A stretch of DNA of 64,000 bases from Rhodohalobacter sp. 614A. GTDB taxonomy: Bacteria; Bacteroidota; Rhodothermia; Balneolales; Balneolaceae. Below are positions 1 to 64,000 of the stretch, one piece after another. Position 1 is the stretch's first letter; every line of letters starts with the position of its first letter. The position numbers and the translations under genes were made by a program. A model generated the notes under the pieces. That model was not told the DNA's origin. It saw only the letters and a list, made by a program, of their open reading frames with translations, and did no database searches. The stretch is from positions 220,273 to 284,272 of the forward strand of contig NZ_JAKEDS010000001.1 in NCBI RefSeq assembly GCF_021462415.1, written 5' to 3'.

Positions 1-84
1 TTTCGGGTTTCGGGTTTCGGGTTTCGGGTTTCGGGTTTCGGGTTTCGGGTTTCGGGTTTCGGGTTTCGGGTTTCGGGTTTCGGG
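1..84. repeat. TTTCGGG heptamer tandem repeat, 12 copies
   Basis: Twelve perfect, uninterrupted copies of TTTCGGG run from the first base of the window to position 84, and the array probably continues to the left. It lies upstream of the RNA methyltransferase gene. A perfect short-unit array of this kind is prone to slipped-strand copy-number change. No coding role is visible. Confidence 0.95.
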
Positions 85-180
85 AATGAAAATTATGAAT
101 CTTATTTGAAATCGATATTTTTGATTAACTGATTTCGATATCTTCTCACTGTTTCGTTTTCACTTTTCACTCAAATATTC

Positions 181-948
181 ATGAACATTCAACCTGCTTC
201 CAATAACCAGTTAAAAAATTGGAAAAAACTGCAAATGGGAAAATACCGGAAGAAATCCGGGTTCTTTCTGGCTGAAGGCGTACGGTGTGTGGAACAGATT
301 CTGGCAAATGGCCGGGTTGCCATTCACGAACTCATCATTCAAAAAGGATGGGATCTGAATCAAATGTCTGCCCAAAATGATCAGCCGATCTATGAGCTTG
401 AAGCGGCCGATTTTGAATTGGTTTCGGATACGGATAATCCCCAGGGAATTATTGCCGTTTGTAAAATTCCCGAGGAAATTTCTGTTCATGAACTCTCTCA
501 AAAAAAGGGAATTATTTTAGCTACAGATGCCATTCAGGATCCGGGAAATCTTGGAACTATTATCCGTACCGCCGCTTGGTTTGGGGTAGCAGGAATTCTT
601 TTGGGAACGGGAACGGTGGATTTATTTCATCCAAAAGTGGTTCGAAGTACAGCAGGCGCCACGGGAGTCTTACCTTATATGACCGGGAATCTTGATGGTC
701 ACTTACAATCCCTTGAAAAAGAGCACTGGAAAACTTATCTGTTGGATGCCGGGGATAACTCAAAAAACCTTGGCGATATTTCTCCATCCAAAAAAAGCAT
801 TCTCGTTGTCGGTAACGAAGGAAACGGCATTGATTCAAACCTATTTGCTTCCACCAGGCAAGCGGTTCAAATAAGTGGAAAAAATTCAAACGTAGAAAGC
901 CTGAATGCGGCCATTGCTACAAGTATCGTTTTACATTATTTCTCCTGA
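181..948 (+). CDS. TrmH/SpoU-family RNA 2'-O-methyltransferase
   Basis: Predicted S-adenosylmethionine-dependent methyltransferase that adds a methyl group to a ribose 2'-hydroxyl in rRNA or tRNA (SPOUT fold, cytoplasmic). The N-terminal 90 or so residues look like the SpoU substrate-binding domain (KYRKKSGFFLAEGVR). The three SpoU motifs are all present: DPGNLGTIIRTA near residue 120, VVGNEGNGID near 209 and SLNAAIATSIVLHY near 240. At 255 residues it has the usual length of RlmB/TsnR-like members, but the exact target nucleotide cannot be told from sequence. It stands alone, with a 218-bp gap before the next gene. Confidence 0.9.
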   Translation: MNIQPASNNQLKNWKKLQMGKYRKKSGFFLAEGVRCVEQILANGRVAIHELIIQKGWDLNQMSAQNDQPIYELEAADFELVSDTDNPQGIIAVCKIPEEISVHELSQKKGIILATDAIQDPGNLGTIIRTAAWFGVAGILLGTGTVDLFHPKVVRSTAGATGVLPYMTGNLDGHLQSLEKEHWKTYLLDAGDNSKNLGDISPSKKSILVVGNEGNGIDSNLFASTRQAVQISGKNSNVESLNAAIATSIVLHYFS

Positions 949-1166
949 AACCCTTTTTCTCTCAACACCTCCATTTTTTTATTGACTTAAAAACTTAAAA
1001 CAAAAACTTTATAATATTAAAAAATTAAATGCTTTATAAACAGATTATTTAAATAATCTAAGACACTAGTACTGTTTGGACATTTTTTTTATTCTTGTTA
1101 CTGGTTTTTTATCTAAATATTTGATTTTTTATACGACTGAAAAAATTTTTGATATAAATCTATTCA
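949..1166. other. AT-rich intergenic gap upstream of the tldD block
   Basis: No gene is seen here. The stretch is very AT-rich and must hold the promoter of the downstream operon. A TTGACT at 982 and a TATAAT at 1010 are present, but their 22-nt spacing is too long for a standard sigma-70 promoter, so no promoter is called. Confidence 0.4.
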
Positions 1167-2735
1167 ATGGACAGAAAGCAGTTTTTAAAAATCGCAGGAA
1201 TTGGCAGTGCGGGTGTAGCTTTTCTCCCTTTCATAAATGCTGAAATTTTTGCCCGGCAAATTCCTAAAAGTGAAAAGAAAAGACTTGCCGAAATTGCTCT
1301 TGAAACGGCACGACAAGCTGGGGCTTCTTATGCCGATATCCGCATTGGGAGATACCTGAACCAGTACATTTCAAGCCGTGAACAACGGATTAACAACATC
1401 ACAAATACAGAATCGTTCGGTTTTGGCGTACGTGTTCTCGTCGATCAAACCTGGGGATTCGCAGCTTCCAATCAAGTCAATGAAAGTGCTATCCGCCAAA
1501 CCACCAACCAGGCAATAGCCATCGCAAGGGCTAATCGAGGTATCCAATCCGAATCCGTTCAGCTTGCTCCGGTGGAAGGATATGGAGATGTAACCTGGAA
1601 TACACCCATCGAAACCAATCCGTTTGAAGTGCCGATGGATGAGAAAGTGGATCTGCTGATGCAAATCAATGCTGCAGCAAACGATGCCGGAGCTGATTTC
1701 TGCTCATCCAATCTGTTTTTTGTGAACGAACAAAAATACTTTGCATCGACTGAAGGAACGTTTGCCGATCAAAATATCCATCGATGCTGGCCAACATTTA
1801 CAGTGACCAGTATTAACAAGGAACAAGGCGGGTTTGAAACAAGAAATTCACTGGCTCAACCAATTGGGATGGGATATGAATATGTGAAAAATTTCGGTTT
1901 GGTTGAAGAGGCGCGCGAAGCGGCCGAACAGGCTATAGAAAAACACTCGGCAAAAAGTGTGGAGCCGGGGCAGTATGATCTTGTGTTAGATCCCACACAT
2001 CTCTTTTTAACCATTCACGAATCGGTAGGCCACCCTCTTGAGCTGGATCGTGTGCTTGGATATGAGGCCAATTATGCCGGCACCAGTTTTGCAACGCTGG
2101 ATAAATGGGAATCCGGTGATTTCCAGTATGGAAGTGACATCGTAAATATTTTTGCTGATAAAACACAGCCAAATGCTCTGGGAACCATCGGTTACGACGA
2201 TGACGGTGTAAAAACAAAAGAGTGGGATTTAATTGATGACGGAGTCCTGGTGAATTACCAGGCAATTCGTGACCAGGTTCACATGATCGATCAAAACGAA
2301 TCGCATGGTTGTTGTTATGCCGACAGTTGGTCGTCTATCCCTTTTCAACGGATGCCGAACGTTTCTTTAAGACCCGGCACTGAGGACCGTTCAGTAGAAG
2401 ACATTATCTCAAACACCGAAGACGGTATCTATATCAAAGGACGCGGATCGTATTCGATTGATCAGCAGCGATATAATTTCCAGTTTGGCGGACAATTATT
2501 TTATGAGATAAAAAATGGTGAAATAACGCAGATGCTGAGTGATGTTGCCTACCAGTCCAACACACAAGAGTTCTGGAATTCATGTGCAGAGTTGGGTGGC
2601 CAGTCCACCTATGAACTGGGTGGAACCTTTTTTGATGGAAAAGGGCAACCATCACAGGTAAGTGCCGTAAGCCATGGATGCCCGACAACCCGTTTTGAAC
2701 GTGTGAACGTTATTAACACGGGCCGAAACATCTAA
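1167..2735 (+). CDS. TldD/PmbA-family metallopeptidase, paralog 1 (522 aa)
   Basis: Member of the TldD/PmbA family (peptidase U62). In E. coli TldD pairs with TldE to cleave unfolded or modified peptides. The HExxxH zinc motif is seen as HESVGH at residues 284-289, followed by the conserved ELDRVLGYEANYAGTSF. The N-terminus reads DRKQFLKIAG followed by a hydrophobic stretch ending near residue 30, resembling a twin-arginine export leader with RK in place of RR. Where E. coli TldD carries a cysteine before a GKxGQ-like stretch, this protein reads FFDGKGQP, so the third metal ligand may differ (hand alignment). It is the first gene of a block with a second tldD-like gene and a tldE-like gene. 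Confidence 0.88.
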   Translation: MDRKQFLKIAGIGSAGVAFLPFINAEIFARQIPKSEKKRLAEIALETARQAGASYADIRIGRYLNQYISSREQRINNITNTESFGFGVRVLVDQTWGFAASNQVNESAIRQTTNQAIAIARANRGIQSESVQLAPVEGYGDVTWNTPIETNPFEVPMDEKVDLLMQINAAANDAGADFCSSNLFFVNEQKYFASTEGTFADQNIHRCWPTFTVTSINKEQGGFETRNSLAQPIGMGYEYVKNFGLVEEAREAAEQAIEKHSAKSVEPGQYDLVLDPTHLFLTIHESVGHPLELDRVLGYEANYAGTSFATLDKWESGDFQYGSDIVNIFADKTQPNALGTIGYDDDGVKTKEWDLIDDGVLVNYQAIRDQVHMIDQNESHGCCYADSWSSIPFQRMPNVSLRPGTEDRSVEDIISNTEDGIYIKGRGSYSIDQQRYNFQFGGQLFYEIKNGEITQMLSDVAYQSNTQEFWNSCAELGGQSTYELGGTFFDGKGQPSQVSAVSHGCPTTRFERVNVINTGRNI

Positions 2736-2746
2736 ATAATTGTTCG

Positions 2747-2774
2747 TTTTCACCAAAATACGGTTTGGTGAAAA
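2747..2774 (+). promoter_or_regulatory. Intergenic hairpin between the two tldD paralogs
   Basis: A perfect 11-bp inverted repeat (TTTTCACCAAA at 2747-2757, TTTGGTGAAAA at 2764-2774) with a 6-nt loop starts 11 nt after the first tldD stop and ends 34 nt before the next start. No T-run follows, so it is not a standard terminator. It may be an mRNA processing or stability hairpin, or an operator. Confidence 0.6.
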
Positions 2775-2808
2775 TGAGCGGGTACTCAAACAATAAAAAG
2801 GAGGTTAC

Positions 2809-4434
2809 TTGAAAAGGAAAGACTTTTTGAAAATTGCAGGGTTTGGCATGGGGGGAATGATGATTCCTCTAACCGGGCGCACGGTAGATAAATTTACCTC
2901 GCTTGCATGGCTGCCAAACAGCGAAAAAAAACAACTTGCCGATACGGCGCTGAACGCAGCAAAAATGGATGGCGCAACCTATGCCGACATTCGCATAGGA
3001 CGATATCTTAACCAATACGTCATTACTCGGGAAGACAAAGTACAAAACACGGTAAACACCGAATCCTATGGAGTTGGAATCCGCGTTATAGCCAATGGTA
3101 CCTGGGGATTTGCCGCCACCAATGAAGTAACTCCGGAAGGAGTGGCCGCCGCCGCCAAGCAGGCCGTCATGATTGCAAAAGCAAATTCGAGCATCAATTC
3201 TGAGCCGGTTGTACTTGCTCCTGTTCAAGGCCACGGTGAAGTTTCCTGGAAAACCCCGATTCAAAAAAATGCCTTCGAAGTACCTATTGAAGAAAAGGTA
3301 GACTACCTTCTTGAAGTGAACGACACAGCCATGCAAAACGGCGCCCAGTTTGCAAGCAGCTTTCTGTTTCTGGTCAATGAACAGAAATATTTTGCATCCA
3401 CCGAAGGATCTTACATCGATCAGGACGTTCACAGAATTTATCCTACCCTGAATGCTACCATTGTAGACAGAGCCAGTGGCAAGTTCGAATCAATCCAAAA
3501 TTTGTCTGCCCCGGTTGGAATGGGTTATGAATACCTGGATGGAAACGCAGCAGATAAATACGATGGTATTGTAACACGATACGGCAACTCATATGATATG
3601 ATTGAGGACGCCCGACAAATAGCTACTGCCGGTCAGGAAAAACTTACGGCCAAATCTGTAGAAGCCGGTCAATATACTTTGGTTCTCGATCCAACGCATT
3701 TATGGCTGACTATTCACGAGTCGGTTGGGCACCCACTTGAACTCGACCGGGTTCTGGGTTACGAAGCCAACTACGCCGGAACAAGTTTCGCCACTCTGGA
3801 CAAATGGGAAGCCGGAGATTTTAATTATGGGTCCGAGTTGGTAACACTCTTTGCCGATAAAACCCAGCCCGGTTCTCTTGGATATGTTGGATATGACGAT
3901 GAGGGAGTTAAAACCAAACAATGGGATCTGGTGAAAGACGGAACCCTCGTTAACTACCAGGCTATTCGTGATCAGGTGCACATTATCAACCAAAATGAGT
4001 CACACGGTTGTTGTTATGCCGATAGCTGGAACAGTGTTCAATTCCAGAGAATGCCAAATGTATCGCTTGCTCCCGGCAAACAACCACTGTCGGTAGATGA
4101 TATGATTAAGGATGTGGAAGACGGTATTTATATCGTAGGTGATGGTTCGTACTCCATCGACCAGCAACGCTATAACTTCCAGTTTGGCGGACAGTTGTTC
4201 TATGAAATCAAAAACGGTGAAATTACCGGGATGCTCCGTGATGTTGCGTATCAATCCAACACACAGGAATTCTGGAATTCATGTTCTGCAATTTGTGATG
4301 AATCCGATTACAGGCTTGGCGGATCTTTCTTTGATGGAAAGGGCCAACCCGGACAGGTGAGTGCGGTTTCTCATGGAAGTTCTACCACCCGTTTTGACGG
4401 AGTTAATGTGATTAACACAGCCCGAAATATCTAA
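2809..4434 (+). CDS. TldD/PmbA-family metallopeptidase, paralog 2 (541 aa)
   Basis: Close paralog of the preceding gene, with long shared stretches such as LELDRVLGYEANYAGTSF and the same HESVGH zinc motif (residues 303-308). The start is TTG at 2809: a strong ribosome-binding site, AAGGAGG at 2798-2804, sits 4 nt upstream, and the product then begins KRKDFLKIAGFG, a twin-arginine-like leader with RK. Compared with paralog 1 it has an insertion of about 20 residues near residue 245, ahead of the metal motif (DGNAADKYDGIVTRYGNSYD), and SHGSSTTRF where paralog 1 has SHGCPTTRF. The pair looks like a tandem duplication that has since diverged. Its partner is probably the TldE-like protein 36 nt downstream. 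Confidence 0.87.
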   Translation: MKRKDFLKIAGFGMGGMMIPLTGRTVDKFTSLAWLPNSEKKQLADTALNAAKMDGATYADIRIGRYLNQYVITREDKVQNTVNTESYGVGIRVIANGTWGFAATNEVTPEGVAAAAKQAVMIAKANSSINSEPVVLAPVQGHGEVSWKTPIQKNAFEVPIEEKVDYLLEVNDTAMQNGAQFASSFLFLVNEQKYFASTEGSYIDQDVHRIYPTLNATIVDRASGKFESIQNLSAPVGMGYEYLDGNAADKYDGIVTRYGNSYDMIEDARQIATAGQEKLTAKSVEAGQYTLVLDPTHLWLTIHESVGHPLELDRVLGYEANYAGTSFATLDKWEAGDFNYGSELVTLFADKTQPGSLGYVGYDDEGVKTKQWDLVKDGTLVNYQAIRDQVHIINQNESHGCCYADSWNSVQFQRMPNVSLAPGKQPLSVDDMIKDVEDGIYIVGDGSYSIDQQRYNFQFGGQLFYEIKNGEITGMLRDVAYQSNTQEFWNSCSAICDESDYRLGGSFFDGKGQPGQVSAVSHGSSTTRFDGVNVINTARNI

Positions 4435-4470
4435 CCTTCTATCAATAAACACGAAAGACATTATACGATT

Positions 4471-5787
4471 ATGGCCATTCTTACAGAAGATCAAGCTCGC
4501 GAAATCATGCAGAAAGTTGTTAAACTTTCAGAAGCAGATTTCTGTGAAGTGAACCTAAGCGGAAGCAAGGGCGGCAACATCCGCTACGCCCGTAATACTG
4601 TAACAACCAGCGGCGAAGAAGATAATACCTCTCTGGTCGTGCAATCCTCGTACGGGGAAAAAACGGGAACGGCAACCATCAACGAATTTGATGAGGCTTC
4701 CCTCGAGAAAGTCGTTCGCCGTTCAGAAGAGTTAGCCGAGCTGGCTCCAGAGAACCCGGAATTTATGGAACCTCTTGGACCACAGGAATACAAGCAATCA
4801 AATACCTGGTCTGATTCCACAGCAAACATCAGCCCGGACTATCGCGCCGAAGCTGCTGCAAACAGCATCAATCCAAGTAAAAATCAAGACCTCGTTGCAG
4901 CCGGATTTTTAGAAGACGGCGCCGGTTTCAGCGCTATCATGAACAATAAAGGGCTTTTTGCCTACAATCGGGAAACAGATGTTGAATTTTCCGTAACAAT
5001 TCGAACCCGTGATGGACGAGGGTCCGGCTGGGTTTCCCGCGACTTCAATGATGTAAGCAATCTTGATACGGCTTCCGCTTCTCAAATTGCCATCGACAAA
5101 TCGATTGGTTCTGCCGATGCCGTAGCACTTGAACCCGGGCGTTACACAGTTATTCTTGAGCCACATGCTTCCGCAGGTCTGCTACAGAATATGTTCTATT
5201 CTTTGGATGCAAGATCCGCCGATGAAGGACGAAGTTTCATGTCGAAAGCCGGTGGTGGTTCCCGCCTGGGTGAAAAAATGTTCGACGAACGGGTTACAAT
5301 CTATTCTGATCCCTTTGATCCAAATGTTCCCGAAACACCCTGGACCGGATCAGGCCAACCTGTTGAAAAAACCATGTGGATTGAAAACGGTGTGGTTAAA
5401 AACCTGTCCTACTCACGCTACTGGGCGAAAGAAAATGACCGGGAACCTCTGCCGGGGCCTGTAAACGGAATCATGCTGGGTGGAGATAAATCTACGGCAG
5501 ATCTTGTTGCCGAAACCGAACGTGGTATTTTGGTTACCAGAACATGGTACATCCGGATGGTAGATCCGCAGTCTCTGCTGTTAACAGGACTTACACGTGA
5601 CGGTACATTCTATATCGAAGATGGCGAAATCAAGCATGCCGTTAAGAATTTCCGCTTTAATGAAAGTCCCGTTATTATGCTGAATAATGTGGAAGAAATA
5701 GGCAAGCCGGTTCGAACAAGTGGAAATATGATTCCGCCCATGAAGATTCGCGACTTTACATTCAGTAGTCTGTCAGACGCTGTCTAA
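4471..5787 (+). CDS. TldE/PmbA-like protein (438 aa)
   Basis: Belongs to the same U62 superfamily but lacks HExxxH: the corresponding position reads [12 protein letters not shown]. That is the signature of the non-catalytic TldE/PmbA subunit, which in E. coli forms a heterodimer with TldD. C-terminal family features such as [30 protein letters not shown] and [20 protein letters not shown] are clear. Unlike the two upstream TldD proteins it starts with an ordinary cytoplasmic N-terminus ([13 protein letters not shown]), so the partners appear to differ in export signal. It ends this transcription unit: a hairpin terminator lies 20 nt downstream. Confidence 0.88.
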
Positions 5788-5807
5788 GAAAAAAATAAAT
5801 GATTCAT

Positions 5808-5840
5808 GAGCCACATTCGTTATCCGTTTGTGGCTCTTTT
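5808..5840 (+). terminator. Rho-independent terminator after the tldD-tldD-tldE unit
   Basis: The arms GAGCCACA (5808-5815) and TGTGGCTC (5829-5836) form an 8-bp stem with a 13-nt loop, followed directly by TTTT. It separates the TldD/TldE genes from the DUF4159-MoxR genes. Confidence 0.7.
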
Positions 5841-5936
5841 CATTCAGATACTATGAGAATCCTTATCTGATATCATGAACCATTTGTTTTAAAAACCGTA
5901 GTTCTTTATAGTCAATACTTCTTTGACTCTCCATTT

Positions 5937-6659
5937 ATGCTTAACCGAAAAGAATTCCTGAAGAAAACTGCTCTATTTGGAGCTGGTGCAACGCTTATGC
6001 CGGTAGCGTCGTTTTTTGCACGAAATCATTCGGATTTCTTTTTTACACGAATTCAATATGAATCAGGCAACTGGTATGTGGATGAACGAATGCCCCGCAA
6101 CCTGATGCATTCCCTGGTGGAATACACCACGCTGGATGTGGATACCGAAGAGCGTATCATTCCCCTGGCAAGTGATCGAATTTTATCATCTCCATTTTGC
6201 TACCTGACGGGCCACCGCCTGGTTCAATTCAACCGAAAAGAACAAGAGCATTTTGAGAAACTGGTATACAATGGCGGGTTTATTTTTGTAGATGATTGCA
6301 ATCATGACATTGACGGACTCTTCGCAAAATCTTTTGAGGAACAAATGGCTGAGATTTTCGGGCCGGACGCTCTGAAGAAAATCCCCAATAATCATCCCAT
6401 CTACTCTTCTTTTTTTGAATTTGAGGATGGCCCGCCAACGACCAGCGTAGAGCTGAATGGCTGGGGAGACGATCTGGTACACGATTACCTCAAAGCCATC
6501 GAAATCGACGGAAAAATCCGGGTTCTTTACAGCAATAAAGATTATGGTTGTGAATGGGATTATGACTTTAGAAATAAACGTTGGTATGCAAATGACAACA
6601 CCAAGTTTGGCGTAAACATCATTATGTATGCTATGAATAACAAATCATCATTTAGCTAA
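5937..6659 (+). CDS. DUF4159 domain protein with twin-arginine-like leader (240 aa)
   Basis: First gene of the MoxR/Bat-like cluster. The N-terminus NRKEFLKKTALFGAG plus a hydrophobic stretch to about residue 28 resembles a Tat leader with RK. The body fits DUF4159: an RIQYESGNWYVDERMPRNLM segment, then FIFVDDCNHDIDG and IYSSFFEFEDGPP, ending in a VLYSNKDYGCEWDY segment. The domain resembles a class I amidotransferase-like fold without an evident catalytic cysteine (inference). DUF4159 genes typically sit beside MoxR and DUF58 genes in Bacteroidota and relatives, as here: the MoxR start lies 8 nt downstream. The biochemical role is unknown. Confidence 0.78.
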   Translation: MLNRKEFLKKTALFGAGATLMPVASFFARNHSDFFFTRIQYESGNWYVDERMPRNLMHSLVEYTTLDVDTEERIIPLASDRILSSPFCYLTGHRLVQFNRKEQEHFEKLVYNGGFIFVDDCNHDIDGLFAKSFEEQMAEIFGPDALKKIPNNHPIYSSFFEFEDGPPTTSVELNGWGDDLVHDYLKAIEIDGKIRVLYSNKDYGCEWDYDFRNKRWYANDNTKFGVNIIMYAMNNKSSFS

Positions 6660-6667
6660 ACAAAGAA

Positions 6668-7666
6668 GTGCAGATACAAAAAGAGGATACTGAACAGCTG
6701 TTGAATAAGCTGGGTATGCTAAAAAAAGAAATAGGGAAAGTAATTGTCGGACAGGAGCAGATCGTTGAAGAACTCCTGATCACATTTTGTGCGGGTGGCC
6801 ATGCTCTGCTCGAGGGCGTTCCCGGACTGGCTAAAACGCTAATGATCCGCACCCTCGCCGAAGCCATTGATACGGATTTCAAACGGATTCAATTCACCCC
6901 GGACTTGATGCCGACCGACATCGTAGGCACGGAAATCCTCGAAGAAGATCACGGAACCGGTAAGCGGTATTTCACCTTTCAGAAAGGGCCTGTTTTTACG
7001 AATATTCTTCTGGCGGATGAAATCAACAGAACGCCGCCAAAAACACAGGCTGCCCTGCTTGAAGCGATGCAGGAATACAGGGTTACCTCCGGTGGAAATA
7101 CATTTAATCTTGAACGACCTTTTTTCGTACTGGCCACTCAAAATCCCATCGAACAGTCCGGAACATATCCACTTCCGGAAGCACAGCTCGACCGGTTTCT
7201 CATGTTTCTAAAGGTTGATTATCCTTCTGAAACCGAAGAGTTCGATGTTCTTAAAAAAACAACCTCAGATGAATTTACCGAAGTAAAACCCGTGATGAAT
7301 GCTGAGGAGGTTGTTAAGATTCAGAAACTGGTTAGAAAAGTAATGATCAGTGATGATCTGATTTCGTATGTAAATTCCGTGGTCAGAAACACCCGTCCGG
7401 GCGAATCCTCCGTGGCTTTTGTTAACGAGTGGGTTGAGTGGGGAGCCGGCCCACGGGCAGGCCAGGCACTTATTTTAACGGCCAAAGCCAGAGCTCTGAT
7501 CGATCAGCGTTACTCTGTAACATTGAAGGATCTTTCATTTGTGGCAAACGCCGTACTCAGGCACCGGTTATTACTTAATTTCAGGGCAGAATCTGAGGGG
7601 ATAACCGCTGATCAGGTTACTAAAAATATCCTCAAAGAAATCCATCCGCCTCAAAGCAATATTTAA
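6668..7666 (+). CDS. MoxR-family AAA+ ATPase (332 aa)
   Basis: AAA+ ATPase of the MoxR/RavA group, thought to act as a chaperone for assembling or activating partners carrying von Willebrand factor A folds. Walker A is GVPGLAKT (residues 50-57), Walker B ILLADEINR (near 115), and the sensor region VLATQNPIEQSGTYPLPEAQLDRF is typical. A C-terminal AAA lid follows (GPRAGQALILTAKARAL). The start is GTG at 6668, 8 nt after the DUF4159 stop. Its expected clients are the DUF58 and BatA-like products of the next two genes. Confidence 0.93.
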   Translation: MQIQKEDTEQLLNKLGMLKKEIGKVIVGQEQIVEELLITFCAGGHALLEGVPGLAKTLMIRTLAEAIDTDFKRIQFTPDLMPTDIVGTEILEEDHGTGKRYFTFQKGPVFTNILLADEINRTPPKTQAALLEAMQEYRVTSGGNTFNLERPFFVLATQNPIEQSGTYPLPEAQLDRFLMFLKVDYPSETEEFDVLKKTTSDEFTEVKPVMNAEEVVKIQKLVRKVMISDDLISYVNSVVRNTRPGESSVAFVNEWVEWGAGPRAGQALILTAKARALIDQRYSVTLKDLSFVANAVLRHRLLLNFRAESEGITADQVTKNILKEIHPPQSNI

Positions 7667-7729
7667 GCATTCGTTACTTTTTAAAACTCAAAACCGAATT
7701 GGTTTCTTTGAAGTTTTTGAAGGAAAATC

Positions 7730-8614
7730 ATGAGCACTCTTTCGTCAGAAATAGAACTTTTAGCAGCCGGAAACAGGCTCTCCATCCTTGCAAAACACAT
7801 TGTAGATGGCTTTCTGATCGGGATGCACAAAGGTACACGGCGTGGAATCGGCACTGAATTCAGCCAATATCGAAGTTATCAGCCAGGAGATGATATTCGA
7901 CAGATCGACTGGAAAATGTATTCCAGGAGCGACCGCTACTATATCAAAGAATCGGATGTAGAAACGTCTGTAACACTGCGCTTTTTCCTTGATGCATCGG
8001 CTTCTATGTTATATGAAGAAAATGCGTATTCCCGTTTTAAGTACGCTTCTTTGGTAACTGCTGCATTGGGAACTTTTGCACACCGGCAAGGGGATGCATT
8101 TGCACTTCACATCGTGAATGATAAAAACCAAGAGCTTCTTCGGGAAAGCAGGAATAAACATCAGCTGAATCGTTTCTACCAGATGATTGAGTCGGCAGAG
8201 TGCAAAGGCAAATGGCCTGTCACAGAGGATTGGATTACAGATAATGTGAGTTCTCTTAAGCGGGAATTCTGGGTGGTTTGTTCAGATATGCTGGATAGTA
8301 TCGATACATGGAAATCATTTGTAAAACTGGCTGAAACAATCGGAAATGAAGTCCATTTTTTTCAAATCCTGGGAGCAAATGAACTGAGTCTGCCTTCACG
8401 GGAGATTATGACGGTTAAAGATCCGGAATCAAACCAGGAAAGAAACATTCGAACGTCAGCCGTTCGAGAACAATATCAAAAAAATCTGGCCGCGTATTTG
8501 GATGAACTGAAGAGCAGCGTCATCAGCAGAAGAACCCACCTGGATTTGATTTCTATGGAAACACCGGTCACGGAAGCCCTGAGAAGTATTTTACAGCGGA
8601 GGCAAACCTCATGA
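7730..8614 (+). CDS. DUF58 (VWA-like) protein (294 aa)
   Basis: DUF58 protein, usual partner of MoxR ATPases. The DUF58 signature is seen near residues 38-65 (HKGTRRGIGTEFSQYRSYQPGDD, then RQIDWK). A metal-ion-dependent adhesion site of the VWA type, DASAS, lies near residue 87. No signal peptide or membrane segment is evident, so it is probably cytoplasmic. A GAAGG ribosome-binding site lies 5 to 10 nt before ATG 7730. Its stop overlaps the next start by 4 nt, so the two are probably translationally coupled. Confidence 0.9.
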   Translation: MSTLSSEIELLAAGNRLSILAKHIVDGFLIGMHKGTRRGIGTEFSQYRSYQPGDDIRQIDWKMYSRSDRYYIKESDVETSVTLRFFLDASASMLYEENAYSRFKYASLVTAALGTFAHRQGDAFALHIVNDKNQELLRESRNKHQLNRFYQMIESAECKGKWPVTEDWITDNVSSLKREFWVVCSDMLDSIDTWKSFVKLAETIGNEVHFFQILGANELSLPSREIMTVKDPESNQERNIRTSAVREQYQKNLAAYLDELKSSVISRRTHLDLISMETPVTEALRSILQRRQTS

Positions 8615-9858
8615 TACTGGGTAACACAATGTGGCTTTGGTTATTAGCCGCTTCACTGGTTCCGATTGCGATTCATCTCTGGCAGCGAAGATCGGGAAAA
8701 CCGCAATTACTGGGAACGTTTCGATTTTTGCCCGACAAATCATTCGCAAAAGCTCAAAAGATTGAGTTGCACGAAGTCCCTCTTTTGCTCGTTCGGATTT
8801 TACTGGTTTGCTCCATCGTTTTATTACTCACCGATTTATTTTTTTTGAAGGAGACACCCGAAATCGAATCCGTCATCTTCACTGAAACAAATCAACCAGA
8901 GTGGCAGGAACAATTTCTGGACGGAAACCTGGAAATACAGGTACCTTCATCCCAAATTGAATCAATTGGCTGGTGGAATTTGGTTGAGCAGGCCGAAGCT
9001 GACCATCATCCCAATGTGATCTATGTGAATGGTGAACTAACCCAAAACTGGTTTTCCGGAAACCGCCCCGGTTTAGGTGCCGATGTTGAATGGAATGGCA
9101 CCCAGACTCCGCCCGAAAAAGTGTCTGCCGTTTGGCATTCGGAAACCCATAGTTATTCTGCTCATATTCAGTTGAGAGATTCACTCGGAGTGCAGCATTC
9201 GATTCAACAAATTCCGGAACCGGCCATTCTCCAAAACTCACAAGCCGTGATCAAACAGGATACGGTCGCGTACGCCGGTTCTCTCCAGGTTTTAATCAAT
9301 CAAAACATTCCGGGGCAAATCCAAAGCGGATTGGAATATGCTGCTGAATTTTGGAATGCTGATATTCAATTGACTGAGCAGCCCGAACAAATTTTATGTA
9401 TCGTAATGACCGGAGATCAACAGTGGATTCTCAGAAATGAAACCGGGCGAAACGGCATCGAAGATGTGATTGAGACCGGATCACAAACGGGCGTTGAAAT
9501 TAAAGTTACCGGACTTGATTCAAGCATTCAATCAACCCCAAATACACTTCTGCAAACAAAAAACGAAATTCCTGTACTATGGTTTTCTGAGGAACAGACC
9601 CTTCAGGTAAACGGAACTTTTCCAAATGAAATGGCTGCATGGTTTTATGCCGGCGTTGTCCATCAACTCATACAAAAAAGTCTTGGTATCGATCTTTTTT
9701 TGAGCCCTGAAATGCCGGAGCAGCAGAGACAAATCCGGCAAACTCAACAGCAATTGGCTGGAATATCTGAACGGAAATCTGCCCGAAATTGGCTTCTGCT
9801 TTTGTTGTTGATTCTTTGGGCCGCGGAACGATTCATTGCACCAAGGAGGGGAATGTAG
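8611..9858 (+). CDS. BatA N-terminal domain membrane protein (415 aa)
   Basis: Begins with the aerotolerance-regulator (BatA) N-terminal domain: a first membrane segment (MWLWLLAASLVPIAIHLW), RRSGKPQLLGTFRFLP, and a second segment near residues 55-75. The C-terminus has a third membrane segment (ARNWLLLLLLILWAAERF), leaving a large segment outside the cytoplasm. The body is poorly conserved and no MIDAS motif was seen. Its start overlaps the DUF58 stop as ATGA. Bat proteins were first linked to aerotolerance in Bacteroides; the role here is inferred from the cluster. Confidence 0.8.
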   Translation: MILGNTMWLWLLAASLVPIAIHLWQRRSGKPQLLGTFRFLPDKSFAKAQKIELHEVPLLLVRILLVCSIVLLLTDLFFLKETPEIESVIFTETNQPEWQEQFLDGNLEIQVPSSQIESIGWWNLVEQAEADHHPNVIYVNGELTQNWFSGNRPGLGADVEWNGTQTPPEKVSAVWHSETHSYSAHIQLRDSLGVQHSIQQIPEPAILQNSQAVIKQDTVAYAGSLQVLINQNIPGQIQSGLEYAAEFWNADIQLTEQPEQILCIVMTGDQQWILRNETGRNGIEDVIETGSQTGVEIKVTGLDSSIQSTPNTLLQTKNEIPVLWFSEEQTLQVNGTFPNEMAAWFYAGVVHQLIQKSLGIDLFLSPEMPEQQRQIRQTQQQLAGISERKSARNWLLLLLLILWAAERFIAPRRGM

Positions 9859-9860
9859 TG

Positions 9861-11996
9861 ATGAATATTGTTCAGGATCTTACAAATAAATTGCAGAGAA
9901 ATCGCATTCTCAGTGCGATTTTTATCCTCCTTTCTCTTCTGATTTCAGGAGTTCTTGTGAGCCGATTTATTTTTACAGATTCTCTCTTTTTTTCCATCAT
10001 TTCCGGTTTAATTTTATGTCTTCCGGGAGTAGGATTTTTCATTCAACAAGGATGGTTTAAAAAGCCTTCTCCCAGCCTTATTGTTCGATTTCTCGACCGA
10101 AATTATCCTTTTATGGAGGAATCGAGCAGTCTTTTCGTTCGGACTCCAAAAACAACTTTCGAAAGCTGGCAGCTTGAAAAAATTCAGAGTGAGGTCAAAA
10201 ATCATCAAAAGCAAATTCAGCTTCCCAATCGTATTCTGATTAAATCCGCCGTTTTTTCTATAGGGATTTTGTTCTTTTCAACACTGATAGGCTTTGCCTT
10301 AAAAAATTCATTCCAGGAAATTTCGTCTGATTCTGATCTTATTCTTTCGGAACAGAACATCACAAATAATCCTGAAGAGAGAATTCCGGCCATTCAAAAT
10401 ATTGAGATTACGATCACTCCACCACGATATACAAATCTCCCCGCCGAAACCAAAAGCTTCGAAAACATATCCATTGCTGAGAATGCGGAATTAAAGTGGA
10501 CGATTTCTGCCAATCAAGCTACAGATTCTGTTTGGATCAAATTTGGCAATCAATCCTCACTGAATCTGGAACCATCCGGTCTATCTTTTGAGGGAGAACT
10601 TTTGATTCGTAATAACCAGATCTATCAAATTGGTATTGCCAACTCCGATACCACTATTTTCACAGACTATCGTGCTATTTCAGTGATTGATGATTCACCT
10701 CCGCAATTTATTGTGGATTCTCCCCGAGAACTTCGCAGCATGGTTTCACCCGTCAACCGGGAATTTGATCTTGATGTAGAGATCATTGATGATTATGAAG
10801 TTGCAGATGCTTTTGTCCAGGCAACGCTTGCACGGGGAAGCGGAGAAAACGTACGCTTTCGTGAACGAACTCTGCACTTTGACACGATCTCCGGTTTGAA
10901 CCGTTCACAAGCCCGTGGAAACCTAAAGTTAAATGTTGACTCGCTCGAAATGGAACCCGGCGATGAACTCTATTTTTACATTGAAGCTGTGGATAACCGT
11001 CCGAATCCTCAGTCGGGCAGATCGGAAACGTATTTTGTAATCTACCAGGATTCAACGGAAGCTGAAACGGCACCTTTCGGATCGATTGCGGTTGACCTTA
11101 TGCCTGAATATTTCAGAAGTCAACGACAGATTATCATCGATACAGAAGAACTGCTCGAAGATAAACCGAATATTACCGAGCAGGAATTCAAACAACGCTC
11201 CAATACTATTGGCCAAAACCAGGCTCTTTTACGGCTTCGATATGGGGAATATCTTGGACTGGAAGATGAATCCGGCGGAATGAGCAGTTCCATTTCATCA
11301 AATTCCACAGATGAGTCCGAGACAGCCGATCATGAGCATGATCACCAACATGAAGAAGACATCAATGAACAGGGTTTGGCACGTTCAGAAAGTGAAGCAG
11401 CAGCGATTACTCCCGAGGAATTTTTGCATGATCATGGAGCCGCTGAGATGAATACCCTGTATGCCGACAGCCCCCGCGCAATGCTCAAAGAATCTCTGGC
11501 CAACATGTGGGATGCCGAACTTTACCTGCGTACTCATCGCCCTGAAACGGCCTTACCATACGAATACCGCGCTCTTGAATTGCTGAAACAGGTACAGCAG
11601 GCAAATCGGCAATATGTTCGAAAAGTTGGTTATGAGTTGTCCCCGATTCCGGTTGATGAAACACGGCTTACAGGAACCTATGATGACTTTGTAAATCCCG
11701 GAGAAGAGTTTTCTTCAGATTCTGAAAAGTCGGCATTGGCCAAACTCGAACTGATGATCCGTGAAGAAAACGTGGACAATATTGAGCAGGCAACGAACTG
11801 GGTGCAACAGGCAGAAATTTCAGATGCCGACAGGCTTTTTATTCTGAATAGATTAAGACAAATTACAGAAGAAGGATTTACAGAAGAGATCAAAAAAAAT
11901 CTCCTGGAAAGGATCACCGGAATTGAAAATAACAGGGTTTACGATCCGGCTCCTGCCGCTCGTCCGATCCTTGGAGCATTGCCGGAGAACGAGTAG
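9861..11996 (+). CDS. Large membrane protein, DUF4175-like (711 aa)
   Basis: Membrane protein with two N-terminal membrane segments (about residues 19-60), a third near 135 (SAVFSIGILFFSTLIGFAL), then a long extracytoplasmic portion. The architecture resembles DUF4175-like proteins found beside MoxR/DUF58/BatA genes, but the assignment is tentative. The open frame extends upstream to 9789; ATG 9861 is preferred because AAGGAGGGG lies just upstream (9843-9851) and the preceding gene stops at 9858. A histidine- and acid-rich stretch, DHEHDHQHEED (roughly residues 490-500), may bind metal. The C-terminal half is acidic and helical. Confidence 0.65.
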   Translation: MNIVQDLTNKLQRNRILSAIFILLSLLISGVLVSRFIFTDSLFFSIISGLILCLPGVGFFIQQGWFKKPSPSLIVRFLDRNYPFMEESSSLFVRTPKTTFESWQLEKIQSEVKNHQKQIQLPNRILIKSAVFSIGILFFSTLIGFALKNSFQEISSDSDLILSEQNITNNPEERIPAIQNIEITITPPRYTNLPAETKSFENISIAENAELKWTISANQATDSVWIKFGNQSSLNLEPSGLSFEGELLIRNNQIYQIGIANSDTTIFTDYRAISVIDDSPPQFIVDSPRELRSMVSPVNREFDLDVEIIDDYEVADAFVQATLARGSGENVRFRERTLHFDTISGLNRSQARGNLKLNVDSLEMEPGDELYFYIEAVDNRPNPQSGRSETYFVIYQDSTEAETAPFGSIAVDLMPEYFRSQRQIIIDTEELLEDKPNITEQEFKQRSNTIGQNQALLRLRYGEYLGLEDESGGMSSSISSNSTDESETADHEHDHQHEEDINEQGLARSESEAAAITPEEFLHDHGAAEMNTLYADSPRAMLKESLANMWDAELYLRTHRPETALPYEYRALELLKQVQQANRQYVRKVGYELSPIPVDETRLTGTYDDFVNPGEEFSSDSEKSALAKLELMIREENVDNIEQATNWVQQAEISDADRLFILNRLRQITEEGFTEEIKKNLLERITGIENNRVYDPAPAARPILGALPENE

Positions 11997-11997
11997 T

Positions 11998-13761
11998 ATG
12001 GCGGTATTAACTATCATCGCAATCTGTTTGATTACCATCTTGGCAGCATGGTGGGATTTTAGAACCTACCGCATTCCGTTACGGTTTTTTCTGATGATTC
12101 TTTCCGGCTTGATGCTCTTGGGTTTTATCATCCAACCGAAAATTCTGCCTCCAGGTGAATCAGCAAATTATGCTCTGATAGCTGACGGAGCCGACATCTC
12201 CACACTCTCTGTTTCAAATTATGATTCGGTCTATTCCATTCAATCAAGAAAGGCATTCGTCAATCAAAGACAGCCGGAAAATGTGCACTGGTTAAGTTCT
12301 GTTTCTCTGATGGAAAGATCTCTGCCTGCCGGAAGTGCTGTTGAAGTCTTTGGATATGGAACAGATGAACTACTCAGCGAAAACTACATATGGATTGATA
12401 AACTGACTCCACCCGAGCGCGGGCTGGTTTTAAACAACGCCCCTCATGAAGCAGAGATTGGAAAACCGTTCAGTTTCAGTTTTCAAATAGAACCACTTTC
12501 TGAGAATGATTCCCTGGTTGTTTTAAAAGACGGGATGATGCTAACCACGGTTCGGGAGGATACTTCTGGTAAGATTGAAATCAGTGATCAACTTTCTTCA
12601 GAAGGTCCGGTCCATTATCAAATCGAATGGATTCAGGAAGATTCCGTGATTACTGAAAATTGGAATATCCGTGCAATTCCTCCCGAACGTCTCAGTATCG
12701 GGATGCTTTTGTACAGTCCGCTTTTTGAGATGAATTACCTGGCGGAATCACTGAGCGAAAGGAATCACTCCATAACTGTCAGAACAAGAATCGGGCAAAA
12801 CCGCTTTCGATATGATGATCTGAACACGCCACAAATATCAGCCGAAAATATACTCTCAAATCCGGCGGCATTTGATTTATTAATCCTCGATGTCCGGGAA
12901 TATCTGCAATTGCAATCATCAGAAAGGAATCGCATCCATGAAGCTTTGGTTTCCGGGCTGGACGTTCTTCTCATTCCACCCTCTGTAGAAAACCTGGATG
13001 AATGGACGCGTGCATTTGCGGATATTACTGAACAAGACATCACGTTCCGGGAACTGAACCGACTTGAAGAACGCTTGTGGTCACCGGACTTTGTAGATCC
13101 CAGTCTTGTTGAAATGAACCGAATTCCCTTGCTGAATCTTGATTTTCAGTCCCTTCCGGAAAATTCTTATGAGCTTCTTGAGTACCAGGGGGATCTGATT
13201 GCTATTCGAACCGATGTACAAAATGGTAGTGTATCCACACACTTGTTTTTCCAGAGTTATAACTGGCTTTTAGGCGGCCATCCGGACATTTATCACCGGT
13301 TTTGGGCTGACTATTTAAGCAACCTTATTACACTGGAAAAATCCTTTTTGAATGTAGCGACCCAAATTCCGCGGGTGGATCAACCGGTTACAATTACTTT
13401 TACATCCCAAAATAATCCAGTATCGGTTCAATCTGTAGTTGACGGAAACACCATAACTGTACCTTCTTCAAACAGGGTAAATCACCCTAATGTCGGATCG
13501 TCTATTTTTTGGCCCAAAAACAGTGGATGGCATGTTGTGCAGCAGGCAGAAAACCGAAGCTGGTTTTATGTCTATGACTCTGACTGGAGCTTTCACAAAT
13601 CGTATCAAACATTCAGAACTACTCAACAACAAATCGAGAGCCAAAACAAAACCGATAATTTTTCCGATTCATCAAATAATAGAAAAGTGCCGGACTGGAT
13701 GTGGCTTATCAGCTTCTTAGTTTTTCAGGGGATTCTTTGGGTTGAGAGGAAAATGAAGTAA
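11998..13761 (+). CDS. Membrane-anchored protein with amidotransferase-like region, last gene of the Bat-like cluster (587 aa)
   Basis: Unnamed membrane protein. ATG 11998 follows the previous stop by 1 nt, although the frame is open from 11923. Two N-terminal membrane segments (AVLTIIAICLITILAAWW, then RFFLMILSGLMLLGFII) and one at the C-terminus (WMWLISFLVFQGILWVERK) bracket a large extracytoplasmic region. The middle (LSIGMLLYSPLFEMNYLAES, then FDLLILDVREYLQL, EALVSGLDVLLIPP) resembles the class I amidotransferase-like fold of such Bat-cluster proteins, with no catalytic cysteine seen. Function is unknown; it closes the unit. Confidence 0.65.
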   Translation: MAVLTIIAICLITILAAWWDFRTYRIPLRFFLMILSGLMLLGFIIQPKILPPGESANYALIADGADISTLSVSNYDSVYSIQSRKAFVNQRQPENVHWLSSVSLMERSLPAGSAVEVFGYGTDELLSENYIWIDKLTPPERGLVLNNAPHEAEIGKPFSFSFQIEPLSENDSLVVLKDGMMLTTVREDTSGKIEISDQLSSEGPVHYQIEWIQEDSVITENWNIRAIPPERLSIGMLLYSPLFEMNYLAESLSERNHSITVRTRIGQNRFRYDDLNTPQISAENILSNPAAFDLLILDVREYLQLQSSERNRIHEALVSGLDVLLIPPSVENLDEWTRAFADITEQDITFRELNRLEERLWSPDFVDPSLVEMNRIPLLNLDFQSLPENSYELLEYQGDLIAIRTDVQNGSVSTHLFFQSYNWLLGGHPDIYHRFWADYLSNLITLEKSFLNVATQIPRVDQPVTITFTSQNNPVSVQSVVDGNTITVPSSNRVNHPNVGSSIFWPKNSGWHVVQQAENRSWFYVYDSDWSFHKSYQTFRTTQQQIESQNKTDNFSDSSNNRKVPDWMWLISFLVFQGILWVERKMK

Positions 13762-13812
13762 TTCCTTCATCAACCTAAATCTCTCTGTTGATTTGAAGTT
13801 AAATAATAAATG

Positions 13813-13845
13813 CTTACGTTTTACATTAGTATCATGAAACGTAAG
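13813..13845. promoter_or_regulatory. Inverted repeat, probable HigA operator
   Basis: CTTACGTTT (13813-13821) and AAACGTAAG (13837-13845) form a perfect 9-bp inverted repeat with a 15-nt spacer, ending 5 nt before the higB start. Type II antitoxins with a helix-turn-helix usually repress their own promoter through such a palindrome, so this is the likely autoregulatory site (inference). Confidence 0.65.
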
Positions 13846-13850
13846 TATCA

Positions 13851-14132
13851 ATGATAAAAACTTTCAATGAGAAGGAGGCAGAGTTGATTTGGAATGGAAT
13901 CCGATCCAAAAAATTATCTTCTGAAATTCAATCCAAATCTCGGCGTAAATTAAGGATGATCAATAATGCTCAAACCATTCATGATCTGCGAATTCCACCG
14001 GCAAATCGATTGGAAAAATTAAAAGGTGGTTTGGAAGATTTTTTTAGCATTCTAATCAATCAGCAATGGCGTATCATTTTCCAATGGAAAAATAACGATG
14101 CATACAACGTTGAAATTACCGATTACCACTAA
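13851..14132 (+). CDS. higB: HigB-family toxin (RelE superfamily, 93 aa)
   Basis: Small basic protein of the HigB group of RelE-type toxins, which cleave mRNA on the ribosome. Matching features are the N-terminal IKTFNEKEAELIWNG, the mid-region KLRMINNAQTIHDLRIPPANRLEKLKG, and the C-terminal QWRIIFQWKNNDAYNVEITDYH, with the usual arginine and aromatic residues of the active surface. Its length is normal and the frame intact. Toxin-first gene order with the antitoxin 12 nt downstream is the HigBA arrangement. Confidence 0.9.
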   Translation: MIKTFNEKEAELIWNGIRSKKLSSEIQSKSRRKLRMINNAQTIHDLRIPPANRLEKLKGGLEDFFSILINQQWRIIFQWKNNDAYNVEITDYH

Positions 14133-14144
14133 GCATACATAAAG

Positions 14145-14444
14145 ATGGAAAAGTTACCGAACATACATCCGGGTGAAGTTTTAAAAGAAGAATTTCTTGA
14201 TTCCATGGGTATCAGCGCTTACCGCCTTGCCAAAGAAACATTTATTCCACAAACCCGCATCAGTCAAATCATAAACAAAAAGAGAAGTATTACTGCAGAT
14301 ACTGCTTTGCGGCTCTCCAGGTATTTTGGAACCAGCGCCAAATTCTGGCTTGGCCTTCAGGATGATTACGATCTTGAAGAAGAAGCTGAAAACAAGAAAA
14401 AGGAGTTGGAAAAAATAAAGATCATAGAAATAAATGCAGTTTAA
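14145..14444 (+). CDS. higA: HigA-family antitoxin (XRE helix-turn-helix, 99 aa)
   Basis: Antitoxin with a helix-turn-helix of the HigA type. The opening NIHPGEVLKEEFLDSMGIS is diagnostic, followed by RLAKETFIPQTRISQIINKK (helix-turn-helix near residues 25-45) and a GTSAKFWLGLQDDYDL tail. A charged C-terminal helix (EEEAENKKKELEKIK) ends the protein. It should neutralise HigB and repress the operon through the palindrome upstream of higB. Confidence 0.92.
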   Translation: MEKLPNIHPGEVLKEEFLDSMGISAYRLAKETFIPQTRISQIINKKRSITADTALRLSRYFGTSAKFWLGLQDDYDLEEEAENKKKELEKIKIIEINAV

Positions 14445-14618
14445 GTTAGATGATTACTTATGATGGATATCCAATTTATTCATTTCCACTTGGTGAGGCT
14501 TTTTATATTCAGATAAATCTCTGAGTCCCCTCTTTTCTCTCACACTTATCAATAATATATTTCTTTCATAAAGAAGAAATTCTTTTCAAAAAGTGTGAAC
14601 AACCAAATTGTAAAAGCC

Positions 14619-14963
14619 ATGTTAAAAACCCTTCTCATTGCATGCTTTCTGATCGTACTGTTTTCAGGTTGTTTGGATGATCAAGCTCTTAATCCGGGCC
14701 ATTCTGAAAATGAGATACCAGCTTGGTTGCAAGAGAGAATAAGTGAAATTTCTTCCGATCAACCTTATTCCTACTCAGAAGTGTATCGATACGAATGGGA
14801 AGAAAAAAATGTGTATCACATTCTGGTTCCGACACGTTCATGCGTTTTTTGTGAGTTGTATTCTGAAAATGGGAATGTGCTAAACCTCTCTGATGAAGAG
14901 TTTTTCGACTTTGTTGAGCATAAAAAAGATGAAATTCTGCTCTGGAAATGGCGGGATGATTAA
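14619..14963 (+). CDS. Small predicted lipoprotein, unknown function (about 114 aa)
   Basis: Unrecognised small protein. The frame could start at GTG 14595, but ATG 14619 gives a cleaner signal peptide: MLKTLLIACFLIVLFSGC, with a lipobox-like FSGC and a cysteine at residue 18. The mature part is acidic and contains a CVFCELY segment (CxxC), which could be a disulfide or a metal site. It probably sits in the outer or inner membrane. No family was recognised. It follows HigBA at a distance and may be independent. Confidence 0.55.
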   Translation: MLKTLLIACFLIVLFSGCLDDQALNPGHSENEIPAWLQERISEISSDQPYSYSEVYRYEWEEKNVYHILVPTRSCVFCELYSENGNVLNLSDEEFFDFVEHKKDEILLWKWRDD

Positions 14964-15093
14964 CTCATTGAACCTCATCTCCAAATAAACTATCTGTAAA
15001 ATTTTCTCAGAGAATTGATTCTCTCTGATCGTTTGATTATTGTTGTTCTAATACATCACTACAGACCCTCATCTCAAATAATTTGTATGGCCT

Positions 15094-16428
15094 ATGCCCA
15101 GACAAAAGAAAGCGAAGAAGATTTTCGTTCTTGACACCTCCGTTCTTTTATATGATTCTGAAGCTGTAAAAAACTTTGAAAAGCACGACATCGCCATTCC
15201 CATTACCGTGCTGGAAGAGTTGGATTCGTTCAAAAAAGGCAATACAGTCACGAATCTTCACGCAAGAGAATTCATCCGCTACCTCGACAGAATTACCGAT
15301 GCCAACATGATCCAGAAGTGGATTCCACTGAATGGCAAATCTCACGGAAAAATTCGTGTAATTAGCGACGAAGGAAGTAAAGTAAATGCTTCTGATGTAT
15401 TCGGCTCACAAAAAAATGATCACCGAATTTTAAATTCGGCCCTCAAACTTCGTGAAGAGGAACCAGACAAAAAAGTCACGTTGGTTTCAAAGGATATCAA
15501 TCTCCGGCTGAAAGCACGTGCATTAAGCCTGGATGCTGAGGACTATGAGACGATTCGTATCAAAGACATCAATCACCTGTATCGCGGCAAGACTGATCTG
15601 AAATTTGAGGATAACACCCATATCAATGATCTGTACAAGAAAGGGCAAATTGATTATGATGAAATCGATCAAACCAACCCGGTCAGCAATCATTATTACA
15701 TTCTGAAAAACCACTCCAGTTCGGCACTCGGATATTACAATCCTGCAAGCAAAAAAGTAGAGCTTGTAAAACAAATGAATGCCTACGGAATCACGCCACG
15801 AAATGCTGAGCAGACGTTTGCCATGCATGCCCTGATGAATCCGGAGGTACTGCTTGCAACAATCACCGGAGCAGCCGGAACGGGTAAAACATTGCTTGCC
15901 TTAGCCTGTGCTTTGGAACAGCGGAGTCAGTATCGCCAGATTTACCTGGCACGGCCGATTGTTCCACTAAGTAATCGCGATCTCGGCTATCTGCCCGGTG
16001 ATGTGAAATCAAAAATTGATCCTTACATGCAGCCTTTATGGGACAATCTGAATATCATCAAAAATCAGTACAAAGAGACCAGCAAGCAATACAAGAAAAT
16101 CGATGAAATGGTGCAGACCGAGAAACTCTCGATTGTGCCGCTGGCCTATATTCGGGGCCGTAGTTTGAATAATGTAATTTTCATTGTGGATGAAGCACAG
16201 AATCTTACTCCGCATGAAATCAAAACAATTATTACCCGCGCCGGCGAAAATACAAAAATCATTTTTACGGGTGATATTTTCCAGATCGACACGCCTTATC
16301 TCGACGCACAAAGTAACGGTCTCTCCTATCTTGTGGACCGCATGAACAACAACGATGTGTACGCACATATCAATCTTGAAAAAGGAGAACGTTCGGAGCT
16401 GGCAAATCTGGCGAGCAAGTTTTTATAA
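15094..16428 (+). CDS. PIN-domain/PhoH-family ATPase (444 aa)
   Basis: Fusion of an N-terminal PIN RNase-like domain (FVLDTSVLLYDSEAV near residues 9-25, with further acidic positions VLEELDSFKKG) and a C-terminal PhoH-like P-loop ATPase. Walker A is GAAGTGKT (near residue 262) and Walker B VIFIVDEAQNLTPHEIKTII (near 363). This architecture, as in B. subtilis YlaK and mycobacterial PhoH2, is linked to RNA unwinding and cleavage. It is probably cytoplasmic, with a single-gene layout. Confidence 0.92.
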   Translation: MPRQKKAKKIFVLDTSVLLYDSEAVKNFEKHDIAIPITVLEELDSFKKGNTVTNLHAREFIRYLDRITDANMIQKWIPLNGKSHGKIRVISDEGSKVNASDVFGSQKNDHRILNSALKLREEEPDKKVTLVSKDINLRLKARALSLDAEDYETIRIKDINHLYRGKTDLKFEDNTHINDLYKKGQIDYDEIDQTNPVSNHYYILKNHSSSALGYYNPASKKVELVKQMNAYGITPRNAEQTFAMHALMNPEVLLATITGAAGTGKTLLALACALEQRSQYRQIYLARPIVPLSNRDLGYLPGDVKSKIDPYMQPLWDNLNIIKNQYKETSKQYKKIDEMVQTEKLSIVPLAYIRGRSLNNVIFIVDEAQNLTPHEIKTIITRAGENTKIIFTGDIFQIDTPYLDAQSNGLSYLVDRMNNNDVYAHINLEKGERSELANLASKFL

Positions 16429-16512
16429 TGTTGCAAAGTTATTCATTGGGTGAGTGTCGAAGGCAAAATCTTGGTTTTTTGCTTTTACTCATCCGATGAT
16501 TTTTTCTCCTCT

Positions 16513-16634
16513 ACTTGTTCCGAAGGTCTCCTTCGGATACACACATTCTTGAAGCTCTGCTTCAAATTTAATTGAGTAGGAGAAGCAGGGCTTCCGGCGG
16601 ACATTCCGAAGCAGGAGCTTCGGAACGAGATTAA
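16513..16634. mobile_element. REP-type element, probable non-autonomous derivative of the transposase relic at 44844-45540
   Basis: This 122-bp stretch joins two pieces that each match one end of the transposase relic. Its left part (16513-16566: ACTTGTTCCGAAGG, then TTGAAGCTCTGCTTC) matches 44844-44893. Its right part (16582-16634: GAAGCAGGGCTTCC, then TTCCGAAG and GGAACGAG) matches 45491-45540. The transposase core is absent. Each half carries small hairpins such as CCGAAGGTCTCCTTCGG. It lies between convergent genes, so it interrupts nothing. Confidence 0.75.
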
Positions 16635-16641
16635 TGGAATT

Positions 16642-18012
16642 TTATAAACCCAATATCTTATCCTCAAACGGAAGAAGAATATCTCTCTGATTTTGGATTG
16701 AATCCGTTCGGGTTAAATCAATATCAGGATTCACATACCGCTGGCTTCTTCGTCCGTTTAAAGTTATATAACTCTCAACGTAAATCTCCGGATCTGTTAT
16801 CCCTTTCTCCTGGTAATGCTTCTCCAAAAAGTGAGCGTATTCCAAGATAAAATCCGGCTGAGTGGCCATCTCCTTTTCCTGGAAATCGGTTAGGAATTCC
16901 ATGTTATCAACTATAAAGCTTTGGCTGGATACCGGATCAACGACTTTAAAATTTGCCCGACCGGCTTTTTCCATCAACATCACACGCCACGAAAAACGGT
17001 AGCCTTCTTCCGTCCAAAATAATTCATCAGGATAAAGAAGATATCGAAATGGAACCAGGATCTGGATAATAAAAAAAAGACCAACAGTTCCGATTGCAAT
17101 ATTTCTAGTCAAGCTCCTTGAAAACTCATAAATCTTTCCATTTTCAAACCGCTCTTTCTGAATATTTAAAATGTGCGAAATCCGGTTTAGAATCTTTTGA
17201 TGAACGGAAGAATCAAAGAAAATAAGTGCACTCACAATCATGATGTAGGGAAACATTCCGATTGGAAATAGAAGGCTTGTCAAACCGTGAAAAATGACAA
17301 CCAAACCGAAAGCCAAAACTCTTGTTCGCTTCATCAGTAACAGAAAAGGAATGGAAAGATCGTAGACGGCTCCGGCCCAGCTCATCAAATAATAGCTCCA
17401 CTCCTGTTGAAAGAGATCGCCCAGAATGGGAATGGTATGATTGGCTGACAACCAAATTTTTAAAGGCATGGCATGCAGAAGCCAATCGGAGTTGAGCTTT
17501 GCCAGGCCGGCATAGAAATAAACCATACAAAGCAGCATTTTTAAGGAATGAATGGTCCACACCGGAACCTTCACGGATCGAAGTTTTTTATCCCGCCAGG
17601 CATCAACCGAAAACGTTACATGGGCGGGCAAAAAAATCATCAAAAAGCTGAGAATACTGATGAAATAATAGTGATTCAGATAGGTGGTTTTGTCCATCAG
17701 TTCGATATAAGTAAAGCTGAGAAAAAAACTGATGATGGCAATCCTGTATTTATATCCAAGGGAAACAAAAAGAGCGGAGAATCCACAGACAAAGAAAATG
17801 AGGTATGTCCATTCACCCATCGGTTTTACCCATTCAAATCCACTGTATGAGAAGAAAAAAACCGGCTCGATATACATCTCACGAATCCAGCCTTTTGCTG
17901 CAAAGCGAATCATACTTCCAGCCATCAAAATCCCAAACAAAATCCGGAAGACTGCCAGGGGAGCTGCATGAGTTGTTTTTGAAAAATAGGCGTTAATAGA
18001 ACGAGTGTTCAC
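16642..18012 (-). CDS. HTTM membrane protein resembling vitamin-K-dependent gamma-carboxylase (456 aa)
   Basis: Integral membrane protein whose first 300 residues strongly resemble the HTTM/vitamin-K-dependent gamma-carboxylase family, which in animals carboxylates glutamate residues using reduced vitamin K, CO2 and O2. DKTTYLNHYY (residues 107-116) parallels the animal DKTSWNNHSY segment containing an active-site histidine, and YFYAGLAKLNSDW (165-177) parallels the segment containing the catalytic lysine, here Lys172. LFPIGMFPYIM parallels a further conserved stretch. Several membrane segments are visible. The C-terminal part, about 130 residues, is probably outside the membrane. The start is GTG. 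Whether it carboxylates anything is unknown. Confidence 0.82.
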   Translation of the reverse strand: MNTRSINAYFSKTTHAAPLAVFRILFGILMAGSMIRFAAKGWIREMYIEPVFFFSYSGFEWVKPMGEWTYLIFFVCGFSALFVSLGYKYRIAIISFFLSFTYIELMDKTTYLNHYYFISILSFLMIFLPAHVTFSVDAWRDKKLRSVKVPVWTIHSLKMLLCMVYFYAGLAKLNSDWLLHAMPLKIWLSANHTIPILGDLFQQEWSYYLMSWAGAVYDLSIPFLLLMKRTRVLAFGLVVIFHGLTSLLFPIGMFPYIMIVSALIFFDSSVHQKILNRISHILNIQKERFENGKIYEFSRSLTRNIAIGTVGLFFIIQILVPFRYLLYPDELFWTEEGYRFSWRVMLMEKAGRANFKVVDPVSSQSFIVDNMEFLTDFQEKEMATQPDFILEYAHFLEKHYQEKGITDPEIYVESYITLNGRRSQRYVNPDIDLTRTDSIQNQRDILLPFEDKILGL

Positions 18013-18327
18013 TGTTCAATCATCTTATGTTTCTATGTGATTTTTCTCAGTGGTTTGAACGGGCCTTGTTGTCATCAAATAATCAAAAATTTGCGGGAAA
18101 AATTTACATAGAATAAATCTAAATTGATACAAAAAGCGCTTCTAATTCAGCAGAAAGGCCGAATGGGGGATAACCCTATATAAATTATTACCCGTAATGG
18201 ATATCATTAAAAACAGTGGAAATTATAAAAGCCACTGTTTTAGAAAAGCATATTTTCAACTTATCATTTCTGTTGGTTATGTTGAAGAAATTTCCAGAAA
18301 TGAAATAAAATCAAAAATATTCAAGAT
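18013..18327. other. Divergent intergenic gap before pckA
   Basis: No gene is seen. The gap separates two divergently oriented genes and must hold two promoters. It contains a clear hairpin at 18210-18241, entered separately; the rest is AT-rich with no other structure I can support. Confidence 0.5.
18210..18241 (+). promoter_or_regulatory. Perfect 10-bp hairpin upstream of pckA
   Basis: AAAACAGTGG (18210-18219) and CCACTGTTTT (18232-18241) pair perfectly around a 12-nt loop, 86 nt before the pckA start. Only a single A-interrupted T-run follows. It could be a 5' UTR structure or a dimeric repressor site. Confidence 0.55.
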
Positions 18328-19905
18328 ATGGACTTATCAAAACATGACATTACCGTCAAGAATATCATAAGAAATCCTTCTCCTTCACGATTTTATGAAG
18401 AAGCCATTAAGTTTGATCCGGGATCGGCTATCACAAACAAGGGAGCTTTGGTTGTTCGCTCAGGTAAAAGAACCGGACGAAGCCCTGCCGACAAGCGGGT
18501 TGTAAATACAGACGAAATCAAGAATGATATTTGGTGGGGAAGTGTCAATATCCCTTTGGATGAGCACACTTTCAACATTAACCACCAACGGGCTACCGAT
18601 TATCTTAATACGCGAGAACGCCTGTATATTCTGGATGGATTTGCCGGCTGGGATCCAAAATACCGGCTAAAGGTTCGAATTATTGCTGAACGACCTTATC
18701 ATGGACTGTTTATGCAAAACATGCTGATTCGCCCGACGGCGGAAGAGCTTGAGAATTTTGGAGAACCAGACTTTGTAGTCTACAATGCTGGTAAATTTCC
18801 AGCCAACAAGTACACCGAAGGCATGACCTCTGATGCCAGTGTGGATGTAAGTTTCCAACGAAACGAGATGATCATACTTGGTACGGAATATGCCGGTGAA
18901 ATGAAGAAAGGAATTTTCACCGTCATGCATTATCTCATGCCCAAGAAAGATGTTCTCTCCATGCACTGCTCGGCCAATGAAGGTGAGTCACCCGATGACG
19001 TTGCCCTGTTTTTCGGATTGTCCGGTACGGGAAAAACAACCCTCTCGGCAGACAGCTCCCGAAAGCTGATTGGCGACGACGAACACTGTTGGAGTGAAGA
19101 TGGCGTCTTTAATATTGAAGGCGGTTGCTATGCCAAAACAATTAACCTTTCTGAAGAAAAAGAGCCGGAAATTTTTAATGCCATTAAGTTTGGAACGGTT
19201 TTAGAGAATGTAGAATATGATCCCGAAACCCGGGAAGTAGACTATGATGATGTCTCCATCACACAGAATACACGTGCATCTTATCCGATTGACTATATCT
19301 CTAATGCCAAAATTCCGTGTGAAGCCGGCCATCCAAAAAACATTATATTCCTGACGTATGACGCTTTTGGAGTTTTGCCTCCGGTAAGTAAACTCTCACC
19401 CGAACAGGCAATGTATCATTTCATTAGCGGATATACAGCGAAAGTGGCGGGAACAGAAGTGGGTGTTACAGAACCGGAAGCAACATTTTCTGCGTGCTTT
19501 GGAGCTGCATTCCTTGTTTGGCCTCCAAGCAAATATGCCGAAATGCTGGCTGAAAAAATGAGAACACACAACGCCAAAGCCTGGTTGGTGAATACCGGCC
19601 TCACCGGCGGACCTTACGGAAAAGGAAGCCGAATTAATCTGAAGAATACACGTTCAATCATCAACGCTATTCATGCGGGTGGTTTAGATAATGTATCTAC
19701 AGAAACTGATGAGGTCTTTGGATTTGAAATTCCGAAGGAATGTCCAAATGTACCCTCAGAGATTCTCTCTCCCAGAAATACATGGGACAGTGCTGAGGAT
19801 TATGACAAACAAGCCAGAAAACTTGGCAGCCTCTTCAACAAAAACTTCGAAAAATATAAAGAAGAAAGCAGCGAAGAGATTATAAACGCCGGACCGAAGG
19901 TTTAA
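18328..19905 (+). CDS. pckA: Phosphoenolpyruvate carboxykinase (ATP) (525 aa)
   Basis: Catalyses ATP-dependent conversion of oxaloacetate to PEP and CO2, the entry step of gluconeogenesis; it can run in reverse in some bacteria. Family features: [17 protein letters not shown] near residue 50, a kinase-1a P-loop [11 protein letters not shown] near 231, the metal-binding [20 protein letters not shown] just after it, and [14 protein letters not shown] near 427. Its length is normal for the ATP-type enzyme (about 525-540). PEP carboxylase, the opposing anaplerotic enzyme, is encoded about 20 kb away. It is convergent with murI, whose stop lies 24 nt downstream. Confidence 0.97.
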
Positions 19906-19929
19906 GCTTAAACACCTGTAGAAAAGGGT

Positions 19930-20733
19930 TTAGTCTGCGGTTTTGATATCAATTTCGCGGCCTATAAACCGTTCGGCAAGTTCCTGGAAACGCTGGGGGC
20001 GATCGCTGACATAACAGATCAGCTCGCCCCTTTTCCCGGATTCATTCAAAAGATTCATTTCTGAAAGAGTATTTTTTGCCATTTCAGCTACCGCTTCGGC
20101 TGAGTCGATGATATCAATCGGTTTACCGTCAAAATATTCAAGGATTGATTTCTTGAATAACGGGTAATGTGTACATCCCAAAATCAGCGCTTCTACTCCG
20201 TTGTTCTTAAACGGATGCAGATAGATGTCAATGGTCTGTTTGGCGATATCGTTATCTGTCCATCCTTCTTCTGCAAGCGGAACAAGTAGCGGGCAAGCCA
20301 GTGATTTTACAGTGAACTGATCATTCGCTTTTTTGAGAGAGAGTTCATAAGCACCGGAGCCAATCGTGCCAAGAGTTCCAATCACGCCAATATGTTTTTT
20401 CCCGGATCGTATGGCCGAAAGAGTTCCGGCATCAATCACATTCAAGACGGGAATTTCTTTTACGGTTTCCCGAACGCCATCATAGGCCGCTGCGGAAGCT
20501 GTATTACAGGCAATGATAATCATTTTCACTCCCTTCGCCTTCAAAAAATGACTGATCTCAATCGAATAATTTCGGATCGTCTGCTGCGATTTAATACCGT
20601 ACGGTACACGAGCCGTATCACCGTAATAGACGATATCCTCACCCGGAAGAAGTTCGGAAACTGCTTTTGCAACGGTGAGACCTCCAAGACCGGAATCAAA
20701 AATACCAATGGGTGCTTCTTGCCTGAAATTCAT
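19930..20733 (-). CDS. murI: Glutamate racemase (267 aa)
   Basis: Converts L-glutamate to D-glutamate for peptidoglycan. The N-terminal PIGIFDSGLGGLTVAKA is diagnostic, and both catalytic cysteines are visible: ACNTASA near residue 76 and GCTHYPLF near 187. The length is normal. It starts 4 nt after the stop of the quinone-oxidoreductase-like gene, so the two are probably co-transcribed. A D-amino-acid aminotransferase gene at 33096 offers another route to D-glutamate or D-alanine. Confidence 0.96.
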   Translation of the reverse strand: MNFRQEAPIGIFDSGLGGLTVAKAVSELLPGEDIVYYGDTARVPYGIKSQQTIRNYSIEISHFLKAKGVKMIIIACNTASAAAYDGVRETVKEIPVLNVIDAGTLSAIRSGKKHIGVIGTLGTIGSGAYELSLKKANDQFTVKSLACPLLVPLAEEGWTDNDIAKQTIDIYLHPFKNNGVEALILGCTHYPLFKKSILEYFDGKPIDIIDSAEAVAEMAKNTLSEMNLLNESGKRGELICYVSDRPQRFQELAERFIGREIDIKTAD

Positions 20734-20737
20734 AAAC

Positions 20738-21724
20738 CTACATCCCCGTTAAAACAATTTTTCCAGCGTTGAGATTATTAGCCATTTTGGAGTGAGCTTT
20801 CTCAACATTGTTCCAGTCAAAAATGGAGTCGATAATCGGTTTAATTTTGCCGTCGGTAAAATAACGGAGGGCTTTATTTTCGAATTCTTTTGTAAGTCTC
20901 ATTTTGTAATCATCGCTTCTGTTTCGCAGGGTTGAGCCTTTAATTGTGAGCCTTTTTCTCAAAATCGGAAGCAGGTTTATTTCATCGACTTTAACCCCTC
21001 CCAACATTGCCAGATAGATCAAACGTCCATCAAGATCAAGTATTTTGATGTTGTTATCCCAATACGGAGAACCCACAAAATCAACAATCACATCTACACT
21101 TTGCTTTCCAAAAGCCGATTCAATCTCGTCCGCAAAATCCTTCTCTTTATAATTGATCGATAACCCGGAACCTAACTCTTCACAAAGATTATTCTTTTGA
21201 TCCGTTCCGGCAGTGGTAATAATTCTTGCATCAAACAGATGTTTCGCAAGCTGAATTGCGGCTGTCCCGACGCCACTCGCACCGGCATGAATTAAAATCG
21301 TTTCGCCATTTTGAAGTTCACCCAGCCAATCGATAGCCTGGTAAGCCGTAAGGAAAACTTCAGGAATGGCTGCGGCTTCTTCAAAAGAGAGAGCTTCCGG
21401 TATTTTCATCGCCATACCCTGTGAAATGGTGCAATATTCAGCATATCCGCCACCTGAAAGCAATCCAAAAACCCAGTCACCGATCTCAAAGCCGGAAACG
21501 TCAGACCCGGTTTCTGCCACTACACCAGCCATTTCCAGGCCGAGGATTGGAGAGGCACCTTCCGGCACCGGATACTTACCGGCTTTTTGAAGAAGATCGG
21601 CACGATTGAGTGCGGTTGCTTCGATTTTTACTAGTAATTCATTGGGGCGGGGATCAGGGGTTGGAAACTCACCTGTTTTCATCACAGGTTGTTCCGATTC
21701 CTCATCAATCAGTAAAGCTTTCAT
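20738..21724 (-). CDS. NAD(P)H:quinone oxidoreductase-like medium-chain dehydrogenase (328 aa)
   Basis: Medium-chain dehydrogenase/reductase of the zinc-free quinone oxidoreductase group (TP53I3/PIG3-like). The N-terminal GroES-like domain has AGKYPVPEGASPILGLEMAGVV, and the Rossmann domain has ILIHAGASGVGTAAIQLAKH near residue 145. No catalytic zinc-ligand cysteine pattern is seen. It should reduce quinones or enones with NADPH, but the substrate is not readable from sequence. It precedes murI by 4 nt in the same direction. Confidence 0.88.
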   Translation of the reverse strand: MKALLIDEESEQPVMKTGEFPTPDPRPNELLVKIEATALNRADLLQKAGKYPVPEGASPILGLEMAGVVAETGSDVSGFEIGDWVFGLLSGGGYAEYCTISQGMAMKIPEALSFEEAAAIPEVFLTAYQAIDWLGELQNGETILIHAGASGVGTAAIQLAKHLFDARIITTAGTDQKNNLCEELGSGLSINYKEKDFADEIESAFGKQSVDVIVDFVGSPYWDNNIKILDLDGRLIYLAMLGGVKVDEINLLPILRKRLTIKGSTLRNRSDDYKMRLTKEFENKALRYFTDGKIKPIIDSIFDWNNVEKAHSKMANNLNAGKIVLTGM

Positions 21725-21847
21725 CGGTTTAATAGCTCCGGAAATATCCGTAATAATTCATGAAATTGGCAAAACGTTAAAGTAAAGCTTTAGCACAATA
21801 AATGTTAAGGGGAAATTATTGAATTTGAAGAGCATGTCTGTAGAATT

Positions 21848-22795
21848 TCAAGAAGATGTTGGTTTGCCTTCCTGTTTCGTGGTTTGAGGACTCAGAAAAC
21901 CCCGGAGAACCCAAACTCTAAATTGAATCATAAATCCTGCTGCCTGGGTTTTACCTCGCACCAGGTATCCGATTGCCAGAATCAGGCTTCCTAAAAACTT
22001 AATGAGTTCGCTGCCAATTTTTTTTGCAATCTCGGATTTTGATTGGTTCATTCGCATTCGCTCACTCCTGCCAATTCCAATAGACTGCTCTCTCAGGTAT
22101 TCTTCCTCAAGCCGGTTTGGGCCAATGCGGTGTGTTAGTTCAAGATTCGCCCAATAATGAAGTTCCACACCGTTTTTCCGGAGTTGTTCAAAAAAATGCT
22201 TTTCTTCACTGCCAAGCAGTTGGTTTCCTTTTCGGCCCAGGTGCGGATCAAAATATCCGAACGCTTCAAAAATCGATTTACGAATCATCATATTTCCGCC
22301 CCGGGGAAAATTCGAAGACGGATAGAGTTTATCATGATCGCCCAGATCATGCAGACCAAACATGGGCATGAGTTCTCCGGGAATCCAGTCTGGTTCTGTA
22401 CCGTCAAAACAAACCTGGATTCGCCCGCCAGCACACATTGTTGAAGGCCTGTTTGAAGCATATTCTACTGCCGAGTACACAAAATGGCGGGGAAGTTTTA
22501 CATCGTCATCAATAAAAAGAAGCACAGAGGTTTGGGCTTCCCGGACGGCTCGGTTTCGGGCATACGACAATCCCTGTTTCGTTTCCTTAACGCATCTGAA
22601 CGGATGATCCGGATGGGTTTTAGCAAAGATTTCGCAAACGGTCCCGGTTCCGTCTTTGCTGTTGTTGTCAATAACCAGAATCTCGAATTGATCCGGTTTC
22701 ATATTCTGTTCGGCCAAATCATCCAGCGTATCTTTCAAATACCCGGCACGATTGTAGGTACAAATGGCGATTGTTATTTGAGGATCGCTTGGCAT
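21848..22795 (-). CDS. Family 2 glycosyltransferase (315 aa)
   Basis: GT-A fold glycosyltransferase. The nucleotide-sugar-binding opening TICTYNRAGYLKDTL, the DNNSKDGTG segment and the metal-binding motif FIDDDVKLP near residue 96 are clear. A C-terminal hydrophobic segment (LIKFLGSLILAIGYLV) suggests membrane association. It lies 61 nt downstream of the flippase in the same direction, so it should contribute a sugar to the same exported glycan. The donor and acceptor are unknown. Confidence 0.9.
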   Translation of the reverse strand: MPSDPQITIAICTYNRAGYLKDTLDDLAEQNMKPDQFEILVIDNNSKDGTGTVCEIFAKTHPDHPFRCVKETKQGLSYARNRAVREAQTSVLLFIDDDVKLPRHFVYSAVEYASNRPSTMCAGGRIQVCFDGTEPDWIPGELMPMFGLHDLGDHDKLYPSSNFPRGGNMMIRKSIFEAFGYFDPHLGRKGNQLLGSEEKHFFEQLRKNGVELHYWANLELTHRIGPNRLEEEYLREQSIGIGRSERMRMNQSKSEIAKKIGSELIKFLGSLILAIGYLVRGKTQAAGFMIQFRVWVLRGFLSPQTTKQEGKPTSS

Positions 22796-22856
22796 TCGTT
22801 TTTCAGAGCGATATGGTTAACATCATTTACATTCCATTGAGTGTCACGGGAATTGT

Positions 22857-24347
22857 TTATCTCACAAAGAATTTCCGGATATCAGACACAGACTTATCGA
22901 CAAGATGGTTCAGGTCTTTTGATATATTCATGGCCAAAATCGGGGCCAGGTAGATAACAGTAATCACGGCGGACCTTACGACAATATCAAGATAAATATT
23001 CCCTATTGTATCTACCTGGAAACTTAGAAACAAAATCAGTGCGCCGATGGCAATAACAAACAACATCTGCCACTCAAACGGCTGCATGGATAATCGTATC
23101 CACACAAAAACCACTTTAATCGAATTGTATAGAAATATGGCCGTTGCTGTTCCAATCGCTGCACCAAGTATTCCATACTCCGGAATCAATAAATAGTTCA
23201 GCAAAACGGTGATAATTATCAGAAAGATTGTTGAATAGAGATCAAACCGATAATGTTTTGAATTTAAAATTATAGCGCTGTTTAAACCGGTAGACATATC
23301 AAAAAGGTTTGCAGCGGCAATTATAATAATGACGATTGCTCCTCCGGCATAGGCTTCGGGCAACAGACTCATCAGGTTATCCAAATTTGCAATCACACCA
23401 CAGAACAAAAGCCCTCCCCCAATAATCTGGTTTAATGAAGATCGCTTGTAAATATCCTGAATGAGTTCGTGGTCTTCATCCTTAAAAGCAGAGGATATGA
23501 TGGAGGCTGATATTTTATAAACAGAAGACCGAATGACAAGAATTACCGAACCCACATAAAAGGCAATGGCATAAATACCAGTTTCATCAAGCCCGGCAAG
23601 GGAGCTCAGCATAATAATGTCGATGTTGGTAACAATAATGGAAGCCACTCCGCCCCAAAATGCATAGAGCCCATAACTGAATATATCTTTAAGAAGCGGA
23701 CGGGAAAGGAAATTAAAGTCGGGCCGAAGAGAGATGTTTTTATAAAAAAGAGTGTATAAAAAAAGAGCGGTGGTGATGACCCCGTAATTCACAACAAATA
23801 TGATCATAAACTGCTCGAAGGTAAGCCAGCCCATCAAATAGGCTACGAGAAGAATGGCTGTAAGTACACGAATTAAAACTTCATTAAGAAATGAAGCCAT
23901 CACCGTATCGTAAAGAGCCCTGGTAAAGTAATTCAGAACGTTAAAAAAGAGAATAAACAATGTAAGGGGAAGCAGGTACCAATAATAATCAACAAGCAAT
24001 GCAGAACGCTCAACAAAAAGATTGGTGATACTATCCCTGAATAGAACAAACAGAGCTCCAAAAAATATGAAACCGCACAGTGGAACGATTAAAGTAAGGA
24101 AGAGGAATCCATGATGATTTTCCTCCTTATCTTTGAAATAAGGGAAAAACCGAACAACAGTATTGTTAATCCCAAGATTGGAAAACTGGGTTCCAACCAC
24201 CGCCAGTGACAATAACACCCGGGTTAATCCATACTGCTCGGTCGTCAATATTTTTGGAACCATGATAATGGTAATTACAAACCCCAGAGCAATCCCCACA
24301 TAAGAGATAATTGCATTCTGTACACTTTGGCGTATAATTATTCCCAA
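22857..24347 (-). CDS. Oligosaccharide flippase, Wzx/MATE-like (496 aa)
   Basis: Polytopic membrane protein of the polysaccharide-transport (MOP) superfamily, with about 12 to 14 hydrophobic segments, which would flip lipid-linked oligosaccharide across the inner membrane. The N-terminal QSVQNAIISYVGIALGFVITIIMVPKIL is typical. The start is TTG at 24347, chosen because an in-frame stop lies just upstream and the protein then begins in the normal family position. It is divergent from the wecE-like operon and followed by a GT2 gene. Confidence 0.88.
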   Translation of the reverse strand: MGIIIRQSVQNAIISYVGIALGFVITIIMVPKILTTEQYGLTRVLLSLAVVGTQFSNLGINNTVVRFFPYFKDKEENHHGFLFLTLIVPLCGFIFFGALFVLFRDSITNLFVERSALLVDYYWYLLPLTLFILFFNVLNYFTRALYDTVMASFLNEVLIRVLTAILLVAYLMGWLTFEQFMIIFVVNYGVITTALFLYTLFYKNISLRPDFNFLSRPLLKDIFSYGLYAFWGGVASIIVTNIDIIMLSSLAGLDETGIYAIAFYVGSVILVIRSSVYKISASIISSAFKDEDHELIQDIYKRSSLNQIIGGGLLFCGVIANLDNLMSLLPEAYAGGAIVIIIIAAANLFDMSTGLNSAIILNSKHYRFDLYSTIFLIIITVLLNYLLIPEYGILGAAIGTATAIFLYNSIKVVFVWIRLSMQPFEWQMLFVIAIGALILFLSFQVDTIGNIYLDIVVRSAVITVIYLAPILAMNISKDLNHLVDKSVSDIRKFFVR

Positions 24348-24519
24348 GTTATCGACATATTAAATTGTAAAAGAGTGAAGGTAATAATATTCTCCGTGCA
24401 TTTTTTTGATTTAATAGTGCAATTCATATTCATAGAAAGAAATATTTTACAAGCATCAAATTGTTGATACCTTTGGAACTCATTATGATTGCCCCGGAAC
24501 AAACATGTGATTTTTTAAA

Positions 24520-25659
24520 ATGAGTCTGCCGTTTAATAAACCCTACACTGGAACCGAAGAAGAACAAGCTCTGAGCGAAGCGTTGAGAAAAGGCCACCTG
24601 AGAGGAGACGGACCATATACAAAGCGTGTACAAGAACAAATGGAAGAATGGCTTGGCGTGAAGCATGTACTGCTGACCACTTCTTGCACTCATGCGTTGG
24701 AAATGGCGGTTATTGTACTCGGGATTGGTCCGGGCGATGAAGTAATTATGCCCGCCTTCAATTTTGTATCTTCGGCAAATGCGGTTGTACTACGTGGTGC
24801 CACACCTGTTTTTGCTGATATCAAACCGGAGACGATGAATATCGATCCAGCGGATATTGAACGGAAAATAACCAATCACACAAAAGCCATTATTCCGGTT
24901 CATTATGCGGGTGTTAGCTGCGATATGGATGCTATCATGAATATTGCCAAAAAACATAATCTTTTTGTGATTGAAGATGCAGCACAAGGGGTTGATGCAT
25001 TTTACGAAGATAAACCGCTGGGTTCTATCGGGCACATCGGCTGCTATAGCTTTCATGATACCAAAAATATCACCTGCGGCGAAGGAGGAGCTTTTTTGAC
25101 CAATGATGATGAAATCGCCCAAAAAGCAGAAGTGATTCGGGAAAAAGGAACAAACCGGGCAGCATTTATGCGGGGTGAAATTGATAAATATACCTGGGTT
25201 TGGGAAGGAAGCAGTTACATCCCTTCAGACCTTCTTGCGGCAATGCTTGAAGCGCAATTGAAGAAAAAGGATGGGATCAAACAAAAACGAAAAGAGCTTT
25301 GGGAACTCTATAGAGAAACACTGGCGGATTGTGAAAAATCAGGAAAAATCATACTGCCTGAAATTCCGGCTGGCAGGAGTTCAAATTATCATATTTTCTA
25401 TTTTTTCAGCCGGACTAAAGAAGAACAAGATCTGCTGCTAACACAATTTAAGAAAGCTGAAATTCCGGCCGCATTTCATTACGTGCCTTTGCATTCTGCT
25501 CCTTTTGCAAAAGAGTTTTTGAACACTACAAATTTACCAAAAACAGACGAATACAGTAATCGGCTCATTCGTCTTCCTCTTTATCCGGATCTTGAATTGA
25601 CGGAGACTTTTCTTCAAAAAATTGTGGATGTTATCCATTCAACGATCTCAAACCGCTAA
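24520..25659 (+). CDS. wecE: dTDP-4-amino-4,6-dideoxygalactose transaminase-like (DegT/DnrJ/EryC1, 379 aa)
   Basis: PLP-dependent sugar aminotransferase. Many blocks match E. coli WecE/RffA closely: GPGDEVIMPAFNFVSSANAVVLRGA, IPVHYAGVSCDMD and FVIEDAAQGVDAFY. The PLP lysine is expected at SFHDTKNITCGEGGA, near residue 187. WecE makes dTDP-4-amino-4,6-dideoxygalactose for surface polysaccharides. It heads an operon with a sulfotransferase (9 nt gap) and two glycosyltransferases, all nearly contiguous, which supports a role in a surface glycan. The exact sugar cannot be proved from sequence. Confidence 0.92.
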   Translation: MSLPFNKPYTGTEEEQALSEALRKGHLRGDGPYTKRVQEQMEEWLGVKHVLLTTSCTHALEMAVIVLGIGPGDEVIMPAFNFVSSANAVVLRGATPVFADIKPETMNIDPADIERKITNHTKAIIPVHYAGVSCDMDAIMNIAKKHNLFVIEDAAQGVDAFYEDKPLGSIGHIGCYSFHDTKNITCGEGGAFLTNDDEIAQKAEVIREKGTNRAAFMRGEIDKYTWVWEGSSYIPSDLLAAMLEAQLKKKDGIKQKRKELWELYRETLADCEKSGKIILPEIPAGRSSNYHIFYFFSRTKEEQDLLLTQFKKAEIPAAFHYVPLHSAPFAKEFLNTTNLPKTDEYSNRLIRLPLYPDLELTETFLQKIVDVIHSTISNR

Positions 25660-25668
25660 CCAGTTTGC

Positions 25669-26589
25669 ATGATCTACATTTTAGGAACAGAACGCTCTGC
25701 ATCCACGTGGGTGGCCAACATTCTTGATCACCATCCCCGACTGGATGTATGTATGGAGCCGCTGTCTTCCTATAATTCCCGGTTTAAAAACTGGCCGGAT
25801 CGTTTTACAAAAATGGATCATCCCGGGAAAAAAGCCGCTGAATTTGAGTGTGAGTTTGAAATACTCAGGAAACATCGCAGGTTTTTATTCACACGATTCT
25901 CGGATTCTCACTTTGCATGGAAAACAGATCTGAATTGGGCTCAGTTTTTAGCCAGAAAAAATATCGCACCAGATGCTGTTTCAGATTTCCTTGAACTGAA
26001 TTTCCACCGAAAAAACCGATCAATAACGGTTAAGAAAAAGGAACCACTACAAACCGTCATCAAAGAAGTACGTTTGAATTTCAACGCTTCATTGATTTCG
26101 GCAATGGATAAAAATCCCAGGGTGATTGTAACGATACGGGAAATGGCGTCCTGTATACGTTCAATATCAAACTTCATTGACGAGGGAAGTTTGACGGATC
26201 TGAAGAAAGATCTTCAGGCTCATTACGGTTCAATAACCCCGCAAACGTTATGCAATTATTGGTTTGAAAGTTACTCGGTTTTACTGGATTCTCTTGAAAA
26301 TCACCAAATTCCATATAAAATTGTGAGTCATACAGAGTTGCTCAAAAATCCGCGTGCAGTGACAGAAGAGATTTTTCGTTTCCTGGATATTTCTGTTGAA
26401 CCTGATATTATTAAATTCCTGGAAACCTCTGATAGATCCGGATCCGGGAAACATTCCACAGAACGTAGCAGTGATCAACTTTTGGAACAAATCATAAATG
26501 ACCGGAAGCGCATGTATCCGCTTTTGAGTAAAGAACTGGATACCATTCAGAACCATCCTGTTTTGAGAAAATTTGCCGGAGGTTTATGA
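25669..26589 (+). CDS. Sulfotransferase-family protein (306 aa)
   Basis: Probable PAPS-dependent sulfotransferase. The 5'-phosphosulfate-binding loop is at the very N-terminus, YILGTERSASTWVANIL, and the 3'-phosphate-binding element is RVIVTIREMASCIRSISNF near residue 150. The C-terminal region has VSHTELLKNPRAVTEEIFRFL, also typical. No signal peptide or membrane segment is seen, so it is probably cytoplasmic. It sits between a sugar aminotransferase and a GT4 glycosyltransferase whose start overlaps its stop (ATGA). It may sulfate a glycan, but a P-loop kinase of another kind cannot be excluded. Confidence 0.8.
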   Translation: MIYILGTERSASTWVANILDHHPRLDVCMEPLSSYNSRFKNWPDRFTKMDHPGKKAAEFECEFEILRKHRRFLFTRFSDSHFAWKTDLNWAQFLARKNIAPDAVSDFLELNFHRKNRSITVKKKEPLQTVIKEVRLNFNASLISAMDKNPRVIVTIREMASCIRSISNFIDEGSLTDLKKDLQAHYGSITPQTLCNYWFESYSVLLDSLENHQIPYKIVSHTELLKNPRAVTEEIFRFLDISVEPDIIKFLETSDRSGSGKHSTERSSDQLLEQIINDRKRMYPLLSKELDTIQNHPVLRKFAGGL

Positions 26590-27752
26590 AACCATCTGTC
26601 GCTCACTTTTCACTCTATTATTTTGAACTCAGCGAAAACTGGATTCACACCCAGATTAAATATTCGAAAGAATGGAATCCAACAGTCTTTACAAATCATA
26701 CCAAAAATTTGGACTCCGTTGATTGGTCGCCACCGATTTATAATCGCAGCCAGGAACTGTCCCTCCCCGTCCGGCTGGCCGACAGCATCGCCATGAAACT
26801 GATTGGTTATTATCCCAGTTTTTATTCGCACTTAAACAAAGAGAACTTTCAACTTATCCATGCGCATTTTGGCCCCATGGGATATTTGTGTTCTGGAATA
26901 GCGAAACGTCTGAATATCCCTTTAATCACAACTTTTTATGGGTATGATGCATCGCTTCTCCCGAATGAAAAGCCGCAATGGAAATCCAATTACAGAAAAC
27001 TTTTTGAGCGTGGAAGCCGATTTCTGGTAGAAGGACCGGCAATGGGAAAAAAGCTGGAAGCATTGGGCTGTCCGCCAGAAAAAATTGTGGTTCAACATCT
27101 TGGCGTCGAAATCAACAAGTATAAACCAAAAGAGGACTACCCGGCGACTGAAAATTTACGGCTGTTAATGGTCGGACGGTTTGTTGAAAAAAAAGGATTT
27201 ATTTATGGTCTCCGGGCATTTCACCAATTCCTAAAAAAAGGAGGGAATGGGATTTTAACCATCTATGGAGACAGTAACGGCACAAAAGAATCAGAACAGG
27301 TAAAAGGTGAATTGCTCCAATATGTAAAGGATCATGGATTGCAGGAATCCGTTTTTCTTCCGGGTTTGATTCCGCTTGAGAAACTACAGGAAGAGTATCA
27401 CCATCACGATATTTTCCTGGCCCCGAGTGTTTTATCTACAGACGGAGATGATGAAGGCGGTGCACCGGTGACGATTATTGAAGCAAGTGCTTCGGGATTG
27501 CCGATCATAGGAAGCCGCCACTGTGACATTTCTGAAGTTGTAGTTGATGAAAAAACAGGTCTTCTTGCTGATGAGAAAGATGTTGAAACATTATCCGAAC
27601 ACTTGGTTCGGCTCCATCAAAATCCGGAACTTCAAAAGAATCTTGGGAAGAGTGGTGTAGTTCATATCCAGGAACATTTTGATGCTTTTAAACAAGGCAA
27701 AGTTTTATCCTCCATTTATCGTGATTGTATAAACAACGAAGAACGATCATGA
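26586..27752 (+). CDS. Family 4 glycosyltransferase (388 aa)
   Basis: GT-B glycosyltransferase of the GT4 type. The C-terminal domain shows RLLMVGRFVEKKGFIYGLRA, and the donor-site motif EGGAPVTIIEASASGLPII contains the expected EGGAPVTIIEA pattern near residue 300. The N-terminal domain has LIHAHFGPMGYL. It is translationally coupled on both sides: its start overlaps the sulfotransferase stop and its stop overlaps the next gene's start, each by 4 nt. Donor and acceptor are unknown. Confidence 0.92.
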   Translation: MKPSVAHFSLYYFELSENWIHTQIKYSKEWNPTVFTNHTKNLDSVDWSPPIYNRSQELSLPVRLADSIAMKLIGYYPSFYSHLNKENFQLIHAHFGPMGYLCSGIAKRLNIPLITTFYGYDASLLPNEKPQWKSNYRKLFERGSRFLVEGPAMGKKLEALGCPPEKIVVQHLGVEINKYKPKEDYPATENLRLLMVGRFVEKKGFIYGLRAFHQFLKKGGNGILTIYGDSNGTKESEQVKGELLQYVKDHGLQESVFLPGLIPLEKLQEEYHHHDIFLAPSVLSTDGDDEGGAPVTIIEASASGLPIIGSRHCDISEVVVDEKTGLLADEKDVETLSEHLVRLHQNPELQKNLGKSGVVHIQEHFDAFKQGKVLSSIYRDCINNEERS

Positions 27753-28585
27753 AATCCGAACCATTTGTTTCCGCAATCATTACTACAAAAAACAGGGCGG
27801 ATCTTCTGCCGAGGGCGCTGGATTCTGTCCTGAATCAAACCTATCCAAACCTAGGGGTTATTGTGGTTGATGACGGTTCAGATGACGACACTCCTCAAAT
27901 TATCGAACGGTATCAGGAAAAGCATTCTATCATTTGTATCAGAAATGAACAGTCTTTGGGAGCCAACAAAGCCAGGAATGCAGGAATCGAAAAGGCGAAG
28001 GGAGAATTTGTAGCCGGACTTGACGACGACGATGAATGGCACCCCGAACGTATTTCGCTTCTGTTGAAAAATTATGATGATTCTTATGCGTGTATTACAT
28101 CTTTTGACCGAATCATTTCTTCAAACCGATCAGTAGTTTGGCGTAAGAAATTGAAGGTTACGTTAGAGGATTTGTTGTTTTCAAATCATGTTGGAAACCA
28201 GGTTCTCGTTAAAAGGGAAAGAGTGCTGCAAGTTGGCGGATTTGATGAATCGCTTGCGGCCGGCCAGGATTACGATCTGTGGATCCGCTTGTGTGAGAAG
28301 TTCGGTCCGATTAAAATCGTGCAAGAGCCATTGCAAAATATTTACCAGGAAAATTTTAAAGGAAGAATATCAAATCCCAAAACTCAGCTTGATGGTTATC
28401 TTTCTGTATACCAAAAACATAAAATCAAGATGAACCGGGATCAGAAAAAATATCATCTTTACAACATTCGGCTGGCCCAGGGAAAAGTATCCTCCATTTT
28501 TGAAGTGATGGGTTGGGTGCCCAAAAACAGAGTCTTCAAAGAGATGAAACGCTGGGTTGCCAACCGCTATTTAATCAACAGATAA
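27749..28585 (+). CDS. Family 2 glycosyltransferase, last gene of the glycan operon (278 aa)
   Basis: GT-A fold enzyme with the classic opening VSAIITTKNRADLLPRALDS, VVDDGSDDDTPQII, and the metal-binding AGLDDDDEWHPERI. ATG 27749 is preferred over an upstream in-frame ATG at 27725 because it overlaps the GT4 stop as ATGA and then starts in the usual family position. It ends 10 nt before the convergent YfhO stop. Confidence 0.92.
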   Translation: MKSEPFVSAIITTKNRADLLPRALDSVLNQTYPNLGVIVVDDGSDDDTPQIIERYQEKHSIICIRNEQSLGANKARNAGIEKAKGEFVAGLDDDDEWHPERISLLLKNYDDSYACITSFDRIISSNRSVVWRKKLKVTLEDLLFSNHVGNQVLVKRERVLQVGGFDESLAAGQDYDLWIRLCEKFGPIKIVQEPLQNIYQENFKGRISNPKTQLDGYLSVYQKHKIKMNRDQKKYHLYNIRLAQGKVSSIFEVMGWVPKNRVFKEMKRWVANRYLINR

Positions 28586-28595
28586 ATCCTGGTCT

Positions 28596-31088
28596 TCACT
28601 TTTCCCCTTTCCTGAAAACCAAGAAAAGCCCAAAACCTCCGGCAGCAAATAACAGCAGGTTTCCAAAACGTGCAATCCAGGTTCCGGTTGTATACCATGC
28701 CGGTTCAAGAGTCATTTCAAAAGTGTGATCTCCGGCGGGAATCTCAAAACCCCGTAAAATGTAATTAGTTCGGTACATGTTGATTTCTTTGCCGTTGAGA
28801 GCTGCCGTCCACCCCTCCGGATACCATATTTCGCTCAATACCATAAATCCGGGCGTTGACCTGGAAATATCAACTGAAATATGATTGGGATTGTATTCCG
28901 TAACAGTGGCAGTTGCCATTGAATCCTGCTGAATTTCCAGGGAAGGTTGCTCTGTTACATAAGCAACTTCAGCCGGATTAAAATTCCGGGCTGAAAGCTG
29001 AGCCAAAGCCTGTGTCTGATCATCCAGTACCACCAAAGAATCCACGAAAAATGCTTTTGGCAGCACATTCATGTTCTCCATTACAACCCCAACATCTGTG
29101 GGAAACACATTCTCAAAACCCGGTGCAGAGAACGGCTGCGGAAAGGTTACATACTTCACATTAAGCATGTCGAGAACGCCGGAATTGATGGACGCTCCCT
29201 GTGCCGAATACAGTTTGCCAATAAATTCACGGAAATAGCCCTCAATCATATCGTGGTAATAGCCGAGTTTGGCCCCTGAGTATCCCCCGACAGACGGATA
29301 AAAATAAGCCGGAACAGCATTATTGAAGGGATCATCCAGAATTGGAAAAACACGATATTCCCAGCCTTCCCCGGATCCGATATTTTCCACTAAAAACCGA
29401 TCCAGCTCCCGTTCCCGCTGCTCTATAACATCCGCAGGATCAAAATTTTGATCCACAAGTGAGCCTTCATTCATGTAACGTGAATCCACACCGATCAAAT
29501 CATATCCAAGAATCAAACAGAGTGAAATAGCCCCGGCTGATACCGGAATTTTTCGAGTCCCCATGGCCCAGATAATTACTCCGCCCACAACAAAGATCAG
29601 CACGAATCGAAATGCATCTTTTTGTGCCATATCTTTTCGTTCGGGAATCAGGCGTGTCTGAATAAGGTTTGAGACGGTTTGCGAAATTCTTGGGTCATCC
29701 ATTGAAATACCATTCTGAATGGCAAGCCTTTGGGCAAATTGCTGGCGCTCTCCGGGTTTTTCAAAACGCAAAAATTGTAACGTAATAAGCACGGCAACCA
29801 CGGCAATTCCGGTGGCTACAAAAAGAGGTGTTTTCCATTCACTTTTTCCGTGCGGATTCTTTATCTCACCAATCAGCCAGTCGATTCCAAAAACTGAAAT
29901 AACGGAAAAGCAAAATAGCGCCATGATGAGCCACGTTTCGGGCACACGGAATTTGTCGAAAAGAGGAAAATATTCGAACATCAGGTTGTTCAGTAATCCA
30001 AAATTTTCGCCAAGAGAAAAAAGCAGCGCGGCAATACCCGGCCCAAGAAAAACATATTTTAGTTTGTTGTTTGATTTCATGCAACCAACCACAAAAAACA
30101 GAAATGCCAAAGCGCCGAAATAGTGCGGACCACTGGTAAATGACTTGGGTCCCCAGTAAAATTGTGAACCTCCGTAAGAACCGGGAATCAACAATGTCAG
30201 AAGCTCGCCCCAGCCCTGAGACCAGCCAAAAGCATAATTTCGTGCCAGTCCATCCGTACCGGCAGCCGCTGTTCCTCCACGCATGCTGTAAGGAGAATAT
30301 TCAATTGTGCTCCAGTACATCTGGAATGTAATCAGGATAGCAACAAGGCCGGCTGCAACCAGCCATCCGGTATATTTCAGGTATTTTTTTGATTCATCTG
30401 CCTGAATGGCTTTTACCCAATCATAAATAAAAAGGGTGCCGAGTGGAAAGAGGAAATAGTAGGTGATCTGGGGATGATACGCCCGGAGGTGAAGCGTTAG
30501 TGCAAGTGCAAAAATAAAGAAAGAAAGCCACTGATTCCATTTCGAACGGGTTAGCATCAGGTACCCAACATAAAGCCAGGGTATATAAACATAAGCTACA
30601 AATTTGGCTTTATGGCCCGCTCCGATAATGAGTGCAACATACGTTGTAAATCCAATGATGATTGCCCCAAAAACTGCGGAAAGTGGCCGGTTTCCCAGCA
30701 AAATAAACATCAAATAGGCGCCGGCAAGAAGAATCCACATCTGAACTGCCGGATAAATAAAATCCAATGAACGGATGAGTGTGTTATCCAGATTCATCAC
30801 CTTCGGCGGATGGGAAATGGTATTGGCAGGCATTCCGGAAAACATGTTGGTTACCCAGTGCGCTACGTTACCGGTATCTTCCCTGTATTCAATGATGGAT
30901 TCCGCACCGGCCCGCCACTGAATAACGTCGGTGCCCATATATTGCTGGCCGCCGAGAATAGTAGAATAATGTAAAAAGAGTGGCAGTAAAAAAAGAAACA
31001 GCAAAGCGAGCAGATGCTGCTTACCTGGTGAAAGAGATTCCCAAAAATCCGGTGACGGCTCCGACGCTTTTCCCTTTTTTTTTGCCAT
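28596..31088 (-). CDS. YfhO-family polytopic membrane protein (830 aa)
   Basis: Large membrane protein with about 12 or more hydrophobic segments and an extracytoplasmic C-terminal region, fitting the YfhO family. YfhO members resemble GT-C glycosyltransferases and in Firmicutes help glycosylate lipoteichoic acid; the substrate here is unknown. Family features include LRAYHPQITYYFLFPLG, SGMPANTISHPP, and the C-terminal WYPEGWTAALNGKEI, with GFEIPAGDHTF. It starts 3 nt after the gatC stop, so the two share a transcript despite unrelated roles. Confidence 0.85.
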   Translation of the reverse strand: MAKKKGKASEPSPDFWESLSPGKQHLLALLFLFLLPLFLHYSTILGGQQYMGTDVIQWRAGAESIIEYREDTGNVAHWVTNMFSGMPANTISHPPKVMNLDNTLIRSLDFIYPAVQMWILLAGAYLMFILLGNRPLSAVFGAIIIGFTTYVALIIGAGHKAKFVAYVYIPWLYVGYLMLTRSKWNQWLSFFIFALALTLHLRAYHPQITYYFLFPLGTLFIYDWVKAIQADESKKYLKYTGWLVAAGLVAILITFQMYWSTIEYSPYSMRGGTAAAGTDGLARNYAFGWSQGWGELLTLLIPGSYGGSQFYWGPKSFTSGPHYFGALAFLFFVVGCMKSNNKLKYVFLGPGIAALLFSLGENFGLLNNLMFEYFPLFDKFRVPETWLIMALFCFSVISVFGIDWLIGEIKNPHGKSEWKTPLFVATGIAVVAVLITLQFLRFEKPGERQQFAQRLAIQNGISMDDPRISQTVSNLIQTRLIPERKDMAQKDAFRFVLIFVVGGVIIWAMGTRKIPVSAGAISLCLILGYDLIGVDSRYMNEGSLVDQNFDPADVIEQRERELDRFLVENIGSGEGWEYRVFPILDDPFNNAVPAYFYPSVGGYSGAKLGYYHDMIEGYFREFIGKLYSAQGASINSGVLDMLNVKYVTFPQPFSAPGFENVFPTDVGVVMENMNVLPKAFFVDSLVVLDDQTQALAQLSARNFNPAEVAYVTEQPSLEIQQDSMATATVTEYNPNHISVDISRSTPGFMVLSEIWYPEGWTAALNGKEINMYRTNYILRGFEIPAGDHTFEMTLEPAWYTTGTWIARFGNLLLFAAGGFGLFLVFRKGEK

Positions 31089-31091
31089 ACC

Positions 31092-31382
31092 TTATTCGAT
31101 CACTCTTGGAACACGGAAATAATCAGAATCGGCATCCGGTGCATTTTTAAGGGCATCTTCGTGGCTGAGAGGTTCTTTTGCCTGATCCTTCCGGAACTTA
31201 CTCGCCGTAATTTCGGTCACATGCTCCAACGGGGCTACATCGGTTGTATCTAACTCATTCAACTGATCGATATAGCCCAAAATTTTATTCATATCCTCTT
31301 TTAAACCTTCGGCTTCATCATCACCTAATTGCAGGCGTGCGAGGTTGGCTACGTATTGAACATCATCTTTAGTTACGGACAT
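31092..31382 (-). CDS. gatC: Aspartyl/glutamyl-tRNA amidotransferase subunit C
   Basis: Small subunit of the GatCAB amidotransferase, which converts Glu-tRNA(Gln) or Asp-tRNA(Asn) to the amide form. Family blocks are clear: VTKDDVQYVANLARLQLGDDE at the start, MNKILGYIDQLNELDT near residue 32, and the C-terminal PDADSDYFRVPRVIE. The length (96 aa) is normal. GatA and GatB are not in this window. It heads the gatC-yfhO pair. Confidence 0.95.
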   Translation of the reverse strand: MSVTKDDVQYVANLARLQLGDDEAEGLKEDMNKILGYIDQLNELDTTDVAPLEHVTEITASKFRKDQAKEPLSHEDALKNAPDADSDYFRVPRVIE

Positions 31383-31524
31383 CTTTCATTCTGCTAAATT
31401 CTTGTGGAAATAATTCTGTTATATTTCAGAATACTGCTTTCAATCGGCTTACAAATGGTTCCGATTGCTAAGCGGACAAGTTAACAAAGATTTGATAAAA
31501 GCATAAGCTCAAACCTGTACAGTT

Positions 31525-32013
31525 ATGAATATGGGAATTTGTTCAGATTCACACGACCATGTTGAGAACATCAAAAAGGCAGTATCGTTTTTCAAGGAAA
31601 GAGAGGTAGAACGCGTGATTCATGCCGGCGATTATTGCAGCCCGTTCACCATACCACTATTTGAAGGACTGAATCTTCATGGTGTGTTTGGGAATAACGA
31701 TGGCGACAAATTCCTTTTGATGAAAAAGTTTGATGAAATTGGAGCATCACTTTATGGCGATTTCTTCAGCTTTGAAGCTGATAATGTGAAGTTTGCCGTC
31801 TACCACGGAACCTACCCGGAAATTACCCAAAGCCTGGAGCTATGTGGAAAATATGATGTGGTGATATCCGGCCACACCCACGAACCAAAACTGGACACCA
31901 TTGAAGATACAATTTCCATCAATCCGGGAAGCGTAAACGGGTTCGACGGCGATGCAATGGTTGCAATTTTCAATACGGAGACCCGAAAAGTTCAATTTAA
32001 AGAATTGGGTTGA
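31525..32013 (+). CDS. YfcE/MJ0936-type metallophosphoesterase (162 aa)
   Basis: Small calcineurin-like phosphodiesterase. The metal-binding motifs follow in order: GICSDSHDH at the N-terminus, HAGDYC near residue 34, GVFGNNDGD near 56, YHGTYP, and the SGHTHEP signature near 115. ATG 31525 or an in-frame ATG at 31531 could be the start. The natural substrate is not known for most members of this group. It is divergent from gatC, with a 142-bp gap. Confidence 0.93.
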   Translation: MNMGICSDSHDHVENIKKAVSFFKEREVERVIHAGDYCSPFTIPLFEGLNLHGVFGNNDGDKFLLMKKFDEIGASLYGDFFSFEADNVKFAVYHGTYPEITQSLELCGKYDVVISGHTHEPKLDTIEDTISINPGSVNGFDGDAMVAIFNTETRKVQFKELG

Positions 32014-32019
32014 CCCTCT

Positions 32020-32340
32020 TTATACTTTATTGATTCTGTCGGTTATGATCGAATACAACTGTTCCGCCTGAACAACGCCGGACTGTTGCCATAGAATGTG
32101 TCCTTTTTGGAAAAGGATCAGCGTAGGAACTCCCCTCACCTGGTACCGAATGGCCGCAGTCGGATTTTTCTCCGCATCAATTTTAATAATATTGATCTGA
32201 TCTCCCATCCGGTTTTTGAGCTTCTTCAGAATGGGAACCATCATTTTGCAAGGGCCGCACCAATCGGTATAAAAATCAACAAGAACCGGAACTTCTCCTT
32301 TTATCATTTCGGAGAATGACTGATTACTTTTTGCTTCCAT
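32020..32340 (-). CDS. Thioredoxin (106 aa)
   Basis: Thioredoxin-fold disulfide reductase with the active site WCGPCKM (CGPC near residues 29-32), the conserved VPILKKLK helix and the cis-proline segment RGVPTLILF near residue 70. No signal peptide is seen, so it is cytoplasmic. It is convergent with the phosphoesterase gene, with only 6 nt between the stops. Whether it is the main thioredoxin cannot be told. Confidence 0.93.
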   Translation of the reverse strand: MEAKSNQSFSEMIKGEVPVLVDFYTDWCGPCKMMVPILKKLKNRMGDQINIIKIDAEKNPTAAIRYQVRGVPTLILFQKGHILWQQSGVVQAEQLYSIITDRINKV

Positions 32341-32501
32341 CTCTGCCTCACTCTTTTTATTTCGAACAATAACGAAGTTCTCTCTGGTTCAGTACGCCGG
32401 GAGTCATCGGATGAGTAAACGTAATGCAGCCATTGTTGCTCATCCGATAACTTTATGCTAAATAATCGTCACCGGGTATCAATCATCAAAAAAATTGTGA
32501 A

Positions 32502-32999
32502 TTACTTTGATTTGGGTACTACAATACTGGTCGCTACAACGGAATACTCTTTCTGTTCACCCGAAATTTGGTCAGGATTATCGCCGGCATCTTCGGCATA
32601 GTGTTTGGCTTGTTCTTCACTTAATGTCTCGACAGAAAAATCTCCGATCAGTACAACCTCTTTGCCTTGTGAATCTGTAGGAATGAAAAATCCATAATCT
32701 TTAAACGTCACCCGTGCGCTGTAATTTTCATCTTGCGCCATAAAGAAACAACCTTTTTTCTGGCAAACCTGGGCAACAGAAGTTACCAATGTGACGGGGC
32801 CTTCTTCCTGGCCAGAATTAATGATCTCAGCCAGAGTGGAAGGAGATTGAAACTCACTTTGATCCACATCAGCACCAAATACTTCGAATTCAGCCGTTTC
32901 CTGTACCGGTTCCGAAAGCCGAATAACTTCGCTGGATGCCTGGGCAAAAACCGATGTGCTGAATAACATCAAAATAATAGTGAATAGTAATTTCTTCAT
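32502..32999 (-). CDS. DUF4920 domain protein with signal peptide (165 aa)
   Basis: Exported protein of unknown function. The N-terminal signal peptide is clear (KKLLFTIILMLFSTSVFAQA, with cleavage expected near the AQA at residues 19-21). The domain matches DUF4920 by CQKKGCFFMAQ, a CxxxxC pair that may bind metal, then VTFKDYGFFIP and EEQAKHYAEDAG. It probably lies in the periplasm. Its neighbours are monocistronic, so context gives no role. Confidence 0.82.
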   Translation of the reverse strand: MKKLLFTIILMLFSTSVFAQASSEVIRLSEPVQETAEFEVFGADVDQSEFQSPSTLAEIINSGQEEGPVTLVTSVAQVCQKKGCFFMAQDENYSARVTFKDYGFFIPTDSQGKEVVLIGDFSVETLSEEQAKHYAEDAGDNPDQISGEQKEYSVVATSIVVPKSK

Positions 33000-33095
33000 A
33001 AGGGGATTATTTATTTTTTCTTTCTTCGGGATAATAATACCAATTTTATACGAAAAGATTTATCATTGCACGAAGTTGTTAATCAATAAAAAAAC

Positions 33096-33947
33096 ATGCA
33101 GGTATATTTAAACGGATCATTTCTTGATCACACAGAAGCAAAAGTATCAGTCGTCGACCGTGGTTTTATTTTCGGCGATGGAGTTTATGAAGTAACAAGA
33201 GTCATTAATGGCGAACCGTTCAGAGAAAAAGAGCATCTCGCCCGACTCGATAAAGGCTTGAAAGCCCTGAAGATCAATCTTGAAACCGAGGTTCGCGAAT
33301 CCATTCCGGATATACACCGGGAGATCATTAAGCGGAATGACCTTTTGGAAGGCGAAGCCTCCATTTACCTGCAAATTACGCGAGGGGCTGCGTGGCCGCG
33401 AACTCATACTTTCCCGGAGCAGCCGATTAAATCTACAATCTTTCTTTCGGCCGCTTCATTTGAGCCTCATACCGAGTTGCACAAAACAGGTGTGGATGTA
33501 ATTACGCTTTCTGATATTCGCTGGACCCGATGTAACATCAAAACCGTTCTTCTGCTCCCGAACACCCTGGCAAAACAGCAAGCTCATGAAGCCGGGGTAA
33601 ACAGTGCCCTGTTGATTCGCGACGGTGTGGTTACCGAGAGTCCTAATGCCAATATTTTTGCCGTAAAGGATGGCGCGCTCTATACCTATCCCGAATCGAA
33701 TTATATTTTGAGCGGAATCACCCGAAGCGTTGTACTTGAAATTGCTGAAAAGCTGGAGATCCCCGTCCATTTCACACCTGTTCGTGAAGAAGAGATTTTT
33801 GATTTGGATGAGCTGTTTTTCTCCGGAACGACTACGGATATTCAGCCGGTTACCGTTATTAACGGCAAAAATCTGGGAACCGGAAAACCTGGCCCTGTTG
33901 TACATGCCATCCAGGAAGAATATGGAAAACTGTTGTATGGCAAATAA
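33096..33947 (+). CDS. D-amino-acid aminotransferase (PLP fold type IV, 283 aa)
   Basis: Fold-type IV PLP enzyme, best matching D-alanine aminotransferase (Dat), which exchanges amino groups between D-alanine and 2-oxoglutarate to make D-glutamate. Supporting features: VVDRGFIFGDGVYEVTRV at residues 20-37, the PLP-lysine region RCNIKTVLLLPNTLAKQ near 145, and ESPNANIFAV near 181. Branched-chain aminotransferase and aminodeoxychorismate lyase are relatives, so the substrate is inferred. It ends ahead of a strong terminator and stands alone. Confidence 0.88.
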   Translation: MQVYLNGSFLDHTEAKVSVVDRGFIFGDGVYEVTRVINGEPFREKEHLARLDKGLKALKINLETEVRESIPDIHREIIKRNDLLEGEASIYLQITRGAAWPRTHTFPEQPIKSTIFLSAASFEPHTELHKTGVDVITLSDIRWTRCNIKTVLLLPNTLAKQQAHEAGVNSALLIRDGVVTESPNANIFAVKDGALYTYPESNYILSGITRSVVLEIAEKLEIPVHFTPVREEEIFDLDELFFSGTTTDIQPVTVINGKNLGTGKPGPVVHAIQEEYGKLLYGK

Positions 33948-33985
33948 TTCTTGTCTGTAGACCGGTACATTTTTGTTGTATTTGT

Positions 33986-34021
33986 GGGATATTCAAAATC
34001 GTTGAATATCCCTTTTTTTTT
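33986..34021 (+). terminator. Strong Rho-independent terminator after the aminotransferase gene
   Basis: GGGATATTCAA (33986-33996) pairs perfectly with TTGAATATCCC (34002-34012) around a 5-nt loop, followed by at least eight T residues. It lies about 39 nt after the stop codon. Confidence 0.92.
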
Positions 34022-34205
34022 AGATGACTCAGGGTTCCTTCAACCCATTGTGTCCGAAGGTTCGGAGAACTTTCTTCCTTTCTATTCAAGCATAACTTTT
34101 TAAAACAATTGTATAGCTTGACTTTCTTCCGGCTCCAAACCAAATTATAGCTTGCGTTAAACCAAAGTTATTGGATATCCATCATCTCAAACAAAACAGA
34201 ATACC

Positions 34206-35162
34206 ATGAAATCAGACAATCGTTATTCAAGGAAAAAATTTCTTAAAACCCTGGGAGTTGGCAGCATGTCAGCTTTTCTCGGTTCATCATACCTTCTAAC
34301 CGGTTGCAGTTCCAGAGAAAATGAGGCGGCCCAGATGGGGGAAGCCGCTGCTGAGACGGAACCCCTTCATACCATTTCCGTTCAGCTCTATACTTTCAGA
34401 AACCAATTAAATGAGGATATCCCCGGAACTCTTCAACGAATTGCCGATTTAGGTTATAAATATGTGGAAACTTATGACTTTTCCGAAGACATGAACTATG
34501 AAGAAGTCGGACAAATGCTGAAAGATGCCGGGCTTTCCGTCAGTTCGATGCACAGTGAAATTCCACTCGGGGAAACCGGCGAGAAAGCCTTGAGAAGAGC
34601 CGAAGCGTTTGAGAACGATAAAGTGATCTGGCACGGATGGCCGGAAGACGAACGGTATCAAACCGAAGAAGGAATTAAAGAACTTGCCGGTATTTACAAT
34701 GAAGCCAGCCAGTTTTTACAATCAAACGGGTTGCAGTTTGGTCTGCACAACCATTGGTGGGAAATGAGAATGAATGAAAACGGGGCCTATCCCTTCGAGA
34801 CATTAGTTGAGCACATTGATGACAACATTTTTTTTGAAATTGATACCTATTGGGTAAAAACAGCCGGACAAAGTCCTTCGGACATCATCAGCAAGTATGG
34901 TGACCGGGTTGAGTACCTGCATATAAAAGATGGCGCAGCCGAATGGAGCGAAGATCTGGGTGAAGGCCCGCACGACCCGATGGTTCCCGTCGGTCAGGGC
35001 TCACAGGATTTCAATGTAATTGTTGAAGCTTGTGGTGATACGCATACCTGGATGGTCGTAGAGCTGGACGAAAGTGCTATTGATGTATTTGATGCCGCCG
35101 AACAAAGCCTTGACTATCTGATTGAAAACAATATGGCAAAAGCCGATCGGTCTGCTGTTTAA
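34206..35162 (+). CDS. Sugar phosphate isomerase/epimerase-like TIM-barrel protein, exported (318 aa)
   Basis: Xylose-isomerase-like TIM-barrel protein. The leader YSRKKFLKTLGVGSMSAFLG, followed by LTGCSSRE, combines a twin-arginine-like motif (RK variant) with a possible lipobox cysteine near residue 38, so it may be an exported lipoprotein. The barrel carries the family metal-binding acids and histidines around QFGLHNHWWEMR, FFEIDTYWVKTAG and VEYLHIKDGA. Related proteins act on keto-sugars or inositol derivatives; the substrate is unknown. It ends ahead of a hairpin terminator. Confidence 0.8.
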   Translation: MKSDNRYSRKKFLKTLGVGSMSAFLGSSYLLTGCSSRENEAAQMGEAAAETEPLHTISVQLYTFRNQLNEDIPGTLQRIADLGYKYVETYDFSEDMNYEEVGQMLKDAGLSVSSMHSEIPLGETGEKALRRAEAFENDKVIWHGWPEDERYQTEEGIKELAGIYNEASQFLQSNGLQFGLHNHWWEMRMNENGAYPFETLVEHIDDNIFFEIDTYWVKTAGQSPSDIISKYGDRVEYLHIKDGAAEWSEDLGEGPHDPMVPVGQGSQDFNVIVEACGDTHTWMVVELDESAIDVFDAAEQSLDYLIENNMAKADRSAV

Positions 35163-35185
35163 TTTTCAGAGAGTCCTAAAATACC

Positions 35186-35218
35186 AAATCCCGTTACTTC
35201 CTGGTGGCGGGATTTTTT
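35186..35218 (+). terminator. Rho-independent terminator after the isomerase-like gene
   Basis: AAATCCCG (35186-35193) and CGGGATTT (35208-35215) form an 8-bp stem with a 14-nt loop and a T-run, 24 nt after the stop codon. Confidence 0.82.
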
Positions 35219-35526
35219 ATTTCAGCCAGTTCAAAATATCTCATCTTTCTCGTTTTATAAATAAGCTAAATTCTGCGGTGCTATTCCTGCGAAAAGCCTG
35301 TAACAAAATGCTAGCCAAGTAAAAATGGACTTGTCTGTCAACCGGCTCTGTACCCCTTCCTGACTACATCCTATTGTCAGATATCCCCATTCCTTTCTTC
35401 CTAAAATCCTCACTCAGGCCTCTTTAGGTCATATACTCAGGCTACGTTAAGGGATTCCCTGATTACGGTGGGGTTCAATATTTGCTATTCTTTATTTAAA
35501 TAATTGAACAACTACATAACCCCAAG
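35219..35526. other. Intergenic gap before the DksA-like gene
   Basis: About 300 bp without a convincing gene. Sequence around 35400-35480 is less AT-rich than other gaps and includes AAGGGATTCCCT near 35449, a short palindrome. This may be a leader region or an upstream control region; no RNA family was recognised. Confidence 0.35.
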
Positions 35527-35964
35527 ATGATGAAAGAAGTTTTAAAAAAACCACCGACAAGAGATGAACTTAAAACTGTTCTGAGTGAAACGGAGCTTGC
35601 ATACTTCGAAGCCCTGATAATACAGAAGAGAGAAGATACACAAAAGGAACTCGAATTCCTTTTAAATTCACTTGAAGAACAACGCTCCGCAGATGACGAT
35701 GACGCTTCGTCCATAGATCACCATATGAGTGATATGGGGAGCATTGAAGAGAGCTTAGACCTGACTAACCGATTAATAGAGAGAAACAAAAAATTTATCA
35801 ATGAGCTGAACAGAGCTCTGGAGAGAATAGAAAACGGAACCTATGGAATCTGTCGGGCAACCGGGCAACCCATTGAAAAAGAACGCCTTGAATTTGCCCC
35901 ACACACCAGGTACAGTATTGCCGCTAAAAACAGCGGATTAGATAAGAGAGTCGTAATGTCCTGA
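35527..35964 (+). CDS. TraR/DksA-family protein, cysteine-poor zinc-finger region (145 aa)
   Basis: Coiled-coil protein of the DksA/TraR group, which binds RNA polymerase through its secondary channel to alter initiation at stringent-response promoters. A long helical hairpin spans residues 20-105, with acidic residues at the expected tip (SADDDDASSIDHHMSDMG). The C-terminal globular part has only one cysteine (GICRATGQPIEKERLEFAP) where classical members have four, so zinc is probably not bound. Similar cysteine-poor forms occur in Bacteroidota. It ends just ahead of a bidirectional terminator. Confidence 0.83.
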   Translation: MMKEVLKKPPTRDELKTVLSETELAYFEALIIQKREDTQKELEFLLNSLEEQRSADDDDASSIDHHMSDMGSIEESLDLTNRLIERNKKFINELNRALERIENGTYGICRATGQPIEKERLEFAPHTRYSIAAKNSGLDKRVVMS

Positions 35965-36030
35965 CACAAACAAAAAAGAGAGAAATAATCAAAGAGAAGA
36001 AAGTTCCGGCAGGGGTTCCGGAAATAAAAA

Positions 36031-36057
36031 AAGCCCGTCTTGGAATAAGACGGGCTT
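36031..36057. terminator. Bidirectional terminator between the DksA-like gene and cspA
   Basis: AAGCCCGTCTT (36031-36041) and AAGACGGGCTT (36047-36057) pair perfectly with a 5-nt loop. T-rich sequence follows on the plus strand and an A-run precedes it, so it can end transcripts from both convergent genes. Confidence 0.92.
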
Positions 36058-36081
36058 CTTTGTTTTAATAATCTGAAAAAA

Positions 36082-36300
36082 TTATTCGTAAGTCAGGCTA
36101 CGTACTTCAACTGCGCTCAGTCCTTTCGGTGTCTCTTCAACATCGAATTCTACTTCTTCTCCATCTTCAAGACCTTGATTGGGTCCTAAGTTCTCTACGT
36201 TATTTCTGTGTACAAAAATATCTTTGCCGCCGTCGTCAGGCTGGATAAATCCATAACCTTTTTCAACGTCAAACCATTTTACTTTTCCTTGTTGACTCAT
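36082..36300 (-). CDS. Cold-shock protein, CspA family (72 aa)
   Basis: Single cold-shock domain. The RNP1-like KGYGFIQPDDG (near residues 14-24) and RNP2-like DIFVHRNNV motifs for single-stranded RNA or DNA binding are seen, and the full opening is QQGKVKWFDVEKGYGFI. The length is typical. It melts or chaperones RNA structure; whether it is cold-induced cannot be told, although an upstream gap of about 450 bp leaves room for a long 5' leader. Confidence 0.96.
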   Translation of the reverse strand: MSQQGKVKWFDVEKGYGFIQPDDGGKDIFVHRNNVENLGPNQGLEDGEEVEFDVEETPKGLSAVEVRSLTYE

Positions 36301-36503
36301 TGTAATGTATTAATAGGTATTAAATTAAATAGTACTGTTAGTGCACCTGATAAAGATTCAAAAGAGATGAGTTGGGGTACTCGATATTCCTGAGAAAGGC
36401 TTTACAAAGGTGTTATGTTGAAATGAATATATAAGTTCTTTTCGTAAATTGCTATAATCTGGCCGAAAACCATCTTTTAAACAGCTGTGACAATGATTAC
36501 CAT
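36301..36503. other. Upstream region of cspA without genes
   Basis: This stretch lies upstream of the minus-strand cold-shock gene and must hold its promoter and leader. No RNA family, tRNA or gene was identified. It is followed by the palindromic repeat pair at 36504-36736. Confidence 0.4.
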
Positions 36504-36736
36504 GTCATCGCGAACAAAGTGAAGCCATCTCCAATTATTGATATTGAAAGCAAGCTAAACTACGTTTGGAGATTGTCGCGGTCGCAAGAAAGCTCCCTCG
36601 CAAAGACTGGTTCAATCGTGAAAACCGTCATCGCGAACGGAATGAAGCGATCTCCCTTTCGTGAAAAATGATTCTACTGTAATTACGTTCGGGGATCGCC
36701 ACGCTACATTCCATCAGTTCGTTTCGCTCGCTATGA
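36504..36736. repeat. Two tandem palindromic repeat units of the GTCATCGCGAAC type
   Basis: Unit 1 opens with GTCATCGCGAAC...GAAGCCATCTCC (36504-36532) and closes with GGAGATTGTCGCG...CTCGCAAAGAC (36568-36607). Unit 2 opens with GTCATCGCGAACGG...GCGATCTCCC (36628-36657) and closes with GGGGATCGCC...CGCTCGCTATGAC (36691-36736). In each unit the two ends are imperfect inverted repeats of each other. The pattern resembles a palindromic repeat dispersed in many bacterial genomes. The spacers carry no gene. Confidence 0.75.
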
Positions 36737-36754
36737 CATCATTACGCACGGGAA

Positions 36755-37015
36755 TTAACAAACTTTACCTGATCGCGGATCAATATAACAACCGTCCCCT
36801 GTCAGTGAGCGCTGCCAGTTTAGTTCTCCTTCCAGTTCCCGAAGCCAGGTTGCAATCTCCTTATCCCCTTCAATTTTCTGATCGCCGTCCACGATAAACG
36901 GTCCGGATTCATCCTCCGGCAGTGTTTCCACACGATAGGCCAAAACGAGATCCTGGAACTTCTGTTCAATCTCTTCGGCTTTGGGATTGGTTTTATGCCT
37001 GTGAAGTGTGATCAT
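36755..37015 (-). CDS. Small conserved-looking protein, thioredoxin-fold or GST N-terminal-like (86 aa)
   Basis: Unrecognised small protein that looks coding. It begins MITLHRHKTNPKAEEI, and a later segment GPFIVDGDQKIEGDKEIATWL fits the second half of a glutaredoxin or glutathione-S-transferase N-terminal domain, but no CxxC or catalytic cysteine stands at the usual place. The C-terminus DGCYIDPRSGKVC holds both its cysteines. Redox activity is therefore doubtful. Confidence 0.6.
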   Translation of the reverse strand: MITLHRHKTNPKAEEIEQKFQDLVLAYRVETLPEDESGPFIVDGDQKIEGDKEIATWLRELEGELNWQRSLTGDGCYIDPRSGKVC

Positions 37016-37221
37016 GGATTTAAAATATTTTGATGATGAAAGTACTAAACTAATATCGATTTAGTTTAAACAAAATTCAGTAGATCACTCATCTGATGAC
37101 TGGAAAAACTTGATATAGATTCTGCTGAAAATACTCATGGTTGACTTACTCTTTCCAGAATGATTCATTTCATAAATTCCCTTATCGTTGAAGAAATTTA
37201 TCCTAAATAATCTTTTCACTT

Positions 37222-37782
37222 ATGAGTGAACCCATAAAAAGCCTCCAAGGCACCATCCGATTGTTTGAATATTACAAATCACTGACGGAGAAATCGATCG
37301 GGCAAATTTCTGATGAACAGATTCATGAATCGCCGCAGGCCGGCCAAAACTCCATCGCCATTTTGATGAAACACCTGGCCGGGAATATGATTTCCCGCTG
37401 GACGAACTTTCGCACCGAAGACGGCGAAAAATCGTGGCGAAACCGGGAGACGGAATTCGTTGATGATTTTGAATCCAAAAAAGAGCTGATGGAATATTGG
37501 GAAAAAGGCTGGGCCGTTTTGTTTGAAGCGTTGAAATCCGTCAAAGAAGAGGAGCTGGATTTAATCATTTATATTCGTAATGACGGACATTTGTTGATCG
37601 AAGCCATCGAGCGGCATCTCGCCCATGTAGCTTATCATACCGGGCAAATAGTTCACCTCGCTAAACTATTTGCCGGTAAAAACTGGCAAAGCCTATCCAT
37701 CCCCAAAGGAAAAACTGAGGAGTACAACCGAAAGAAATTCAGCCAGGAAAAAGGGAGAGGTATATATACGGATCGGAATTGA
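37222..37782 (+). CDS. DinB-superfamily protein, DUF1572 type (186 aa)
   Basis: Four-helix DinB/YfiT-like protein. The family histidines that bind metal appear as MKHLAGNMISRW near residue 49 and ERHLAHVAYHTGQIVHLAKL near 132, the latter with the typical HxxxH spacing. Members of the wider family act as thiol-dependent transferases, but most, including this one, have no known substrate. A second, distinct DinB-like gene lies at 45961. Confidence 0.88.
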   Translation: MSEPIKSLQGTIRLFEYYKSLTEKSIGQISDEQIHESPQAGQNSIAILMKHLAGNMISRWTNFRTEDGEKSWRNRETEFVDDFESKKELMEYWEKGWAVLFEALKSVKEEELDLIIYIRNDGHLLIEAIERHLAHVAYHTGQIVHLAKLFAGKNWQSLSIPKGKTEEYNRKKFSQEKGRGIYTDRN

Positions 37783-37971
37783 TACTCTCCCCTCTTGAGA
37801 GGGGATTTCATCTATCGAAACTCATTCCCAATTCCCCAAAACTTTCACAAATCTCCCTTATTTAAGCAAGCATAGAGCAGTGATGCTTTGTAAATTGTCT
37901 TTAATGTAGATTTGAATTTTCCCAAAAAAATGGGATACTGATTCAATTTAATTAACAATCTAATTAACCGG

Positions 37972-39426
37972 ATGGATATGAAAACACAAGAAGACGCAGC
38001 AGTGGAAGGAAGCGGAAATGTCGGACGGGTACTATTCCTATCTCTCGTTGCTGCAATTGGAGGCTTTTTGTTCGGTTTTGACAGTGGAGTTATCAATGGT
38101 ACGGTTGATGCACTTCAGCTTGCATTTAATTCAGATGCAGTTGGCACAGGTTTTAACGTAGCTTCAATGCTACTTGGCTGTGCGGTGGGTGCATTCTTTG
38201 CCGGTACTCTGGCTGACAAATTTGGACGTAAACCCGTCATGATTGCTACTGCCATAGCTTTTATTATTAGTGCCTGGGGCTCGGGTATTGCCGGAGGCTC
38301 TTTGCAGTTTGTAATGGCCCGTATTATTGGTGGGTTTGCCGTTGGCGCTGCCAGTATTCTCGCACCGGCTTACATCAGTGAAATTGCTCCTGCCAAAATT
38401 CGCGGCAGTCTTGCAACCCTTCAACAATTAATGATTGTGATTGGCCTTTTTATGGCATTCCTCAGCAACTACTGGCTGGCGGGAATGTCTGGTGGAGCGA
38501 CAGAGCTTCTCTGGGGTGGATTCCAAACCTGGCAATGGATGTTCTGGATGGAAATCTTCCCCGCCGCACTCTTTTTGCTCATGCTTTTCTTTATTCCTGA
38601 ATCACCGAGATATCTTGTAGCTGCAAATAAAATTGATGAAGCAAAAGATGTTCTCACCAGTCTTTCTGATGCCGTTGATGCAGAAAACAAAGTGGCAGAC
38701 ATTAAATCAACTCTGAGAAAAGATCACCGCCCCAGCATGCGTGATATCATTGTTGAATACACCGGCAAGGTTCATCCGCTGGTTTGGGTAGGTGTTGGCC
38801 TTGCGGCATTGCAACAATTTACCGGTATCAATGTTGTGTTCTACTACGGAGCTACACTCTGGCAGGCGGCCGGATTTACCGAAGCCGATGCCCTGCTTCA
38901 AAACGTAATCACGGGTTCAGTAAACATACTTTTTACGTTTGTGGCTATTGCACTTGTTGATAAAGTCGGCCGGAAACCACTTCTCGAAATCGGGGCTATT
39001 GGTCAGGCCGTTATGCTTGGAATTCTTGGTTTGATTTTCGGAAGTGCCGGAGTAGATGCCGCCGGGAATCTTGTACTGGAAGGAAACATGGGTATTTATG
39101 CCCTGCTTTCTGCAAACGCCTATGTAGCATTCTTTGCCTTCTCTTGGGGGCCAGTAATGTGGGTAATGCTTGGAGAAATGTTCCCCAACCAGTTCCGCGG
39201 AGCCGCACTGGCTATTTGTGGATTGGTACAATGGGTATCCAACTTTGCCATTACCATGACCTTCCCCATTTTGCTCACGGGAATTGGCCTTGGTCTTTCA
39301 TACGGAATTTACGCCTTCTTCGGTGTGGTAGCCTATATTTTCGTTAAGAAATACGTTCTTGAAACCAAAGGTAAAACACTCGAAGATATCTCCCGCGAAG
39401 CAGCAGCAGAATTCGAAGGACTTTAA
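37972..39426 (+). CDS. Sugar porter, MFS superfamily (484 aa)
   Basis: Twelve-helix major-facilitator sugar transporter, probably a proton-coupled importer of a hexose or pentose. Family signatures: GGFLFGFDSGVINGTVDAL in helix 1, LADKFGRKPVMI in the loop between helices 2 and 3, PESPRYL near residue 206, QQFTGINVVFYYG in helix 7, and EMFPNQFRGAALA near helix 10. Its length is normal. The substrate cannot be told. It is a single-gene unit ending in a clear terminator. Confidence 0.95.
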   Translation: MDMKTQEDAAVEGSGNVGRVLFLSLVAAIGGFLFGFDSGVINGTVDALQLAFNSDAVGTGFNVASMLLGCAVGAFFAGTLADKFGRKPVMIATAIAFIISAWGSGIAGGSLQFVMARIIGGFAVGAASILAPAYISEIAPAKIRGSLATLQQLMIVIGLFMAFLSNYWLAGMSGGATELLWGGFQTWQWMFWMEIFPAALFLLMLFFIPESPRYLVAANKIDEAKDVLTSLSDAVDAENKVADIKSTLRKDHRPSMRDIIVEYTGKVHPLVWVGVGLAALQQFTGINVVFYYGATLWQAAGFTEADALLQNVITGSVNILFTFVAIALVDKVGRKPLLEIGAIGQAVMLGILGLIFGSAGVDAAGNLVLEGNMGIYALLSANAYVAFFAFSWGPVMWVMLGEMFPNQFRGAALAICGLVQWVSNFAITMTFPILLTGIGLGLSYGIYAFFGVVAYIFVKKYVLETKGKTLEDISREAAAEFEGL

Positions 39427-39450
39427 TCCTTTACATATTTCTAAAAATTG

Positions 39451-39485
39451 AAGCCCGGTGATTCAAAATCGCCGGGCTTTTTTAT
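39451..39485 (+). terminator. Rho-independent terminator after the sugar porter
   Basis: AAGCCCGGTGAT (39451-39462) pairs with ATCGCCGGGCTT (39468-39479), with one wobble pair and a 5-nt loop, followed by a T-run. It lies 24 nt after the stop codon. Confidence 0.92.
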
Positions 39486-39700
39486 TTGATATTTATGGGA
39501 GGGTGCAATCAAACCTTTGAGCTTTTGCAGAAAAATGATCGGTATTTCTTTTCCATTTTTTTGGCTACTTGTATATATGGTCGGGGTTTACAGTAAGATC
39601 ATTCCTTATTAAACCTGTGAAGCGGAGGATAAAAAGTAATGTTATACCCTGTGAAGTAGAAAAACCGTATCGGTAATATGTAAAACGAAAAATGTAAGAT
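39486..39700. other. Convergent intergenic gap between the sugar porter and ppc
   Basis: The 331-bp gap between the convergent genes is flanked by a terminator for each side. The middle is AT-rich and shows no gene, repeat or RNA that I can support. Confidence 0.4.
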
Positions 39701-39728
39701 AAAAAGACATAAGTGTGATACTTATGCC
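39701..39728 (-). terminator. Rho-independent terminator of ppc
   Basis: On the minus strand GGCATAAG (39728-39721) pairs with CTTATGTC (39713-39706), with one G-T wobble and a 7-nt loop, followed by TTTTT. It lies 29 nt after the ppc stop. Confidence 0.75.
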
Positions 39729-39757
39729 TTTTCAAATCATACACTTAAGATTTAAAG

Positions 39758-42565
39758 CTATCCTGTACTCTGCATTGCGGCAGCCACGCCATTGATACTC
39801 AAAAACAGGGCATGCCTCAGTTCTTTAATCTCATCTTCATCTGTATCCTCACTAACATCTTTCCAGCGGTTTAGCAACTCTACCTGCAACAGGTTTAGCG
39901 GATATGTGAATACATTTCTGAACTCAATGGAGTTCTGGATGACTTTCCGCATATCAAGGATATCTTCCTGATCGGTGATTTCAAGAACCATATCTCTGGT
40001 TTTTTCATAGTCATCCATAATTGTTTTATGAAGACGTTTATCCTGGTCTTTCGCATACATTTCTGTAGTCAACTTGTGAGTTCGCGCAAGTTCTCTTTGG
40101 GCATTATCAACAATGGTTCCGAAGAAACTCCACTCATTGTACCATTTCTTCAGCGTTTCCATCACGGACGGATCTTCCTCAATAATAGGACCAAGTGACG
40201 CACCGAGTCCGTACCAACCAGGCACGTTGTACCTGACTTGCGTCCAGCCAAATACCCAGGGTATTGCCCGTAAATTTTCGAAAAGTAATCCCTGATCGCC
40301 TCCGCGAGAAACCGGTCTCGATGCAATTGGCAGATTTCCAATATGTTCTACCGGGGTGATGGTCTTAAACCACTCCCAAAAATCCGGATCGTCAATCAGG
40401 TTGCGATAGGCCTTCATGGTTCCATCCGAAATCTTATCCATGATTACTTCGGTTTCATCTCCTTTTTTGATCTCTTTCTGGCCTTCTCCTCCAGTTACAC
40501 GCGCAACCGCATTCACAATCTGTTCGAGATGGCGACGGGTAATTTCTGGAAGTGAGTAACGGAAAGAGATAATCTCACCCTGCTCCGTAAACCGAATTCT
40601 CCCGTTATTGCTAATAGAAGGTAACGCCAGAATCGCCCGATTCGACCGGCCTCCGCCACGGCCAACAGTTCCGCCGCGTCCATGAAAAAGCCGGAAATCA
40701 ACCCCATAATCACGTAGCACACGGCCAAGTTCCATCTGGCCTTTCTGAAGAGCCCAGTTGGCCATCCAGTAACCGCCGTCTTTATTACTGTCGGAATAAC
40801 CCAGCATAATTTCCTGGAAATTATTTCGTGCTTCCAGCTGCTGTTTGTAAAGATCATTCGTAAGAATCGTTTCGACAAGCTCAGCGCCTTTATCGAGATC
40901 TTCAATGGTTTCAAGAAGTGGAACAATGTCGATCTTGCTCTCTACTTTTCCATTTTCTATCCACCATAAGCCAGTTTCTTTGGCAAGAAGTGCCACTTCC
41001 AGCATATCGCTTACGCCGTGCGTCATACTGATGATGTAACTGCCAAAAGCATTCTCATCCAGTTCCCGAATCTGTTTAATCAGCCCAAAAACATCCAGCA
41101 ATTCAACTGTAGCTGATTTCAATTTTGCATGCTTCGGAGCAAGCGGCCGCGGATTCCTCAATTCCTGCATCAGGATGTCTACTTTTCCTTCTTCATCCAG
41201 ACCGGAGTAATCATCATGAACATTCGCTACAGAAAGCAAATCTTTTACTGCATTTTCGTGTACACCGCTATGCTGGCGTATATCCAGTGCGGCGAGATGA
41301 AATCCAAATGTATTGGCTCGAATTTTCAAATCATTGAACTCGCCAAACTTGGCAATATCACTCAATCCGCTTTCCACAAGCGATTCTGCAATGAGATCCA
41401 GATCTTCAATAAAATCGGTCGGACGATATGCTTTTGAGGATTCCAGAACTTCCTGCTCGCTGCCTTTCAAATCGTTCAGCATGTCCCGCATGCGGTGCAT
41501 GATGTGTGTAATCTTCCGGCGATACGGTTCATTTTTGTAATGCCGCTTGTAATGAGGCGTCAGCGGAGCTTCTTTTTCATCTTTCTTCAATGATTTGAGA
41601 AGCTTATCAGAAACCGGAACCAGGTTATGTGAAATGGAAAGATATCGCCGTGTGATTTCCAATTCATTCAGGTATAATTTCAATGCACTTTTCCGATGCT
41701 CCACCAACGTATTCCAGGTTATATCTCGCGTAACATTCGGATTTCCATCGCGGTCGCTTCCAATCCAGGATCGATATTTAAGAACTATGGGTAAATCCGG
41801 CGTTTTGTTGTACTGCTGTGCAAAAGCGGAACGAATGTCATCATACAGCCGCGGTACCGTACTCCAGATTGAATTTGTAAAATAATAGAGCCCGTTTTCC
41901 ACTTCATCTTCAACAGTCAGGCGCTCGGAACGTACTTCATCCGTAGAAATCAAAAGTGCAATTTCGTTGATGATCTGCTTCAGTTTTGAATCCCGCTCGT
42001 TGGGTGTCAGCCGTGGATCATCCACATCCCCGATCATGGCTGTAATATTTTCCTGTTTGTTGAGGATACTGCGGCGGCGTGCTTCCGTCGGGTGAGCCGT
42101 AATCGTTGGCTGAATGTCCATCTTATTGAAAAGATCGAGGGCATCTTCGTAACTGAACCCTTTTTTCTTGAAAAACTGCAAAGCATCCGCAATACTTTCG
42201 GGCCGTGGATGCTCTATGTCAATTTTCTTTGCCCGCTCCCGGTTGATACGAATAATTTCGTGCTGTTCCAGCGAGTTCACAAGATGAAAAAAGATGGTTG
42301 TTAGCCGAAGCAAATCACGGATTTGCTCCATATCCATTTCGTTGATCCGTTTGATCAACTGCTGGTTCGAGCCTTCTTCTGATTCAGCAAATGCTTTGGC
42401 CGAAAGTTCGGGCAGCTCGGCGGATAATTCCTGAAGCGTTTTCTCATCTCTTTGTTCTAAATATTCTTCAAGAAATCCGGTAAGGGTAATAAGGTTTTTT
42501 GTTAAGGGGTCACTAATATTGGCAGACTCTGCGTAATGTCTTATCGTTTCTTTCCAGGTCATCAT
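39758..42565 (-). CDS. ppc: Phosphoenolpyruvate carboxylase (935 aa)
   Basis: Fixes bicarbonate onto PEP to give oxaloacetate, refilling the citric acid cycle. Motifs in order: TAHPTEARRRSIL (catalytic histidine near residue 157), GYSDSNKDGGYW near 587, and the phosphate-binding loop FHGRGGTVGRGGG near 637. The C-terminus AAMQSTG matches the conserved terminal QNTG except for serine in place of asparagine. The length is typical. Together with pckA at 18328 it provides both directions of the PEP-oxaloacetate node. Confidence 0.97.
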   Translation of the reverse strand: MMTWKETIRHYAESANISDPLTKNLITLTGFLEEYLEQRDEKTLQELSAELPELSAKAFAESEEGSNQQLIKRINEMDMEQIRDLLRLTTIFFHLVNSLEQHEIIRINRERAKKIDIEHPRPESIADALQFFKKKGFSYEDALDLFNKMDIQPTITAHPTEARRRSILNKQENITAMIGDVDDPRLTPNERDSKLKQIINEIALLISTDEVRSERLTVEDEVENGLYYFTNSIWSTVPRLYDDIRSAFAQQYNKTPDLPIVLKYRSWIGSDRDGNPNVTRDITWNTLVEHRKSALKLYLNELEITRRYLSISHNLVPVSDKLLKSLKKDEKEAPLTPHYKRHYKNEPYRRKITHIMHRMRDMLNDLKGSEQEVLESSKAYRPTDFIEDLDLIAESLVESGLSDIAKFGEFNDLKIRANTFGFHLAALDIRQHSGVHENAVKDLLSVANVHDDYSGLDEEGKVDILMQELRNPRPLAPKHAKLKSATVELLDVFGLIKQIRELDENAFGSYIISMTHGVSDMLEVALLAKETGLWWIENGKVESKIDIVPLLETIEDLDKGAELVETILTNDLYKQQLEARNNFQEIMLGYSDSNKDGGYWMANWALQKGQMELGRVLRDYGVDFRLFHGRGGTVGRGGGRSNRAILALPSISNNGRIRFTEQGEIISFRYSLPEITRRHLEQIVNAVARVTGGEGQKEIKKGDETEVIMDKISDGTMKAYRNLIDDPDFWEWFKTITPVEHIGNLPIASRPVSRGGDQGLLFENLRAIPWVFGWTQVRYNVPGWYGLGASLGPIIEEDPSVMETLKKWYNEWSFFGTIVDNAQRELARTHKLTTEMYAKDQDKRLHKTIMDDYEKTRDMVLEITDQEDILDMRKVIQNSIEFRNVFTYPLNLLQVELLNRWKDVSEDTDEDEIKELRHALFLSINGVAAAMQSTG

Positions 42566-42698
42566 AACTCATTTTTTGTTTGGTAGAGCTATAGATACCC
42601 ATTATTGCTCATAAAATCATCATCCATTTCGAAATTTGACAAGCCGGAAGCGCTTTTATTACAATTACATAACCCTTGTCGGGCAAACTTCAATTGTA

Positions 42699-43586
42699 TC
42701 AACCGTCTTCTTGCCTCATTTCAAGAAAGGAAAGGATTTTTTTTGACAACCATTTTCGAAACTCCGGAGTGGTTGGGGGCGAGTGTTTACAATCTTTCAT
42801 CAGGTATGTTTGAATGTCCGGATTGTTGATTTTCAATTTCTGAACCATTGGTTTTCCGGGGAAGGAGATATCTTCTTCGGCAGCAAAAACGTAGGTGGGA
42901 ATGTCCCATTCTTTTAGTTCCTCATCAGAAATAAGAGGTGGAATTCTAAAATCGGGTTTAAATAAAGTAAATGAATCCCCGATGTAATGGCCCCAGTCAT
43001 CATCCCAGGTAGAAAGAAGCGGATCTACGAATTTCTTCAGGCGCTCTTCGGTTTGATTGAATTGATACAACATAGATGGAATTGCCATTTTTCGAATACC
43101 CTCCCAGGTAGAACCACGCACAATTCCTGCCGGCACAATCAAAACAAGGTGTTGAACTTTTTCCGGATGATTTTTTGCAAATTGAAGGGCTGCAAAACCT
43201 CCCAGGCTAACCCCCAGCAGATTGATTTTCTCCAAACCCAGGTTATCGATGATTTCAAGAAGCCAATCTGCAAACGAATTATCACTATAAGAAAATCGAG
43301 TTTCCAGTCCCCGAACAGATTGTCCCGGCAGATCGGGCGCAATGATGTAATAGTGTTTTAATAATCGCTGTATTTCGGAAACCAGGTGGGCTGAGCTTGT
43401 CAACATGGAGTGCAAACAAACCAGAACAGGCTTCGATTCATCACCCGCTTTGAGCACGTGATTGGACCCAAATGAAGTTTCGACATGAATGGATTCTGTT
43501 GGAGCATCAATTTTCTTATGGAATGTTTGATACCACTCTTCAAGTTTCTCTTTTGCTGATTCACTTCGAAAAATTTTATTCTTCAT
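42699..43586 (-). CDS. Alpha/beta-hydrolase fold protein (295 aa)
   Basis: Alpha/beta hydrolase with the nucleophile elbow LLGVSLGGFAAL near residue 146. The acid is probably in FAAEEDISFPG and the histidine in MKDCKHSPPTTPEF. The oxyanion region HSMLTSSAHLV lies near residue 58. No signal peptide is seen. Family members range from esterases to C-C bond hydrolases, and the substrate cannot be named. It lies upstream of ppc in the same direction but 133 bp away, so linkage is uncertain. Confidence 0.88.
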   Translation of the reverse strand: MKNKIFRSESAKEKLEEWYQTFHKKIDAPTESIHVETSFGSNHVLKAGDESKPVLVCLHSMLTSSAHLVSEIQRLLKHYYIIAPDLPGQSVRGLETRFSYSDNSFADWLLEIIDNLGLEKINLLGVSLGGFAALQFAKNHPEKVQHLVLIVPAGIVRGSTWEGIRKMAIPSMLYQFNQTEERLKKFVDPLLSTWDDDWGHYIGDSFTLFKPDFRIPPLISDEELKEWDIPTYVFAAEEDISFPGKPMVQKLKINNPDIQTYLMKDCKHSPPTTPEFRKWLSKKILSFLEMRQEDG

Positions 43587-43740
43587 AGGAGTGCATGCTG
43601 GTTGTTATGGCCGACAATAATGTAGGTAAATCAGAAATTAGAATCTTCTTCAGATCACGTAAACAATCTATAATTTTCAGTAAGTTAGACGAAATATATA
43701 TTTTAAAGCAGATTGTTCTCAACTCTAAAGCTCAAAGACT

Positions 43741-44832
43741 ATGGCTAACACTATTTCAAGAAAAACATTCCTAAAAATAAGTGGGGCAACTTTAGCTGTT
43801 TCGGCAATCGGATTTCCCAACATTCTTATTCCTCAAAGCAAAGAAAAACTTGGAGTGGCGTTAGTCGGCCTTGGAAGTTACAGCACCGGCCGCTTGGCAC
43901 CCGGACTTCAGCAAACCCGGCACTGTGAATTGCGGGGAATTGTAACCGGTTCACCCGAAAAAATACCTGTTTGGCAGGAACGGCATGGAATTCCCGACAG
44001 CAATGTGTATAACTATGAAAACATGCACGAAATTGCTGACAATGATGATATTGATATTGTGTATGTGGTGGTGCCGACCGGACTCCATGCCAAATATTCC
44101 ATCATCGCTGCCAAAGCCGGAAAGCACGTTTGGTGCGAAAAACCAATGGCTATGAATGTAGAGGAATGCCAGGCGATAATTGATGCGATGGAAAAGGACA
44201 AGCAACTGGCAATTGGCTACCGGTTACAGCATGAACCAAATAACCAGGCGATTATTCGCTATGCAAAAGAACAAACGTACGGCGCAGTTACAAAGATACG
44301 GACGGGTGCCGGTTACGACGGCTACCATGAAGATGGAAACTGGCGGAAAAATGCAGAGCTCGGTGGCGGAGCTTTATATGATATGGGGGTTTACAACGTA
44401 AATGCCATACGATATGCTACAGGAATGGAGCCGGTAGCGGCCCGCGGTGTTCAAAGTGTGGTTCGAAAAGATGTCTATACAGAAGTGGATGAAATGACCC
44501 GCTTTGAACTTGAATTCGAAAACGGCATGACCTGTTTTGGTGAAACCAGCTTTGGTAAATCCGTGAATTATCTTGAAGCTGAGTACGAAAATGGATGGGC
44601 CTATTTGAAACCGTTTCAGAATTATTCCGGCGTTCAGGGAAGAACAAGTGATGGTACGGTTTTACCGGAAGATCCCGGACACCAGCAAGCCCGCCAAATG
44701 GATGACAATGCACTCGCCATCAAAAATAATCAGCCTAATATTGCTCCCGGTATTGAAGGATTGAAAGACATCCGGATTATCGAAGCGATCATGGAAAGTT
44801 CGAGGAAAGGAAACGTAAGGATTGAGATTTAA
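43741..44832 (+). CDS. Gfo/Idh/MocA-family oxidoreductase with twin-arginine-like leader (363 aa)
   Basis: NAD(P)-dependent sugar oxidoreductase. The leader TISRKTFLKISGATLAVSA is twin-arginine-like with RK, as in glucose-fructose oxidoreductase, which is exported with its cofactor. The Rossmann part starts LGVALVGLGSYSTGRL near residue 36; GKHVWCEKPMAMNVEEC carries the conserved EKP near residue 130, and the C-terminal domain has GGGALYDMGVYNVNA. The substrate is probably a sugar or inositol-type polyol. It is followed by the transposase relic. Confidence 0.88.
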   Translation: MANTISRKTFLKISGATLAVSAIGFPNILIPQSKEKLGVALVGLGSYSTGRLAPGLQQTRHCELRGIVTGSPEKIPVWQERHGIPDSNVYNYENMHEIADNDDIDIVYVVVPTGLHAKYSIIAAKAGKHVWCEKPMAMNVEECQAIIDAMEKDKQLAIGYRLQHEPNNQAIIRYAKEQTYGAVTKIRTGAGYDGYHEDGNWRKNAELGGGALYDMGVYNVNAIRYATGMEPVAARGVQSVVRKDVYTEVDEMTRFELEFENGMTCFGETSFGKSVNYLEAEYENGWAYLKPFQNYSGVQGRTSDGTVLPEDPGHQQARQMDDNALAIKNNQPNIAPGIEGLKDIRIIEAIMESSRKGNVRIEI

Positions 44833-44843
44833 TTAACATTATT

Positions 44844-45540
44844 ACTTGTTCCGAAGCTCTGCTTCGAAATACACCACTTTGAAGCTCCGCTTCTATAAAA
44901 AAAAGTGTAAGGTTTTTGCCCAATTAAGTTCATACTATAAAGAACTGTTGTTATGGGGCGAAGCCGTTACAAAATTTACGAAACGGAATATCTACACTTC
45001 CTTACCAGTAGTATTGTTGATGGAATTCCGTTATTTGCCAATCCAGAAATTGTAAATTTAATACTCGAAGGGCTCCAATTCCTTCAGAAATCAAGAAATG
45101 TTGATCTGTATGCTTATGTGATTATGGAGAATCATCTCCATTTCATTGCAAGCATGAAGGTTTAACTAAGAAGTTGAAAAATTTTAAATCATTTACAGCT
45201 CGTCAAATCATAAATTTTCTTGAGAACGGAAGCCATCATCGATTGCTGAAACAATTCAAACAAGCAAAGCTAAAGCATAAAAACCAGAGTAAATACCAGA
45301 TTTGGCAGGAAGGGTTTTATGCAAAACAGATTACTACTGCTGATATGATGGTGAAAAGATAGAATATATTCAGAATAACCCAGTTAAACGTGGATATGTT
45401 GATGAGCCCGAGCATTGGAGATATTCTTCTGCTCGGAATTATTTAGAATTGGAGAGCTTCATTCCAATTACAGTATACAAATGGTGAATGGAAGCAGAGC
45501 TTCCAATGTGCGTTCCGAAGGGGACCTTCAGAACGAGTAA
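44844..45540. mobile_element. REP-associated (Y1) transposase element, decayed
   Basis: A 697-bp unit bounded by hairpin-bearing ends. The left end (44844-44895) contains CCGAAGCTCTGCTTCG and GAAGCTCCGCTTC; the right end (45491-45540) contains GAAGCAGAGCTTC and TTCCGAAGGGGACCTTCAGAA. The ends are imperfect inverted copies (outer motif TTGTTCCGAAG against CTCGTTCTGAAG). The transposase frame lies between them. The same two ends, without the gene, form the element at 16513-16634. Confidence 0.8.
44953..45487 (+). pseudogene. REP-associated tyrosine transposase (Y1/IS200-like), two frameshifts
   Basis: Remnant of a single-strand DNA transposase of the REP-associated (RAYT) type. The first frame (44953-45165) holds the opening MGRSRYKIYETEYLHFL and the metal-binding HxH motif in VIMENHLHFIAS. 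After a one-base shift near 45145-45152 the frame continues KHEGLTKKLKNFKSFTARQI to about 45350, and after a second shift near 45351 it continues EKIEYIQNNPVKRGYVDEPE to a stop at 45487. These three pieces reassemble into a normal RAYT of about 178 residues, so the gene has been inactivated by two small indels. Confidence 0.85.
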
Positions 45541-45563
45541 AAACTATCTTAAACCTACTTAGA

Positions 45564-45968
45564 TTAACGGTGTAAAAAATTTCCTGAAAAGATCCTTTCT
45601 TTATCTGAAACAGCCTGATCAAACAGGTAAATCCAAGCCCGTATTTTTTCGCCACTTTCTAATAGAACGGATTTCACCCTTCGTATAAATTCATGCGGCT
45701 CAGGGTCATGAGAAGAGCATCCTTCATATTGATCCAATTGACTCAAAAGAACTTTCTGATTTTTGATTTGATACACTTCGCCAATCACTTTATCACTTGA
45801 ATCATCGGATTCTATCACGCCGGGATACCATTCAATCATATACAGTTTTCCCTGAAAAGTGGCTTTTCCAATGAACTCCGCGTGGTCTTGCAATACGGAC
45901 TTTACAGGTGAATCAAATTCACTTCGAAGAGAACCGTACACGAAAATATAATCGCACGTTTTATCCAC
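45564..45968 (-). CDS. Gamma-glutamylcyclotransferase-like (AIG2/GGCT fold) protein (134 aa)
   Basis: Small GGCT-fold protein. The glycine-rich substrate loop FVYGSLRSEF (near residue 9) is diagnostic, and the catalytic glutamate is probably in QLDQYEG near residue 82. Enzymes of this fold cyclise gamma-glutamyl amines to 5-oxoproline, but specificity varies. It is the last gene of the metH operon, its start overlapping the DinB stop by 8 nt. Confidence 0.85.
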   Translation of the reverse strand: MDKTCDYIFVYGSLRSEFDSPVKSVLQDHAEFIGKATFQGKLYMIEWYPGVIESDDSSDKVIGEVYQIKNQKVLLSQLDQYEGCSSHDPEPHEFIRRVKSVLLESGEKIRAWIYLFDQAVSDKERIFSGNFLHR

Positions 45969-46506
45969 CCGATGGAAATGAAGGATGATTCATAATTCCC
46001 TGCATCTGCCGGATGTGATGTGCAAGATGCGTTTCCATAAATTCGAGAGTCTGCTTCATGTTTATCATTCCCACCCGTGGATGATTGAAAATCTCGCTTT
46101 TCATTGTTGATTCATCCAGAGAATGGATCAGTTCTTTTAAATCGGCTCGTACGCTTTTCCAGTCAGCCTTAAGCTTGTCATAATCCGGATTTATTCCTGT
46201 AGCATCGGTTCGTTTTGGCGCTTTAAATTTCAGGGATGAATTGAGAGCGAGCTTCAAAACGATCATACGAAACGCTGATTTGAACCCTGACTTTGAAAAG
46301 TCTTTCTGCGAATTCACCTTTCTTTTAATGCTTATAACCGACAACCGTTCCGCCGTCATCACATGAAAAGCAATCTGAAGCGGATTCCATTTTCCCGGTT
46401 CGGAACTAAAATGCAATTGATCGTCTGACAGAGAATCCAGCAAAGCAACCATTTTATGACGCTGTGCTTCAATTTTCTCAAATATTTTCAGACAATCATT
46501 TCTCAT
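45961..46506 (-). CDS. DinB-family protein in the metH operon (181 aa)
   Basis: DinB/YfiT-like four-helix protein; the histidines likely to bind metal are in [13 protein letters not shown] near residue 48 and [14 protein letters not shown] near 160. It is unlike the DUF1572 protein at 37222 except for the fold. It overlaps the end of metH by 11 nt and the GGCT gene by 8 nt, so the three are probably made from one transcript. A thiol-related function would fit such an operon, but this is inference. Confidence 0.85.
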
Positions 46507-49500
46507 AAGCCAGGTTCGGGCCCATCCATTTTTCGATCTCTTCTACACTCATACCTTTTCGTTTGGCGTAATCCTCAACCTGGTCTTTTTCGATATTGCC
46601 AAGATTAAAATACTGCGAATCAGGATGAGCAAAATAGAGACCGCTAACGGATGATGCCGGAGACATTGCCAGATGCTCCGTCAAAGTAATATCTGCCGAT
46701 TTTTCCACATCCAGCAGATCAAACAGAATTGTTTTTTCAGTGTGATCGGGCTGTGCAGGATAACCGGGCGCCGGACGAATTCCATTGTATTCTTCACGAA
46801 TCAACTGATCGTTGTCAAGATCTTCGTTCGGAGAATATCCCCAAAGATTGGTTCGCACTTCACGATGCAGATATTCCGCAAAAGCCTCTGCCAATCGATC
46901 AGCCAAAGCTTTCACCAGAATAGCGTTGTAATCGTCATGATCTTTTTCAAAATCCGCAACCAATTTATTTACGCCATGGCCGGTTGTAACTGCAAATGCT
47001 CCCATGTAATCCTGAATTCCGGTCTCTTTCGGAGCCACAAAATCAGCCAAAGCCTTATTGGGCTGCCCACTGCGTTTCTTGGATTGCTGACGAAGTGTAT
47101 GGAAAACCGCCTGTACTTCTTTTCGGGATTCGTCCGTATAAATTTCAATATCATCGCCTACACTATTTGCAGGGAAAAGCCCTAAAACTCCATTGGCCGT
47201 CAACAGGTTTTCGTTGATGATTTTATCGAGAAGCTGGTTGGCTTCATCAAAAAGTTTTCGTGCTTCTTTCCCGGCTTTTTCATCTTCCAGAATGTCAGGG
47301 AATTTTCCTTTCATTTCCCAGGCAATGAAGAATGGTCCCCAGTCAATAAACCGGCGGAGTTTAGCCAACGGGAAGTTTTTGAAGGTAGTGATTCCGAGGT
47401 TCTTCGGAGCTTTTACCTTCGTATCATTCCAGTCAATAACTGTGCGATTTTTGCGGGCATCCCCGATTTTCAGATACGTTTTTTTTCGTCCACGACTGCT
47501 GTACTGTACGCGCAAGCCTTCATATTCTGCACGGATTTCATCCAAAAATCCCTTTTTCAGTGTTTTGGAAACCAGCCGGTTTACCACAGTCACACTCCTG
47601 GATGCATCCAGAACATGAATCACCGGATTTTCATACGATGGTGCGATCTTCACGGCTGTATGCATTCTGGATGTTGTTGCGCCACCAATCAGCAAGGGCG
47701 TTTCAAAACCTTCCCGCGACATTTCGCTGGCTACATGTACCATTTCATCCAGCGATGGCGTGATCAATCCGCTAAGCCCAACCACGTCCACGTTATGTTC
47801 TTTGGCTGCGGCCAGAATTTTCTCCGACGGATTCATCACACCGAGATCAATCACATCGTAATTGTTACAACGCAGAACTACAGCTACAATATTTTTTCCG
47901 ATGTCGTGCACGTCTCCTTTCACTGTGGCCAGCAATACTTTAGCTTTGGGTTGCGAGTTTTTGGCTTTAGCTTTCTCTTTTTCAATAAAAGGAATGAGAA
48001 TGGCCACGCCTTTCTTCATCACACGGGCACTTTTTACTACCTGGGGCAAAAACATTTTACCCGCTCCGAAAAGATCACCCACCACATTCATTCCGTCCAT
48101 CATTGGCCCTTCAATTACCTCCAGCGGATGCGGATATTTCTGGCGGGCCTCTTCCACATCATCCTCAATATAGTCCGTAATACCTTTTACAAGGGCATGT
48201 TTGATGCGTTCTTCAACAGACTCTTCTCGCCAGACATCTTTTTTAACTTCAATCTCTCCGCTGTCTCTTTCTTTGATTTCATCCGCATAATCCACCAGCC
48301 GCTCGGTGCTATCATCACGGCGATTCAGAAGAACATCTTCTACCAGTTCCTTTAGTTTGGGCTCAATCTCTTCATACACTTCCAGCTGACCTGCATTGAC
48401 AATGGCCATATCCAAACCGGCATTAATCGCATGATAGAGAAATGCCGAGTGCATCGCTTCCCGAACTACATTATTTCCGCGGAACGAAAACGAGATATTA
48501 CTGAGTCCCCCGCTTACTTTTGCCAGCGGCAGATTTTCTTTGATCCACCGAACAGTGTTAATAAAATCAACGGCGTAATTATTGTGATCCTCAATTCCGG
48601 TAGCTACTGTTAAAATATTGGGATCCATAATGATATCCTGCGGCTGGAAACCCACTTCTTTGGTTAGAATATCATACGCCCGCTTGCAGATTTCTTTCCG
48701 GCGTTCCAGCGAATCGGCCTGACCTTTTTCATCAAATGCCATCACAACCACGGCCGCTCCAAAATCCAGAATGCGTCTGGCATGCTCTTTAAATGCTTCC
48801 TCTCCTTCCTTCAGACTGATGGAATTCACCACGCTTTTGCCTTGTGTGGTTTTCAGTCCCGAAAGAATCACGCTCCATTTTGAACTGTCTACCATAAACG
48901 GAACTCGTGCAATATCAGGCTCAGCTGCCATCAGGTTGATGAAATTTTTCATCACTTTTTCAGAATCCAGAAGGGCCTCATCCATATTAATATCGATGAT
49001 TTGTGCACCGCCTTCTACCTGATCGCGCGCTACCGACAGAGCTTCTTCATGCTCTTCATTTTTGATAAGCCGTTTGAATTTGGCCGAACCGGTCACATTG
49101 GTCCGTTCGCCGATATTTACAAAATTTGTTTCCGGCCGAACCACCAGCGGTTCCAGTCCGCTTAATCGAAGATAGGGTTTGGGCTGCGGTCGTTTTCGGG
49201 GTTTATGAAGTTGGGCTTCTTCTGCCATTGCACGAATATGATCTGGTGTGGTTCCACAACATCCGCCCACAATATTTACAAATCCGTTTTCGGCATAGTC
49301 CTTCATCTGCTGCCTCATAAAATCAGGAGTCTCATTGTATTCTCCCATTTCATCGGGCAGACCCGCATTGGGATACAGACTTGTAAAACAGCTTGCGTGG
49401 CTCGAGAGCTCCTGTATATACGGCCTCATTTGCTTCGATCCCAGCGCACAGTTCAAACCAATACTCAAAAGCGGATTGGCATGTGAAACCGAAATCCAAA

Positions 49501-50191
49501 ACGCCTCGGTAGTTTGGCCGGAGAGCGTCCGCCCGCTTTGATCCACAATGGTTCCCGAAATCATGATGGGAATTTCCCGGTCTATGTTCCGGCAATAATT
49601 GTGCACCGCATAAATGGCAGCTTTACAGTTCAGCGTATCAAAAACCGTTTCAATCAAAAGTGTGTCCACACCGCCATCTACCAATCCGCGAATTTGTTCG
49701 GTATAAGCATCCACCAAAGCATCGAATGTGATGGCACGAAATCCGGGATCTTCTACATCGGGTGAAAGAGAAAGCGTTTTGTTTGTGGGACCAAGAGCTC
49801 CGGCCACAAAGCGAGGCTTATCGGGATTTTGTTTGGTGAAGGAATCGGCTGCTTCCCGCGCAATAGTAGCCGAAGCCAGGTTCAGGGCGTACGTCGAATC
49901 CTGAAGGCTGTAGTCTGCCTGGGAAATCGGATTTGCATTAAATGTATTCGTTTCAATAATATCCGCCCCGGCAGAGAGGAAATTGGAATGAATTTCCCGT
50001 ATTATATCGGGTTGAGTAATGCTGAGAAGATCGTTGTTCCCTTTTTGATCATCCGACGAATCGGCAAACTGGGTGCCTCTGTAATCTTTTTCAGAAAGTT
50101 TGTACTGCTGTATCATCGTGCCCATGGCACCATCGAGTACAAATATTCGTTCTTGCAAAAGTTCAAACAACGGATGTTTGGAACGGCTCAT
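46496..50191 (-). CDS. metH: Methionine synthase, cobalamin-dependent (1231 aa)
   Basis: Transfers a methyl group from 5-methyltetrahydrofolate to homocysteine using cobalamin. All four modules are present: the homocysteine-binding domain ([14 protein letters not shown] at the start; zinc-site [14 protein letters not shown] near 308), the pterin-binding domain ([20 protein letters not shown] near 355), the cobalamin domain with [14 protein letters not shown] (DxHxxG near 760), and the reactivation domain with [17 protein letters not shown] near 1140. The length is normal. It is divergent from metF across 212 bp and heads an operon with DinB and GGCT genes. Confidence 0.98.
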
Positions 50192-50230
50192 ATCAATAAT
50201 CCTATTAGACTGAAATTCTTAACACTAAAA

Positions 50231-50362
50231 AAACTGTTTCGAAATTTGAAAAATAAAGCGATTCCTTCTGCATATTGGTTATCTTGTAATGCTTGTTTGC
50301 AGCAGGATGCTTTTTAATTTTTTTTACAGGAATCTAAAATCATTCTTCTTCCGAAACAGTTT
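50231..50362. promoter_or_regulatory. Paired 11-bp inverted repeat in the metH-metF intergenic region
   Basis: AAACTGTTTCG (50231-50241) and CGAAACAGTTT (50352-50362) are perfect reverse complements, one near each divergent start (about 40 nt from each). A shared regulator binding both halves would explain the placement. No SAM or cobalamin riboswitch was recognised in the 212 bp. Confidence 0.5.
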
Positions 50363-50403
50363 CATAAAATCTACATTTTACGCGTCAATTACAGCATTTT
50401 TTT

Positions 50404-51357
50404 ATGAAAGTTATTGAACATTACGAGAACGCTTCTGAACCACTGATTTCATTTGAAATCCTCCCTCCAAAACGAGGCGATTCCGTTCAATCCGTATTTG
50501 AAGCCCTTGACAAAGTGGTTAAAGTAGCGGATCCTCCTTTTATTGATGTAACCTACCATGCGGCAGAATCTTATGTTGAAGAACGCCCCGATGGTTCTTT
50601 GAAACGGGTTGTACGCCGAAAACGCCCCGGCACGATTGGTCTTTGCGCGGCTATTTTACACCGTTATGGTATTGATCCTGTGCCCCATCTCATTTGCGAA
50701 GGATTTACAAAAGAAGAGACGGAAGATGCCCTTATTGAGCTCAATTATCTTGGCATCCACAATGTCCTGGCCATTCGCGGAGATAATACCGGTTCGCAGA
50801 TTTCTCTTAATATGAACGGAACGGCCAACAAGTTCGCGATTGATCTTGTAAAGCAAATTAAGGATATGAATCACGGGCAATATCTCGAAGAAATCACGAA
50901 TGGAGAGTCGACTGATTTTTGTGTTGGAGTTGCCGGATACCCGGAAAAACATTTTGAAGCTCCCAATCTGGATTGGGACATCAAAAAATTAAAAAAGAAA
51001 GTAGATGCCGGGGCAGATTATATCGTTACTCAAATGTTCTTTGATAACGACGCCTATTTCAAATTCGTAAACAAATGCAAAGCCGCTGATATTCATGTGC
51101 CGATTATTCCCGGTTTAAAAATTTTGACGACCATGAATCACCTGAAAAGTCTTCCAAAGTTTTTCTACCTGAATATTCCTGATGAATTGACGGCTGCTGT
51201 AGACTCAGATCCGGGTAACGTAAAAAATATCGGGATTGAGTGGGCGCGGCAGCAATCTCTCGAATTGTTGGAAAAAGGAGCGCCGGGAATTCATTATTAT
51301 ATTATGGGAAATCCCCAACCGGCACTGGATGTGATTGATTTTTTAAAGGCGAAGTGA
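50404..51357 (+). CDS. metF: 5,10-methylenetetrahydrofolate reductase (317 aa)
   Basis: Flavoenzyme that makes 5-methyltetrahydrofolate, the methyl donor of MetH. The catalytic glutamate is expected in LISFEILPPKRGD near residue 18. Further family segments are DVTYHAAESY, LIELNYLGIHNVLAIRGD near residue 110 and DYIVTQMFFDNDAYFKF near residue 207. Length is normal for bacteria. It is divergent from metH, so the two steps of the methyl pathway can be co-controlled. Confidence 0.95.
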   Translation: MKVIEHYENASEPLISFEILPPKRGDSVQSVFEALDKVVKVADPPFIDVTYHAAESYVEERPDGSLKRVVRRKRPGTIGLCAAILHRYGIDPVPHLICEGFTKEETEDALIELNYLGIHNVLAIRGDNTGSQISLNMNGTANKFAIDLVKQIKDMNHGQYLEEITNGESTDFCVGVAGYPEKHFEAPNLDWDIKKLKKKVDAGADYIVTQMFFDNDAYFKFVNKCKAADIHVPIIPGLKILTTMNHLKSLPKFFYLNIPDELTAAVDSDPGNVKNIGIEWARQQSLELLEKGAPGIHYYIMGNPQPALDVIDFLKAK

Positions 51358-51363
51358 TTTTTG

Positions 51364-51509
51364 AGTGAAAAGGCAGAACGTAAAAGTGAAAAGTGATTAC
51401 GTACTTTTCTAAGTATAAATGGATAGTGCGTGTGTCTCGTTTGTGACTTTATCGAATGGTACAAGTCTGGAGATCTGCGCCAGCCCACCGTCTCTTTTGC
51501 CTTTTCACT
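51364..51509. repeat. Inverted repeat in the gap after metF
   Basis: AGTGAAAAGGCA (51364-51375) and TGCCTTTTCACT (51498-51509) are a perfect 12-bp inverted pair enclosing about 120 bp with no gene. Similar TTTTCACTTTTCACT text stands at about 160-175. It may be a decayed palindromic element. Confidence 0.55.
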
Positions 51510-51549
51510 TCTCACTTTTGACATTCTACCATTAACATAATTCCGTTCT

Positions 51550-52398
51550 ATGACCTACTTGATTGCCGATAGTGGAGCAACCAAAACCGACTGGCTGTAT
51601 GTAGACGGTGACGATATCACTCAAATTCATACCCAGGGTTTGCATCCATCCAATATCCAGATGATGAGCGACAGCATGGATTTAAAACTTCAAATTGGCA
51701 CTTTGAAGCCGGATGTTATCTATTTTTTTGGCGCGGGTTGCGGCAACCCCGTTTCCGATGAAATTGTAATGCGCTTCCTTCAATCCATTTTTCCTCAAGC
51801 CCAATTAAAAATCAAAAGTGACCTGAATGGTTCTGGAAAAGCTTTTTTTGGGAAAGGTGATGGAGTTGTAGTTGTATTCGGCACAGGGGCGATCAGTGCT
51901 AAAATAGAGAATGGAAATGTTGTACAGAAATCAGCCGCTTTGGGATTTGCTATCGGCGATGAAGGAAGTGCTGCCGACCTGGGACGCAGAATCTTAAAAA
52001 TGTACTTCCGGAAATCCGGGAATCCTGAAACACTTCATTTTCTACAGGAAAAACTCCATGATGTCGGCTATTCCGAAATGATGAATCAAATATACCGCGC
52101 CGGCAAACCCAATCGCGAACTTGCAGCTGTTGCCGGGAAAGTTTTGAATCCGCCTCTCCCTCCTGAACTGGAATCATTAATACGAGACGGATTTACCGAT
52201 TTCATCAATCAACAACTCTCAACCTTGAAACTAACCGGCGAAGAGCAAATTGTTTGTACCGGAAAAGTGGCCAAAGTACACGAGTCTATATTAGTCCCAC
52301 TATTCAATCAGTTAGGGTATAAAAATGTTGAGGTTCGTTACCCGGTCATCGCCTCCTATCGAAATCGAATTAAATCCGGCGAAAATCTTTTTGATTAA
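51550..52398 (+). CDS. N-acetylglucosamine kinase-like protein, BadF/BadG/BcrA/BcrD ATPase family (282 aa)
   Basis: ASKHA-fold ATPase of the BadF/BcrA group, whose Bacteroidota members are annotated as GlcNAc kinases. The phosphate-1 motif YLIADSGATKTDWLYVD opens the protein, the phosphate-2 motif VVVFGTGAISAKIE lies near residue 110, and GFAIGDEGSAADLGRRIL follows. Length and layout match. The sugar kinase activity is inferred from the family; peptidoglycan-sugar recycling would be a natural setting. Confidence 0.83.
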   Translation: MTYLIADSGATKTDWLYVDGDDITQIHTQGLHPSNIQMMSDSMDLKLQIGTLKPDVIYFFGAGCGNPVSDEIVMRFLQSIFPQAQLKIKSDLNGSGKAFFGKGDGVVVVFGTGAISAKIENGNVVQKSAALGFAIGDEGSAADLGRRILKMYFRKSGNPETLHFLQEKLHDVGYSEMMNQIYRAGKPNRELAAVAGKVLNPPLPPELESLIRDGFTDFINQQLSTLKLTGEEQIVCTGKVAKVHESILVPLFNQLGYKNVEVRYPVIASYRNRIKSGENLFD

Positions 52399-52469
52399 GA
52401 TTGAACTCTCCTTCGAAGGGGAAGTTTTAATGCTTATCTTGCATTTTTCACTCAGAAGAATGTAGTCTA

Positions 52470-53237
52470 TTGATTCTCACAGACACCCATTGCCATCTCT
52501 ATCTCGATCAATTCAAAGACGATTTAGAGGACGTTCTAGATCGATCATCAAAAGAAGGAATTACTCGCATATTTCTACCGGCTATTGATTGGAATTCGAT
52601 TGAGCAGATGGTCCGGCTTTCTCATCCCGAAATCACCTTTTATAAAATGGCGGGAATCCATCCATGCAGTGTGGAAGACAACCTACCAGTTGATGAAGAA
52701 AAACTGCTCGAATATTGCCAGTCAGATGAATTTGTAGGAGTCGGAGAAACCGGACTCGACTATTACTGGAGCACTGATTTTGTAGATGAACAGAAAAAAA
52801 GCCTGCACATGCATTGCCGGGTTGCAAAGGAAACCGGGAAACCGATTGTCCTTCACAATCGGGAAAGCACCAAAGATCTGCTTGATTTGATTGAAGAAGA
52901 ACAAGATGGATCTTTGACGGGAGTTTGGCACTGTTTCACCGGAACCGAAGATGAAGGAAAACGAGCGCTTGATTTGGGACTCTATCTCGGAGTTGGTGGA
53001 GTGTCCACATTTAAAAATGCGGGGGTTGATAAAACCATTGCTAAAATGCCGATGGAAAAACTTATTCTTGAAACGGATGCGCCTTATCTCGCGCCTGTTC
53101 CCCATCGCGGAAAACGAAATGAGCCGGCCTTCATTAAAAACATTGCCGAAAATTTAGCGGAATTGAAAAATCTGACGCTTGAAGAGATTGCCGAAAAAAC
53201 GACGCGAAATGCTTTCCAACTTTTTGGGATTCAATAG
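52470..53237 (+). CDS. TatD-family DNase (255 aa)
   Basis: Metal-dependent hydrolase of the TatD group (amidohydrolase TIM barrel), usually a DNase. Metal ligands: DTHCHLYLDQF at the start, GETGLDYYW near residue 93, PIVLHNRES near 127, WHCFTG near 152 and LETDAPYLAP near 199. The start is TTG at 52470, because upstream codons in frame hold a stop and no other start fits. It is convergent with pdxB, with a palindromic repeat between. Confidence 0.93.
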   Translation: MILTDTHCHLYLDQFKDDLEDVLDRSSKEGITRIFLPAIDWNSIEQMVRLSHPEITFYKMAGIHPCSVEDNLPVDEEKLLEYCQSDEFVGVGETGLDYYWSTDFVDEQKKSLHMHCRVAKETGKPIVLHNRESTKDLLDLIEEEQDGSLTGVWHCFTGTEDEGKRALDLGLYLGVGGVSTFKNAGVDKTIAKMPMEKLILETDAPYLAPVPHRGKRNEPAFIKNIAENLAELKNLTLEEIAEKTTRNAFQLFGIQ

Positions 53238-53254
53238 CCTTGAACCCAGAAAAA

Positions 53255-53350
53255 CCTTCAAGCGTGCGGAATGAAATGGAGCTCCTTGAAGCGTTGTGTA
53301 TTTTGGCAATCCAACACCGCCACGCTTCAAGGTCCAGGGACGCTTGAAGG
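53255..53350. repeat. Nested palindromic repeat (REPIN-like) between tatD and pdxB
   Basis: Two perfect 11-bp inverted pairs are nested: the outer pair CCTTCAAGCGT (53255-53265) and ACGCTTGAAGG (53340-53350), and the inner pair CCTTGAAGCGT (53284-53294) and ACGCTTCAAGG (53322-53332). All four arms are near-identical, differing by one central base. It lies between convergent genes, a usual REP location. The arms differ from the REP ends at 16513 and 44844. Confidence 0.78.
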
Positions 53351-53371
53351 TGCCCCTGAGGCAAACCTGAA

Positions 53372-54478
53372 TCAACCAAAAATTTTTATCTCTTCGGGTA
53401 ATTTATCTCGGTTTGAGTATTGACCGATCACTGTCCTGAATTCAAATCGAGTTGAAGTATTCGATCTCAAATCAGCAAACTTTTGCCCTTTCTCGTCAGC
53501 TGACAAACCTATCAACTTCCTCAACTCCTGATCATAAAAATCGATCTTATGATTTTTCCAGAGAAAATCCGCAAATGTTAGTCTTTCAGGATCAGCCAAA
53601 CTTGAATTCTCAGGTAGTTCATTCTGATTTGGTGGAGAATACGGTTCGCCAAAAAATTCAACCATTGTTCGAACGACTATTTCGCTCGCTTTCCATTTAG
53701 CTTCTCTGGAGTATCCGGCGATATGAGGTGTTGCAATGAGCGCCTGATCAGCAATTTTACCTGAAAACAGGGGCTCATTTTCCCACACATCAAGAATAAA
53801 ATCCCGAACCAAACCTAATCGCTTTGATTCGAGAAGAGCTTTTTCATCCACCACTCCACCGCGGCTGGCATTGATAATTAGTTTAAAACTATTTTCCAGC
53901 CACTTCTCATTACAGATGTGATAAGTTGAATGAACTCCGTTGTTGGTCAGAGGCGTGTGAAATGTCAGAACATCACACGACAATAATTCATGCAATTCTG
54001 CCGAAGTAAACTTTTCTTCTCTATCGGCTTTGGGAGGATCATACGGCACGTATTCAATTCCAAGTTTTCTCAAATAGCCGATCAGTGATCCACCTGTATT
54101 TCCGCAACCAATCACTCCAATTTTCAAATCCTCGATTTGTTCATCCCGAAGTTGTCCCCATCGGTACAAAGCTGTAAGCATATATTCGGCCACGGCGTTT
54201 GCATTGCATCCCTCCGATCGGGCAAATTCAATCCCAAGCGACTTCAAATGATTAATATCTACATGATCAAATCCGGCGGTGGCTGAGCCCACAAATTTAA
54301 GATTGCCGGATTTCGGGAGTGTTTCAGAGTTTAGTTTCGTGACCGTTCGGATCAGAAGTGCATCATAGTTGGTCACACCTTCTGGAAATCCTGACTCCGG
54401 ATCATAGGTTTTTAACTCAGCATCATTGGGAACCAACTGCTCCAATGCATATAGGTGTTTGTCTGCGAGAACTTTCAT
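53372..54478 (-). CDS. pdxB: 4-phosphoerythronate dehydrogenase (368 aa)
   Basis: NAD-dependent hydroxyacid dehydrogenase oxidising 4-phosphoerythronate, second step of the DXP-dependent pyridoxal phosphate route. It resembles PdxB over its whole length: MKVLADKHLYALEQL at the start, KFVGSATAGFDHVDINHLK near residue 60, LTFHTPLTNNGVHST near 170, and ATPHIAGYSREAKWK near 250, plus a C-terminal dimerisation segment. The frame is open to 54610, but ATG 54478 matches the family start and avoids overlapping the plus-strand phosphorylase gene. PdxB versus a generic phosphoglycerate dehydrogenase is decided by these matches. Confidence 0.88.
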   Translation of the reverse strand: MKVLADKHLYALEQLVPNDAELKTYDPESGFPEGVTNYDALLIRTVTKLNSETLPKSGNLKFVGSATAGFDHVDINHLKSLGIEFARSEGCNANAVAEYMLTALYRWGQLRDEQIEDLKIGVIGCGNTGGSLIGYLRKLGIEYVPYDPPKADREEKFTSAELHELLSCDVLTFHTPLTNNGVHSTYHICNEKWLENSFKLIINASRGGVVDEKALLESKRLGLVRDFILDVWENEPLFSGKIADQALIATPHIAGYSREAKWKASEIVVRTMVEFFGEPYSPPNQNELPENSSLADPERLTFADFLWKNHKIDFYDQELRKLIGLSADEKGQKFADLRSNTSTRFEFRTVIGQYSNRDKLPEEIKIFG

Positions 54479-54594
54479 ATCTGTGAATGATAGGAAAATG
54501 GATGGAGAATATTGGAATTCTATCTCCAAACAATTTGTGGTATCAAAAAGCGTCTTTTTTAAGTTATATTTAAGGTTTAAAACAATTTTAAACG

Positions 54595-55941
54595 ATGTCC
54601 AGTCCATCATTCAATACAGTATCTCTGATCAGAAAAAAGCGGGAAAAGAATCCCCTGACGGAGGACGAAATTCATTATCTCATTCAATCTTATACGGAAG
54701 GTGATATTCCCGATTACCAAATGAGTGCTTTTTTAATGGCTTCATTTCTGAACGGATTGAATACGGAAGAAGCCGCCGCTCTCACAGATTCCATGCTTCA
54801 CAGCGGAATTGTTGTGGATCTGAGTGAGACCCCCGGCACCAAAGTCGACAAGCATTCTACCGGTGGCGTGGGCGATAAACTCTCATTGATTCTCGCGCCG
54901 ATTGTAGCTTCGTGCGGAGTTCCTGTACCGATGATTTCCGGTCGAGGATTGGGGCACACCGGCGGTACGCTGGATAAACTCGAATCCATCCCCGGATTTT
55001 CGGTGGATATGGATTTGGATCGGTATAAAGAAATCATCAACAAACATAATCTGGTTTTGGCGGGTCAGACCGAAGAGATCGCTCCTGCCGATAAACTGCT
55101 TTACGCCCTTCGGGATGTGACTGCAACGGTTGAATCGATTCCTTTGATCGCCGGAAGTATCATGAGCAAAAAACTGGCTGAAGGCATTGATGCTCTTGTT
55201 TTGGATGTGAAATTTGGCTCAGGCGCTTTCATGAAAACCCGTGAAGAAGCCACCGAACTTGCCAAAACTCTCGTTGGAATTGGTGAACAGTTTGGAAAGC
55301 GAACTATCGCCTATCTTACAAATATGGAACAACCGCTGGGAAATGCCGTCGGGAATTGGCTGGAGGTGAAAGAAAGCATCGATTGTTTGCATGGAAACGG
55401 ACCCAAAGATGTAATGGAGATCACACATCTTTTGGCCGGAACGATGATTTATCTGGGTAAAAAAGCCGATTCGGTTGAAGAAGGAATTGAGAAAAGTAAA
55501 AACTCTGTTGAAGATGAATCCGCTTTTCAAAAATGGGTGGATATTGTAGAAGAACAAGGTGGTGATATCTCCGTTATCAAAGACCCTGAAAAATATGAAC
55601 CTGCTGAATTTCAGGAAGAGGTTACTTCTGACAAAGAAGGATTTATCACCGAAATGGATGCCTTTGCGATGGGCATGGTTTCGGTAGAAATCGGTGCCGG
55701 TCGCCGGGAAAAAGAGGATAATGTTGATCCAAAAGCCGGATTTATCCTTCACAAAAAAATAGGTGAGCGAATTGAAGCGGGTGAAACATTTGCCACGATA
55801 TATACGAACAAGGAGGAAACCATTCATGCTGCAAAAGCCGGTATGGTGGATGCCATCTCTGTTGAGAAAAAGGCACCGAAGCCTTTGAATCTCATCACAC
55901 ATCGTGTGGATAAAAACGGGGTTCATGATTTTAGGGCATAA
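54595..55941 (+). CDS. Pyrimidine-nucleoside / thymidine phosphorylase (448 aa)
   Basis: Phosphorolytic cleavage of pyrimidine nucleosides for salvage. Family features: LIRKKREKNPLTEDEIHYL, VDKHSTGGVGDKLSL near residue 83, and GRGLGHTGGTLDKLESIPGF near 118 (nucleoside phosphorylase signature). The C-terminal domain starts near residue 345. Length is close to DeoA/Pdp. Whether thymidine only or uridine too is not readable. It is divergent from pdxB. Confidence 0.93.
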   Translation: MSSPSFNTVSLIRKKREKNPLTEDEIHYLIQSYTEGDIPDYQMSAFLMASFLNGLNTEEAAALTDSMLHSGIVVDLSETPGTKVDKHSTGGVGDKLSLILAPIVASCGVPVPMISGRGLGHTGGTLDKLESIPGFSVDMDLDRYKEIINKHNLVLAGQTEEIAPADKLLYALRDVTATVESIPLIAGSIMSKKLAEGIDALVLDVKFGSGAFMKTREEATELAKTLVGIGEQFGKRTIAYLTNMEQPLGNAVGNWLEVKESIDCLHGNGPKDVMEITHLLAGTMIYLGKKADSVEEGIEKSKNSVEDESAFQKWVDIVEEQGGDISVIKDPEKYEPAEFQEEVTSDKEGFITEMDAFAMGMVSVEIGAGRREKEDNVDPKAGFILHKKIGERIEAGETFATIYTNKEETIHAAKAGMVDAISVEKKAPKPLNLITHRVDKNGVHDFRA

Positions 55942-56023
55942 ACAATTGCGAATAAAAAGAAAACCATTAACTTTATATGATGCGAAAAGCATCTGGGCAT
56001 AAACTTCAATAAGGTAAAACACC

Positions 56024-56785
56024 ATGTTTAAACGATTTATAAGAGCGATCAAGTCAATGTTTGGCGGATTTGTCAGTTCAATGGAAGACCCGAAATTGAT
56101 TCTTGAACAAAACATTCGGGAACTGAATGATCAAATTCCGCAAATGAATGAAAATATTACCACTGTTAAGGCCAACGCCATGATGCTCAAAAAGGAGGTG
56201 GACCGATATGAAAAATCCATTTCCGAAATCACGGCTAAAATTAAATCAGCGATAGAAGCTAACCGGGATGACCTCGCTGAAGGCTACGCTCTTCAACTCG
56301 AAAAAGCGAAAGAAAATCTTGCTCAATCCAAGCAACAGTTGAAATATGCTGATCAGGCTTACGAAAAAGCTTTAAAAGTAAAGCAAGCTTTCATGCGCGA
56401 AAAAGATCGCAAGATCAAAGAAGCGCGAGAAGCTCTTCGGGCCAGCGAACGCGCTGAATGGCAGGCTAAAGTTGCCGATGCTTTGGAATCGTTTGAAATG
56501 GGCGGCCTGGATCAGACTCACACAGAAATGGTAAATCGTTTAAACGAACAGACCGCAAGAAACGAAGCTCGTATGGAACTTGCTCTCGAAAGCGTGGATA
56601 CCGAAACCATGGAAATCGAAGCCAATGCAGAAAAGCTTCGTGCCAAAGAGCTGGTTCAACAGTTTAAAATGGAAATGGGCAAGGATTCTGCAGCCAAGGA
56701 AGACAATGCCATTGACATCGATGAGCCGGCCGAAAAAGAAAAAGAGTCTCAAAAAACGATAGGCAAAGAACGAACCAAGTCTTAA
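56024..56785 (+). CDS. PspA/IM30 (ESCRT-III-like) membrane-stress protein (253 aa)
   Basis: PspA/Vipp1-type coiled-coil protein that assembles on damaged inner membrane. The N-terminal amphipathic helix (MFKRFIRAIKSMFGGF) and EDPKLILEQNIRELNDQIPQMNEN are clear, followed by long heptad-rich helices to about residue 235 and an acidic, lysine-rich tail. It heads a tight cluster: unknown gene 9 nt downstream, a second unknown 4 nt after that, then an enoyl-CoA hydratase overlapping by 4 nt. No PspF or PspBC homolog is present. Confidence 0.9.
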   Translation: MFKRFIRAIKSMFGGFVSSMEDPKLILEQNIRELNDQIPQMNENITTVKANAMMLKKEVDRYEKSISEITAKIKSAIEANRDDLAEGYALQLEKAKENLAQSKQQLKYADQAYEKALKVKQAFMREKDRKIKEAREALRASERAEWQAKVADALESFEMGGLDQTHTEMVNRLNEQTARNEARMELALESVDTETMEIEANAEKLRAKELVQQFKMEMGKDSAAKEDNAIDIDEPAEKEKESQKTIGKERTKS

Positions 56786-56794
56786 CCAGAAGAA

Positions 56795-57250
56795 ATGAGC
56801 ACCAATAGCGAACAGGAACGGGAACGCCTCAAGGAGGAATACAAAGATCACTACCGCAAAATCCGGGATGCCAAGGAGAAACTGCGCCGTTCGAAATATG
56901 TCCAGAATGTAAATGAGGCTCTTCATCAAATGAATGCTGATGAGTTGCTCGCTTCCGTTGATGAATTCCTTGGAAAAGTTCGCACCAAAATGTCGCTTAT
57001 TGAAGCCCGGCTTGATGTTGCCATGGAACAGGTTCTGGATCAGCCCGATGATATTTCCGAACTTGATGAAGAGTTGAAGAAAGAAAAAGCCCGAGAAAGT
57101 CTTAAGAAAATCAAGGCAGAAATGGGGCTTTTGTACCGGGAAATTGAAAAACAGGCAGCTGAGCTTCATGCTGAAAAAACAATTGGGCCCGGTAATCGCC
57201 ATAGCTCTTCAGATTCACCAAAAACAGAAACTGACAGCGATTTAGCTTAA
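56795..57250 (+). CDS. Coiled-coil protein of unknown function in the PspA operon (151 aa)
   Basis: Not recognised. Nearly the whole length is charged helix: REKLKEEYKDHYRKIRD-like at the start, ALHQMNADELLASVDEFLGKVRTKM in the middle and RESLKKIKAEMGLLYREIEKQ near the end. No membrane segment, signal peptide or metal site is seen. Its position between PspA and a membrane-anchored coiled-coil protein, with gaps of 9 and 4 nt, suggests that the three proteins interact. Confidence 0.75.
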   Translation: MSTNSEQERERLKEEYKDHYRKIRDAKEKLRRSKYVQNVNEALHQMNADELLASVDEFLGKVRTKMSLIEARLDVAMEQVLDQPDDISELDEELKKEKARESLKKIKAEMGLLYREIEKQAAELHAEKTIGPGNRHSSSDSPKTETDSDLA

Positions 57251-57254
57251 CACA

Positions 57255-58139
57255 ATGGCTAAGGATAAAGAATCATCAATCAATTTTGCGAAAGAGGCTT
57301 TTCTGCATCCGGTAAATCTTGTATGCCTGCTTGTGGGAACGGTTGCCGCCCTTGTACTTAACGATTTCGGGTTGATATCAAACGCGATTTTAGGGTTTGC
57401 CTTCGGAATGGAACTGATTTACCTGGGAATTGTACCGAAGCTTCCCGCTTACCAGAAAAGTGTAAAACTGAAAAAACGAAAAGAGCAGAGCGATGAATCC
57501 AACGACAAAGTGATTTTTTACCAGCTCGACGCGCGCTCTCAAAAACGATTTCTCGTTCTGAAACACATCACCAAAGAAGTAGAGCAAAATTTTGATACGC
57601 TCCCCTACACTTCCAAGGGGATGCTGGAACACATCCAGAAAAAAATGGAAGATTTGCTGTCTACCTATCTGACATTATTGGATATGAATCGGCGTTTTCA
57701 AATCTATATGAATTCAGAGGTTGAGGAGGAAATTCGCCGTGAGGTTGAAGAACAGCAAAACGATCTTGAAACGATTGATTCTGAAAAACTGAAAAAGACC
57801 CGTGAACGGCGGTTGTCAATACTTAATAAACGCCTCAGCAAGTTCGACGTTGCTAAAGAAAAATACCTTATTTGTGAAACACATCTGGAAACCATTGAAG
57901 ATGCCATCCGGTATATTTACGAACAGTCAATGACAATGCCGAATGCCGAAGATGTGGGAACCCAGCTTGATCATCTGCTGTCCGAAATGGAAGAAACTAC
58001 CAATATCATCGAGGAACTGGATTCGAATTTGCTGCCCGGTTTTGAAGAGATGGACCGTGAGCTTGAACTGGCCCAACTTCGCAAAGAAGCTCAAGAGCTT
58101 AGGAAAGAGACCGGAGAAAAAGTTAAAAAATCGATATGA
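57255..58139 (+). CDS. Membrane-anchored coiled-coil protein of unknown function in the PspA operon (294 aa)
   Basis: Not recognised. Two adjacent hydrophobic segments lie at residues 19-37 (VNLVCLLVGTVAALVL) and 43-60 (NAILGFAFGMELIYLGIV), then a long charged, helical cytoplasmic part with coiled-coil character to the end (EEIRREVEEQQNDLETI). It could anchor the PspA assembly at the inner membrane, but that is inference from order. Its stop overlaps the enoyl-CoA hydratase start by 4 nt. Confidence 0.75.
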   Translation: MAKDKESSINFAKEAFLHPVNLVCLLVGTVAALVLNDFGLISNAILGFAFGMELIYLGIVPKLPAYQKSVKLKKRKEQSDESNDKVIFYQLDARSQKRFLVLKHITKEVEQNFDTLPYTSKGMLEHIQKKMEDLLSTYLTLLDMNRRFQIYMNSEVEEEIRREVEEQQNDLETIDSEKLKKTRERRLSILNKRLSKFDVAKEKYLICETHLETIEDAIRYIYEQSMTMPNAEDVGTQLDHLLSEMEETTNIIEELDSNLLPGFEEMDRELELAQLRKEAQELRKETGEKVKKSI

Positions 58140-58927
58140 GTTCAACTCCATTCGAACGCGAAACACTTCTTTTAGATACAGACGAGAATGGTATTTCCAT
58201 TCTGACAATCAATCGTCCCGAAAAGCTGAATGCTTTAAATGGACAGGTTTTGTCTGATCTGAATGATGCTCTTCATCATATAGAAGAATCAAATGATATT
58301 CGACTGCTGATTATTACCGGGTCTGGTGAAAAAGCTTTTGTTGCCGGTGCCGATATTAAAGAGCTCAGTACTCTCGATCGGCAAAGTGGTGAAGAAACAT
58401 CCTCTGCAGGGCAAAATCTATTCAACCGAATTGAAACATTTCCAAAACCTGTCATCGCTTTAGTAAACGGCTATGCATTGGGTGGCGGGGCTGAACTTGC
58501 AATGGCGTGTCACATTCGTACAGGAACTGCAAATGCCGTCTTTGGCCTTCCGGAAGTTTCTCTTGGCCTGATTCCGGGTTACGGCGGAACTCAACGATTG
58601 CCTCAATTGGTTGGGAAAGGAAAAGCAATGGAAATGATTCTTAGCGGTGCCCAGATAAAAGCTGATGAAGCGAAACAATTGGGCTTGCTTAATGATATCT
58701 TTGATCATTCAGAAGCAATAGAAGAGACCAAAAAATTGTCAGGAAAAATTTTAAAGAACAGCCCTTCGGCTATTTCAAGCGCAATCAGTGCCGTTAATGC
58801 CGGATACAGAACCAATGGCTTTGCAAAAGAGGCCGTCTTATTCGGGCAATTGTGTGAAACGGATGATTTTAAAGAGGGCACGTCTGCTTTCTTGGAAAAA
58901 CGAAAAGCCAAATTTACCGGGAATTAA
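58136..58927 (+). CDS. Enoyl-CoA hydratase/isomerase (crotonase, 263 aa)
   Basis: Crotonase-fold enzyme that hydrates 2-enoyl-CoA or a related acyl-CoA. The oxyanion-hole and CoA-binding segments AFVAGADIKEL near residue 66 and ALGGGAELAMACHIR near 116 are clear, and the catalytic glutamates are in GLPEVSLGLIPGYGGTQRL near residue 140. It lacks a separate acyl-CoA dehydrogenase neighbour. It is coupled by ATGA to the PspA-operon membrane protein, which may be chance or may link membrane-lipid turnover to envelope stress. Confidence 0.93.
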   Translation: MSSTPFERETLLLDTDENGISILTINRPEKLNALNGQVLSDLNDALHHIEESNDIRLLIITGSGEKAFVAGADIKELSTLDRQSGEETSSAGQNLFNRIETFPKPVIALVNGYALGGGAELAMACHIRTGTANAVFGLPEVSLGLIPGYGGTQRLPQLVGKGKAMEMILSGAQIKADEAKQLGLLNDIFDHSEAIEETKKLSGKILKNSPSAISSAISAVNAGYRTNGFAKEAVLFGQLCETDDFKEGTSAFLEKRKAKFTGN

Positions 58928-59019
58928 CAGCATTTCTATTTGAAGAAATTACGCAAACGTTCTAAAATTACTTCTCCGGTTTTTTCTCCTGAAGACACCC
59001 TCTGTACCATTTAAAGCTC

Positions 59020-60303
59020 ATGCCAGAACTTCTCTACATACTACTTACCATTTTAATCAGTGGCTTCTTTTCGGGCTCGGAAATGGCTTTTGTAACAGCC
59101 AATAAACTAAAGCTGGAAATCGAATCCAGGAAAGACTCATTCCGTGGAAGATCATTGGCTTATTTCAGTGAAAATCCCGAAAACTTTCTCACCACCACGC
59201 TGGTTGGAAATAATATCATCAACGTGATGTACGCCACATTAATGGCCGTTTTTCTCGTGGAACCAATCCAGGTATTCTATCAACAGTTTTTTGGTGAATT
59301 ACCCACAACCGCCATGATTCTTTTTATTCAGACCATTATTGCCTCCGTCATTATTCTTCTGTTTGGTGAAATTCTGGCAAAAGCGATTTTCAGAGTTCAG
59401 GCCGATTTCCTGATTACGATGATTGCCGTCCCACTCAGGATTACGAATTACATTCTCTCGCCGTTGATTGTTTTAACGAACAAAACCTCCGGCTATCTTC
59501 TAAGCTTCTTTGATATCGGTAGTGAACGAAGCGAAAAAGTGTTTCGCCGCCAGGATGTCGAGATGATTTTCAGGGAGTTGAAAGACAGCGGAGGTAGCCA
59601 GGAAATTGATCACGACGATTCAGAAATCCTCCATAATGTACTGGAGCTTTCTAATAAACGGGTTCGTGAAACAATGGTTCCGAGAACCGAAATTGTAGCC
59701 ATTGAAAAAAATGCTACTGTCGAAGAATTAAAAAAAGCATTTATTGAATCGGGCTATTCCAAAATTCCGGTTTACCAGGACACGATTGACGATATCATCG
59801 GTGTGGTATTTGCCTACGACCTCTTCAACAGCCCCAAAAGTATCAGCCAGATTATACGGCCGGTAAATTTGATCCCATCCAGTAAAAAATCTAAAGACCT
59901 GCTTACTGAATTCAGGCAAAGCAGTATTTCAGTTGCCATTGTAATTGATGAGTATGGAGGAACCGCCGGTATGGTTACTATTGAGGACCTGATCGAAGAG
60001 GTGGTGGGTGATATCCAGGATGAGTACGACAAAGAAAATGACCTTATCAAAAAAATATCCACAGATACATTTCTGCTATCCGGTTCGGTTGAATTGGATG
60101 AGCTCATTGAACTTCATCCCGAAATACATATCGATTTTGAAGATGGTGATTTCGAGACCGTTGCAGGTTACATCATCCACCATACAGGCCGTATTCCAAA
60201 AGTAAATGAAGAACTGCAGATCCACGGAAATACTTTTATCATAACCAAGGCTACGCAGAGTAAGCTCGAAAACGTTAAATTAATTACCCAGACCGGAGAT
60301 TGA
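59020..60303 (+). CDS. CNNM/CorC-type (HlyC-CorC) membrane protein with CBS domains (427 aa)
   Basis: Inner-membrane protein of the CNNM/HlyC family, connected with magnesium or cobalt transport. Order: CNNM membrane domain with ILISGFFSGSEMAFVTANKLKL (residues 1-150), two CBS domains (RVRETMVPRTEIVAIEKNATVEEL near residue 212; SISVAIVIDEYGGTAGMVTIEDLIEE near 305), and a CorC C-terminal domain (FEDGDFETVAGYI near residue 365). No cation specificity can be fixed from sequence. Confidence 0.92.
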   Translation: MPELLYILLTILISGFFSGSEMAFVTANKLKLEIESRKDSFRGRSLAYFSENPENFLTTTLVGNNIINVMYATLMAVFLVEPIQVFYQQFFGELPTTAMILFIQTIIASVIILLFGEILAKAIFRVQADFLITMIAVPLRITNYILSPLIVLTNKTSGYLLSFFDIGSERSEKVFRRQDVEMIFRELKDSGGSQEIDHDDSEILHNVLELSNKRVRETMVPRTEIVAIEKNATVEELKKAFIESGYSKIPVYQDTIDDIIGVVFAYDLFNSPKSISQIIRPVNLIPSSKKSKDLLTEFRQSSISVAIVIDEYGGTAGMVTIEDLIEEVVGDIQDEYDKENDLIKKISTDTFLLSGSVELDELIELHPEIHIDFEDGDFETVAGYIIHHTGRIPKVNEELQIHGNTFIITKATQSKLENVKLITQTGD

Positions 60304-60357
60304 CATCTTCGCTGAAAATCCGGTTTCGGATCCACAAACACATTCAGAAGGCACTCG

Positions 60358-62070
60358 ATGATCGAAAAATATCCACATTGGGCACAACAACTTGCCAAAA
60401 AATACCTGAGCCGAACGCTGAACCAGTTCATCATTCATGGAAATGTAAATGACCTGGTTTCGATAAAAGATCAGGATAAACATCGATACATACGCCTGAA
60501 ATCTTTTATGGCTGAAGAGTTCTTTGGCGCGAGAGACATTGTCCTTTTTTACGACCGCGCATCCGGAATTTATTTCAGAGACCAGGATTCGCAACGCGAT
60601 TTTAACCGGGCAGTTGCCGGCCGGGATTCATTGATTGGCACCGAATATGCCAAGAAACTTCCAAAGGATCCGGTCGGAGCGTTCAGTGTATTGGAGCAAT
60701 ATATTCGATCCCGGTTGGATCAAAAGAAAAGCATTGCACTGATTGTAGATTTTGCCGAAACCATTGTCCCCGCAAATGAAGCGGGAAGTACCGGTTCTGA
60801 AGACCGAAATGCGTTGGTTTATTTGTTGAAATGGGCACACGATCCCCTTTTTCTTGCCGCTGATTTTACAACCGCTTTGATTACTGAGAATCTTTCCGAC
60901 CTGAACCGAACATTGGTTCAGAATCCATATTCATCGGAAATAAAAATTCCGCTTCCTGATGAGAGCGACCGGCTCTCCTACATTGTTCAGGAGTGTCATC
61001 CCGATACGTACGAAGAAATATCGGATGTCACCAAACCGGTAATGGCCCAAATGACGGCCGGCCTTGGATTTTTAAAACTCAAAAGTATTCTCTCCAATGC
61101 CGTCCAAAATTCAGAACGAATTACTTTCGATTCGCTTACAGCCATCAAAAAAGAAATGATTGAAGCCGAAGCATACGGGCTTCTTGAATTCGTAGTCACT
61201 GATTACTCACTGGATAATGTAGCCGGTCATACTCATGTAAAGAAACACCTTCGGCAGGCGGTGCAGGCGTTGAAATCCGGCCGGAATGATGTGATTCCCA
61301 TGGGATACCTGATCTGTGGACCTGTTGGAACCGGCAAAACATATCTTGTGACTTGCTTTTCCGGTGATGTGGGTATTCCTATGGTGAAACTGAAAAACTT
61401 CCGAAGCCAGTGGCAAGGTGTAACCGAGGGAAATCTCGAAAAAATTCTGAGTTTATTGAAAGCAATGTCGCCGGTAGCTGTGATGATTGACGAAGCCGAT
61501 GCCTACTTGGGCGATCGAAATGCCTCCGGAGACAGTGGTGTTTCAAGCAGGGTATTTTCACAGATTGCAACCTTTATGAGCGATACTAAAAACCGCGGAA
61601 AAATTCTCTGGTTTCTGATGACGGCCCGCCCCGATCTCATGCCGATTGACTTAAAACGGCAGGGTCGCGCTGAAGAACACATTGCTCTCTTCCCCCCGGA
61701 TACGGAAGAAGAACGCATCGAACTTTTTGATGCCATGAAGAAAAAAACAGGTATCAAAATTTCCGAAAACCATATTCCAAAAAATGTTTTAAAAGGTGAT
61801 GTGCACTACTCCGGCGCCGATATGGAAGCCGCACTCACCCGGGCCAAGTTCAGAACGGCATCCGAAGGACTTGAACAAGCCACTCCACAAATTCTGGATG
61901 ATGTTTTCGACGATTTTCTCCCTCCTACGTATCCTGAAGAAGTAGAATTACAAACATTAACGGCTGTTTCGGAATGTACATCCAAGGCGCTATTGCCCGA
62001 ACGATTTCGTAAATTAAACCGAGATAAAATTTTAAGCCGAATCCAGGAATTGAAAAAAACGATACGGTAA
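60358..62070 (+). CDS. AAA+ ATPase with degenerate first module, resembling Ycf46 (570 aa)
   Basis: The C-terminal half is a full AAA+ module: Walker A GPVGTGKTYLV near residue 321, Walker B VAVMIDEADAYLGDR near 373, and an arginine-finger region in RQGRAEEH near 434. The N-terminal half (to about residue 260) has a strand like Walker B (IALIVDFAETIVP), a sensor-like strand (FTTALITENLSDLNRTLVQ) and a closing helix region, but no Walker A, so it seems to be a decayed copy. The layout resembles Ycf46 of cyanobacteria and plastids. The function is unknown. PheA starts 3 nt downstream. Confidence 0.78.
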   Translation: MIEKYPHWAQQLAKKYLSRTLNQFIIHGNVNDLVSIKDQDKHRYIRLKSFMAEEFFGARDIVLFYDRASGIYFRDQDSQRDFNRAVAGRDSLIGTEYAKKLPKDPVGAFSVLEQYIRSRLDQKKSIALIVDFAETIVPANEAGSTGSEDRNALVYLLKWAHDPLFLAADFTTALITENLSDLNRTLVQNPYSSEIKIPLPDESDRLSYIVQECHPDTYEEISDVTKPVMAQMTAGLGFLKLKSILSNAVQNSERITFDSLTAIKKEMIEAEAYGLLEFVVTDYSLDNVAGHTHVKKHLRQAVQALKSGRNDVIPMGYLICGPVGTGKTYLVTCFSGDVGIPMVKLKNFRSQWQGVTEGNLEKILSLLKAMSPVAVMIDEADAYLGDRNASGDSGVSSRVFSQIATFMSDTKNRGKILWFLMTARPDLMPIDLKRQGRAEEHIALFPPDTEEERIELFDAMKKKTGIKISENHIPKNVLKGDVHYSGADMEAALTRAKFRTASEGLEQATPQILDDVFDDFLPPTYPEEVELQTLTAVSECTSKALLPERFRKLNRDKILSRIQELKKTIR

Positions 62071-62073
62071 AGA

Positions 62074-63222
62074 ATGTCAAAAGGCAGGTTAGAAGAGATC
62101 CGAAAAGCCATCGACTCGCTTGATGAAACGATTGTAAAAGCACTCGGCGAGAGGCAAAAAATTGTTCGCGAAATTATTGTCGATAAACTTGAACACGAAG
62201 ATGAAATCCGCGACCCGGACCGTGAAGAAAAACTCATCGAAAAAATTCGGCATAAAGCGCCGGAAGTTGGCATGGATCCTTATTTCCTCGAGCAGTTGTT
62301 CCGGGAAATTATCAATCACTCCGTCCGGTATCAAACGCATGCATTGATCGATCATCAAAATGACCGTTCAAATGAACAGACGATAAGGGTTTCATACCAG
62401 GGAACAGATGGCGCTTTTAGCCACCAGGCAGCTATGCGCCATTTTGAACAGCGGTATGCAAATGTAGAATGTATCGGTTATACCCGGTTCGAAGAAGCCG
62501 CAGATGCCGTTGAGAAAGGAGAAGTAGATGTGGGAATTCTCCCTATTGAAAATACTACCGCCGGTTCCATTAACGATACGTACGACCTCCTGAATGAAAA
62601 AGATCTCTACGTAATCGGTGAAGAGGTTCTGAAAGTTCAGCATTGCCTGATGGCACCGGAAGATATCAGCCTGAATAATATCCGACGAATTCTGTCTCAT
62701 CCGCAGGCTATTGCACAGTGCAGTAAATTTTTAACGTCTTTGCCTCGCTGTCATGTAGAATCATATTTTGACACAGCCATGTCCGCCCGAAAAGTTCGGG
62801 ACGATGCAGATCTCTCACAAGCTGCTATCGCAAGTGCCTTTGCCGCCGAAATTTATGGTTTAAAAATTCTGAAGAGAGATCTCGCCAATCAAGAAGAAAA
62901 CTATACACGATTTGTAGTTGTGAGTCCCGAGCCGGTCACCTGCGATCCTCAACTTACCTGCAAAACGTCTCTTATTTTTGCGACGATTGATGAGAAAGGT
63001 GCCCTTCTGAAATGTCTGAACTTATTGGGAGACAGTGGAATCAACATGACAAAACTTGAATCCCGGCCTCGAATGGGTCACCCATGGCAATCACTTTTTT
63101 ATCTGGATATTGAGGGTAATAAAGAAGAACCCCGTATTGAGGATGCCTTGCTCAAACTGAAGAAGAAAGCCCAATACTTCAAAGTTTTAGGAAGTTATCC
63201 TGTGCGGGAAGGAAAGTGGTAA
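62074..63222 (+). CDS. pheA: Chorismate mutase/prephenate dehydratase (382 aa)
   Basis: Two-step phenylalanine synthesis enzyme. Modules: an AroQ chorismate mutase (EEIRKAIDSLDETIVKAL near residue 5, with IVREIIVDKL), a prephenate dehydratase domain (VSYQGTDGAFSHQAAMRHF near residue 106, ENTTAGSINDTYDLL near 165, ENYTRFVVVSPEP near 275 with the catalytic TRF), and a C-terminal ACT domain (GALLKCLNLLGDSGINMTKL, ESRP) that should sense phenylalanine. It is coupled to the AAA+ gene by a 3-nt gap, an odd pairing. Confidence 0.95.
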   Translation: MSKGRLEEIRKAIDSLDETIVKALGERQKIVREIIVDKLEHEDEIRDPDREEKLIEKIRHKAPEVGMDPYFLEQLFREIINHSVRYQTHALIDHQNDRSNEQTIRVSYQGTDGAFSHQAAMRHFEQRYANVECIGYTRFEEAADAVEKGEVDVGILPIENTTAGSINDTYDLLNEKDLYVIGEEVLKVQHCLMAPEDISLNNIRRILSHPQAIAQCSKFLTSLPRCHVESYFDTAMSARKVRDDADLSQAAIASAFAAEIYGLKILKRDLANQEENYTRFVVVSPEPVTCDPQLTCKTSLIFATIDEKGALLKCLNLLGDSGINMTKLESRPRMGHPWQSLFYLDIEGNKEEPRIEDALLKLKKKAQYFKVLGSYPVREGKW

Positions 63223-63293
63223 AGGATTTGTGGGTAGCGCCTCGGATTATCAAATCACTTTTTCTTAGTTGTACATTCAGGTTTTATTGCAAC

Positions 63294-63329
63294 TACAATT
63301 TTTCTTGGTTCAATTGAATCAAAATTGTA
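63294..63329. promoter_or_regulatory. Inverted repeat upstream of the sensor-protein gene
   Basis: TACAATTTT (63294-63302) and AAAATTGTA (63321-63329) are perfect reverse complements, enclosing the palindrome TTCAATTGAA (63309-63318). It lies 17 to 30 nt before the likely start codons. It is a plausible operator or part of a promoter. Confidence 0.5.
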
Positions 63330-63345
63330 ATGTGAGTAACCATTA

Positions 63346-64000
63346 ATGGTGGCTACCATGAAATTTACACCTTCGCGCATCGCGCTGATCTATCTTGGAT
63401 TTGCATTTCTTTGGATTACCACAACAGACTGGATTGTCGATTATTTCTTTGCAGGAGAAAGTTTTGTCGCTGAGATCCACCTGTTTAAGGGATATTTTTA
63501 TGTAACGGTTACTGCCTTTTTTCTTTACCTGATGGTTAGAAGCCACGAACTAACGCTAAAGAGAGAACAGGAACTGCAAAACACAATCATAGAAACTATT
63601 CCTGTAATGATCACCGTTTACCGGCCCGATCTCTCTGAAATTTCAGTTAATCCTGAATTTGAAAAAATTACAGGTTGGTCCAATAAAGAGATCACCTCCG
63701 TAAACCTTCTGGACAGGCTCTATCCGGACAAGGATTATCAAAGCGAAGTTCTGGATTTTATGGACAAAACCAACACAGGATGGAAAGATTTTGAAATGGT
63801 CACAAAGGATGGACGGATTATACAATCAGCCTGGACAAATCTTCGCCTTTCTGATGAAACCCAGATTGGAATTGGCCTCGACATTACAGAGAGAAAGCAG
63901 ATCGAAGAAAAGCTTAAAATGAGTGAAGAATGGCTTCAGCTAACCACCACAAGCTCCAACACGGGACTTTGGGAGTGGCATCCCCAAACAGGAGAAACTG
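63346..64000 (+). CDS. PAS-domain membrane sensor protein, N-terminal part (cut at window edge)
   Basis: Partial gene, open to the right edge. ATG 63346 is the first start after an in-frame stop at 63337-63339; ATG 63358 is also possible. Two membrane segments bracket an extracytoplasmic loop (RIALIYLGFAFLWITTTDWI and YFYVTVTAFFLYLMV), followed by REQELQNTIIETIPVMI and a PAS domain (SVNPEFEKITGWSNKEITSV, ending in GIGLDITERKQIEEKL). A second PAS-like domain starts just before the edge (TSSNTGLWEWHPQTGET). This layout is typical of a sensor histidine kinase, but the kinase part is out of view, so a diguanylate cyclase cannot be excluded. Confidence 0.82.
   Translation, partial: MVATMKFTPSRIALIYLGFAFLWITTTDWIVDYFFAGESFVAEIHLFKGYFYVTVTAFFLYLMVRSHELTLKREQELQNTIIETIPVMITVYRPDLSEISVNPEFEKITGWSNKEITSVNLLDRLYPDKDYQSEVLDFMDKTNTGWKDFEMVTKDGRIIQSAWTNLRLSDETQIGIGLDITERKQIEEKLKMSEEWLQLTTTSSNTGLWEWHPQTGET

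Follow-up and report, generated by a model that had tools for sequence, protein, structure and literature searches.

RAYTs (REP-associated tyrosine transposases) are regarded as domesticated, immobile transposases of unclear use. Immobility as a single copy is a reported behaviour of RAYTs and not part of their definition. Among the described systems, the REPtrons of subclass 2.6 (Quentin 2018) come closest to the locus studied here: passages of that publication give a protein length of about 179 aa, the motifs NH[LIV]H, WQ and YIH[QN]NP, and flanking structures without GT[AG]G (PMC6006769), and according to passages of three papers the RAYTs of this subclass are those of Bertels group 5 (PMC6006769, PMC8049555, PMC8266576). 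Subclass 2.4 also fits NHIH and YIHNNP, but its members are described in the same passages as 194 aa long with GT[AG]G REPs (PMC6006769). REPINs are described, in a passage on them, as paired inverted REPs (PMC8049555). In TIRtrons, according to a further passage, a tyrosine transposase lies between terminal inverted repeats, with some copies being repeated (PMC3733652); 20 of 26 TIRYTs are assigned to subclass 2.1, with added HTH domains, in the passage concerned (PMC6006769). Concerning mobility, REPtrons are described as not moving in the literature passages, while a passage of one study reports that second RAYTs occur at new positions in the chromosome, without deciding between duplication and transfer (PMC3686654).

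The present locus is situated in a window of 64,000 nucleotides, which is the whole stretch analysed (G000:C1:220273-284272), from a 4.69-Mb Rhodohalobacter genome in 10 contigs (phylum Balneolota; G000 in the following). It is organized as a REP-RAYT-REP unit of about 700 bp (window positions 44838-45544). Its neighbours, with names given by eye, are an oxidoreductase-like gene on the left (43741-44832) and a gamma-glutamylcyclotransferase-like gene on the right (45564-45968). The left-end REP (44838-44900, plus strand; REP model 65.9 bits) carries behind its foot TACTTG two hairpins (44852-44866 and 44881-44893), the main stem being partly decayed. It is followed by a promoter-like motif, TGTAAGG-N16-TTCATAC (44906-44935, plus strand; G000:C1:265178-265207), which begins 47 nt upstream of the ATG of the RAYT remnant and has its last base 17 nt upstream of it. 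The gene itself (44953-45487, 535 bp, plus strand) is spread over three reading frames: an N-terminal part with the HxH motif (44953-45165), a middle part (45153-45362), and a part with the tyrosine region and the C-terminus (45344-45487, stop codon at 45485-45487). The right-end REP is inverted (45484-45544, minus strand; 74.4 bits) and bears its hairpins at 45511-45535 and 45489-45505, with the foot TACTCG at the outer edge. Both ends belong to the training set of the REP model, and their own scores are not independent of it. A REPIN of the same REP family stands elsewhere in the window (16507-16636, with REPs at 16507-16570 on the plus and 16575-16636 on the minus strand, 66.6 and 57.7 bits), between two converging open frames. 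The RAYT gene is flanked by inverted REPs of a type that is also dispersed in the genome, and the feature is probably an autonomous REPtron that lost its activity recently; it has a promoter-like motif of its own, is framed by two inverted double-hairpin REPs, and would have moved REPINs and at times itself.

The three pieces of the remnant match the NCBIfam model of the REP-associated tyrosine transposase (NF047646) in the correct order, each under the whole-protein cut-off (first frame, profile positions 4-65, E 1.8e-10; stretch 45174-45359 of the second frame, 77-120, E 0.0036; third frame, 122-146, E 3.1e-6), and three intact relatives pass this model with 97.9, 98.2 and 105.1 bits at a cut-off of 80. 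The match to Pfam Y1_Tnp (PF01797) expected in the earlier note exists as well, but with 21.9 bits (15.8 for the first piece alone) it stays below the cut-off of 23, which one of the three intact relatives passes (P0003, 25.0 bits). The columns of N60, H61 and H63 are invariant and Tyr 139 is found in 15 of 16 aligned relatives, marking the HUH motif and the predicted catalytic tyrosine. By sequence, TnpA_REP (4er8) is the sole solved chain at an E of at most 1 (E 0.0012), with both the HUH and the tyrosine regions aligning to it, the HUH stretch not significantly; the predicted structure (pLDDT 82.7) is likewise nearest to 4er8 (E 1.7e-7, TM 0.68), compared with a TM of 0.41-0.49 for IS200-type chains. 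The three intact relatives are 178 aa long and carry NHIH, WQ and YIHNNP, the remnant having YIQNNP.

By its length, its motifs and its REP foot ACTYG without GT[AG]G, the family fits the published description of subclass 2.6 in these features. With the REPtrons of that subclass, as described in passages of PMC6006769, it shares a Bacteroidota-type RAYT of about 179 aa with NH[LIV]H, WQ and YIH[QN]NP, flanks without GT[AG]G, and copies elsewhere in the genome; unlike them, it exhibits stable double-hairpin ends with a common foot, a promoter-like motif held in common with DNA-uptake genes, and an apparent movement of the unit. Inverted REP pairs scattered through a genome with a cognate RAYT are also what the passage on REPINs describes, whereas here the RAYT-bearing unit itself seems to spread as well (PMC8049555). 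TIRtrons and TIRYTs resemble the unit in that a tyrosine transposase is flanked by terminal inverted repeats, with repeated copies in some, but the GGGGWSAS repeat motif given for TIRtrons in the passage concerned was not seen in the ends here (PMC3733652).

Concerning the ends, the arms 44853-44865 and 45491-45503 are inverted repeats at 13 of 13 positions and the arms 44878-44896 and 45488-45506 at 84%. Folded as single strands, the two ends are more stable than all of 200 shuffled sequences (left -8.6 kcal/mol, z -3.8; right -15.5 kcal/mol, z -7.0). The hairpin-bearing imperfect inverted ends claimed in the earlier note are borne out by these values; its description of both ends as intact is too strong, for pairs have been lost from the left main stem, leaving the left end weaker than in an intact homologue (-8.6 against -15.9 kcal/mol). 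The BLASTN comparison of the ends with the genome that the same note proposed gave 12 further matches in G000, of the ends only and obtained without the model (best E 2.4e-11, some places being hit twice). With a loose consensus and manual selection, 47 REPs were chosen from G000 and two congeneric genomes, G005 and G015; in their alignment, two hairpins follow the foot ACTYG. Eight of the 11 main-stem pairs are changed on both sides, and 94.2% of the cells in both hairpins are paired; none of 500 shuffles attained the covariation score, and four of 500 attained as many two-sided changes. The second hairpin is nearly invariant, its outermost pair remaining unformed in 27 of the 47. Among relatives across several phyla, an inverted repeat from flank to flank exceeds the best of 200 shuffles at 38 of 46 scored loci, some narrowly (50 loci were given, two with short flanks and two without a hit; two genes were entered under two handles each, and one of these genes gave a tie under L047 and a pass under L169). 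Many of these loci have the foot CTCGTTCC and GGAATGC in common.

The genomes with homologous units also contain dispersed REPs and REPINs of this family. At an E of at most 0.01, the model finds 31 REPs in G000, 134 in G005, 84 in G015, 20 in G023 and 10 in G019, and between none and seven in the remaining 23 of the 28 genomes of the genus; since 150 candidates were scored per genome, the larger counts may be too low. The model was trained on G000, G005 and G015. High REP numbers accompany intact units of the subfamily of the remnant, with its own genome being intermediate, a correlation over few genomes. By hand count, the best 150 hits include 17 of the 31 REPs of G000, 91 of 134 in G005 and 42 of 84 in G015, shares that indicate no clear extra decay in G000. 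A decay of the REPs after loss of the enzyme is not supported, the scores in G000 not being clearly lower than in the relatives, and a dying REP family is not borne out either, with 31 REPs remaining. One inverted pair in G000 (G000:C3:35763-37410; L127:1764-3411) stands 1.5 kb apart around a gene for a 440-aa membrane protein, by eye a TrkH-type transporter; no RAYT was seen inside this composite. In print, the matches listed for short DNA words of the REP motif all looked unrelated, and no paper was found with both Rhodohalobacter and 'repetitive extragenic palindromic'.

The promoter-like motif is not confined to the remnant. The pattern TGTAAGGN17TCWWAM precedes 14 of 21 RAYTs of the genus, some with identities of about 35%, the other 7 being without it. 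G000 contains 27 motif sites and G005 and G015 34 each, against 1, 0 and 2 for a reversed-pattern control; seven more Balneolaceae genomes contain 13-34 each, against 0-2. Within 150 nt upstream of the RAYT, the motif is absent in L024, from another Balneolaceae genus, and in all 15 relatives checked outside the Balneolaceae. Its second half varies with lineage, being mostly GTTCATAC, GCTCTWAC or GTCTWAC, and the RAYTs seen bear the form of their host.

In G000, 23 of the 27 sites have an open frame of at least 60 aa starting within 220 nt, a permissive criterion; 20 of these frames and the remnant were scanned with profiles, two being left out. The genes behind the motif include those for ComEC, RadC, ComEA, YifB/ComM, SSB and RecA, four four-helix-bundle proteins, two GxxExxY proteins, an IS200 transposase and a partial integron integrase, together with weak matches to DUF559, a RAYT and a TPR-type protein and three genes without a name; the motif gene on contig C5 (L295) is a RAYT by BLAST. 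In a second genome, G030, a frame is found at 29 of 30 sites, and all 29 were scanned: RecA, SSB, RadC, ComEC, YifB, RecQ, RecF, RecJ, an integron integrase, two HU proteins, seven four-helix-bundle proteins, one GxxExxY protein, a PAS-domain protein, one weak TPR-type match, three RAYTs (one just under the cut-off) and five genes without a name. In CP030887.1, a one-contig metagenome-assembled genome (MAG) of Balneolaceae ECT2AJA-110-D, a RAYT lies behind 3 of 20 sites, one of the three bearing a TAG; 16 of the other 17 sites have a frame, and the 11 scanned gave RecA, SSB, RadC, ComEC, YifB, two four-helix-bundle proteins, a GxxExxY protein, a weak DUF559 match and two without a name. comEC, radC, yifB/comM, ssb and recA, and RAYTs too, are accordingly found behind the motif in all three annotated genomes.

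ComEC is the DNA-import channel. From the position of the motif and the names of the neighbouring genes, we infer that it is the promoter of a DNA-uptake regulon and that RAYT expression would be tied to DNA uptake. A DNA-damage or general stress regulon marked by TGTAAGG-N16-NTCWWAC would also have recA and ssb among its targets, as is the case in all three annotated genomes, and could take in recQ, recF and recJ, which are targets in G030; we regard this reading as rather unlikely, as comEC and yifB/comM are targets in the three genomes as well, and comEA in G000. Among the literature matches listed, a link between RAYTs and competence was not found (one RAYT paper mentions natural competence in unrelated passages), and words related to the motif gave nothing relevant by title and start of abstract. 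Four-helix-bundle and GxxExxY proteins recur behind the motif (G000, G030, G060; L250-L296, L327-L373), and they may represent mobile cassettes exploiting the regulon of DNA uptake. The partial integron integrase of G000 (G000:C3, L288:1491-1814, minus strand) has 108 aa, its best match covering the first 87 of 315 positions, and the integrase of G030 (L331), also behind the motif, is of full length.

The complete unit with its ends was found three more times, in G005 (contig C9, 78% DNA identity; C19, 77%) and in G015 (C63, 77%), and the homology breaks off at the REP edges, which in the query of 801 bases are positions 42-44 and 742-744; 13 of 58 genomes, G000 included, give any match to this query. 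Each of the three copies encodes an intact 178-aa protein and has both ends conserved. Copies with an intact frame, which the earlier note had envisaged as the active source, thus exist, but in two other species. An intact source of the subfamily was not found in G000, where BLASTN finds elsewhere only the ends; the other RAYT of G000 found by protein search is remote (36% identity), and further Y1 genes are reached by Pfam only.

The neighbours of the copies, named by eye from open frames, differ: an M16 peptidase gene and asnS in G015, asnS and a nitrilase gene in G005, and adh and trpB, likewise in G005. At the site of the remnant, G015 has neither REP nor RAYT, and G005 has no RAYT and a REPIN of about 150 bp, which starts about 100 bp past the gene orthologous to the neighbour of the remnant. 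The adh-trpB site is without REP in G000; in G015 its two parts lie on separate contigs, and REPs are present but no RAYT. RAYTs are absent from the asnS-nitrilase interval of G015 and from between the M16 gene and asnS in G005, and none was found near asnS in G000, where the gene after asnS differs. As the intergenic regions are too diverged to be aligned, these comparisons demonstrate the absence of the RAYT and not exact empty sites. A 33-bp palindrome (AGATCCGCGAAGTTT...) stands on both sides of one G005 unit (L019:1434-1466 and 2234-2266), and a similar copy without a unit between asnS and the nitrilase gene in G015; it looks like a separate repeat family.

Seventeen genomes, one of them already in the genome set, were reached through named loci, and eight gave more than one match, some remote or partial. 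CP030887.1 contains two units, near 733 kb and 3269 kb (2.5 Mb apart, or 0.95 Mb if the contig is circular), which share 98.5% identity across 726 bp (CCTCGTTCC to GGAACGAG) and are both open over 178 aa; their flanks have no similarity past the unit, and no target duplication was seen by eye. A second pair, 80% over 716 bp, is found in a gammaproteobacterial MAG. Similarity over the whole unit exists in these two of the six multi-copy genomes compared; G062, G066, G068 and G073, whose copies have in common short stretches, the gene only, or nothing at the sensitivity used, were discarded as examples of unit mobility. In a pair from Thiomargarita and Thiotrichaceae, the 95% stretch spans the gene with little flank and leaves out the REP upstream of the L170 gene. 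Several of the genomes, among them the one with the 98.5% pair, are MAGs, and the genomes are few in all.

The unit is accordingly neither single-copy nor, it appears, fixed in place, lying at differing loci in three genomes and as a 98.5% pair in one chromosome. Differing loci, homology that ends at the REP edges and a nearly identical pair with unrelated flanks suggest that the REP-RAYT-REP unit moves as a whole, like an insertion sequence, which appears to contradict the immobility of REPtrons stated in the literature passages. REP clusters are frequent at the sites, so that a displacement of the unit could also result from REPs recombining with each other. The REPtron could then be domesticated and never transpose as a unit, its positions stemming from homologous recombination between REP clusters, with or without a preceding gene transfer. 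REP clusters do flank some copies, the G005 REPIN and the orthologue of the remnant's neighbour gene are separated by about 100 bp, the palindrome occurs on both sides of one G005 unit, most multi-copy genomes compared are without unit-long similarity, and the literature passages state that REPtrons do not move. We nevertheless consider this explanation unlikely, because the 98.5% pair is devoid of homology outside the unit and G000 shows no REP at the adh-trpB site, where one G005 copy lies.

The intact protein, a HUH/Y1 endonuclease, would recognise the foot and the hairpins of each REP in single-stranded DNA and would, by cutting and joining at REPs, move REPINs and at times the whole unit. 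Via TGTAAGG-N16-NTCWWAC, the RAYT would be made together with the DNA-uptake genes, i.e., as single-stranded DNA enters the cell; incoming or lagging-strand single-stranded DNA would be the substrate, through which units and REPINs could spread. That the RAYT REPtrons of Balneolota are competence-coupled single-strand mobile elements with an uptake-regulon promoter, whose REPs and units use natural transformation to spread inside a genome and from one genome to another, is a tentative proposal, towards which we do not quite lean. Under it, further small genes of sporadic occurrence behind the motif (four-helix-bundle, GxxExxY, integron integrase, IS200-type) would exploit the same period. The motif, common to comEC, recA and ssb, points to a time of action that can be tested, namely DNA uptake, when the presumed single-stranded substrate is present.

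In an alignment with the three intact homologues, the gene in G000 has one base missing near 45152 and one near 45353 and no further indels; its first frame stops shortly past the first frameshift (at 45165). The HxH motif (ENHLHF) lies in this frame and the tyrosine region (YIQNNPV) in the third, such that no simple product could hold both. By parting the two, the single-base deletions should leave this copy without an enzyme, while its REPs remain. The earlier reading of the locus as the relic of a Y1-type, REP-associated transposase that still has its ends, broken by two single-base frameshifts and with the HxH motif in the rebuilt frame, is well supported in these respects, given the three NF047646 matches, the REPs on both sides, the two missing bases and ENHLHF in the first frame. 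Its description as a dated example is not: the ratio of nonsynonymous to synonymous singletons is 18:18 in the relic and 42:48 in the three intact copies (Fisher p = 0.84), and since the ratios do not differ significantly, the break looks recent and yields no date. Two one-base indels without an excess of nonsynonymous change would also be expected if the gene were intact in the organism and both frameshifts were sequencing errors. This is quite improbable, as 50 open frames of at least 100 aa tile about 88% of the window (overlaps counted), which would make two errors within one 535-bp gene unlikely, and the left hairpin is weakened as well. Another relic is the third RAYT of the clade in CP030887.1 (L223:1498-2031, minus strand, near 2834 kb), which is interrupted by one TAG and has a flanking inverted repeat.

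An ordinary IS200/IS605 element would have the Y1 fold, the hairpin ends and the apparent unit movement, but is very improbable here, given that the intact relatives, at 97.9-105.1 bits, lie above the cut-off of 80 for the RAYT model, that the IS200 model NF033573 is matched by one of the three with 17.7 bits at a cut-off of 55, and that REPs and REPINs are abundant in these genomes, to our knowledge not an IS200 feature. As a RAYT unit, it seems to work like IS200/IS605 without being one: the HUH/Y1 fold and the hairpin ends are the same, and so would be a unit movement without visible target duplication, as suggested by the one aligned pair, whereas the protein is a RAYT by NCBIfam and by nearest fold, and the REP/REPIN population is dispersed. 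Movement of whole RAYT units, if true, would constitute a link to IS200/IS605. Two further arrangements were observed among the distant relatives: in the gammaproteobacterial MAG, one unit is followed directly by a partial second copy of its 3' half with the right end (L177:2891-3857), and in Thiomargarita nelsonii and the Thiotrichaceae MAG (L170, L172), the RAYTs are 95% identical over 578 bp with differing nearby flanks, and a 94% identical downstream stretch is displaced by about 1.4 kb.
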